Shown here: piece after piece, positions 1 to 37,237 of the stretch
Numbering within the stretch: the first letter of the stretch is position 1
Layout of the letters: each line of letters begins with the position of its first letter
Source of the DNA: Thermoplasmatota archaeon
Lineage (GTDB): Archaea; Thermoplasmatota; E2; UBA202; JdFR-43
Direction of reading: 5' to 3'
Assembly (NCBI GenBank): GCA_029259015.1
Contig: JAPDJQ010000092.1
Span: forward strand, 1-37,237
DNA length: 37,237 nt
Position numbers and translations under genes: made by a program
Notes under the pieces: generated by a model
Database searches by the model: none
Seen by the model: only the letters and a program-made list of their open reading frames with translations
What the model was told of the DNA's origin: nothing

Positions 1-52
1 GATGGGAATATAAAATTCACGAAATTTTTCGACACCCTCTTAAAAACCACAA

Positions 53-61
53 ATTTAAAAA
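53..61 (+). promoter_or_regulatory. TATA box of the PRC-barrel/ACD/ABCE1 operon
   Basis: ATTTAAAAA is centred about 24 bp before the ATG at 80. This is the archaeal TATA-to-start distance and predicts a leaderless mRNA. No Shine-Dalgarno lies before the ATG. Confidence 0.55.
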
Positions 62-79
62 GCAAAAACTCATATCATT

Positions 80-328
80 ATGATTAAAATGAAGGTAATG
101 GAGAATGAATTGAGGGGCAGGAAGGTTATGAGTAGCGAGGGACTCTATCTTGGGATAATAAGAAACATAACAGTTGATGAAAGAACCGGCAAATTAATAG
201 ATTTAATAGTCGAACCATCTGACAAAATAGATCCTCGTCTTTATCATCAAAATGAGGAAGGATATCTTCTCTTTCCGTTTGAATCTGTAAAATCCGTTAA
301 AGATGTTGTTGTTTTGAGTGAAGAGTAA
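80..328 (+). CDS. PRC-barrel domain protein
   Basis: This is an 82-residue single-domain protein. The body (ELRGRKVMSSEGLYLG, then IDLIVEPSD, and an FPFESVKSV end) has the pattern of a stand-alone archaeal PRC-barrel: a beta-barrel beginning with a G-x-x-V turn and a hydrophobic last strand. Archaeal PRC-barrel proteins of this size are common, and their role is poorly defined; some relatives act in RNA processing or cell division. The ATG at 80 is chosen because a TATA box lies about 24 bp upstream; an in-frame ATG three codons later is also possible. It is followed after 2 bases by the acyl-CoA synthetase-like gene and is probably co-transcribed with it and with ABCE1. Family assignment is fairly sure; function is unknown. 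Confidence 0.75.
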   Translation: MIKMKVMENELRGRKVMSSEGLYLGIIRNITVDERTGKLIDLIVEPSDKIDPRLYHQNEEGYLLFPFESVKSVKDVVVLSEE

Positions 329-330
329 TT

Positions 331-1584
331 ATGGATCAATTCTTTAAGCCAAAAAACGTTGCAGTAATAGGTGCATCCAGCAAAAAGGGCAAAATAGGAT
401 ATGAAATTTTAAAAAACGTTATCAAAAGCGGTGTAAAAGCATATCCTATAAATCCAAAAAGGAAAAAAATTCTGGGCATTCAATGCTATAAAAGTGTAGA
501 GGAGATTCCTGAGAAAATAGATTTGGCAGTTGTTGCCATTGATGCAAACAAATGCATCGATGCCATAAAAAGATGTGGCATAAAAGAGATAAAAAATGTT
601 GTCATAATATCTGGAGGATTTAAAGAAGCTGGAAATGTTGCCTTGGAAAAGCAACTTGTTGAAGAAGCAAGGAAATATGGAGTGAGAATAATTGGACCAA
701 ATTGTATAGGGGTTTTTAATGGAGAAAATGGATTCAACACATTTTTCCAGCGAAATATGCAGCTACCGTCATATGGCAGTGTAGCCATTTTAACTCAGTC
801 AGGCACATTTGGCATAGCATTGCTTGAAAAATTTGCAAATGAGGGTATTGGTGTAAGCAAATTTGTTTCATATGGCAATAAAGCAGACGTAAATGAAATC
901 GATTTAGTAGAATATCTTGAAAAGGATAAATCAACGAAAATTATTGCCATGTATGTTGAAGAAATTGGCAGAAAATTTTTTGAAAGGACTTTCAAAAAAC
1001 CAGTTGTAATTTTAAAAACAGGGCGAAGCAAGCTGGGACAAAAAGCGGCTGCTCTGCATACTGGGGCGATGGCGACAAATTATGAAATTTTTAAAGGAGT
1101 GTGCAGGCAGAAAAATGTTATTTTCGCCGAAGATTTTGAAGAATTTTTCGGGATAATAAAAATTATTGCTATACAGGGTTTACCAAAAGGAAATAAAATA
1201 ACTATAATTACAAATGGCGCAGGCCCCAGTGTGCTTGCCTGCGATTTTATGGAAGAAGCTAGAAATATTCAAATGGATAATGATGTGGTTGATTTGACAG
1301 GAAGTGCAACTGCCTGTGATTATTTAAATGCCATTGATGAAAGCAAGGCGGATATAATTTTACTAACTTTTGTTTTTCAGGATGCTCCTCTGGCAGAGAC
1401 TCTCGATGAATTATATGATGGGTTGAGGAAAAGGAAAAAATTCTATATTGCAATAGCTCTGGGAGGAAAATTTATAGAAAAGCAAAAGAGAAAACTCGCC
1501 GAGCTTAGAATACCAACATTTGAGGAGCCAAGGGTGGCAATAAATTCATTAAATAAGATTGTTGAATATACAATGAGAAAATGA
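331..1584 (+). CDS. ADP-forming acyl-CoA synthetase alpha-subunit-like protein
   Basis: This 417-residue protein has the fold order of the alpha subunit of NDP-forming acetyl/acyl-CoA synthetase. A CoA-binding Rossmann domain spans about residues 5-125 (start FKPKNVAVIGASSKKGKIG; GPNCIG at 122-127). A succinyl-CoA-ligase-like domain follows (ILTQSGTFG near 154-161), then a flavodoxin-like third domain. The phospho-histidine motif AALHTGA is intact (His243). In Pyrococcus-type enzymes this alpha subunit pairs with an ATP-grasp beta subunit to make ATP from acyl-CoA, ADP and phosphate. No beta subunit is visible in the window, so the partner must be elsewhere or the protein has another role. 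At 417 residues it is somewhat shorter than typical alpha subunits (about 460). Its last 4 bases overlap the ABCE1 start (ATGA). Confidence 0.8.
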   Translation: MDQFFKPKNVAVIGASSKKGKIGYEILKNVIKSGVKAYPINPKRKKILGIQCYKSVEEIPEKIDLAVVAIDANKCIDAIKRCGIKEIKNVVIISGGFKEAGNVALEKQLVEEARKYGVRIIGPNCIGVFNGENGFNTFFQRNMQLPSYGSVAILTQSGTFGIALLEKFANEGIGVSKFVSYGNKADVNEIDLVEYLEKDKSTKIIAMYVEEIGRKFFERTFKKPVVILKTGRSKLGQKAAALHTGAMATNYEIFKGVCRQKNVIFAEDFEEFFGIIKIIAIQGLPKGNKITIITNGAGPSVLACDFMEEARNIQMDNDVVDLTGSATACDYLNAIDESKADIILLTFVFQDAPLAETLDELYDGLRKRKKFYIAIALGGKFIEKQKRKLAELRIPTFEEPRVAINSLNKIVEYTMRK

Positions 1585-3314
1585 GAGTAGCGGTTATAGA
1601 CAAGGACAGATGCCAGCCAAAAAAATGTTCTCTTGAATGTATAAAATATTGTCCACGTGTAAGAGGAGGAGTTAAGGCAATAGAGATTCTGGAGAATGAA
1701 GAAAAACCAACAATATCTGAGGAGTTGTGCGTTGGCTGTGGAATATGCATTCATAAATGTCCTTTTAAAGCAATACATATTGAAAATCTGGCAGAGGAAT
1801 TGAAGGAGGATTTGGTGCATCAGTATGGTAAAAATGGTTTCCGGCTTTTTCGGCTCCCTCTGCCAAGAAAAGGAAAAGTTGTTGGATTGCTTGGAGAAAA
1901 TGGAATAGGGAAAACAACTTCACTGCAAATTTTATCCGGTAAATTGAAGCCAAATCTGGGGAGAATTGATGAGGAGCCAACATGGGATGATATCATCGAA
2001 GAATGGCGAGGTACGGAATTTGCAGAATTCTTCAAAAAAATAGCAGGAGGAAAGTTAAAAATTTCTTATAAGCCACAGTATGTGGACAAGCTGTCATATT
2101 ATAAAGGCAAGGTAAAAGACTTCATTGAGGAAATAGGAGTTGAAGGTAATGGATTGGAAGAAATATGGAATCGTAAAATGAGTGAAATTTCTGGAGGGGA
2201 GTTGCAGAAAATTGCAATAACTGTTGCAATGGAAAGAGAAGCAGATATATATTTCTTTGATGAACCCTCATCATATCTTGATATTAAAAACAGGCTTGAA
2301 ATGGGAAAGAAAATAAGGGAGTTGGCAAATGATAAGATGGTAGTAGTTGTTGAGCATGATCTGGCAGTGCTGGATTTTCTTGCAGATATAATTCATATAT
2401 TATATGGAAAGAAGGGAGTATATGGTGTAGTAGCCGGAGCGAAGACAGCAAGACATGGCATTAATTTGTATCTTTCCGGCTATTTAAAGGAAGAAAACGT
2501 GAGATTTGGAGAGGAAATAAAATTTGAGAAACATCCTCCGAGACAATTAAAAGAACAGGAGATATTGATTTCATTTGAAGGGTTGAAGAAAAAATATAAC
2601 GGTTTTGAGCTTCAAATAGAATCTGGAGAGATTTATAAGGGAGAGGTAGTGGGCGTAGTTGGCCCAAATGGAATAGGAAAAACAACTTTTGTTAAAATGC
2701 TCGCTGGAATAATCGAGCCAACAGAAGGAAAGGTAGATGCTAAAGTTAAAGTGAGCTACAAACCCCAGTACATAAAAGCTGGGGAAGGAACTGTAAGAGA
2801 ATTGTTTGAAGTTAACAAAAAGAAGTTCCATATGCTCTATGACAAAGAGGTTTTGCTGCCATTGGGCATAAAAGATTTGTTTGATAGAGAGTTAAATAGT
2901 TTATCTGGAGGGGAGTTGCAAACTGTAGCTGTTGCTTTCTGCTTAAGTATGGAAGCAGACATTTATCTCATAGATGAGCCCTCTGCCTATTTGGATGCGA
3001 AGCAGAGAATGAAAATAGCAAAGGTAATAAAAAGAATAATGGAAAAGGAGGCGAAGGCTGCTTTGGTAGTAGAACATGATGTCTATTTTATAGACATGGT
3101 TAGTCAGGCGTTGATGGTTTTTTCTGGAGAACCAGGAAAAAAAGGTATAGGAAGAGGACCATTTAGCCTGAGAGAAGGAATGAATCTTTTCCTCAAAGAT
3201 TTGGGCATTACATTTAGAAGAGATGAGGATACAAACAGGCCAAGGGTGAATAAAATTGGCTCCACGTTAGACAGGCAGCAAAAATCAATAGGAGAATACT
3301 ATTACGAGTTATGA
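1581..3314 (+). CDS. Ribosome recycling ATPase ABCE1/Rli1
   Basis: This 577-residue protein is the essential, cytosolic archaeal/eukaryotic ribosome-splitting factor. The N-terminus carries two [4Fe-4S] clusters: Cys11, 16, 20, 24 and the ferredoxin motif Cys50, 53, 56, 60. Two ABC ATPase modules follow. The first has Walker A GENGIGKT at 105-112, an SGGELQ signature and a DEPSSYLD Walker B. The second has GPNGIGKT at 361-368, another SGGELQ and DEPSAYLD. All landmarks are intact and the length is normal for the family. The start ATG overlaps the upstream stop by 4 bp (translational coupling). The stop codon directly abuts the stop of the convergent histidine kinase, with no base between. Identity is secure. 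Confidence 0.97.
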   Translation: MRVAVIDKDRCQPKKCSLECIKYCPRVRGGVKAIEILENEEKPTISEELCVGCGICIHKCPFKAIHIENLAEELKEDLVHQYGKNGFRLFRLPLPRKGKVVGLLGENGIGKTTSLQILSGKLKPNLGRIDEEPTWDDIIEEWRGTEFAEFFKKIAGGKLKISYKPQYVDKLSYYKGKVKDFIEEIGVEGNGLEEIWNRKMSEISGGELQKIAITVAMEREADIYFFDEPSSYLDIKNRLEMGKKIRELANDKMVVVVEHDLAVLDFLADIIHILYGKKGVYGVVAGAKTARHGINLYLSGYLKEENVRFGEEIKFEKHPPRQLKEQEILISFEGLKKKYNGFELQIESGEIYKGEVVGVVGPNGIGKTTFVKMLAGIIEPTEGKVDAKVKVSYKPQYIKAGEGTVRELFEVNKKKFHMLYDKEVLLPLGIKDLFDRELNSLSGGELQTVAVAFCLSMEADIYLIDEPSAYLDAKQRMKIAKVIKRIMEKEAKAALVVEHDVYFIDMVSQALMVFSGEPGKKGIGRGPFSLREGMNLFLKDLGITFRRDEDTNRPRVNKIGSTLDRQQKSIGEYYYEL

Positions 3315-5372
3315 CTATTCTGCTTTTGGAAGATAAATATCAAAAATTGTTCCCTGTTTATTGGCAGCTCTTACTTCTATATACCCCCCATAACCTTCAA
3401 CAAGCTTTTTGACGAGGTATAGTCCTAAACCACTTCCGGGACTTCCTTTCCTTTTAACTCTTGGATCAAAAATTTTCTCTTTGATTTCTGGAGGAATTCC
3501 CTCTCCATCATCTTCTATCGAGATTTTGTAAAATATTTTTCCACCTTTTTCTATTTCTTCTCCAGATATAGTTATTGTTTTGCAATTTGAATGTATGATT
3601 GCATTTTGAATAATATTGGAGAATACATTTTCAACAAGTGAATCTGCCTTTATAATTCCTTCAATAGGGGCATATTCTATTTTTATGCCTTTCTTCTTTG
3701 CTTCTTCCTCGAAATCATGTATAACTTTGGATAAAATCTCATGTAAATCCATGTATCTTAAAGATTTTTGAGTGCCTGCTTCTCTCAATTTTCTTATATT
3801 TGTAATGAGATCGCTGCTAGAATATGCAGCTTTTAAAGCACCCTTTACAAGCGCCTTTTGCTCTTCTGTAAGTGGCGTCTCTTCTAGTAATTCAAGATTT
3901 CCTTGGATAACTGCAATTTTATTCGCAACATCATGGCGAAGGAGAGAATGATAAAATTCTTTCTCCTGCTCTGCCTTTTTTCTGGCAGATATGTCTCTAT
4001 AGATGGTGAAAATTCCAACCTGTTTTCCCTCAATAAAAATTGGGGCTCCAAGAATTGATACATATACCAAGGAGCCATCCTTTCTTTTTCTTTTGCCTTC
4101 CGCCTTTATAATCTCTCCATTCATTACTCTGAGAGTAAATTGTTTCCCAATTCTTTTCTCCTCTTCTGGCAGAACGAAATCATCCAGATTTTTTCCTTTT
4201 ATCTCATCAACTGTATAACCAAATAATTCCTCAAAAGCAGGATTTACGTCTAAAATGCGATGTTTTTCATCAAGCGAAACAATTGCCTCTGGAGAACTTT
4301 CAAACAATGCCTGGAAATAGGTTTTCTGTTTTCTTAACTCCTCTTCAATTTTCTTTCTTTTTTCGATGTCTCTGATTGTTATGAAGCTGCCAATTGGCTT
4401 TTCATTCCAGATGATGGGTGAGGTATTTATTTCTGCAGTAAATTCTTCTCCATTGCATTTTCTTATTTTAACCTCCATCCCAGTTATTTTTTCTCCATGA
4501 ATTGTTTTTTTGAAATACTCACTAAACTTTTCCTGATATTCTGGAGAAATAAACTGTATGAACGGTTTCCCCAAGAGGCTTTTCTTCGTACTGTCCACCA
4601 TTTCGCAGAAATAGGAGTTTGCATAGTCAATGTCTCCGCTCTTATCTATTATACAGATTCCTTCACTGGCTGTTTCCGCCAGTATTCTAAAATCTATTTC
4701 AGCTGCAGTTTCAAGAGGTAACTTAAATTTCAAAATTGCATATAGGATGAGAGATAATGTTAAAAAATCTAGTGTTGCACCAACAGGAAATTGAGCAATA
4801 TGATAAATTTCTACCATTATTTCATAGGTGACAAAAGAAAAAAATGCATTTGCTGGTATCGCTACAAGTATATAGAAGCTCTGTCTTTTTTTAATTCCCA
4901 CGCTTTCTTTATAATATCTGAAAAGCAAAAAAGTTGAGAAAATAATAAAAAATAATCCTATCCAAGAATTTATGGCAAAAAGGAAAAAATTGTACACTGG
5001 CTCGTAACCAATCACCCTGTATTCCACATCAGTTACATAATATCCCATAGCAAGTAAGATAGATAGAAAAATTACGGGTATGTATCCAATAAGATAATAT
5101 TTTGCTTTTATATATCCCGTGTATCCCGCAGCAAAATGAAAAATAACCGCCGGGATTATAATAAGACCCAGCGTACTTATCTGAGCCCATAAAATTTCTC
5201 CGTTAGTTAAATTTGTCAATACTATCCCAACATTCCATAAAAAACTCGACAGGCATATACCCACAAGAGGAAAAACATATTCTTTTCTTGGTTTTCTTGA
5301 TAGAAGATACACTGCAATAGAGAAAAGGAATATGGAGGATACCAATGATGGAATCAAGTATAGCCCATTCAT
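3315..5372 (-). CDS. 7TM sensor histidine kinase with two PAS domains
   Basis: This 685-residue membrane kinase starts with about seven hydrophobic helices (residues 1-222), like the N-terminal 7TM domain of archaeal histidine kinases. PAS1 (about 228-340) and PAS2 (about 345-465) follow, each ending in an ITIRDIEKRKK or IYRDISARKK PAC tail. The kinase core has the H-box SLLRHDVANK (phospho-acceptor His480), N-box NIIQNAIIHS, and G-boxes DDGEGIP and GSGLGLYLV. It should autophosphorylate in response to a membrane or cytosolic small-molecule cue; the ligand is unknown. No response regulator is nearby. A TATA-like element, TCTTATAAG on the plus strand near 5392-5400, lies about 25 bp before the start. 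The gene meets ABCE1 tail to tail with zero spacing. The kinase half aligns along its length with that of the second kinase at 15800-17974. Confidence 0.92.
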   Translation of the reverse strand: MNGLYLIPSLVSSIFLFSIAVYLLSRKPRKEYVFPLVGICLSSFLWNVGIVLTNLTNGEILWAQISTLGLIIIPAVIFHFAAGYTGYIKAKYYLIGYIPVIFLSILLAMGYYVTDVEYRVIGYEPVYNFFLFAINSWIGLFFIIFSTFLLFRYYKESVGIKKRQSFYILVAIPANAFFSFVTYEIMVEIYHIAQFPVGATLDFLTLSLILYAILKFKLPLETAAEIDFRILAETASEGICIIDKSGDIDYANSYFCEMVDSTKKSLLGKPFIQFISPEYQEKFSEYFKKTIHGEKITGMEVKIRKCNGEEFTAEINTSPIIWNEKPIGSFITIRDIEKRKKIEEELRKQKTYFQALFESSPEAIVSLDEKHRILDVNPAFEELFGYTVDEIKGKNLDDFVLPEEEKRIGKQFTLRVMNGEIIKAEGKRKRKDGSLVYVSILGAPIFIEGKQVGIFTIYRDISARKKAEQEKEFYHSLLRHDVANKIAVIQGNLELLEETPLTEEQKALVKGALKAAYSSSDLITNIRKLREAGTQKSLRYMDLHEILSKVIHDFEEEAKKKGIKIEYAPIEGIIKADSLVENVFSNIIQNAIIHSNCKTITISGEEIEKGGKIFYKISIEDDGEGIPPEIKEKIFDPRVKRKGSPGSGLGLYLVKKLVEGYGGYIEVRAANKQGTIFDIYLPKAE

Positions 5373-5438
5373 TTTACAAGCTAATCCCCTAGTCTTATAA
5401 GAAATTTTATATTTTTTCTAATTATGATGAAAAGTTAA

Positions 5439-5539
5439 TGTCGGGGGCGGGATTTGAACCCGCGACCTCCTGATTTCTTAGCGAACCCTTCAGCTGCGCT
5501 TATGAGTCAGGCGCTCTAACCAGTCTGAGCCACCCCGAC
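5439..5539 (-). tRNA. tRNA-Met (CAT, elongator) with 26-nt intron
   Basis: Read on the minus strand it folds as a full cloverleaf. The acceptor is GTCGGGG/CCCCGAC with discriminator A. The D arm is GCTC/GAGC, the anticodon stem CCTGA/TCAGG around loop CTCATAA, and the T stem GCGGG/CCCGC with loop TTCAAAT. The mature length is 75 nt, and CCA is not encoded. The anticodon CAT lies at plus-strand 5502-5504. A 26-nt intron sits at the canonical 37/38 site. The anticodon stem lacks the three G-C pairs of an initiator tRNA, and the acceptor is unlike tRNA-Ile2, so elongator Met is the best call. Confidence 0.93.
5475..5500 (-). other. tRNA-Met intron with bulge-helix-bulge
   Basis: The 26-nt intron lies between tRNA positions 37 and 38. 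Loop bases 32-35 (CTCA) can pair with TAAG near the intron 3' end, with one C-A mismatch, giving the central helix between two 3-nt bulges. Inside, GCG/CGC and AGCT/GGTT pair around a GAAG tetraloop. This is a near-canonical hBHBh' substrate for EndA, which is encoded at 35994-37016. Confidence 0.8.
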
Positions 5540-5562
5540 AAACTAACTCTAATATCAATTTC

Positions 5563-5570
5563 AATATAAA
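5563..5570 (-). promoter_or_regulatory. TATA box of tRNA-Met
   Basis: TTTATATT on the minus strand is centred about 27 bp upstream of the tRNA 5' end at 5539, as expected for archaeal tRNA transcription. Confidence 0.6.
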
Positions 5571-5670
5571 AAAATTGCTTCAAATACAGCTAGTAAAATA
5601 GTATTGCCAAGAATAATGAAATGAATATGCTGTTCTAATTTTCTTTTCATGCATCCACCGTGAAATGAGA

Positions 5671-5679
5671 ATATTTAAA
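5671..5679 (+). promoter_or_regulatory. TATA box that sets the DUF72 start
   Basis: ATATTTAAA is centred about 27 bp before the ATG at 5702. A TTG at 5681 would also open the frame but lies directly after this box, so it cannot be the start of this transcript. Confidence 0.6.
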
Positions 5680-5701
5680 TTTGTTTCAGATTGTTAATAC
5701 C

Positions 5702-6409
5702 ATGATAAAAGTTGGGTGCTGTGGCTTCAGAGGCAAAAAACAGGAATATTTCAAAAATTTTGAAGTGGTGGAAGTGCAGCAAACGTTTTATAAGCTGCCA
5801 AAGCTCCAAACAGCAGAAAAGTGGCGAGAAGAAGCACCAAGCAACTTTGAATACGCAATGAAAGCATGGCAGCTCATAACCCATGAAACAAGCAGCCCCA
5901 CTTACAGAAAAGCAGGCATAAAAATAGAAAGAAATGAAAAAAACTATGGGTTTTTCAGGCCAACAAAAGAAGTTTTTGATGCATGGGAAAAATGCGAGGA
6001 ATTTGCTGAGGCATTAGGAGCGAAAATCATTGTTTTTCAATGTCCTCCATCATTTCATGAAAATGATGAAAATATAAAAAACATGAGAGAATTTTTTTCC
6101 TCAATATCTGATAAGTTTATATATGTATGGGAACCTCGTGGCAAATGGAATAATGAAACAGTAATTGAATTATGCAAAGAATTGAAGCTAATTCATTGTG
6201 TTGACCCCTTCAAAAACGAGAGTTTGTATGGTATGCCCAAATATTATCGTCTCCATGGCATAGGTGGATACAACTATGATTATAGCATGGACGAATTAAA
6301 AAAGCTGGCCGAGATTTGTAAAAAACATGAAATGGTGTACTGCCTCTTCAATAATACACAGATGCTAAAAAACGCTCTCGAATTTAAAGAAATTTTGAGA
6401 TCACTTTAA
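5702..6409 (+). CDS. DUF72 (YecE-like) TIM-barrel protein
   Basis: This is a 235-residue protein from the ATG at 5702. The opening IKVGCCGFRGKKQEYF, the VEVQQTFYKLP segment (family pattern 'vEin.tFY..p'), and the FEYAMKAWQLITH, EPRGKWNN and YYRLHG blocks match the DUF72/YecE family, a TIM-barrel fold of unknown reaction. It contains FQCPPSF in place of the usual lQlPpsf. The start at 5702 rather than the upstream TTG is supported by the TATA spacing and by the alignment of the N-terminus to the family. It converges with the radical SAM gene, and their 3' ends overlap by 9 bp. Family is confident; biochemical role is unknown. Confidence 0.85.
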   Translation: MIKVGCCGFRGKKQEYFKNFEVVEVQQTFYKLPKLQTAEKWREEAPSNFEYAMKAWQLITHETSSPTYRKAGIKIERNEKNYGFFRPTKEVFDAWEKCEEFAEALGAKIIVFQCPPSFHENDENIKNMREFFSSISDKFIYVWEPRGKWNNETVIELCKELKLIHCVDPFKNESLYGMPKYYRLHGIGGYNYDYSMDELKKLAEICKKHEMVYCLFNNTQMLKNALEFKEILRSL

Positions 6410-7450
6410 AGGAATTCTTTCTACTTCCAGCCTGTCTGCGGTTGGATATTCTTCAATAATATAGCATTCATAGGGCAGATAATCAGCAATTTCTTCAAGA
6501 ATAAAAGGAGATGTTTCTATTCTTTGCTTTTTCTCATTCCATTCTATCAATTCATCTTCTATTTCAAATTCCTCCTTTATTTCGTTAATTTTATCCTTCT
6601 CAGCCAGAATTATTCCTTTAAGGAGTGTACCATCTTCAGTTATAACTTCATACAGCTTTGCAACATTTTTAGCCCTTCTCTCTATCCTCCTCCTTAATTG
6701 AATTGCATCCTTGAAAGAAGATGAGCAATAATGTATGGGCGTGGTTAAATCTAATTCTAAAATTTCATATGCCATCTCTTCGCTTCCTTTGGCAGCCGAG
6801 GATTCATCGTTTTTGGCAACATATCCAAAGGCATCCAAAGCATCCATATTTGTTATTGAAAATTCGAGTTCATTCAAATTTATGAAATCCAAGCCATATT
6901 TATCCACTTCTTTCAGCAAATGCATTGTTTCTTTCTTCAAATGGGGAATTAATGGAATTTCTATTCCTTTATCAATGTTTATCTTTTCAATCAATTTTTT
7001 GAAGGACGTTCTCTCTATTTTTTTCCACAATGTAGGCATGGGATGAAATCTTATTTCATCTAAGCCAGCTTCTTCAAGCATTTTTGCTTTTTCATGATTC
7101 ATGGTAGCGGTATAAAGATGTATGTGATGCTTTTCACCAAAATAATCTTTTAACAGATGAATTGCATCAATTGTTCTATTCAGAACAAGTAATGGATCAC
7201 CACCTGTTATTCCTGTTCCTTTTGCTTCAATGAGTTCCGCCTCTTCTATTATATCTTCTTCTTTCTCTACTAACATTTCATCTGCATATATTACATCTTT
7301 TCCTCTTTTCTTTTCAGAAAGTGGACAGTAAAAGCAATTTGCCCTACATAAACCAGTTATGAGTAAAACTAACTTTGCCCCTTCCTCGCATATCTTGCAA
7401 CCTTCTGCAAGTTTTTTGGTATAGAATGAATTTTTTGGCATTGAATGCAT
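6401..7450 (-). CDS. Radical SAM protein, COG2108-like (PFL-activase related)
   Basis: This 349-residue protein has a radical SAM cluster motif CRANCFYC (Cys35, 39, 42) followed by a GDP-containing SAM-binding loop (GTGITGGDPLL). Two extra cysteines (Cys18, Cys21) precede it. The layout resembles the archaeal family described as related to pyruvate formate-lyase activating enzyme (COG2108), whose substrate is not known. The barrel ends near residue 230 (THxxHYCSSSFKD-like segment), and a roughly 110-residue acidic C-terminal domain follows. A TATA-like element at 7471-7479 lies about 25 bp before the ATG at 7450, supporting this start; an ATG three codons in is an alternative. The gene diverges from a 41-codon ORF across two tandem palindromes. 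Confidence 0.82.
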   Translation of the reverse strand: MHSMPKNSFYTKKLAEGCKICEEGAKLVLLITGLCRANCFYCPLSEKKRGKDVIYADEMLVEKEEDIIEEAELIEAKGTGITGGDPLLVLNRTIDAIHLLKDYFGEKHHIHLYTATMNHEKAKMLEEAGLDEIRFHPMPTLWKKIERTSFKKLIEKINIDKGIEIPLIPHLKKETMHLLKEVDKYGLDFINLNELEFSITNMDALDAFGYVAKNDESSAAKGSEEMAYEILELDLTTPIHYCSSSFKDAIQLRRRIERRAKNVAKLYEVITEDGTLLKGIILAEKDKINEIKEEFEIEDELIEWNEKKQRIETSPFILEEIADYLPYECYIIEEYPTADRLEVERIPLK

Positions 7451-7470
7451 ACACGTTCAATTTATTGTGC

Positions 7471-7479
7471 GATATAAAT
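7471..7479 (-). promoter_or_regulatory. TATA box of the COG2108 radical SAM gene
   Basis: AATTTATATC on the minus strand, about 25 bp before the start at 7450. Confidence 0.5.
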
Positions 7480-7496
7480 TTATTGTCTCAATTTCA

Positions 7497-7532
7497 TTGT
7501 TCTGGCAGAACAATTTTGTTCTCGCAGAACAA
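7497..7532. promoter_or_regulatory. Two tandem palindromes, probable operator pair
   Basis: TTGTTCTGGCAGAACAA (7497-7513) and TTGTTCTCGCAGAACAA (7516-7532) are each a perfect 7+7 inverted repeat around a 3-nt spacer. They differ only in one spacer base, and their centres are 19 bp apart. They sit between the TATA boxes of two divergent genes, directly upstream of the box at 7537-7544. This is the layout of a transcription factor binding site; the factor is not identifiable here. Confidence 0.7.
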
Positions 7533-7536
7533 CAAC

Positions 7537-7544
7537 TTTATAAA
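7537..7544 (+). promoter_or_regulatory. TATA box of the 41-codon ORF
   Basis: TTTATAAA is centred about 24 bp before the ATG at 7565, so the short ORF would be translated from a leaderless transcript. It starts 5 bp after the second palindrome. Confidence 0.6.
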
Positions 7545-7564
7545 TGATTTAGATATACGCTTTT

Positions 7565-7690
7565 ATGCCAGAAGAATGGGAAGAAAAGGGATACTACATG
7601 GGATATAAATTACTTGCAAAAGGAAATAAAAGACGAGTAATAGACGAGGAAACTGGAGAAATAGTTGTTGAATACAACATGGATGAATAG
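7565..7690 (+). CDS. Small hypothetical protein, 41 residues
   Basis: An ATG-to-TAG frame encodes 41 residues beginning [17 protein letters not shown] and ending IVVEYNMDE. It is hydrophilic, acidic overall with a KRR patch, rich in Tyr/Glu, and has no Cys, signal peptide or membrane segment. I do not recognise the family. Support comes from a TATA box 24 bp before the ATG, a strong operator-like pair upstream, and a T-rich run directly after the stop. It is divergent from the COG2108 radical SAM gene and upstream of purE, which appears to have its own promoter. It could be a regulator, a small metabolic accessory, or, less likely, a substrate of the adjacent radical SAM enzyme. Confidence 0.6.
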
Positions 7691-7702
7691 TTTTTTTATT
7701 TT
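7690..7702 (+). terminator. T-rich tract after the 41-codon ORF
   Basis: A run of seven T, then ATTTT, directly follows the TAG stop. Oligo-T tracts terminate archaeal RNA polymerase without a hairpin. Confidence 0.4.
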
Positions 7703-7796
7703 AAAATCATGGTTTTTATGTATTTTTGAAAAACTGTTACGACATCATTTATCATTTTTGAGAATAAATTTTTTTACCCGTGCTGCATTTAATTGC

Positions 7797-8234
7797 ATGA
7801 AAGTATTAATTGTAATGGCTTCAAAAAGTGACGAAAGCGTAGGGAAAAAGGCAATAGAAATTTTGGAAAAGTTCGGTGTTGATTATGAAGTTGTTTATGC
7901 CTCCGCCCATAGAACACCCGAAAAAATAAAGGAAATTGCTAAAAGCGAGGCTGATGTTTTTATTGCCATCGCCGGCCTGGCTGCTGCATTGCCAGGTAGT
8001 TTGGCGGCATATACAACAAAGCCAGTTATTGGCGTGCCTGTTTCTGGGAAGCTAAATCTGGATGCAATTCTTTCTATTGTTCAGATGCCGCCTGGCATAC
8101 CTGTTGCTGCAGTTGGACTTGATAGAGGAGATAATGCCGCTTTGCTTGCAATACAAATTCTCGCTTTGAAGGATGAGGAACTGGCGAAAAAGCTTGAAGA
8201 ATATCGCCGTGAAATGAGGGAGAAATATGTTTGA
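7797..8234 (+). CDS. purE: N5-CAIR mutase / AIR carboxylase PurE
   Basis: This is a 145-residue protein from the ATG at 7797. The frame is open further upstream, but those codons do not resemble PurE. Family blocks are clear: [13 protein letters not shown] at the N-terminus, [11 protein letters not shown] (catalytic His region), [33 protein letters not shown] and [12 protein letters not shown]. It acts in de novo purine synthesis, carboxylating aminoimidazole ribonucleotide. The substrate loop has Ala where bacterial class I enzymes have the His of AAHLPG, so substrate class (N5-CAIR or AIR plus CO2) cannot be read with certainty; no purK is in the window. A weak TATA-like AATAAATTT lies about 30 bp upstream. 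Its end overlaps guaAb by 8 bp. Confidence 0.93.
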
Positions 8235-9171
8235 TGCTGCTGCTTTTGTAAAGGAGGCTGTTGAAGAGATAAAGGAAAAGGTTAAGGGAAAAGCTATAAT
8301 AGCTGTCTCTGGTGGCGTTGATTCGAGCGTCGCTGCAAAAATAGGAAGTATGGCTCTTGGAAAAAATCTTGTGGCTGTGTACGTGGACACGGGCTTGATG
8401 AGAAAGGGAGAGAGCGAATTTGTAAGGAATCTTTATGAAAAGATGGATTTGAAATTTGTGCCAGTTGACGCAAAGAAAGAATTTCTCGCAGCCCTCAAGG
8501 GAGTTTCTGATCCAGAAGAAAAGAGGAAGATAATTGGTGAGAAATTCATAAGGATATTTGAAAGGGTGGCAAAAGAGGAGGAGGCAGAATATCTCATTCA
8601 GGGCACAATAGCACCAGATTGGATAGAAAGTGGAGGGGGATTGAGAGATACAATAAAAAGCCATCATAATGTTGGTGGGTTGCCGGAGGAAATGCATTTG
8701 AAAATTGTTGAGCCTTTACGTAACCTCTACAAAGATGAGGTAAGGCAAGTGGCAAGGTATCTTGGCTTGGAAGTTGCGGAAAGACAGCCATTTCCTGGGC
8801 CGGGATTGGCAGTTCGCATAATAGGCGAGATAGATGAGAAAAAAATAGAGGTTGTGAGGGAGGCTTGTGCAATTGTTGAGGAAGAGATAGAAAAGGCGTG
8901 GAAGGATGGCATAATAGAAAAGCCATGGCAGTATTTTGCTGTTCTGTTGCCAGTAAGAAGTGTGGGAGTTAGAGGAGATGTGAGGGCTTATGGATATACC
9001 ATCGCCATAAGAAGTGTTGATAGCATAGATGCAATGACTGCTGCCTATACAAAACTTCCTCATGATTTGCTGGAAAAAATGGCAACACGCATAACAAATG
9101 AAATTAAAGATGTGAATAGAGTAGTATATGACATTTCTAATAAACCGCCTGCCACTATAGAATGGGAATAA
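8227..9171 (+). CDS. guaAb: GMP synthase subunit B (ATP pyrophosphatase)
   Basis: This 314-residue enzyme is the ATP-PPase/dimerisation half of GMP synthase, which in many archaea is a separate polypeptide. The P-loop AVSGGVDSS (residues 26-34) adenylates XMP. Further family blocks are [39 protein letters not shown] and the C-terminal KPPATIEWE. The glutaminase half, guaAa, is 1.1 kb downstream at 10284-10847, separated by mptE and the oppositely oriented trmO. GAGGGAGAA just before the ATG can serve as ribosome binding site. The gene lies between purE (8-bp overlap) and mptE (1-base gap), forming a purine/pterin operon. Identity is secure. Confidence 0.96.
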
Positions 9172-9172
9172 A

Positions 9173-9799
9173 ATGGAATGGAATGAATGGGAGGCATTAT
9201 ATGAGGAAATTTTAAAGGATTTTGGATATGAAAAGAAGAAAGATGAGGAAGCAGCGAGAATTGCAGCAAACATTGCAAGGAGTAACATTACGCTGGAGGA
9301 ATTGAGGAGATTAATTGAAGGAAATGTTGTAAGTATATGTGGAGCAGGAAGAAATCTTGATGAAGAAATAGAAAAAATAGAAGGCATTATTATGGCAGCG
9401 GATGAGGCAACTTCTTTTTTACTCCTCCGTAACATCATTCCTCATATTGTAACCACTGATTTGGATGGAAATGTTGAAGATATATTGAAAGTAAATGAAA
9501 GTGGATGCATCGTTGCAATACATGCTCATGGGGATAACATTGAGGCATTGAAAGAATGGCTTCCTCTCTTCAGAGGAAAAATATTGATCACCTGTCAGTC
9601 AAAACCTTTTGATACCATCTACAATTTTGGAGGTTTTACAGATGGGGATCGTGCTTACTGCATGGCAAAACATTTTAAAGCAGGGAAAATAAAGCTCATT
9701 GGCTTTGATTTTGAAAAACCAAGGGAAAAAGAAGGAAAGGATATGGAGGTGAAAAGAAAAAAGCTCAGATGGGCAAAAAGGATAATTTCAGAATTTTGA
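9173..9799 (+). CDS. mptE: 6-hydroxymethyl-7,8-dihydropterin pyrophosphokinase MptE
   Basis: This 208-residue protein matches the archaeal DUF115/COG1634 family. Its characterised member MptE transfers pyrophosphate from ATP to 6-hydroxymethyl-dihydropterin on the way to methanopterin or related folates. Diagnostic blocks are VSICGAGRNLDEEI, the acidic turn AADEATS, VTTDLDGN, AIHAHGDN, the GFTDGDRAYCMA loop and KLIGFDFEKPR. The start ATG follows the guaAb stop by one base; an internal GGAAT repeat gives the MEWNEW N-terminus. Being in one operon with guaAb links GTP supply to pterin synthesis. A T-rich tract follows the stop. Family is confident; the exact coenzyme (methanopterin or another tetrahydropterin) is not shown by the sequence. 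Confidence 0.88.
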   Translation: MEWNEWEALYEEILKDFGYEKKKDEEAARIAANIARSNITLEELRRLIEGNVVSICGAGRNLDEEIEKIEGIIMAADEATSFLLLRNIIPHIVTTDLDGNVEDILKVNESGCIVAIHAHGDNIEALKEWLPLFRGKILITCQSKPFDTIYNFGGFTDGDRAYCMAKHFKAGKIKLIGFDFEKPREKEGKDMEVKRKKLRWAKRIISEF

Positions 9800-9804
9800 G
9801 GATA

Positions 9805-9827
9805 TGTTTTTTATCTTTTTATTTTTC
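9805..9827 (+). terminator. T-rich tract in the mptE/trmO convergent gap
   Basis: Three T runs (9807-9812, 9816-9820, 9822-9826) lie right after the mptE stop and run into the 3' end of trmO on the other strand. This fits an archaeal oligo-T terminator for purE-guaAb-mptE. Confidence 0.4.
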
Positions 9828-10245
9828 CAGTCAGCCACCCGCTCGTCGCCTCCATACAATCAAACTCTGGAACATAAGGTTTTATGTCCAATAAAGGAGT
9901 TCCATCCAAAATATCAACATTCCTTACAAATATCTTTGTTCCATCTATTCTTTCAAGTTTTACAACTGATATGCCAATCGGATTTGGACGATTTGGGCTC
10001 CTTATTGCAAATATCCCTTTTAACTCATCGCTTAAATAGGGTTTAGCATGCAACTTATACGGCTTAGATAAATGGAAATGATATACGAGGATTATATGGC
10101 TAAACTCTTCTAAATCTTTTAATCCCTCCCTGTATTCTTCATAAATCTCAACAACGCCCTTCTCATCAGAAAAAATTGGCTGTATCGGAGCCATATCTTT
10201 AAAGGGAGTGTGTATTATGCCAATTGGCTTATAAATTATCTCCAT
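9811..10245 (-). CDS. trmO: tRNA N6-methyl-t6A methyltransferase TrmO (TsaA/COG1720)
   Basis: This 144-residue protein is a TsaA/UPF0066 beta-barrel of the SAM-dependent TrmO family, which methylates t6A37 in tRNAs reading ACN/ACY codons. Blocks seen are PIGIIHTPFKD, GVVEIYEEYREGLKDLEEFSHIILV, the SAM-binding GIFAIRSPNRPNPIGIS, and DGTPLLDIKPYVPEFD. The length corresponds to the single-domain archaeal form, without the C-terminal extension of bacterial TrmO. Its ATG is immediately next to a 25-bp palindrome that also serves guaAa in the other direction. It converges with mptE, 11 bases apart. Family is secure; tRNA specificity is inferred. Confidence 0.92.
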   Translation of the reverse strand: MEIIYKPIGIIHTPFKDMAPIQPIFSDEKGVVEIYEEYREGLKDLEEFSHIILVYHFHLSKPYKLHAKPYLSDELKGIFAIRSPNRPNPIGISVVKLERIDGTKIFVRNVDILDGTPLLDIKPYVPEFDCMEATSGWLTGKIKR

Positions 10246-10270
10246 AATAGGAAAGGTTAAATTTCCTATT
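10246..10270. promoter_or_regulatory. 25-bp palindrome in the trmO/guaAa divergent promoter
   Basis: AATAGGAAA (10246-10254) and TTTCCTATT (10262-10270) are a perfect 9+9 inverted repeat around GGTTAAA. The guaAa TATA-like GGTTAAATTT lies inside it, about 25 bp before the guaAa ATG. The reverse box AATTAAATAGG overlaps its right arm about 26 bp before the trmO ATG. It is either a shared operator or a symmetrical double promoter. Confidence 0.6.
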
Positions 10271-10283
10271 TAATTTTTTCACA

Positions 10284-10847
10284 ATGAAAGTTTATGTTAT
10301 TGACAACGGCGGACAATGGACACATCGGGAATGGCGTGTGTTACGCTATATAGGCGCGGATGCGGAGATAGTTGCCAACACAACGCCAATTGAAGAACTA
10401 AGCGATGCCGATGCACTGGTACTATCTGGCGGGGCGCCTCGCGTGGGCTTGCAGGATAAACTTGGAAAATGCGATGAATATCTAAAATATATGGATGTGC
10501 CCATTCTCGGCATATGCGCCGGCCATCAGTTCATGGCGAGGTTTTTTGGCGGGGAAGCTTCGCCGGCGAAAGTGCCGGAGTATGGAAAAGTGGAGATAGA
10601 AGTTGTTGAAGAAGATGTTCTGTTCAGAGGGTTGCCCAGAAAAATGATTGTGTGGGAGAGTCATAACGATGAAGTTACACAATTGCCATCGAATTTCATT
10701 CTTCTCGCCTCCTCGCCAAATTGCAAAGTTCAGGCAATGAGACATGAAAGCCGCCCCTTATTTGGTCTGCAATTTCATCCAGAAGTGGAGCATACTCAAT
10801 ATGGAAAGGAAATTTTCATGAACTTTCTGGAAGAAGCTAAAAAATGA
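10284..10847 (+). CDS. guaAa: GMP synthase subunit A (glutamine amidotransferase)
   Basis: This 187-residue class I amidotransferase is the glutaminase half of split GMP synthase and delivers ammonia to the GuaAb active site. Its catalytic triad is visible: nucleophile Cys78 in GICAGHQ, and His165 and Glu167 in FHPEVEHT. VYVIDNGGQWTHREWR at the N-terminus and LVLSGGAP are typical of archaeal GuaAa. The ATG at 10284 is about 25 bp from a TATA-like element within the palindrome, predicting leaderless translation. The 3' end overlaps the next radical SAM gene by 4 bp. Identity is secure. Confidence 0.96.
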   Translation: MKVYVIDNGGQWTHREWRVLRYIGADAEIVANTTPIEELSDADALVLSGGAPRVGLQDKLGKCDEYLKYMDVPILGICAGHQFMARFFGGEASPAKVPEYGKVEIEVVEEDVLFRGLPRKMIVWESHNDEVTQLPSNFILLASSPNCKVQAMRHESRPLFGLQFHPEVEHTQYGKEIFMNFLEEAKK

Positions 10848-11644
10848 TTGCCTACTTTCCAAAGCCATGCTTTATTCCAGTTGCAATATCTGATTGTAAA
10901 CTAAATTGTAAACATTGTATGGGAAGGTATCTAAAACAGATGTTGAAGCTGGAGACAGAGAAAGAATTGCTTAAATTTGGGCTGAGTTTCAAGGGCAACG
11001 GCATTCTTGTTAGTGGGGGATTTGATGAAAAAGGAAGGCTAATAAATCTTGAAAAAATGCTTCCAGTAATCGAAAAATTGAAAGATCGCATATATATTGC
11101 AATTCATCCCGGATTTGTTAATGAAGAATTGGCAGATGAGATGGCAAAAGCATGCGATATAGCTTTTGTTGATTTGCCAGCAAAAAATGCAATAAAAAAT
11201 GTTTTAAAACTGAATGCAACAGTGGAAGATTATTTCGAAAACATGGAGAAGCTTATGGAAGCTGGGATAAAAATCTCGCCTCATATAACTGTAGGCTTAA
11301 ATTATGGTAAAATAGAAGAATGGGAGCTCCTCGATAAGCTGAAGAATTACAAAATTGAAAAACTTGTTCTGAATTTTATTGTGCCTACTGCAAAAACATC
11401 TTTTGAAAATGTTAGAATAAATGAGGAAGAAGCAATAGAATTTGTAAAGGAAGCAAAAAATAAAGTAAAGAATGTTGTCATAGGTTGCATGAGACCTCGC
11501 AATTTAGATATTAATTTAATTGAGGCAGGAATAAAAGAAATTGCTAATCCATCTAAAAAGGCGCTTGAATATGCAAAGGAAAAAGGAATAATGGTGGAGG
11601 CAAAGCCGTATTGCTGCGGGATAAAGATTTTCAAAAGATGTTAA
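10844..11644 (+). CDS. Radical SAM protein, COG1856-like
   Basis: This 266-residue protein has the radical SAM motif CKLNCKHC (Cys18, 22, 25) near the N-terminus and a SAM-binding ILVSGGFDEKG loop. A compact barrel follows, and the tail ends PYCCGIKIFKRC with three cysteines that could hold a second metal site. It resembles the uncharacterised archaeal/bacterial biotin-synthase homologues (COG1856), whose substrate is unknown. The start overlaps the guaAa stop by 4 bp, so the two are translationally coupled; whether this reflects a purine link is not known. The call rests on motifs and length; the exact family is less sure than the superfamily. Confidence 0.8.
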   Translation: MIAYFPKPCFIPVAISDCKLNCKHCMGRYLKQMLKLETEKELLKFGLSFKGNGILVSGGFDEKGRLINLEKMLPVIEKLKDRIYIAIHPGFVNEELADEMAKACDIAFVDLPAKNAIKNVLKLNATVEDYFENMEKLMEAGIKISPHITVGLNYGKIEEWELLDKLKNYKIEKLVLNFIVPTAKTSFENVRINEEEAIEFVKEAKNKVKNVVIGCMRPRNLDINLIEAGIKEIANPSKKALEYAKEKGIMVEAKPYCCGIKIFKRC

Positions 11645-11649
11645 AAAAT

Positions 11650-11658
11650 CTTATATTC
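11650..11658 (+). promoter_or_regulatory. TATA box of the C25 peptidase gene
   Basis: CTTATATTC is centred about 24 bp before the ATG at 11678; no ribosome binding site lies between. Confidence 0.5.
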
Positions 11659-11677
11659 TTCTTTCACATTTTCCATC

Positions 11678-13480
11678 ATGAAAAAGTTAGTTGTAATTTT
11701 AGTGCTATCTGTTTTATTACAGACAGGTTTTGCAGGATATGAAAGATTGGATATAAATGAGGGCAAAGAGGCAGAAAAAATTGAGGAATTAGTTGGCAGC
11801 GACAGTATATCTGGCTATTTAATGCAAGCTGGTTATCCAGTATTACCCTATATAATAAAAACATATGAATTTCCTGCTGGAACAAAAATAGAAGTGAATG
11901 TAAAAGCAATTAATATTACGGAAGAAAAGGCGAGTATAATAAAAATTGCTGCGCCACCAAAAATTGATGGATTTGAAAATATTGGGTTAAATTATGAAAT
12001 AGCAAAATTTGATGTATATCCTGAAAAATGGTACGATTACAGCATAGGAGTGGGAAGAAATAAACAAGGCAAAATAGTTGAGTTTCTCACCATTTATCTC
12101 TATCCACAACGCATAAATAAAGACGGGATAATGCTGCGGTCAAATGAATTTGATATCAAAATAAGATATGAGATACCTTCTAAGCCATTATTCACAAATG
12201 AGGAATACGATTTACTCATTATTTGTCCAAAACAATGGGAAAATATTATACAGCCATTGATAAAACATAAGGAAAGTCATGGAATAAAGACAATGGTGAA
12301 AACAGTGGAAAATATAGTTTCAAGCTACAGTGGTAGGGATGATGCTGAAAAGGTAAAATACGCAATTAAAGATGCAATTGAGCAATATGGTATAAAATAT
12401 GTTTTACTTTTCGGAGGAAGAAAACCCGGTGTAAAGGAGAGATGGTATGTTCCTGTGAGATACAGCCATTTAGATGATAATTCAAACTGGGAGGCAAGCT
12501 ATCTAAGCGATTTGTATTTTGCCGATGTGTATAAATATGAGGATGGACAGCCTGTTTTTGAAGACTGGGACAGTAATGGAAATGGAATCTTTGCAGAGTG
12601 GAGAATGGCAGGAAAAGATTATCTGGATTTATACCCTGATGTTTATGTTGGCAGACTGGCATGCAGGAACAAAGCAGAGGTTAAAATAATGATCGATAAG
12701 ATTATAACATACGAAGATTTTCCATTTAACGAATTTTATAAATTTATTTTAGTTGCAGGTGATTCATATAATGATAGCCATGGATATATTGAAGGGGAGT
12801 TGGCAACATGGGAGGCATATAAACAACTGGAAGGATTCGAAGCTGTCAAAGTATGGGCTTCTGAGGTCGATTTGAGCGCTGAAAATATAATAAATGCAAT
12901 GAATGATGGGGCTGGCTTTGCGTATTTCTGCGGGCATGGTAATCCAATGAGTTGGAGTACCCACGAACCATATAACTTTGATGAATGGGAAGAAGGCTTA
13001 CAAATCTTTGATATGCCTCTGCTAGAAAATGGCTATAAATTGCCCATAGTTGTAATTGGCGGCTGCCACAACAGCCAGTTTAATGTAACAATTTTCAATT
13101 CCTTTAATAAAGAAAAATTATGGAAGGGAGAAAATGCTCCAGAATGTTGGAGTTGGTGGCTGACTCGCAAAATAAATGGAGGGGCTATTGCAACCATAGG
13201 CAATACTGGCCTAGGATATCACGGAAGCGAAGACAGTAATGAAGACGGCATAGCTGACTATCTGCAAGTCTTGGACGGATGGCTTGAAATCAATTTCTTC
13301 CGCCTTTACAATGAAGGAATAGATATGCTTGGCATGCTACATGCAACAACACTGACTGGATTCATAAATACTTTCCCAGGAAATGAAAAAATGCCCTTGA
13401 CAGATGTTATTGACATAAAAGTTACACAGGAATGGTGTTTGCTAGGAGATCCGAGCTTAAAAATAGGAGGGTATGACTAA
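11678..13480 (+). CDS. Secreted C25 family (gingipain-type) cysteine peptidase
   Basis: This 600-residue exported protein has a Sec signal peptide (MKKLVVILVLSVLLQTGFA, about residues 1-19) and an N-terminal beta-rich propeptide-like region to about 175. A caspase-like C25 domain follows, from YDLLIICPKQW to about 560. The catalytic dyad is visible: His420 in YFCGHGNPMSW and Cys463 in VVIGGCHNSQF. Acidic loops DWDSNGNGIFAEW and DSNEDGIADY look like calcium sites. No C-terminal sorting or adhesion domain is present; it ends at LGDPSLKIGGYD, so it may be soluble or attached otherwise. It should degrade extracellular protein. C25 peptidases are known from uncultured sediment archaea as well as Bacteroidetes. 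It has its own TATA box and stands 2 bases from the convergent transporter gene. Confidence 0.92.
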   Translation: MKKLVVILVLSVLLQTGFAGYERLDINEGKEAEKIEELVGSDSISGYLMQAGYPVLPYIIKTYEFPAGTKIEVNVKAINITEEKASIIKIAAPPKIDGFENIGLNYEIAKFDVYPEKWYDYSIGVGRNKQGKIVEFLTIYLYPQRINKDGIMLRSNEFDIKIRYEIPSKPLFTNEEYDLLIICPKQWENIIQPLIKHKESHGIKTMVKTVENIVSSYSGRDDAEKVKYAIKDAIEQYGIKYVLLFGGRKPGVKERWYVPVRYSHLDDNSNWEASYLSDLYFADVYKYEDGQPVFEDWDSNGNGIFAEWRMAGKDYLDLYPDVYVGRLACRNKAEVKIMIDKIITYEDFPFNEFYKFILVAGDSYNDSHGYIEGELATWEAYKQLEGFEAVKVWASEVDLSAENIINAMNDGAGFAYFCGHGNPMSWSTHEPYNFDEWEEGLQIFDMPLLENGYKLPIVVIGGCHNSQFNVTIFNSFNKEKLWKGENAPECWSWWLTRKINGGAIATIGNTGLGYHGSEDSNEDGIADYLQVLDGWLEINFFRLYNEGIDMLGMLHATTLTGFINTFPGNEKMPLTDVIDIKVTQEWCLLGDPSLKIGGYD

Positions 13481-13482
13481 TA

Positions 13483-14661
13483 TCATACAATTCCATAGAA
13501 AATAGCTGCTATTACTACAACTGCAACTGCTGGAGGGATGAGGAATTTATAGGCATCGATAAATTTTGGGTGGAAATAATCATAAGTTAGAACAACACAT
13601 GGGTGAATTGGAGAAATCAAATATCCCGTGAAAGAAGAAATATAGAGTAACGCCACCATACTTATATCCGTCAAAAAGGGAGCCAAAATTGGATATAAGA
13701 TACCAACTGCTGCTAGATTATGAGCTGTAACTAATCCAATTACGAAGGATAAGACAGCTATTGTAATAACTGCTGGAAGACCGATTAAATGGGATGAAAT
13801 TACCTCTGGTATTCTTGATGCGAATATTATGTTTTTTAGAAGCATTATTCCAAATATTGCAACAGCAAGGCTCACAGAAATTCCCTTTTTCAGCATTCTT
13901 GCATCTTTCTTTTTCCCCATTATAAAAGCTGTTAATATGCCAGCAGGTAATGAAATCAGAAAGGCAGAATATGTGGACATGAAAAATGAAAGTGGTAGAG
14001 CTATAGAAACTGGTAGTAAAATAGGCAATAAACCTTTCAATTGCCCTTTCTTTCTTTCCTTTTTCTTCATTTCAATATTTTTTACTTTTCTCACATAGAG
14101 ATATCCAATGAAAAAGAGGAGGATAAAAATTGGTATTTGCATTGCAATAATTGCAAAAATATTCTCGCCAGATAAATCTGCAAGTAAAACTAAAGGAGTA
14201 GCTAAAGGAAATATGATAAACCATATATGGCGGTACCATAAATTAATGGTCATCAATAATTCTTTTTTTACTCCGGCTGCTTTTCCGTGCAAATCTATAA
14301 GAGGAGCGGATAGTAATGCCCCTCCTGGAACTGGAAGCAACCCCAGTATAGAAGGAATTGCAATGAGCATGCCCTTATATGAAAGCTTTTGCTGTAATAC
14401 ATCCAACACACCCTGGAGCAAACCTGTTTCCTGTAAAATGACAGCGAGCATTTTTATCATTATAACTATTGTAATCAATGCCATAACTTTGAAATCTGTG
14501 ACAGTTTTTACAAAAATATCTGGCAATTTTTCGGGAATGGAAATAGCAAGTATCAAACAGCCAATTATGATTGCCAAGCCAAAGTTCTTTCTATTTGCCA
14601 CCATTGCTATTATTGTCCCAAAAGAGAATAGGAGCAGCAAAATAAGCAAATATTCGTTCAT
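13483..14661 (-). CDS. DUF401 family membrane transporter
   Basis: This 392-residue integral membrane protein has about ten to eleven hydrophobic helices. Features of the DUF401/COG1906 ion-transporter superfamily are present: the repeat element GLLPVPGGALLSAPLID near residues 107-123, paired in the second half with a GLVTAHNLAAVGILYPILAPF segment, and a SPIHPCVVLT motif near the C-terminus. The substrate is unknown; relatives of the fold carry organic acids or ions. Its start overlaps the taw1 stop by 4 bp, so the two are co-transcribed. A cytoplasmic Lys/Glu-rich loop (KNIEMKKKERKKGQ) separates the halves. Family is likely; substrate cannot be inferred. Confidence 0.82.
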   Translation of the reverse strand: MNEYLLILLLLFSFGTIIAMVANRKNFGLAIIIGCLILAISIPEKLPDIFVKTVTDFKVMALITIVIMIKMLAVILQETGLLQGVLDVLQQKLSYKGMLIAIPSILGLLPVPGGALLSAPLIDLHGKAAGVKKELLMTINLWYRHIWFIIFPLATPLVLLADLSGENIFAIIAMQIPIFILLFFIGYLYVRKVKNIEMKKKERKKGQLKGLLPILLPVSIALPLSFFMSTYSAFLISLPAGILTAFIMGKKKDARMLKKGISVSLAVAIFGIMLLKNIIFASRIPEVISSHLIGLPAVITIAVLSFVIGLVTAHNLAAVGILYPILAPFLTDISMVALLYISSFTGYLISPIHPCVVLTYDYFHPKFIDAYKFLIPPAVAVVVIAAIFYGIV

Positions 14662-15593
14662 TTTATTCTCCTTTCCTTTTCTCTGCCGAGCAAAACAACT
14701 CTTGAGTCCTTTCTCTCTGCCTCAATTTTATAGCCTGTCAGCTCTGCAAGCTTTTCTCCAAATTTTTTTATTTCTTCATGACTTGGCATATTTGCAAGAG
14801 TCATTCTCTGCCTTGAATAACCTAGGAACATATATCCTTTTGGCTCTATAAACCATGGATTCGCTTTCATATCAAGCTTTGCATATTCTTTTTCATAACC
14901 CAAATTCCAGTTTTTAACCAGGGTATGCCTTATAACTGTTCTTGTATCCAAACTTGGCAACAATTCTAAAGTTTCATTCAATTTTTCCCATGCTTTTGGA
15001 ATCAATGGACAGCATAACTTTTTATAAATCTCTTCATTTGGAGCAGCGATAGTAACATAAAGTTGCTTCGGCAGCACATCCATGTTTTCCAAGGCTTCAG
15101 GATTTGTTCCATTTGTTACGAGAAATGTTGTCATTCCCCTCTTATGACATTCCTCAAAAAAATCACTTAAAAAAGGATATAAAGTGGGCTCACCAGTTAA
15201 AGAACAAGCAACATGTTTCGGCTCCGTTGCCTCTTCCCATTTTTTTAAGTCCACTCTCTCATCCCCTTTGTAGCCAGTTAATAGGCGGCGCTGTTCCTCT
15301 ATACATCTCTCCAGAATGTAAGCTGGTTCGTCAGCCTCTTCTTTTTTCAGCTCTGTTAATGTAAAGCCCTGAAAACGCCAGCAGTAAAGACATTTCTGGG
15401 TGCAGTGAAAAGCAGCAGGCGACATCTGCAAGCAGCGATGACTTTCTATGCCATAAAAAGTATTTTTATAACATGCTTTACTTTCAAGCAGCGATTTTCT
15501 GAGCCAGTGACAAAGTTTCACTGCTGAATGTTTGCCAACTAATGCGTATCCTTGGTTTTCGAGGATTCTCTTTAAATCCTGTGATAAATGCAT
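14658..15593 (-). CDS. taw1: 4-demethylwyosine synthase Taw1 (TYW1)
   Basis: This 311-residue radical SAM enzyme converts N1-methylguanosine-37 of tRNA-Phe to 4-demethylwyosine using pyruvate. Two cluster sites are visible: the SAM cluster CTQKCLYC (Cys64, 68, 71), and three upstream cysteines, Cys28, Cys41 and Cys54. Their spacing is the same as the second cluster of the Methanocaldococcus enzyme. ACSLTGEPTLYP, FLVTNGT and EPKGYMFLGYSRQRM are family blocks. It lacks the flavodoxin domain of eukaryotic TYW1, as normal in archaea. A TATA-like element (15612-15620) lies about 23 bp before the ATG. No other wyosine genes (taw2, taw3, trm5) are in the window. Identity is secure. Confidence 0.95.
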   Translation of the reverse strand: MHLSQDLKRILENQGYALVGKHSAVKLCHWLRKSLLESKACYKNTFYGIESHRCLQMSPAAFHCTQKCLYCWRFQGFTLTELKKEEADEPAYILERCIEEQRRLLTGYKGDERVDLKKWEEATEPKHVACSLTGEPTLYPFLSDFFEECHKRGMTTFLVTNGTNPEALENMDVLPKQLYVTIAAPNEEIYKKLCCPLIPKAWEKLNETLELLPSLDTRTVIRHTLVKNWNLGYEKEYAKLDMKANPWFIEPKGYMFLGYSRQRMTLANMPSHEEIKKFGEKLAELTGYKIEAERKDSRVVLLGREKERRIK

Positions 15594-15627
15594 AATTGGA
15601 GAATTATCTTTCTTTAAAAACTTATTC

Positions 15628-15685
15628 CATGCAAATCATTGATGCAACCTAGAAATAGAAAAATACTGTCGTTCCTCATGCAAAT
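15628..15685. repeat. Direct repeat CATGCAAAT in taw1/kinase divergent gap
   Basis: CATGCAAAT occurs at 15628-15636 and 15677-15685, 49 bp apart, each preceded by TTC/TCC. The 206-bp region between taw1 and the kinase gene otherwise holds only promoter-like AT-rich sequence. Nine-base repeats can arise by chance, so this is a weak regulatory candidate. Confidence 0.25.
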
Positions 15686-15751
15686 AGTCAAATAAATTGC
15701 TTATTCATCTTTTAAAAATCCCTTGTAATTCCTGTAAACCACTGCAAAAAA

Positions 15752-15760
15752 ATTTAAATA
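15752..15760 (+). promoter_or_regulatory. Likely TATA box of the dCache histidine kinase
   Basis: AATTTAAATA is the best TATA match upstream of 15800, but its centre is about 44 bp from the ATG. That predicts a short leader of about 18 nt with no clear ribosome binding site. The weaker TTTTAATATT at 15763-15772 would give about 33 bp. Confidence 0.4.
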
Positions 15761-15799
15761 AGTTTTAATATTGTGAATAATTATTATCGTGACGATTAG

Positions 15800-17974
15800 A
15801 TGAAATTTAGATCAAAACTGTTGATACTATTGCTTGCAATCTCTCTCATACCTCTTACTTCAATTAGTTTTATTCTGGTAAAAGGAGGATATGAGGAAAT
15901 AAGAAATAAAGCAGAGGAAGGTTTGCTCAACTTGGTGGAGGCAAAAGCAGAATATTATGATCATACTTTTCAGGATATAGCACAGTCAATAAATGGTGTT
16001 GCATTACACATATCATCTGTCTGGGGAAAGGGAACTTATTATAATAAAAGTTATATCTGGATTTCTCCAGATGGAAAAGGATATGAAAAATTTGAGGAGG
16101 ATATGAAAAATTTTGAATTTATAATGTCTGCTTTTCAATCTATAATGTTTGAAAAAAATGAGATAAATTTAATGTTTCTAGGTATGGAAAATGGAGTGTG
16201 TTTTCTCAGCGATGCAAAAGTGGTGGAAAAATTAATGAATGAAATTAAACATTTTGACCATAGAGAGAGAATATGGTATCAACTTGCAAAAGAGAAAAAT
16301 ACCACTGTCTGGACTCCATTGTATATTGATGTTAATACAGGAGAATTAGTTACCACAGTTTCAACGCCGGTCTTTGTAAATGGTAAATTTATAGGTGTAT
16401 TGGGTTCAGATTTGCTCCTAGGCACAATAAAAAATGATATACTGGATATAAGATTCGCTGGCTCTGGTTTTCCATTGCTTGTGGGCAGAGATGGCAAGAT
16501 ATTTGTTCATCCTGAATATACAGCAAGTGGCAAAAAATGGAATGAAAGCTTTGAAGAGGAGAATATATTCGACATGAAGGGGCTGGCTGAAGTAGGAGAT
16601 AAAATAAAAAATGGAATGACTGGTCTAGAACTAATCACTTTACATGGAAAAAAATATTATGCAGTTTTCTCCCCTGTAAATGAAATAAACGGCTCTCTGT
16701 TATTCCTTCTGCCAGAAGAAGTGATAACTAAAGGTATAAACGAAGCAATAAAGAGCATAATTCCGTTGCTTACGCTGGTTTTTATAGGTACAATATTGGC
16801 TGCATATCTCTTTTCTCTTTCCCTCACTAGACCGATAGAAAAATTGCAAAAGGCAACAAGAGAAATTGCAAAAGGCAACCTCGATTGTATCGTGGATATT
16901 AAGGGAAAAGATGAATTTGCCGATTTATCCAGAGACTTCAATAAAATGGTTGAAGAACTCAACATTTCAAGAAGAGCATTGAAAGAATCGGAAGAAAAAT
17001 ACAGAGGAATATTCGAAGAATCAACAGACGTAATATACATAACTACTGAAGATGGACGTTTAATCGATATAAATAAAGCAGGAGAAAAACTATTTGGATA
17101 TACAAGGGATGAACTTCTAAAAATGGATGTTGCATCTCTGTATGAAAATAAGGAAGACAGAGAGAGATTTAAAAGAGAGATAGAAAAAAATGGATTTGTT
17201 AAGGATTATGAAGTAAGATTCAGAAGAAAAGATGGAAAAATTATAGATTGTATCTTATCAACAACAATGATAAAAAAGGGAGGGAAAACATTTTATCAGG
17301 GCATAATCAGAGACGTTACACAGATAAAGGAGGCAAGGAGGCAACTGGATATGTATAACTCTCTTCTTCGTCATGACATAAGCAACAGAAATCAGATCAC
17401 TCTAGGTTGTTTAGAACTCTTGAAGGAGGGTAATTTGACAGATGAGCAGAAAAAATTGGTGGAAAAGGCGTATGAACACCTTGTTCATTCTCAGCAACTA
17501 TTGCAAAAACTTTCCATTATAAATAGGGTAGGAGAAAAGAAACTGAAAGAAATGGATTTGGAAAGTGTCCTGAATAAGAGTTTGGAAAAATATGAATATC
17601 TCTCCAAGGAAAAAGGAATAAACATAAAAATTAATTTAAAAAATAAATGCTGCGTTCTCGCAGATGACTTACTCGAAAATGTTTTTTCCAATTTAATAGA
17701 AAATGCCATTATACACTCAGGATGTAAAAATATAGAGATAGATGTTGATGAAAGAGATGATGAAGTCATTATAACAATTAAGGATGATGGACGTGGAATA
17801 CCAAAAGAAATAGCAGATAAAATATTTGAATGGGGTGTGAAAGGAAAAGAAAGTAAAGGTAGCGGGTTGGGCTTGCATCTTGTGAAAAGAATAGTTGAAA
17901 GATATGGCGGAAAAATTTTATTAAAAGATAGCCAACAAGGAACAGTATTTGAGATACATCTGAGAAAATGTTAA
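15800..17974 (+). CDS. Membrane histidine kinase: Cache sensor, HAMP, PAS, kinase core
   Basis: This 724-residue protein has a first membrane helix at about residues 7-27. An extracellular double-Cache-like sensor follows (about 30-310, with TPLYIDVNTGELVTTVSTPVF and GVLGSDLLL blocks), then a second helix at about 315-338. After these come HAMP (RPIEKLQKATREIAKGNL), a coiled linker and PAS (about 400-510). The kinase core has the H-box SLLRHDISNR (His525), N-box NLIENAIIHS, and G-boxes DDGRGIP and GSGLGLHLV. It should sense an extracellular small molecule such as an organic acid or amino acid. No response regulator is adjacent. It converges on gltX, and the two stop codons abut without a base between. 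The kinase half is clearly related to that of the kinase at 3315-5372. Confidence 0.93.
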   Translation: MKFRSKLLILLLAISLIPLTSISFILVKGGYEEIRNKAEEGLLNLVEAKAEYYDHTFQDIAQSINGVALHISSVWGKGTYYNKSYIWISPDGKGYEKFEEDMKNFEFIMSAFQSIMFEKNEINLMFLGMENGVCFLSDAKVVEKLMNEIKHFDHRERIWYQLAKEKNTTVWTPLYIDVNTGELVTTVSTPVFVNGKFIGVLGSDLLLGTIKNDILDIRFAGSGFPLLVGRDGKIFVHPEYTASGKKWNESFEEENIFDMKGLAEVGDKIKNGMTGLELITLHGKKYYAVFSPVNEINGSLLFLLPEEVITKGINEAIKSIIPLLTLVFIGTILAAYLFSLSLTRPIEKLQKATREIAKGNLDCIVDIKGKDEFADLSRDFNKMVEELNISRRALKESEEKYRGIFEESTDVIYITTEDGRLIDINKAGEKLFGYTRDELLKMDVASLYENKEDRERFKREIEKNGFVKDYEVRFRRKDGKIIDCILSTTMIKKGGKTFYQGIIRDVTQIKEARRQLDMYNSLLRHDISNRNQITLGCLELLKEGNLTDEQKKLVEKAYEHLVHSQQLLQKLSIINRVGEKKLKEMDLESVLNKSLEKYEYLSKEKGINIKINLKNKCCVLADDLLENVFSNLIENAIIHSGCKNIEIDVDERDDEVIITIKDDGRGIPKEIADKIFEWGVKGKESKGSGLGLHLVKRIVERYGGKILLKDSQQGTVFEIHLRKC

Positions 17975-19651
17975 TTATCTATGAGCCAGTATACCAGTGA
18001 TATCGCCATTTCTTTCTATCCTGACAAATCCAAATCTTTCAAATTGTACTATCTCTCCATGTTTTATTTCCTCAGCATTTTTTTCTACAAGCCCTTCAAT
18101 TATTTCTAAGCTGTTTTCATCAAAGTCGCCATTTTTGAAGGGTAAAGAGGGAATCATAACCTTAATTTTTATATTTTCATGACTTACCCACTGTATTTTA
18201 TTTACTCCCTCTATAAGTTTCTCACCAGCAAACTCCCCATATATCTCTTCCTTGCTTTTCTTAAGAATTCTCACATTGTACAAATCTTTAAGACGAAATA
18301 TTTCTCCTTCTTTCAATTTTAAAGCATCCTCTTTTGGAATATAAAAATTATTTCCAACTTTTATTCTTCTTTTTCCCATATCAACCGAAGGATGATATTT
18401 CAATTCAATTTCCTTTTCAATTGCATTTTCCACAATTAATTTGATGGGCTCGGCAACAAAGAAGTATCTTCTTGCCTTTCCATCTAAAATTTTCCTATTC
18501 ACTGCCTCAAGATTTTCAAAAGCAACAATAGCTTCAGATTTTGAAATGCCCTGAGCAAGAACAAATTCTTTTATTGCTTCAGGAACTATTCCTCTCCTCC
18601 TCAAACCACGCAATGTGGGAAGACGAGGATCATCCCATCCCATAACAAGCTTTTTTTCTATCAATGGCTTGATTTTCCTTTTGGATACAGGCATTCCTTT
18701 TATCTCCAATCTTGAAAACTCCATCAAATGCGGCTTTCTAAGCCCAAGTAAATCAAGCAGATAAAAATAGACTTCATCTCTCAACTCATATTCCTTGCTT
18801 CTGAATGGATGGGTTACACCGGATATGGAATCTTCCACAGCACCATAAAAATCATATGTAGGCCATACTCTAAAGCGTGTTCCATGTATTGGGTGAGGAT
18901 GTTCTATTATTCTGAATAAAACAGGATCTCTCATTGCTGTATTCTGCGATTTCATATTCCCTTTAAGGCGAAGAACAGCTTCTCCTTCTTTCATTTTTAT
19001 AAAGTCATTCCATTCTATCTCGCTTTCCTTTCTGCATTTGCATTCTCTCATTTCTCTTCTATTCTTCCTAATTTCTTCTTCGCTGCATGTGCATATATAG
19101 GCATTTCCTTCTTCTATTAACTGTTTCGCCAATTCGTAATGTTTAGGCAAATTATCAGAAGTTCTGTATTCCTTATCCCATTCTATTCCAAGCCATTTCA
19201 AATCTTCTTTTTGCACTTCATAAAATTCTTTTCTTTCATTAATAGGATTTGTATCATCAAAACGCAAAATAAAAATGCCGTCATACATTCTGGCATATTC
19301 ATAATCAATGAATGCTGCCTTTGCATGTCCGATATGCAAATACCCATTGGGCTCTGGTGGGAAACGGGTAACAACCTCTCCTTTCTTTGCATGAGGAAGT
19401 GGTGGTAGTTTTTTCTTTTCTTTTTTCTTCTCCTCAACTTTTATTCCCAACTTTTCTATTTCTTTTTCCTGTTCTTCCAGTGATAAGGAATTCACCTCTT
19501 CAACAACTCTTTCGACAATAGAAATAACTTCTTTTGCTTCTTTCTTAACTTCAGCCATTACTTTGCCTATCACCGCCTTTAAATTAGCCTTACCATTGTA
19601 TCTCACAGCGTTAAGTAATGCATGTTTTCTCGCTATTTCCTCTATATCCAT
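17975..19651 (-). CDS. gltX: Glutamyl-tRNA synthetase, archaeal type
   Basis: This 558-residue class I synthetase charges tRNA with glutamate; archaeal enzymes of this type are usually non-discriminating and also serve tRNA-Gln through GatDE or GatCAB. The HIGH motif appears as PPEPNGYLHIGHAKA, and the KMSKS-equivalent as GMPVSKRKI. The KSKEYELRDEVYFYLL-like region and an all-beta anticodon-binding C-terminus place it in the archaeal/GlnRS-like subgroup. A charged N-terminal helical extension of about 85 residues (Lys/Glu rich) is normal for archaeal GluRS. A TATA-like element at 19671-19680 (minus strand ATTAAAAGTA) lies about 25 bp before the ATG. Identity is secure. Confidence 0.96.
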   Translation of the reverse strand: MDIEEIARKHALLNAVRYNGKANLKAVIGKVMAEVKKEAKEVISIVERVVEEVNSLSLEEQEKEIEKLGIKVEEKKKEKKKLPPLPHAKKGEVVTRFPPEPNGYLHIGHAKAAFIDYEYARMYDGIFILRFDDTNPINERKEFYEVQKEDLKWLGIEWDKEYRTSDNLPKHYELAKQLIEEGNAYICTCSEEEIRKNRREMRECKCRKESEIEWNDFIKMKEGEAVLRLKGNMKSQNTAMRDPVLFRIIEHPHPIHGTRFRVWPTYDFYGAVEDSISGVTHPFRSKEYELRDEVYFYLLDLLGLRKPHLMEFSRLEIKGMPVSKRKIKPLIEKKLVMGWDDPRLPTLRGLRRRGIVPEAIKEFVLAQGISKSEAIVAFENLEAVNRKILDGKARRYFFVAEPIKLIVENAIEKEIELKYHPSVDMGKRRIKVGNNFYIPKEDALKLKEGEIFRLKDLYNVRILKKSKEEIYGEFAGEKLIEGVNKIQWVSHENIKIKVMIPSLPFKNGDFDENSLEIIEGLVEKNAEEIKHGEIVQFERFGFVRIERNGDITGILAHR

Positions 19652-19815
19652 CCTTAAATGATATCTGTTTTACTTTTAATTTTTATGGTGTGCAAGATTA
19701 ATGATTAAATAGACTGTATGACTTCATGGCAATTTTCTATAATCCATTATAAAACGCAAAATTTGCATAATGCAAACAAGCAGTAAAAACCCTTTCTTTA
19801 ATTTTTAATAAAATA

Positions 19816-20679
19816 TTATGGTATTATTCCAGCTATAAATCCAATTAAGCCAGCTGCCATCGCAATTCTTACCATATCTGCTGTCTTTCCAGTATTATGT
19901 ATGTTATTAAGAGCTAATAATATAGCATAGCCAATAAGGAAATCAACAGGAATAACAACCATCAGATACCATTTATTAAGGATGCCCCATATAGCTGGCA
20001 AAGGTGTTATTGCTATAGCAACACTTAAAAATATGCATCCGAAATAGGTGGCGGATTTCCTGCCTATTTTCATTGGCAAAGTCTTCCTATACAAAACATC
20101 TCCATCCATATCCCTCACATCCATCAATATCTCCCTACCAAGCATAAGAAGAAAGGTTATTGCCGAAAGAACTAGCGAATTGTAAGGCTGCCATATGGCG
20201 GCGCCTCCAAAAGTGAAGGCCATCGAAGAAATGAATGCAACAATGATGTTTCCTATTAATCCTTGGCTCTTGAAAAACACTTCATACATAAGAAGAGAAA
20301 ATATGCTTATGATAACTATCAGAAAACACAGTATATTAATAAGGAGTGAAAGAATGAGCGAAATCGAAAAAAGAATGACAGCAAACAGCAAAGCCTCTTT
20401 TGGTAAAACTTTTCCAGATGGAATGGGCCTTTCTGGGTGAACTATTTTATCTATTTCAAAATCGAAATAATCGTTGATTGCCATGCTTCCAGCCACCATC
20501 AATGCCACAACAAACATTGCCAGAAATAAATCATAATGAACATATTCAAATCCACTCACCAGTCCGCCTACAAAAGCACTCAACATTCCCATCAAACAAA
20601 GTTCAAAGCGAAACAGTTTCAGAAGTGCTTTTGTTTTATTCAGTAAATTTCCCATTACCGCCTTTATTCCACTTGACAT
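19816..20679 (-). CDS. Digeranylgeranylglyceryl phosphate synthase (UbiA family)
   Basis: This 287-residue integral membrane prenyltransferase has about eight to nine helices. The first Asp-rich motif is NDYFDFEID (residues 69-77), followed by KIVHPERPIPSG, and the second is DVRDMDGD (187-194). These are the marks of the archaeal DGGGP synthase branch of UbiA. It adds the second geranylgeranyl chain to geranylgeranylglyceryl phosphate in ether-lipid synthesis. Its neighbours on the same strand are GGPP synthase and IPP isomerase, which supply its prenyl donor, and this favours DGGGPS over a quinone prenyltransferase. A TATA-like GTTTTAAATT (20701-20710) lies about 26 bp upstream, so it may also be transcribed on its own. 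Confidence 0.88.
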   Translation of the reverse strand: MSSGIKAVMGNLLNKTKALLKLFRFELCLMGMLSAFVGGLVSGFEYVHYDLFLAMFVVALMVAGSMAINDYFDFEIDKIVHPERPIPSGKVLPKEALLFAVILFSISLILSLLINILCFLIVIISIFSLLMYEVFFKSQGLIGNIIVAFISSMAFTFGGAAIWQPYNSLVLSAITFLLMLGREILMDVRDMDGDVLYRKTLPMKIGRKSATYFGCIFLSVAIAITPLPAIWGILNKWYLMVVIPVDFLIGYAILLALNNIHNTGKTADMVRIAMAAGLIGFIAGIIP

Positions 20680-20728
20680 TTTAAACCTTTTCTCAATAAA
20701 AATTTAAAACTTCTCAAAATTTTTGGTG

Positions 20729-21235
20729 TTAAGAAATGATTTCCGCTTTTTCTTTTATTTCATAGGGCAGTTTTATATATCTCCATGTAAATAAACCCAG
20801 AAATTTTGCTGGTATGATGACTTCCCCTTTTATAATAATATTGACATCTCCATTCAAAAGCAAATTTTTTGTTGGTGTGGTTAGATTCAGGATGTTGAAA
20901 GAAAGTAGAAATGTATAATTTTTCATTCCATGCTGAATTATAAATCGTGGCTTCTCTCCTTTCCCAACAAATTCGTCCTCAATATAAACTTCATAGCTTA
21001 TGTAATCTATCTCTATCTCTGTTCTCTTTGGATTTTTTAAGGCAAGCGAAAATTTAACTTCATATTCATCAGGCTTCAAATATTTAGGATATATCCCAAT
21101 TATTTTTTTATCCACAATTTCTATTGATTTTGCAGCTTCATACACCATGAAAAGATGTATAACGACGCCCGCCAATACAATAACAGTCGCAGCAACCTTT
21201 ATTCTTCTTAAAATTCTTTTATGACTATCCTTCAT
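20729..21235 (-). CDS. Membrane-anchored LEA14-like protein
   Basis: This 168-residue protein has a basic N-terminus (KRILRRIK), one hydrophobic anchor at about residues 13-33, and a beta-rich outer domain. The segment EVKFSLALKNPKRTEIEIDYISYEVYIEDEF-like pattern and later FLLSFNI strands resemble the LEA14/WHy fold, where 'l.v.NPn...i.i..i.y.l.i.g' is characteristic. The domain would face the outside. It overlaps the start-proximal end of the neighbouring gene by 4 bp (its ATG lies inside the end of the GGPP synthase gene), so it is coupled to isoprenoid genes. Function is unknown; the fold call is moderate. Confidence 0.65.
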   Translation of the reverse strand: MKDSHKRILRRIKVAATVIVLAGVVIHLFMVYEAAKSIEIVDKKIIGIYPKYLKPDEYEVKFSLALKNPKRTEIEIDYISYEVYIEDEFVGKGEKPRFIIQHGMKNYTFLLSFNILNLTTPTKNLLLNGDVNIIIKGEVIIPAKFLGLFTWRYIKLPYEIKEKAEIIS

Positions 21236-22185
21236 TTCTCTCTTTTTACTGCAAACTCTGCCATCTCTGCCAATTTTTCTTTTGCCTCACTTTCCCTCAG
21301 CACATTTAAAGCTTCTTTTGCTTTGTTTGCAAATTCCATTGCCTTATTTTTTGCATATTCTATTGCCCCGACTTCTTCAAAAAATTTTATTATTTCATCA
21401 ATTTCTTCCTTACTTGCATCCTCCTTTCCATAATTTTTAAGCCATTGCTTATCTTCAGAATTTTTGTATGCATATAAGTAAATGAGTGTTTTCTTTCCTT
21501 CTCTTATATCACTTCCAACTGGCTTGCCAATATCCTTGCCAATAACATCCAGACAATCATCCCATATCTGAAAGGCCATTCCCAAACTCTTTCCATATTC
21601 CTGCAGCGCCTTCACTTCTTTTTCATTTCCTCCTCCAATAATGGCGCCGCCCATGGCAGCATGTTCAAACATTTTTGCTGTCTTTTTTTCAATCATTTCC
21701 AGAAACTGTTTTTCTTCCACATATTCCATTTCTTCAAACCTTATATCCAGTTCCTGTCCTTCACATATTTCTTTTGCCATCATTGCGAGATTTCTCAGAA
21801 TAGTTTTTGCAATAGCAGCATCTTTAATGTAGCTGGCAACTTCAAATGCTTTCGCAAACAAAGCATCTCCTGCTAAAATGGCAATATTTTCTCCAAATTT
21901 TTTATGCACTGCTGGCATCCCGCGCCTTTCTTCATCTTTATCCATAATGTCGTCATGGACGAGTGTGAAAGTATGGATTAATTCTAAAGCGACTGCAAAT
22001 GGTATGGCTTTTGTAAACTCACTTCCCACTGCCTCGCAGGCAAGACATGCTATTATGGGGCGAAGTCTTTTTCCTCCCGCAAATGGCAAATGCTTTACAG
22101 CATCATAAAGCAAAATGGGCTCCTTTTCGTATAGATAATTCTCTATTGCTTTATCAATGGCTTCCTTAATTTCTAAAGTGTCCAT
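21232..22185 (-). CDS. idsA: Geranylgeranyl diphosphate synthase
   Basis: This 317-residue trans-prenyltransferase condenses IPP onto allylic diphosphates. The first Asp-rich motif is DDIMD at 78-82 and the second DDCLD at 209-213; the GGKRLRP substrate block is at 37-43. The fifth residue before the first motif is Phe73, which in archaeal GGPP synthases blocks the pocket and stops elongation at C20. The product is therefore predicted to be GGPP for ether lipids. A strong ribosome binding site GGAGGTG (22191-22197 on the minus strand) precedes the ATG, which lies inside the end of fni (13-bp overlap). It is followed by the LEA14-like gene with a 4-bp overlap. Confidence 0.94.
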   Translation of the reverse strand: MDTLEIKEAIDKAIENYLYEKEPILLYDAVKHLPFAGGKRLRPIIACLACEAVGSEFTKAIPFAVALELIHTFTLVHDDIMDKDEERRGMPAVHKKFGENIAILAGDALFAKAFEVASYIKDAAIAKTILRNLAMMAKEICEGQELDIRFEEMEYVEEKQFLEMIEKKTAKMFEHAAMGGAIIGGGNEKEVKALQEYGKSLGMAFQIWDDCLDVIGKDIGKPVGSDIREGKKTLIYLYAYKNSEDKQWLKNYGKEDASKEEIDEIIKFFEEVGAIEYAKNKAMEFANKAKEALNVLRESEAKEKLAEMAEFAVKREK

Positions 22186-23183
22186 ATCTCCACCTCCTTC
22201 AGTTCATCCAGATTTCTGCAGCCAGTTAAAAACATTGCTGCTTTCAATGAACGCTGGAAAATTTCCATTTTTTCTTCTATGGAATCACAAATTAGAAAGG
22301 CGGTGGCCGCTCCTGCAGCATCAGCCCCTAGAGCAATTGCTTTTGCAATATCCAAACCATGTCTTATTCCGCCTGTTGCGATTAAGGTAATGCCAGCATC
22401 GTTGCATAGCTCTGCCAGTTCCATAATGCAATAAGGCGTGGGGATTCCCCAGTCCCAGAATATTTTTCCGAGTTCTTCCTGCACTTTATCTCCTCTTTTC
22501 TCTGCCCTATATGCTTCTACAGCAGCAAAAGAAGTGCCGCCAGCTCCTCCTACATCAATGCCAACAATATCTGTGTCAAGCAATTTTTCTGCAACTTTTC
22601 TAGATATTCCTGCCCCTGTTTCCTTAACTATAACTGGCTTCGTTAGGCTGGCTGCTACCTCCTTTATTTTTTCAAGACATCCTTTTGCATTTCTTTCTCC
22701 TTCTGGCTGAATCACCTCTTGAAGGAAATTTAAATGTATTGCCAAAACATCTGCGTCTATCATTTCTATAGCTTTATTTGCTTTTTCAATTGCGTCATTC
22801 CATTCTAAAAGCTGAGGAGCACCTATATTTGCAATTTTTAAAGGAATATTATATTTTTTAATGATGGAATAACTTTCTTCAACACTTTTATCTTCCAAAC
22901 CAGCTCTTTGTGAACCAATACCCATTCCTATGGCACATTTCTCTGCTGCCTGAGCAAGTTTTTCATTTATCAAACTCGCTTCTTCAAAGCCACCTGTCAT
23001 TCCTGCTATTATTAGAGGCATAGAAAGATTTTTTCCAAAAATTTCAATGCTTGTATCAATTTCATTGAGGTTTACTTCTGGCAAAGCATCGTGAATGAGT
23101 ATAAAATCATCCCAATAATTATAGCTATGCATTACATCTTTACCTACAACTATCTCAATATGCTCTTTCTTTCTATCCTTCAT
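22173..23183 (-). CDS. fni: Isopentenyl-diphosphate isomerase type 2
   Basis: This 336-residue FMN-dependent IDI-2 interconverts IPP and DMAPP. Family blocks are clear: RKKEHIEIV at the N-terminus, MPLIIAGMTGG, GIGSQRAG, the HLNFLQEVIQPEG substrate loop, VIVKETGAGIS, GIDVGGAGGTSF and a phosphate-binding ATGGIRHGLDIAKAIALGAD. Size and motifs are normal. It leads the minus-strand group fni, GGPP synthase, LEA14-like. A TATA-like element (23209-23218) lies about 30 bp before the ATG. It provides the allylic starter for the enzymes downstream. Identity is secure. Confidence 0.96.
   Translation of the reverse strand: MKDRKKEHIEIVVGKDVMHSYNYWDDFILIHDALPEVNLNEIDTSIEIFGKNLSMPLIIAGMTGGFEEASLINEKLAQAAEKCAIGMGIGSQRAGLEDKSVEESYSIIKKYNIPLKIANIGAPQLLEWNDAIEKANKAIEMIDADVLAIHLNFLQEVIQPEGERNAKGCLEKIKEVAASLTKPVIVKETGAGISRKVAEKLLDTDIVGIDVGGAGGTSFAAVEAYRAEKRGDKVQEELGKIFWDWGIPTPYCIMELAELCNDAGITLIATGGIRHGLDIAKAIALGADAAGAATAFLICDSIEEKMEIFQRSLKAAMFLTGCRNLDELKEVEIWTL
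22191..22197 (-). promoter_or_regulatory. Shine-Dalgarno of GGPP synthase
   Basis: GGAGGTG on the minus strand lies 5 nt before the ATG at 22185, within the fni coding sequence. It fixes the start and shows that genes inside operons use ribosome binding sites, unlike the leaderless first genes. Confidence 0.7.
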
Positions 23184-23238
23184 TTTACCACCACAAATGA
23201 TTGAATTGAATATATAACTCTTATGTTTTTGGCTCTGA

Positions 23239-23520
23239 TTATTCAGTTAATTCCTCAACTTCTTCCTTGCCTTTTTCAAGCTCTTTTACCTGTTCTTCGT
23301 CTTTTTTTAGAAGCAATGCAAGAAACTCGCCTACATGGGTCTTTTCTTCATTTGCAATGTCCATCAGCACTTTTTTTATACCCTCATTTTCTGTCATATT
23401 GGCAAGCTGCTCATATAAATTTATTGCATCTAATTCGGCTATTATACCGAGACGCAATATCTCTTTATCTATATCCTCCCGCCTAACATTTTTCAAATCA
23501 ATTGGTATTTTTGATAACAT
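23239..23520 (-). CDS. Encapsulated-ferritin-like (EncFtn family) protein, no shell gene adjacent
   Basis: This 93-residue two-helix protein has the EncFtn pattern: LRLGIIAELDAINLYEQ in the first helix and IANEEKTHVGEF in the second. Glu29, Tyr36, Glu59 and His62 occupy the same relative spacing as the ferroxidase residues Glu32, Tyr39, Glu62 and His65 of Rhodospirillum EncFtn. Asp31 matches Glu34, while Glu31 is replaced by Ala28. The sequence closely resembles the ferritin-like domain fused to the N-terminus of the Pyrococcus encapsulin. Here it ends in its own TGA/TAA stop after a Glu-rich tail, and the next gene downstream is fni, so no encapsulin shell follows. It likely oxidises or binds iron. 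It has its own TATA box. Confidence 0.82.
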   Translation of the reverse strand: MLSKIPIDLKNVRREDIDKEILRLGIIAELDAINLYEQLANMTENEGIKKVLMDIANEEKTHVGEFLALLLKKDEEQVKELEKGKEEVEELTE

Positions 23521-23541
23521 AATATAAGGAATGATAAATTG

Positions 23542-23549
23542 TATATAAA
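23542..23549 (-). promoter_or_regulatory. TATA box of the EncFtn-like gene
   Basis: TTTATATA on the minus strand is centred 25 bp before the ATG at 23520, a textbook leaderless promoter. Confidence 0.65.
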
Positions 23550-23575
23550 GGTCTTTTCTTCAACTTTTTCAAAAT

Positions 23576-25098
<1,523 letters not shown>

Positions 25099-25099
25099 A

Positions 25100-25894
25100 A
25101 TGAAAAGAAGTGATGAGGTAATATTTGCTGTCATGGCAATTCTTGCAGCTATAGCAGTAATTTTCATAGCATTGCCCATAGCAAATATGCTTGCTTCTGT
25201 GGGCATAAAAGGAATTGCAAAAGCAATTGCCGATAAAAATGCCATCAATGCTATTTTAGTGAGTTTTGAGGCAGCTTTCTTGGCAACTTTAATAAGCTTG
25301 CTATTTGGCGTTCCCCTCGCCTACTTACTGGCGAGAAAGAATTTTCCTGGAAAAACGCTCATAGAAAGCATAGTTGATTTGCCAATTATCATACCTCATA
25401 CTGTGGCTGGAATAGCATTGCTAATGGTATTTGGAAGCAGTGGCTTATTAGGAGCCCCACTTGAAGAATTTGGCATCAGAATAGCTGATTCGATGCTGGG
25501 GATAACCATAGCAATGATGTTTGTCTCTGCCCCTTTCCTTATAAACTATGCGAGAGAGGGCTTTGAAGCTGTGGACCCTCGACTCGAAAACATAGCAATG
25601 AGTTTGGGAGCATCTCGCTTTAAAGCAATGGCAACTGTTACAATGCCGCTTAGCATAAGAAGCATATTCGTTGGCTCCCTCATGACATGGGCTCGTGCAA
25701 TAAGCGAGTTTGGAGCAGTTGTTGTTATCGCATATTTTCCAATGGTCGCCCCAACTTACATCTATTCAGAATATCTTCAATATGGATTGAGCAAGGCGGC
25801 GCCTGTAGCGGCTTTACTGCTGCTTATATGCGTTGTGATTTTTATTTCGCTTCGCCTCATATCGGCAAGGTGGAAGAGATATGATAAGGATTGA
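25100..25894 (+). CDS. wtpB: Tungstate/molybdate ABC transporter, permease
   Basis: This is a permease of about 264 residues with six hydrophobic helices. The EAA loop that contacts the ATPase is visible as NIAMSLGASRFKAMATVTMP. The PIIIPHTVAGIALL segment is typical of ModB/WtpB. The ATG at 25100, one base after the wtpA stop, gives the usual MKRS-type start; an ATG at 25088 overlapping wtpA by 11 bp is possible. Its end overlaps wtpC by 14 bp. Identity as oxyanion permease is strong; tungstate versus molybdate is inferred from archaeal WtpB similarity. Confidence 0.92.
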   Translation: MKRSDEVIFAVMAILAAIAVIFIALPIANMLASVGIKGIAKAIADKNAINAILVSFEAAFLATLISLLFGVPLAYLLARKNFPGKTLIESIVDLPIIIPHTVAGIALLMVFGSSGLLGAPLEEFGIRIADSMLGITIAMMFVSAPFLINYAREGFEAVDPRLENIAMSLGASRFKAMATVTMPLSIRSIFVGSLMTWARAISEFGAVVVIAYFPMVAPTYIYSEYLQYGLSKAAPVAALLLLICVVIFISLRLISARWKRYDKD

Positions 25895-26927
25895 GAATGT
25901 TTCAAAAAAATGGGATAACTTCATGCTAAGCAATATTAGCCTAGAAGTGAGAAAAGGCGAGTATTTTGTTGTTCTTGGTCCTACAGGAGCAGGAAAAACT
26001 CTTTTGCTTGAGTTAATAGCTGGATTTCATTATCCCGATGAAGGCAGAATATACATCGATGGCAGAGATGTTACTTCGCTCCCTTCAGCAGAAAGAAACA
26101 TTGGTTTTGTCTATCAGGAGTATATGCTTTTTCCCCACATGAATGTTAAAGAAAACATAGCATATGGGCTTAAAATGAGGGAAATGAAGCAAACTGAAAT
26201 AGAAAAAAAGATAGAAGAGATGGCTGAAAGCTACAGAATAAAGCATCTGCTTCATCGTTATCCAGAGAGCTTGAGTGGTGGAGAAAAGCAACGTGTTGCA
26301 ATTGCGAGGGCAATGGCTGTAGAGCCGAAAATACTTCTGCTGGATGAGCCATTGAGTGCTCTTGATCCTGAAATGAGAGGTGAAATAAGAAGGGAGATAA
26401 AAGATATGCATGAAAAAAGTGGAGTAACTGTGGTGCATGTTACTCATAGCAGAGAAGATGCCATGCTTCTTGCTGACAGAATCGCTGTAATGAACAAAGG
26501 CAAAATTCTGCAAATAGGAAAGCCGGAGGAAATATTTAGAAAGCCTGCATCAAAATTCATTGCTCAGTTTGTTGGCGTTGAGAACATTTTTCATGGAAAA
26601 GCGGAAAAGAAGGGCAATATCACCCACTTCATATGTGATGGCGTGGAGTTAGTTTCTTCCATGGATGTGCCTGATGCCAAATATGCCAGTATAAGGCCAG
26701 AGGACATAATAATTTCAAAGCAAAAAATTGAGAGTAGTGCAAGGAATTGCATAAAGGGAAGAGTTAAGGCAATCGTGGATATTGGCTCCCTCATACGACT
26801 GGAAGTGGATTGCGGCGTGGACTTTGTAGTTCATATTACCCGCGAGTCCTTTGAAGAAATGGGAATTGATGTTGGCAAGGAAATATATCTAATATTTAAA
26901 GCCCAAAATGTTCATCTATTCAGGTGA
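25881..26927 (+). CDS. wtpC: Tungstate/molybdate ABC transporter, ATPase
   Basis: This 348-residue ATPase energises the transporter at the inner membrane face. Walker A is GPTGAGKT (33-40), the Q-loop YQEYMLFPHM, the signature LSGGEKQR (131-138), Walker B ILLLDEP (151-157) and the switch His in HVTHSREDA. A C-terminal TOBE/MOP-like regulatory domain of about 110 residues follows (SIRPEDIII, GRVKAIVDIGSLIRLEVD), which in ModC-type proteins binds the oxyanion and can inhibit transport. AGGTGG before the ATG is a plausible ribosome binding site. The gene is followed after 3 bases by moaA. Confidence 0.93.
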   Translation: MIRIENVSKKWDNFMLSNISLEVRKGEYFVVLGPTGAGKTLLLELIAGFHYPDEGRIYIDGRDVTSLPSAERNIGFVYQEYMLFPHMNVKENIAYGLKMREMKQTEIEKKIEEMAESYRIKHLLHRYPESLSGGEKQRVAIARAMAVEPKILLLDEPLSALDPEMRGEIRREIKDMHEKSGVTVVHVTHSREDAMLLADRIAVMNKGKILQIGKPEEIFRKPASKFIAQFVGVENIFHGKAEKKGNITHFICDGVELVSSMDVPDAKYASIRPEDIIISKQKIESSARNCIKGRVKAIVDIGSLIRLEVDCGVDFVVHITRESFEEMGIDVGKEIYLIFKAQNVHLFR

Positions 26928-26930
26928 AAA

Positions 26931-27827
26931 ATGCTCATTGATAAATATGGTAGGCCAGTAAAAAGCATTCGCATTTCATTAACTAGCAGATGCAATCTTC
27001 ATTGTTTTTACTGCCATAATGAAGGCCAGATGGCTACAAAGCATGAAATGACAGCAGATGAAATAGAAATTTTGCTTAAAGTGGCGAGCAAACTTGACAT
27101 AAAGTCAGTTAAATTTACAGGTGGGGAGCCGCTGCTTAGGAATGACATCGTTGATATAGTTGCCAGAGCCAATAAATATATGGAAGATGTATCAATAACA
27201 ACAAATGGCACCCTCCTCGCCCCAATAGCGAAAAAACTTAAGGCAGCAGGTCTGAACAGAATAAATATAAGCTTGGATACAGTTGATAGAAAAAAATATG
27301 AAGAGATAACTGGCGAAGATATGCTCGATGAGGTTTTAAATGGTATAAAAGAGGCTTCGGCAGCGGGGCTAAATCCAGTTAAGGTGAATATTGTCGCCAT
27401 CTTGCCTATAGAAAAAATAATGGAAACTGTCAAAACAGTATGGAAGCTTGGAGCCATGCCACAGATAATCGAAATGGTGAATATTGAAAACGGCGATGGC
27501 GATGACATTTCTCATATTGAGGCATATATCGCTTCGAGAGCCATAAAAGTGAGGCATCGCCACATGCATCGCCGGAGAATATATACACTGCTCGACGATG
27601 AAGAAAATGAAAGAGAAATAGAAGTGGTTCGCCCCATCCATAACTCTGCTTTCTGTGCCGCATGCACTCGACTCAGAGTTACGAGTGATGGCAAATTAAA
27701 GCCATGTTTAATGCATAACAATGGGCTTGTGGATGTGATAACGCCAATAAGGAAAGGTGTTGCCATGGAAGAAATAATGAAATTATTTGAGAGAGCTGTT
27801 GAAAATCGCTACCCCTACTGGAGGTGA
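26931..27827 (+). CDS. moaA: GTP 3',8-cyclase MoaA
   Basis: This 298-residue radical SAM enzyme begins pyranopterin synthesis from GTP. The N-terminal SAM cluster is CNLHCFYC (Cys21, 25, 28), and the C-terminal substrate cluster is Cys242, Cys245 and Cys259 (FCAACTRLRVTSDGKLKPC). FTGGEPLLR, TTNGTLL and NISLDTVD blocks are intact. It ends in NRYPYWR without the Gly-Gly tail of bacterial MoaA, as is common in archaea. An AGGTGA just before the ATG may be its ribosome binding site. Its stop overlaps the Shine-Dalgarno of moaC. Identity is secure. Confidence 0.96.
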   Translation: MLIDKYGRPVKSIRISLTSRCNLHCFYCHNEGQMATKHEMTADEIEILLKVASKLDIKSVKFTGGEPLLRNDIVDIVARANKYMEDVSITTNGTLLAPIAKKLKAAGLNRINISLDTVDRKKYEEITGEDMLDEVLNGIKEASAAGLNPVKVNIVAILPIEKIMETVKTVWKLGAMPQIIEMVNIENGDGDDISHIEAYIASRAIKVRHRHMHRRRIYTLLDDEENEREIEVVRPIHNSAFCAACTRLRVTSDGKLKPCLMHNNGLVDVITPIRKGVAMEEIMKLFERAVENRYPYWR

Positions 27828-27828
27828 T
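27820..27828 (+). promoter_or_regulatory. Shine-Dalgarno that sets the moaC start
   Basis: GGAGGTGAT, a full anti-16S match, sits directly before the ATG at 27829 and spans the moaA stop codon. It favours this start over the longer in-frame opening at 27787. Confidence 0.7.
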
Positions 27829-28266
27829 ATGTTGGGAATGGTGGATATATCTGGTAAGGAAAATGTTGAAAGAATTGCAGTTGCGGAAGGAAAAATTAGA
27901 CTCAGCGAGGAAAGCATAAAAGCAATTAAAGAAAAGAAGGTGAAAAAGGGAGACGTTTTTGCTATAGCTGAGGCAGCGGCTTTAATGGCTATCAAGAGAA
28001 CTTTTCTTGCCATTCCTCATTGTCATCCTTTGCCCGTAACCTCTGCCTCTGTAGAATTTTTTATTGAGGGAAATGATGTTGTCTCCCGATGCATGGTAAA
28101 GGCGAGTTATAAAACAGGGGTGGAAATGGAAGCATTGCATGGTGTAATGGTTGCTTTGCTAACCATATGGGATATGGTAAAGTACATGGAGAAGGATGAG
28201 CAAGGGCAATATCCGGCAACGCTCATACACGGCATAAGAGTTATTGAGAAGAGGAAGGGCGAGTGA
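27829..28266 (+). CDS. moaC: Cyclic pyranopterin monophosphate synthase MoaC
   Basis: This 145-residue enzyme converts the MoaA product to cyclic pyranopterin monophosphate. Family blocks are MVDISGKENVERIA at the N-terminus, AIPHCHPLPVTSASVEF, SYKTGVEMEALHGV (substrate pocket) and a tail DMVKYMEKDEQGQYP with the conserved Lys and Asp. Start at 27829 is set by the strong ribosome binding site. A further in-frame ATG (27838) just before VDIS is possible. The next gene, moaB, starts one base after the stop. Confidence 0.95.
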   Translation: MLGMVDISGKENVERIAVAEGKIRLSEESIKAIKEKKVKKGDVFAIAEAAALMAIKRTFLAIPHCHPLPVTSASVEFFIEGNDVVSRCMVKASYKTGVEMEALHGVMVALLTIWDMVKYMEKDEQGQYPATLIHGIRVIEKRKGE

Positions 28267-28267
28267 A

Positions 28268-28771
28268 ATGGGAGTAGAGGAGCATAAAAAACATGCCATT
28301 CAAAACATTTCATTTGCTGTGGTTACTGTAAGTGATAGCAGAAATGAAGCAACAGATGAAAGCGGGATGCTGATTAAAGAAATGGTGGGAAAAAGGAGGT
28401 ACAGCATAGCGGAATACAGAATCATAAAAAATGACAGGAAGCAGATTGAAGATACAATGAAGGAATTGCTTGACAGAAACGATGTGGATGTCATCATATT
28501 TTGCGGAGGAACGGGCATATCATCAAAAGATATGACCGTTGACACTGTAAAACCCTTTCTGGAAAAAGAATTGCCTGGCTTTGGAGAAATGTTTAGAATG
28601 TTGAGTATGCAGGAGATAGGAACGGCAGCTATGTTAAGTAGAGCTACAGCAGGTATAGCGAGAAAAAAAGCAATATTCTGTATTCCTGGCTCAAAAAATG
28701 CTGTGAAGCTTGCGATGGAAAAAATTATACTGGAGGAGTGTGGCCACATTTTATGGGAGGTGAGGAAATGA
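28268..28771 (+). CDS. moaB: Molybdopterin adenylyltransferase MoaB/MogA
   Basis: This 167-residue protein adenylylates molybdopterin before metal insertion. FAVVTVSDSRNEATDESG, FCGGTGISSKDMTVDTV (nucleotide/pterin loop), ELPGFGEMFRMLS and AIFCIPGSKNAVKLAM are the family blocks. The frame opens at 28244 inside moaC, but the ATG at 28268, right after the moaC stop, fits the family length and position better. Its end overlaps moeA by 4 bp (ATGA). Archaeal MoaB forms carry out the MogA reaction. Confidence 0.94.
   Translation: MGVEEHKKHAIQNISFAVVTVSDSRNEATDESGMLIKEMVGKRRYSIAEYRIIKNDRKQIEDTMKELLDRNDVDVIIFCGGTGISSKDMTVDTVKPFLEKELPGFGEMFRMLSMQEIGTAAMLSRATAGIARKKAIFCIPGSKNAVKLAMEKIILEECGHILWEVRK
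28755..28764 (+). promoter_or_regulatory. Shine-Dalgarno that sets the moeA start
   Basis: GGGAGGTGAG lies 3-4 nt before the ATG at 28768, inside the end of moaB. It selects this start over the in-frame ATG at 28738. Confidence 0.7.
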
Positions 28772-29970
28772 AACCATTTCGCCAGCTAATAAGTTTTGAA
28801 GAGGCAAAGAGAATCATAATGGAAAATACACAAGAGATGGAAAGAATTGAGGAAGTGAATATAGTTGATGCTGTCGATAGAGTTCTTGCTGCCGATATCT
28901 ATGCTCCTTTCAATGTTCCCGGCTTTAAAAGAGCCGCAATGGACGGATATGCTGTCAGGGCTGAAGATACCTTCAATGCTTCCTTAACCAGCCCAAAAAA
29001 GCTCCGTGTTGTAGGCAAGATATTTGCAGGAGAGGCAAGCAGGAAAAAAATAGGCGAAGGCGAATGCATCCAAATTGCCACAGGCGCTGTTTTGCCTGAT
29101 GGAAGCGATGCTGTTGTAATAGTTGAGGATACTGAAAGACAGGGCGATATGGTTGCCATATACAAGCCTGTTTATCCTGGCGCTAATGTATCTAAGGAAG
29201 ATGCAGATATAAAGAAGGGGCAGAAAGTTTTGGAAAGAGGAGAGGTTTTAAACCCTCCGAAAATAGGAGTGCTTGCTGCTCTTGGAATGGAAAGGGTTAA
29301 AGTTTATGAAAAGCCAAAGGTGGAGATTTTTCCTACAGGCAAAGAAGTTGTTGAGCCCGGTAAAAACCTTGAAGAAGGCAAAATATATGATATAAATTCA
29401 TATACCCTTGCCTCCCTTTTGAAAAAAGCAGGGGCAGGGGCAAGGATAAACGAAATTGTAGATGATGAAAAGGAGGCAATTGAAAGAGCTATTGAAAAGG
29501 CAGGAAATGCTGATTATGCAATTTTTTCTGGCGGAAGCAGCGTAGGGGAAAGAGATATACTGGCAGATGTTATTGAAAAGAAAGGCAAACTCCTTTTCCA
29601 TGGAATTGCTGTCAAACCAGGAAAGCCTACAATATGTGGTATAGTTGGCAAAACACTTATCTTAGGAATGCCCGGCTATCCAACATCATGCCTCACCAAT
29701 GCTTACGTTCTTTTGCTTCCTTCAATAAGAAAAATGGCTCGCCTCCCGCTTGAGCTAAAAAAAGAAGAAGTTACGCTTGCAAAAAACATATCATCTACCA
29801 TAGGAAGGCACCAGATTTATACAGTAAAAGTGAAAGATGGAAAGGCATATCCTGCATTTAAGGAATCTGGGGCAATAACAAGCATGAGTATGGCAGATGG
29901 CTACATAGAAATACCTGCCAACGTGGAATTTCTGGAGGAGGGAAGTAAAGTTACAGTAACCTATTTTTAA
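28768..29970 (+). CDS. moeA: Molybdopterin molybdenumtransferase MoeA
   Basis: This 400-residue enzyme inserts molybdate or tungstate into adenylylated pterin. Domains in order: the N-terminal linker with AAMDGYAVRAEDT, the domain II beta barrel (VGKIFAGEASRKKIGEGECIQIATGA), the MoaB-like central fold (EIFPTGKEVVEPG, IFSGGSSVGERD, GIAVKPGKPTICG, GMPGYPTSCL) and a C-terminal domain IV (ARLPLELKKEEVTL onwards). No extra substrate-binding domain is fused. It ends the wtpABC-moaA-moaC-moaB operon and overlaps the convergent purC gene by 4 bp. Tungsten versus molybdenum preference cannot be read from the sequence. Confidence 0.95.
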   Translation: MKPFRQLISFEEAKRIIMENTQEMERIEEVNIVDAVDRVLAADIYAPFNVPGFKRAAMDGYAVRAEDTFNASLTSPKKLRVVGKIFAGEASRKKIGEGECIQIATGAVLPDGSDAVVIVEDTERQGDMVAIYKPVYPGANVSKEDADIKKGQKVLERGEVLNPPKIGVLAALGMERVKVYEKPKVEIFPTGKEVVEPGKNLEEGKIYDINSYTLASLLKKAGAGARINEIVDDEKEAIERAIEKAGNADYAIFSGGSSVGERDILADVIEKKGKLLFHGIAVKPGKPTICGIVGKTLILGMPGYPTSCLTNAYVLLLPSIRKMARLPLELKKEEVTLAKNISSTIGRHQIYTVKVKDGKAYPAFKESGAITSMSMADGYIEIPANVEFLEEGSKVTVTYF

Positions 29971-30986
29971 TCAATGAAATCTTTTATCTCCTCCACTATT
30001 TCTCTCAATGAAGGGGCATCAAAGAACCTTCTGCCAGTCACTTCATTACAGCACGCCTGATAAAGCATTGAGATAAGCTCGGCAAGACGCGAGGGCAATG
30101 GAGGAGGAGAGCTAACATGGCTCTTCCAGTTCATTCTATCTTTCTTTTTTGCTTCCTTTACCTCTTCATACCAGGGTGTGTTGCGATAATATATGCGGGC
30201 AATTTCTTTGCTAACTGGCGTGCTATCAAAAGTGAAGCGGCATTCATCGGGAGTGCCTATAACATCAACAACCATCATGTTGCGATGCTCATCAAAACCA
30301 TATTCCACTTTTCCGTCTTCGTTTGTCAATCCAGCTTTTTTTGCTTCTTTAGTTATTAAATCATTTATGAACATTGTAATTTTCTTCATCTTTTCTATTT
30401 CATCGTTGCTCAATCCTGCTATTTCTCCTGCCTCATTCCAGCTTATATATCTATCTGTAATTTCAAGTTTGGTGGAAACATCAAGAATCGGCTTTTCCAG
30501 TTTTTGTCCCGGCTTTGGCATTTCTTTTAAGCCAATATCCTCCAGCCTTAAACTACCTTCCTCCAAGCGGCGAAATACACTTGAGCCAGCTGGCAATGAA
30601 TTGCGGTATATGATTTCGAGAGGAATAAGGAAGTTACCTTTTTCCCTTCTGTATATAGAATAATCATATTTTCCTTCGTGAATCGATGGCTTTAATACTC
30701 TTACAAGTTTTATTCTCATTCTATTACTTGCCTTTTCTACCTCCTCAAATTTTTTCACTTCCTCATTTTCCACTACGCCGATATAATGTGTTTTTATGCC
30801 TAATTCCTCAAGCTTTTCAAAGAAATAGGCGGACATCATGCATATTGCCGCCCCTTTATTTTTTATGTGATTCGGCATCTCTCCCCAGTCAAAAACGGAG
30901 TAGCGATCGGAAAAGACAAATTCGCCTATGCCCGTTTTATTTTCAGTGGGCTTCTCAATAACAACCAAATCTTTCACGCTTCCCAT
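29967..30986 (-). CDS. purC: SAICAR synthetase PurC
   Basis: This is a 339-residue protein that joins CAIR and aspartate with ATP. Blocks seen are FVFSDRYSVFDWGEMPNHIKNKG, MRIKLVRVLKPSIHEGKYDYS, PLEIIYRNSLPAGSS, KLEITDRYISWNEAG, DGKVEYGFDEHRNMMVVDVIGTPDECRF (split here as several motifs) and KEIARIYYR. The length, with a roughly 45-residue C-terminal extension, exceeds that of bacterial PurC. The ATG at 30986 is chosen because the only TATA-like box (31012-31020) is about 30 bp from it, but only 6-8 bp from the alternative ATG at 31010; AAGGTGA also precedes 30986. Identity is secure. Confidence 0.92.
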   Translation of the reverse strand: MGSVKDLVVIEKPTENKTGIGEFVFSDRYSVFDWGEMPNHIKNKGAAICMMSAYFFEKLEELGIKTHYIGVVENEEVKKFEEVEKASNRMRIKLVRVLKPSIHEGKYDYSIYRREKGNFLIPLEIIYRNSLPAGSSVFRRLEEGSLRLEDIGLKEMPKPGQKLEKPILDVSTKLEITDRYISWNEAGEIAGLSNDEIEKMKKITMFINDLITKEAKKAGLTNEDGKVEYGFDEHRNMMVVDVIGTPDECRFTFDSTPVSKEIARIYYRNTPWYEEVKEAKKKDRMNWKSHVSSPPPLPSRLAELISMLYQACCNEVTGRRFFDAPSLREIVEEIKDFID

Positions 30987-31011
30987 TTTTTCACCTTGTG
31001 GATTATTCATT

Positions 31012-31020
31012 GCTTTATAT
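31012..31020 (-). promoter_or_regulatory. TATA box of purC
   Basis: ATATAAAGC on the minus strand, about 30 bp before the ATG at 30986. It rules against the upstream ATG at 31010 for this transcript. Confidence 0.5.
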
Positions 31021-31036
31021 TAAAGTTTTATTGCAA

Positions 31037-31789
31037 CTACAATTTCCTTGTTCCAACTCTTTCGCCTTTTATCGCTTTCGTTAAATTTCCTCTCACCATC
31101 CCATTTATGAAATACACGGGGCAGGGAATCTTCAATGCCTCATCAATCTTGTTTCTCACCCCACCTGTAACATCTATTCCTGCCGCCTCTTGGCGAAGCG
31201 ATATTTTCTCATTTATTTCTTCAATTAACCTTGCATCTTCATGTATCTTAGGGTTTTTATCGTAGATGCCGTCAACATCCATCAGAAAAATCACTTTTTC
31301 TGGCTTCAATTTTCCTGCGAGATAGGAAATAATCTGATCGCCTGATAGAATGTCGATGCCTTTATCTTTTGCTATAGCCACATCCCCAAACAAAACAGGA
31401 ATGAAATCTCTTGCGATAGATTCTTCGATCACTCTAGTCCATCCATCAACTATCTGTCCATTCTTTATAATGAAAATTGATGAAGAGCTAATTGAAAATG
31501 CGGGCAGGCCTGTATCTAAAAAAATTTCAATGATTTTTTTATTAAGCTCCAGCATCGCCTGATGTATTTTGCTCACGCCACTCATATTTTCTTTTTTTAG
31601 CCCTTCTCTTATTTTATATTTTTTTGCCAAAGGGTGTCCAAAGCTCCCCCCGCCATGAACAAGCAGAAATTTCTTTGCAGGATAGAAAGCGGCTATTTCT
31701 TCAGCGATTTGCTTAACAACGCTTTCATTAAATGAAAATGGCTTGTTCTTATCGCTTATTATACTTCCTCCAAGTTTTACAATAATCAT
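31037..31789 (-). CDS. ipk: Isopentenyl phosphate kinase
   Basis: This 250-residue amino acid kinase family protein phosphorylates isopentenyl phosphate to IPP. The N-terminus is IIVKLGGSIISDK. VHGGGSFGHP holds His52, the residue that in archaeal IPKs positions the substrate phosphate and separates the family from glutamate or fosfomycin kinases. GDVAIAKDKGIDILSGDQI and VTGGVRNKIDEAL are nucleotide/substrate blocks. A TATA-like element (31811-31817) lies about 26 bp before the ATG. With phosphomevalonate dehydratase 1 kb away, it fits the archaeal route through isopentenyl phosphate. Confidence 0.93.
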   Translation of the reverse strand: MIIVKLGGSIISDKNKPFSFNESVVKQIAEEIAAFYPAKKFLLVHGGGSFGHPLAKKYKIREGLKKENMSGVSKIHQAMLELNKKIIEIFLDTGLPAFSISSSSIFIIKNGQIVDGWTRVIEESIARDFIPVLFGDVAIAKDKGIDILSGDQIISYLAGKLKPEKVIFLMDVDGIYDKNPKIHEDARLIEEINEKISLRQEAAGIDVTGGVRNKIDEALKIPCPVYFINGMVRGNLTKAIKGERVGTRKL

Positions 31790-31852
31790 TGTAGAGGAGT
31801 TTTTCAGGGCATAAAAATGTTTCTGATTGGAATGTAATGAAAAGAGGGAAAA

Positions 31853-31860
31853 ATATTTTA
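31853..31860 (+). promoter_or_regulatory. TATA box of the small membrane protein gene
   Basis: ATATTTTA is centred about 28 bp before the ATG at 31884. Confidence 0.45.
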
Positions 31861-31883
31861 TTTTCCGTGACTTGTAAGAGAAT

Positions 31884-32300
31884 ATGAATAAAATATTCCA
31901 TAAAATCTTCTTCTATTTATGGCTGTGCGTAGCAATAGCTGGATTGAGTGTGATTATGATAGGGCTCATCTTTCCTTCGCATCAAATGTTAATATGGGGA
32001 GGAGTTTATTTCCTATCTATAGGCATATTATGGATGATTGCTGAGACACTTCATATGAAAAGGGCTGAAAGTAAAAAAGTACGGTTTGGTGTGGAATCAA
32101 TTTTTGCAGGTGTAATATGTATTCTAGCTAGTTTTGTATCAGAAGGTGATTTTAAATTTTTTATAATCAGCTTTGCAGCGGGCATACTTGCAATCATTTT
32201 CGCAATAATTTCCTTTAAAGAAGGAAAAGCAAAATATGGTCTAATAGGAGGCATGTGCGGTATAACCGGGCTAATAATAAGCTCTTATCTGTGGTGGTAA
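31884..32300 (+). CDS. Hypothetical four-helix membrane protein
   Basis: This 138-residue protein has four predicted membrane helices, at about residues 8-29, 35-54, 68-85 and 88-109, with a last hydrophobic stretch at 116-136 that may be a fifth. Short loops are basic (KRAESKKVR, KEGKAKYG). I do not recognise a family or catalytic motif. The gene has its own TATA box and converges with the phosphomevalonate dehydratase genes, ending 8 bases before them. Absence of charged residues in helices makes a channel or enzyme role hard to argue; it may be a small integral membrane protein of general type. Confidence 0.65.
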   Translation: MNKIFHKIFFYLWLCVAIAGLSVIMIGLIFPSHQMLIWGGVYFLSIGILWMIAETLHMKRAESKKVRFGVESIFAGVICILASFVSEGDFKFFIISFAAGILAIIFAIISFKEGKAKYGLIGGMCGITGLIISSYLWW

Positions 32301-32308
32301 ATTTTATC

Positions 32309-32701
32309 TTATTCCTTTATCACAACTTCCGCCTCTTTTTCTCCTGCCTCAATTATAATGTAATCGCCATCTTTTATTCTTTCAATATCTATTCCATCCA
32401 CGCAAACTATGCCAGCAAGTATTGCTCCTGTGGCAACAATTGTTTCTGTCTCCTTATTTATTATCGCCTTTGGCGCAACTCCATTTTTCTTCAGTCCATA
32501 TATGACATAGCTTCCAACTGTCGAGCCTTTGCCATATGGAAATACAAGGATTTTATCCTTAACACATTTCCCTTCAAGCTCATGCCCTTTTTCTATCACA
32601 ATGCCTGTCTTCATGTCTATGCCTCCATAGAAGCCTATTGGCTCTTTGCTCACCAACGCTTCTCCTTCAGTCTTACCTGGATATATGGTTCTACCTTTCA
32701 T
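32309..32701 (-). CDS. Phosphomevalonate dehydratase small subunit (AcnX swivel, DUF126)
   Basis: This is a 130-residue protein starting MKGRTIYPGKTEGEALVS, the beta-barrel swivel domain of aconitase-X. Blocks: SKEPIGFYGGID, GKCVKDKILVFPYGKGSTVGSYVIYGL and KAIINKETETIVATGAILAGI with a DGD end. The start at 32701 is chosen over an in-frame ATG at 32740 because GGGGGGAT precedes it and it follows the large-subunit stop by one base. With the large subunit it removes water from mevalonate-5-phosphate to give trans-anhydromevalonate phosphate. Archaeal function follows from characterised Aeropyrum homologues. Confidence 0.92.
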   Translation of the reverse strand: MKGRTIYPGKTEGEALVSKEPIGFYGGIDMKTGIVIEKGHELEGKCVKDKILVFPYGKGSTVGSYVIYGLKKNGVAPKAIINKETETIVATGAILAGIVCVDGIDIERIKDGDYIIIEAGEKEAEVVIKE

Positions 32702-32702
32702 T

Positions 32703-33875
32703 CTATCCCCCCAACAAATCTTCCATACTTTTGAAAACAACCTTTTGCTTGCAGAAGCCTGGCAGATAATGAGCAGCCTTACCTGAATTTACAGCTGTAG
32801 TGTTAAACAAATTTTCAATAGGTGATACAACCATACAAGTATCAGCAATAATTTTTCCTCCTGCCTGATTTATTTTTTCATCCAGTCCAATTTTCTTTGC
32901 AATTTCTTTTACGGCCCTAGAAGTGCAAATCCAGAATGGCTTCTTTGTCTTCTTCCCTTCAACAAGCCTTGCTATTTTGATTATTTCATTTAGTGAGGCA
33001 TGAGGACAACCAAAAATTATTATATCTGGCTCATCTCCTGTATTCAGCTTATCATATGTCTCCTTTAATTCTTCTTTACCAAACTCGATTTTTTCCAAGC
33101 CATCAATGCTTACTTCTTTTGCTTCCGGTGTTATGCCCTCGACATGATATAACGCTACAGCTCCTGAAGCTGCCATTGCTGCGCCCAGAGCCTTCAAATC
33201 GTCAACATCTGCGTCTTTTATACCTTGGAAATAGGGAATGTTTTTCTTTACTTCCTTGCCTATGTAATATCCCATCGCTGCAAAATCCGTGCTTGTTTTC
33301 AATTCAGCTTTAACATCAACTATTACATGTGGCTGCCTGTTTTCATCCAAATGCAATCCATAGTAGGGGGTGAAGCCTGTTATGGCAGCGGCTAAGGCAG
33401 ATGGACCTCCTTCTCTATTGGTTCTCGCTCCTATAACAGAATTTGCGAAAGATACGGCAGATGATTCACTCCAAGCAATATGTTGCCTATATCTAGGTAA
33501 ATTTCCAGCCAGATAGGGGGTACATGTTGCTGATATAACTATACCCATTTTCTTAAATGCTTCTATGATTGCAGCCTGCTTTTTCGCAAATTCCTCGTCT
33601 ATTCCCATCTCTTCCCAGTTTTCCAAGTCCATGCCCGCTGGATTAAGAAAAGTTAGAACTTTAACTCTCGCCTCCTTTGCAATATCTTCCAAAAATTCAA
33701 GGCCTGCGTCGCCTATGCTCTTATAAGAAACACCTGCCACTTGAACAGAAGCAACAGGAATCATTTTTTCTGCATCATAAATGTCTCCGAGCCTCACAAG
33801 CAGGCGCATCATTTTTGAAATAACTTCACCATACTCACCATCCAACATCTTTTCCTGTTCCGGAGTGAGATACAT
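32703..33875 (-). CDS. Phosphomevalonate dehydratase large subunit (AcnX catalytic, DUF521)
   Basis: This 390-residue [4Fe-4S] dehydratase of the aconitase-X family has blocks MYLTPEQEKMLDGEYG, MIPVASVQVAGVSYKSIGDAGLEFL, SATCTPYLAGNLP, AWSESSAVSFANSVIGARTNREGGPS, IIFGCPHASLNEI and CTSRAV. Cys residues in CTPY, GCPH and CMVVSP are candidate cluster ligands. The length is normal for a subunit that pairs with a separate swivel protein, encoded next. Lying near ipk, it supports a mevalonate pathway via anhydromevalonate phosphate; the UbiD-like decarboxylase that should follow is not in the window. A TATA-like element (about 33898-33906, minus) lies about 26 bp before the ATG. Confidence 0.94.
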   Translation of the reverse strand: MYLTPEQEKMLDGEYGEVISKMMRLLVRLGDIYDAEKMIPVASVQVAGVSYKSIGDAGLEFLEDIAKEARVKVLTFLNPAGMDLENWEEMGIDEEFAKKQAAIIEAFKKMGIVISATCTPYLAGNLPRYRQHIAWSESSAVSFANSVIGARTNREGGPSALAAAITGFTPYYGLHLDENRQPHVIVDVKAELKTSTDFAAMGYYIGKEVKKNIPYFQGIKDADVDDLKALGAAMAASGAVALYHVEGITPEAKEVSIDGLEKIEFGKEELKETYDKLNTGDEPDIIIFGCPHASLNEIIKIARLVEGKKTKKPFWICTSRAVKEIAKKIGLDEKINQAGGKIIADTCMVVSPIENLFNTTAVNSGKAAHYLPGFCKQKVVFKSMEDLLGG

Positions 33876-34021
33876 GAAAGTAAAAGAATGGATTCATTAA
33901 AAATATTTTGGCCTTTGAAAGATTTTAAAAAACAATGAAATGATACTTTTATTGTCTTATTTTTACAGGAGTAAAAAATTGTATCACTTATTCTTATATT
34001 CTTAAATTGTTTAAAGCAATC

Positions 34022-34030
34022 CTTTTATAC
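34022..34030 (+). promoter_or_regulatory. TATA box of the FG-GAP/VCBS protein gene
   Basis: CTTTTATAC is centred 25 bp before the ATG at 34051. The 175-bp region between this gene and the dehydratase operon shows nothing else but AT-rich sequence. Confidence 0.55.
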
Positions 34031-34050
34031 AATTTTTCATTTATCTCCTC

Positions 34051-35154
34051 ATGAAAAAGTTCATAGTTATATTTTTGGCGGTTATTATGCTCAGCATTAC
34101 AACAGCAAATGAAACTTTTAATGGAGGAAATAAAGTAAAGCTTGCAGAAAATGCTTCATCAAATGGCAGCTTTATTGTTCAGTGGGAAAAAAGCTATGGC
34201 AAATTATGGTGGTGGTCTGCCAGATATGAAGGACCACAGCCAGTTGGAGATGCCGATAACGATGGTAAAAATGAGTTGCTTATTGGCGGCAGAGATCCTT
34301 TTATGAGAGTGATGAAATATGATGAAAGTAAGGGGACATATTATGAAGCTGCAAAGCTCATTGATCCAGTTTTTGGCATAGGTTATGGAATATGGGTGAA
34401 AATAGGCGATAACTGGCATCGCCTCCCACAGCCTTTTGGCTCCGCAACAGGTTTTGGTATAGCAGATATAGATAATGATGGCAAAAATGAAATAGGTGTT
34501 GCATGGGGTCGCCATTTCTCTGCCTTTAAATGGGATGGAAATCGGTATAAGCTGATGGGGAGATATATCGTAATTGGAAAAGATGAGTGGGGAACTACTT
34601 TGGATTGCATTATTGGCGATTATGATAATGACGGAGAAAATGAGGTTATTGTAACAGGAGGATATGAAAATGAGGCATCATTGATAGCAATAAAATGGAA
34701 TGGAAACGAATTTGTGAGTCATGTAATAGATGAATTTGATTATCAGGTATTTGGATGCGTGGCTAAAGATAGCAATGGAGATGGCATAAATGAGATACAT
34801 GTAACATTCTGGGCTCCTCGCCTATGCATATACAGATGGAATGGTAGCGACTACGAAAAAATATTTGATGAAACATGGAATGGTGAAGAAGCTACCATAG
34901 AGGCAATTGATGTTGGAGATGTTGATAATGATGGTAAGGCAGAGATATGTGTAGGCACAGATAAAGTGCATATACTAGAATGGAATGGCTCTGGCTATGA
35001 AGAAGAGTATCTCATAGATGAAACTTATGGCTTGCTTGCTGTGACATGTGTTGGCGATTTCGATAACGATGGTATGCTGGAAATAAATGCAGGAGCAGTT
35101 GGAGTAAGAGATGAGCAGGACTACAAAGCATGGATATTCAAATATGTAGAATGA
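34051..35154 (+). CDS. Secreted FG-GAP/VCBS beta-propeller protein
   Basis: This 367-residue exported protein has a Sec signal (MKKFIVIFLAVIMLSITTA). Six calcium-binding loops of D-x-D-N-D-G-x-x-E type follow: DADNDGKNE, DIDNDGKNE, DYDNDGENE, DSNGDGINE, DVDNDGKAE and DFDNDGMLE. They are spaced by roughly 40-90 residues and separated by beta strands (Trp-rich 'KWDGNRYK', 'RWNGSDYE'). This is the FG-GAP/VCBS propeller seen in integrin-like extracellular proteins. There is no membrane anchor at the C-terminus. It likely binds ligand or cell-surface material outside the cell. Ligand is unknown. Confidence 0.87.
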   Translation: MKKFIVIFLAVIMLSITTANETFNGGNKVKLAENASSNGSFIVQWEKSYGKLWWWSARYEGPQPVGDADNDGKNELLIGGRDPFMRVMKYDESKGTYYEAAKLIDPVFGIGYGIWVKIGDNWHRLPQPFGSATGFGIADIDNDGKNEIGVAWGRHFSAFKWDGNRYKLMGRYIVIGKDEWGTTLDCIIGDYDNDGENEVIVTGGYENEASLIAIKWNGNEFVSHVIDEFDYQVFGCVAKDSNGDGINEIHVTFWAPRLCIYRWNGSDYEKIFDETWNGEEATIEAIDVGDVDNDGKAEICVGTDKVHILEWNGSGYEEEYLIDETYGLLAVTCVGDFDNDGMLEINAGAVGVRDEQDYKAWIFKYVE

Positions 35155-35194
35155 TTAAAAAGAGGATAGCATTGTCCTTTATTTCATTTAAACT

Positions 35195-35204
35195 TTTTAT
35201 ATAC
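35195..35204 (+). promoter_or_regulatory. TATA box of purQ-endA
   Basis: TTTTTATATAC is centred about 22 bp before the GTG at 35221, supporting this non-ATG, leaderless start. Confidence 0.5.
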
Positions 35205-35220
35205 AATTTCTTATAACACT

Positions 35221-36000
35221 GTGCAGCGAGATGAGATAAAAGTGGCTGTTCTTCAGATGGAGGGAACAAATTGCGAGTATGAAAGTTATCTCGCTTTTAA
35301 ACAGTTAGGAGTAGGGCCGGAGTTCATCCATCTAAAAGAATTTGAAAAAGGGAAAAAAGATGTCTTCAGCTATCAATGCATTTTTTTGCCAGGTGGCTTT
35401 TCTGCCGGCGATTATGTGAGAGCAGGTGCAATATTTGCAGCCCGCCTCAAGGCAAATTTATTCAAACAACTCAAAAAATTTGTCGAGGACGGCTATGTTA
35501 TGGCTGGAGTGTGTAATGGCTTTCAGGTATTGATTGAATTGGGCTTTTTGCCAGCGTTAAATGGAATAAGTGAAGAGCCTGAAGCTTGTCTGGCAACAAA
35601 TGACTCAAACAGATTTGAATGCCGGCAGACCTTAATTAAACATGAAAAAAGCAAATGCAAGCTTACGAAAAATATTCCAGATGGAAAAATATGTTTGATA
35701 CCCAGCGCTCATATGGAAGGAAAGCTGATTTTTAAAGACGAGGAATATGCAGCAGAGGTAAATGAAAAACAGGTTGTTTTCAGATATGTAGACATAAATG
35801 GAAATTTAGCTGGCTATCCATGGAATCCCAATGGCTCTTATGCCAACATAGCTGGAATATGCAATAATGAGGGCAATGTGCTTGGAATGATGCCTCATCC
35901 GGAGAGGGCTTTTCATAAATGGCAGAATATAGGATGGGAGGGAAACGATGGCAGGGGAGTTTTTGAAGGAATAATTAAATATATAGAGGAAAAATGGTGA
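35221..36000 (+). CDS. purQ: FGAM synthase glutaminase subunit PurQ
   Basis: This 259-residue class I amidotransferase supplies ammonia to PurL. The nucleophile is Cys98 in GVCNGFQ, and His226 and Glu228 sit in MPHPER. KVAVLQMEGTNCEYE, FLPGGFSAGDYVRAGAI and the downstream FECRQTLIK block are family marks. The start is GTG; the TATA box at 35195-35204 sits at leaderless distance. The protein ends overlapping endA by 7 bp. PurL and PurS, its partners, are not in the window. Identity is secure. Confidence 0.95.
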   Translation: MQRDEIKVAVLQMEGTNCEYESYLAFKQLGVGPEFIHLKEFEKGKKDVFSYQCIFLPGGFSAGDYVRAGAIFAARLKANLFKQLKKFVEDGYVMAGVCNGFQVLIELGFLPALNGISEEPEACLATNDSNRFECRQTLIKHEKSKCKLTKNIPDGKICLIPSAHMEGKLIFKDEEYAAEVNEKQVVFRYVDINGNLAGYPWNPNGSYANIAGICNNEGNVLGMMPHPERAFHKWQNIGWEGNDGRGVFEGIIKYIEEKW

Positions 36001-37016
36001 CAGTTACTAAAGTAGAAGTTTTGGAAGATAAAGGCATTATAAGGGATTTAAAAGGAGCAAATAAAATCTATAATAAAGGTTGCTTTGGGAAATTTAATGG
36101 GAAACTTAAACTCACTTTAATTGAAACTTGCTATTTACTGGAGAAGGATAAAGTAGAGGTAGAAATAAATGGAAAGAAAGCAGATCTGAAAGAATTTATG
36201 GATTATTCTTTAAAATTTATTCCAGATTTTGAAATAAAATATTTGGTCTACAGAGATTTAAGGGAGAGAGGATATGTTGTAAAGGAAGGAAATGATTTCA
36301 TTTTATATGAACGTGGGAAGAGACCACCAGCAGAGCCCGCTTTTACAGTGAAGGCAATATCAGAAAGAGCAAAATTTAAGATAAGAGAAATAGATGAATT
36401 TATTGAAGATACAGAAAATAAATTAATTATTGGCATTGTTGATGAAGAAGGCGATTTAACCTATTACATTGCCAAATTCTTCAGGTTGAAAGGAAAATTG
36501 AAAGAGAGAGATTATGAAGGAGAGATTGTTTTACTGAATGATAGATGCATTGTATGGGATGCAAAATTAATGCAAATGTTAAGAGAAGATTTTATCGGAA
36601 GAGAATTTGGCAAGTATACTCAACTTTCTTTAATGGAGGCGGCATATGTTGCATCAAAAGGGGCAAAAATAGTAAAAAATGGCAAAAAGTTGGGCATCAA
36701 AAAATTTATTCAGCATGCTAAAAAGATACAACCAGATATTGAAAATAGGCTTAAAGCTTATATGGATTTGAGAAAATTGAACTTGCTGCCAAAAACTGGT
36801 TTCAAATTTGGTTCTCATTTTAGAGTATATGATGGTAGTCCTGAGGAGGGACATGCCCCCTATCTAATACATGTTGTTGATAGTGATTATGAAGCCACAT
36901 GGGCAGAAATAAGCAGGGCTGTGAGGCTGGCGCATTCTGTTAAAAAAGAGATGATATTCTGTATGATTGATGATGAGAGAATAAAATATATAAGATTGAA
37001 AAGAATTACGCCGTAA
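35994..37016 (+). CDS. endA: tRNA-splicing endonuclease EndA, two-repeat form
   Basis: This 340-residue protein is the two-repeat (alpha2 homodimer) archaeal splicing endonuclease. The N-terminal repeat (about 1-165) lacks catalytic residues; the C-terminal repeat carries the triad Tyr279 (HFRVYDG), His287 (EGHAPYLIHV) and Lys317 or Lys318 (RLAHSVKKEM). It cuts bulge-helix-bulge introns at tRNA exon junctions. A natural substrate, the tRNA-Met at 5439-5539, is in this same window. The ATG overlaps the purQ stop by 7 bp, so the two are coupled. Identity is secure; alpha2 architecture is inferred from length. Confidence 0.95.
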   Translation: MVTVTKVEVLEDKGIIRDLKGANKIYNKGCFGKFNGKLKLTLIETCYLLEKDKVEVEINGKKADLKEFMDYSLKFIPDFEIKYLVYRDLRERGYVVKEGNDFILYERGKRPPAEPAFTVKAISERAKFKIREIDEFIEDTENKLIIGIVDEEGDLTYYIAKFFRLKGKLKERDYEGEIVLLNDRCIVWDAKLMQMLREDFIGREFGKYTQLSLMEAAYVASKGAKIVKNGKKLGIKKFIQHAKKIQPDIENRLKAYMDLRKLNLLPKTGFKFGSHFRVYDGSPEEGHAPYLIHVVDSDYEATWAEISRAVRLAHSVKKEMIFCMIDDERIKYIRLKRITP

Positions 37017-37237
37017 TGAAAAAAATAATGGTGGTGGGTATTGTTCTCTTCCTTTTTCTTGGAATGGAAGCAAAAACTGGAGAAAGCAAAAAGGAAGAAA
37101 TAAAAATTGCACTTTATGATTCAATATCTCCTTCTGTGTATTTGCTGGAGAAATCATTCCAATATGCATGGTATGATAATGGCACAAAATATGAACTGAA
37201 AGTGAAAAGAATAGATTTTAAGGATGTTATCAATGGC
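37016..37237 (+). CDS. Secreted protein, truncated by window end
   Basis: The ATG at 37016 overlaps the endA stop by one base (TAATG), and the frame stays open through the window end (74 codons). A signal peptide is visible, MKKIMVVGIVLFLFLGMEA, followed by Glu/Lys-rich linker and the strand KIALYDSISPSVYLL. This vaguely resembles the N-terminal amidotransferase-like domain of biotin-protein-ligase (BPL_N) proteins, but too little is present to be sure. Exported; function unknown. Confidence 0.6.
   Translation, partial: MKKIMVVGIVLFLFLGMEAKTGESKKEEIKIALYDSISPSVYLLEKSFQYAWYDNGTKYELKVKRIDFKDVING

Follow-up and report, generated by a model that had tools for sequence, protein, structure and literature searches.

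A free-standing EncFtn-type ferritin-like protein encoded without a recognisable encapsulin shell in a Thermoplasmatota archaeon

Described EncFtn-type proteins and the gene of the window

In the standard model, EncFtn oxidises iron but needs an encapsulin housing to store it. The cargo proteins Rru_A0973 of R. rubrum and EncB and EncC of M. xanthus carry a C-terminal targeting peptide and enter the shell, whereas in P. furiosus PF1192 / PFC_05175 (5n5e, 2e0z) the ferritin-like domain and the shell form a single covalent chain. For R. rubrum EncFtn, He et al. 2016 give Glu32, Glu62 and His65 as ligands (PMC5012862). EncFtn relatives without a shell are already known, having been noted in 2016 and 2024. 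He et al. 2016 mention a 'Non-EncFtn' group, related to EncFtn but without an encapsulin sequence, which in the part of the paper dealing with the tree is named merely as a tree group, without genomic context (PMC5012862). Eren et al. 2024 report that tag-less s-FLPs were originally counted as non-encapsulated, and do not decide whether a shell houses them (PMC11202242). To the open-licence literature, the present analysis adds a genome-wide shell check, a separation from tagged and fused forms, and an operon link.

The ferritin-like protein described here (FLP) has about 57% identity (fold alignment) to the P. furiosus domain, with the same predicted fold and ligands, and has in common with archaeal fusion-FLPs the DXXXEEXTH motif as given in PMC11202242; unlike the Pyrococcus protein, it consists of the domain alone, and the search for a shell was negative. 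It is similar in fold and ligands to the R. rubrum and M. xanthus cargo proteins, which differ in being tagged, and by description it resembles the 'Non-EncFtn' group. Like the s-FLP NE0167 of Nitrosomonas europaea (3k6c; PMC11202242), it is short, has the same fold and lacks a targeting peptide, although the two are only about 25% identical (fold alignment) and s-FLPs are described as mainly bacterial and possibly encapsulated (PMC11202242).

The FLP gene lies in a stretch of 37,237 nucleotides, which was analysed as a whole and is called the window below; the genome comprises 1.41 Mb in 134 contigs and is 86% complete. The relevant features are as follows.

22173..23183, minus strand: FMN-dependent protein consistent with fni (type 2 isopentenyl-diphosphate isomerase), downstream neighbour of the FLP gene (Pfam; 55 bp gap; no functional link shown)
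23239..23520, minus strand: free-standing EncFtn-type FLP gene (93 aa; putative diiron ligands Glu29, Glu59 and His62, plus Tyr36)
23242..23298, minus strand: codons of the C-terminal predicted helix, the 'Glu-rich tail', residues about 75–93 (alignment and predicted structure; no targeting peptide)
23541..23550, minus strand: TATA-like element CTTTATATAC, 20 nt upstream of the FLP ATG
23576..24010, minus strand: MOSC-domain protein, upstream neighbour of the FLP gene (Pfam; 55 bp gap; no functional link shown)

The reading frame runs from the ATG at 23520 to the stop codon at 23239–23241. As to the flanking genes named in a preliminary description of this DNA, fni and MOSC, Pfam confirmed the latter and gave an FMN-dependent protein consistent with the former. 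The TATA-like element was identical in 4/4 members of the window's close group while the flanking bases varied, from which we infer that it serves as the FLP gene's own promoter, possibly giving a leaderless transcript. Since the gene has its own TATA-like element, its expression can be explained without co-transcription with the MOSC and fni-like neighbours. Among the window gene and its three closest relatives dN/dS was 0.02–0.07, and 0.04–0.07 in the pairs that include the window gene, indicating strong purifying selection; the gene is therefore not a relic. The plus strand of the window at 23794–27827 encodes a solute-binding protein, a permease, an ATPase with a TOBE domain and then a MoaA-like radical SAM protein, a gene set that would suit uptake of molybdate or tungstate together with synthesis of the cofactor.

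Family assignment, ligands and C-terminal tail

The 93-residue protein is a true EncFtn-type ferritin-like protein. The Pfam model EncFtn-like (PF22277) matched it at 31.6 bits against a gathering score of 27, and the closest solved relative by phmmer search of the PDB was the fused ferritin domain of P. furiosus (5n5e, E = 3.4e-26; 2e0z, E = 8.9e-25). The best 50 Foldseek matches in the PDB were all EncFtn-type chains with 5n5e ranked first, bearing out the likeness to the N-terminal domain of the Pyrococcus fused encapsulin that had been pointed out earlier. Two NCBIfam cargo models matched below their curated cut-offs (EncB_fam NF058679, 71.6 versus 90 bits; TIGR04535, 60.5 versus 125 bits). 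The AlphaFold2 monomer computed from 68 aligned sequences (mean pLDDT 95) has predicted helices at residues 14–42, 46–73 and 75–92, that is, two long helices and a shorter C-terminal helix, and the solved folds nearest to this model are those of EncFtn.

Nine residues were invariant in the 68 aligned sequences (Arg23, Glu29, Ala32, Tyr36, Glu58, Glu59, His62, Gly64 and Glu65). Among them are the Glu...Tyr...ExxH ferroxidase ligands, which do stand at EncFtn spacing as previously proposed: Glu29, Tyr36, Glu59 and His62 correspond to Glu32, Tyr39, Glu62 and His65 of R. rubrum EncFtn at a constant offset of 3, where we take Tyr39 to be the counterpart of Tyr36.

A better match to another family had been named in the preliminary description as a possible objection, and Pfam Rubrerythrin (PF02915) did score slightly higher than PF22277 (33.6 bits). 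This model represents the wider superfamily, however, and EncFtn is preferred in each of the NCBIfam, PDB and fold comparisons, so that rubrerythrin as the better family was set aside. Rubrerythrins have diiron ExxH motifs in common with FLP, belong to the same superfamily and occur in the same operons in relatives, but the classical ones are complete four-helix chains bearing a rubredoxin-like domain, whereas FLP is a half-bundle of 93 aa without a rubredoxin domain.

The C-terminal residues 75–92 are predicted with high confidence to be helical, and the pattern EQVxELEKGKxEVEEL is conserved among shell-less relatives; conservation of the Glu-rich tail is independent of any shell, and the earlier suggestion that it is not a recognisable targeting peptide holds. 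In a profile search over encapsulin loci, 15/15 encapsulin-adjacent relatives ended in a TIGSL/TVGSL-type targeting peptide and 7 further relatives were fused to the shell protein. No targeting peptide was found in the free-standing relatives, nearly all of which stop no more than 12 residues past the domain end, and the window FLP likewise has neither a recognisable targeting peptide nor a shell fusion, one or the other of which would be expected in encapsulin cargo. It is short, without a long disordered C-terminus and with no apparent targeting peptide, as are s-FLPs by the definition in PMC11202242 and 'Non-EncFtn' proteins.

Shell search and phylogeny

In the window's genome, neither encapsulin (PF04454) nor capsid (PF05065) gave a match, an absence that is not absolute at 86% completeness. 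PF04454 can miss divergent shells, such as the shell half of locus L115 (just 17.8 bits); a search of the window's genome with this shell half, run without a positive control, found nothing. FLP relatives were encoded in 142 genome stretches. The best 80 of these 142 loci belong to 79 genomes, 78 of which had no PF04454 match. The sole match (L081) was phage-like, corresponding to a PHROG major head protein. Within Thermoplasmatota, an FLP relative was present in 39/243 genomes, with any encapsulin match in 2/39, one of them weak and holding a stop. A second sample consisted of 295 genomes from the phylum of G062, a Methanomethylovorans genome: 74/295 encoded a close relative, 6/74 with and 68/74 without a PF04454 match, and FLP showed no positive association with PF04454 in this phylum (Fisher p 0.23). 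These results suggest that FLP is made in the window's genome and in scores of other anaerobes without a recognisable shell, in keeping with the free-standing EncFtn-like protein without an encapsulin of the preliminary description.

The encapsulin matches inspected in genomes with free FLP were read as prophage capsids, because L081 matches the PHROG head protein, L154 adjoins a head-tail adaptor, and L148, L155 and L157 have neighbours that by eye look similar to these. Phage-like neighbours were seen, by eye or by PHROG match, for 5/6 PF04454-positive genomes of the phylum of G062; the sixth, G420, and L084 (G321) lay outside this inspection.

Some loci contain FLP and shell sequences in other arrangements. 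L115:3784–4767 is a divergent FLP-encapsulin fusion, and in the related locus L116 part of an encapsulin, interrupted by a stop, lies next to an FLP frame. L146 has a 205-aa encapsulin frame directly adjoining an FLP frame that lacks a TIGSL-type tag, representing a split fusion or a frameshift.

A tree of free, tagged and shell-fused sequences (104 rows, 97 columns; many forks unresolved) placed 73 free-standing sequences in one clade with moderate support (84/88), separate from both the fused clade and the tagged sequences, and a few divergent free-standing rows fell elsewhere. In the tree the window copy stood apart from the operon copies of its family, but the AU test did not reject a tree uniting them (p 0.40); the gene may have left the family's stress operon or have been gained independently. 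A fusion-type FLP at L110:1441–1740 ends at the domain end, an unrelated gene following after about 33 bp, and is likely a fission product of a fusion.

Oxidative-stress neighbours and proposed function

Pfam families among 122 co-directional neighbours of FLP relatives included desulfoferrodoxin (13), AhpC/TSA (13), ferritin (10), rubrerythrin (6) and SOD (3), as raw counts. If two desulfoferrodoxin genes per 1,700 are assumed, the Poisson probability of their count here comes roughly to 1.5e-21, a value that overstates the case because related loci are not independent. By tblastn, at least one of seven stress reference proteins was encoded within 3.5 kb on the same strand in 27/112 loci, the other 85/112 having no such neighbour in the available DNA. 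Four loci of the window's family or class (L090, L093, L095 and L101) have the order peroxiredoxin-ferritin-FLP-superoxide reductase, followed by a second peroxiredoxin and/or rubrerythrin, and superoxide reductase lies directly downstream of FLP in several relatives. On contig 2 of the window's genome (L129:5051–7718), the order is peroxiredoxin-ferritin-superoxide reductase-peroxiredoxin-rubrerythrin, with ferritin and superoxide reductase 1 bp apart and no FLP between; the window's FLP gene stands alone, outside this stress operon. Upstream of the contig 2 operon, two more rubrerythrin-family genes lie on the other strand.

Since its relatives are often found among oxygen-defence genes, its role is probably protection from oxygen and not compartmental iron storage. 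We favour, with moderate confidence, its being a soluble, shell-free diiron ferroxidase that helps anaerobes to detoxify oxygen and iron, the one supported of three options in the preliminary description; for the window protein this function is carried over from relatives, its own copy lying outside the stress operon. Two antiparallel subunits would complete a symmetric diiron site, and five such dimers would form an open ring, like the excised P. furiosus domain. The site may oxidise Fe(II) with O2 or H2O2, and in an anaerobe this would reduce both free iron and oxidant at once; a conventional ferritin, where the host makes one, would take up the Fe(III), and in hosts without ferritin FLP would act in detoxification rather than storage. 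The main difficulty for this reading is the behaviour of R. rubrum EncFtn, which, according to He et al. 2016, oxidises iron without its shell but aggregates and cannot mineralise it (PMC5012862), so that a shell-free version must differ or couple to a sink.

Alternatively, the FLP ring might serve mainly to load the conventional 24-mer ferritin with Fe(III), as an accessory ferroxidase. Ferritin was encoded near FLP in 16/112 loci, with the genes overlapping or nearly abutting in L016, L060, L089, L093 and L095, and a PF00210 match was present in 28/45 tested FLP genomes, among them that of the window, on another contig. We nevertheless regard ferritin loading as the principal role as unlikely: ferritins carry their own ferroxidase site, and 17/45 genomes had FLP without a ferritin match, many of these being small DPANN or Patescibacteria MAGs, although such absences are soft because the 45 genomes are mostly MAGs. 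The position of superoxide reductase directly downstream in several relatives, together with the Pfam Rubrerythrin match, would also suit a rubrerythrin-type peroxidase, whose diiron site reduces the H2O2 from superoxide reductase with electrons from rubredoxin or similar. As FLP has no rubredoxin domain, no donor was identified, and rubrerythrin and peroxiredoxins are already present in the same operons, this activity seems distinctly improbable.

The two other options of the preliminary description are disfavoured. That FLP is cargo of an encapsulin encoded elsewhere and missed could be argued from the incomplete assembly, from the divergent shells that escape PF04454, and from the 2024 review, which argues that steric hindrance would not prevent short FLPs from being encapsulated (PMC11202242); given the lack of a shell in its own genome and in nearly all related genomes, and of a targeting peptide, we consider this very unlikely. 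Hardly any weight can be given to a relic of a split FLP-encapsulin fusion: in its favour, the solved structure nearest to FLP is a fused domain, that of P. furiosus, and one fusion-type relative does stand free (L110), but the large free-standing clade is separate from the fused sequences, the ligands are invariant and the gene is under purifying selection.

With a shell-less clade whose genes recur beside those for superoxide reductase, peroxiredoxin and ferritin, the encapsulation question becomes directly testable, and a role in detoxification is suggested. More speculatively, the whole clade might be a dedicated and widespread O2/peroxide-defence enzyme, active without a compartment in anaerobic archaea, DPANN and Patescibacteria. 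This would go against the opinion that EncFtn is of use only inside a shell, and the encapsulated forms, fused or tagged, may have been derived from a free enzyme of this kind, a proposal that we put forward as a tentative one.

Variant forms of FLP were seen in a few relatives. Tandem FLP gene pairs occur in L053 (about 5001–5546), in L062 (the locus of G062, about 2920–3490) and at places in Methanosarcinaceae; in L053 and L062 the first copy reads HVGEF and the second HVAMF, so that Glu65 is lost in these second copies. In L106 and L109, which belong to one genus, a conserved hydrophobic N-terminal stretch lies ahead of the FLP domain, as if these proteins were exported or membrane-anchored.
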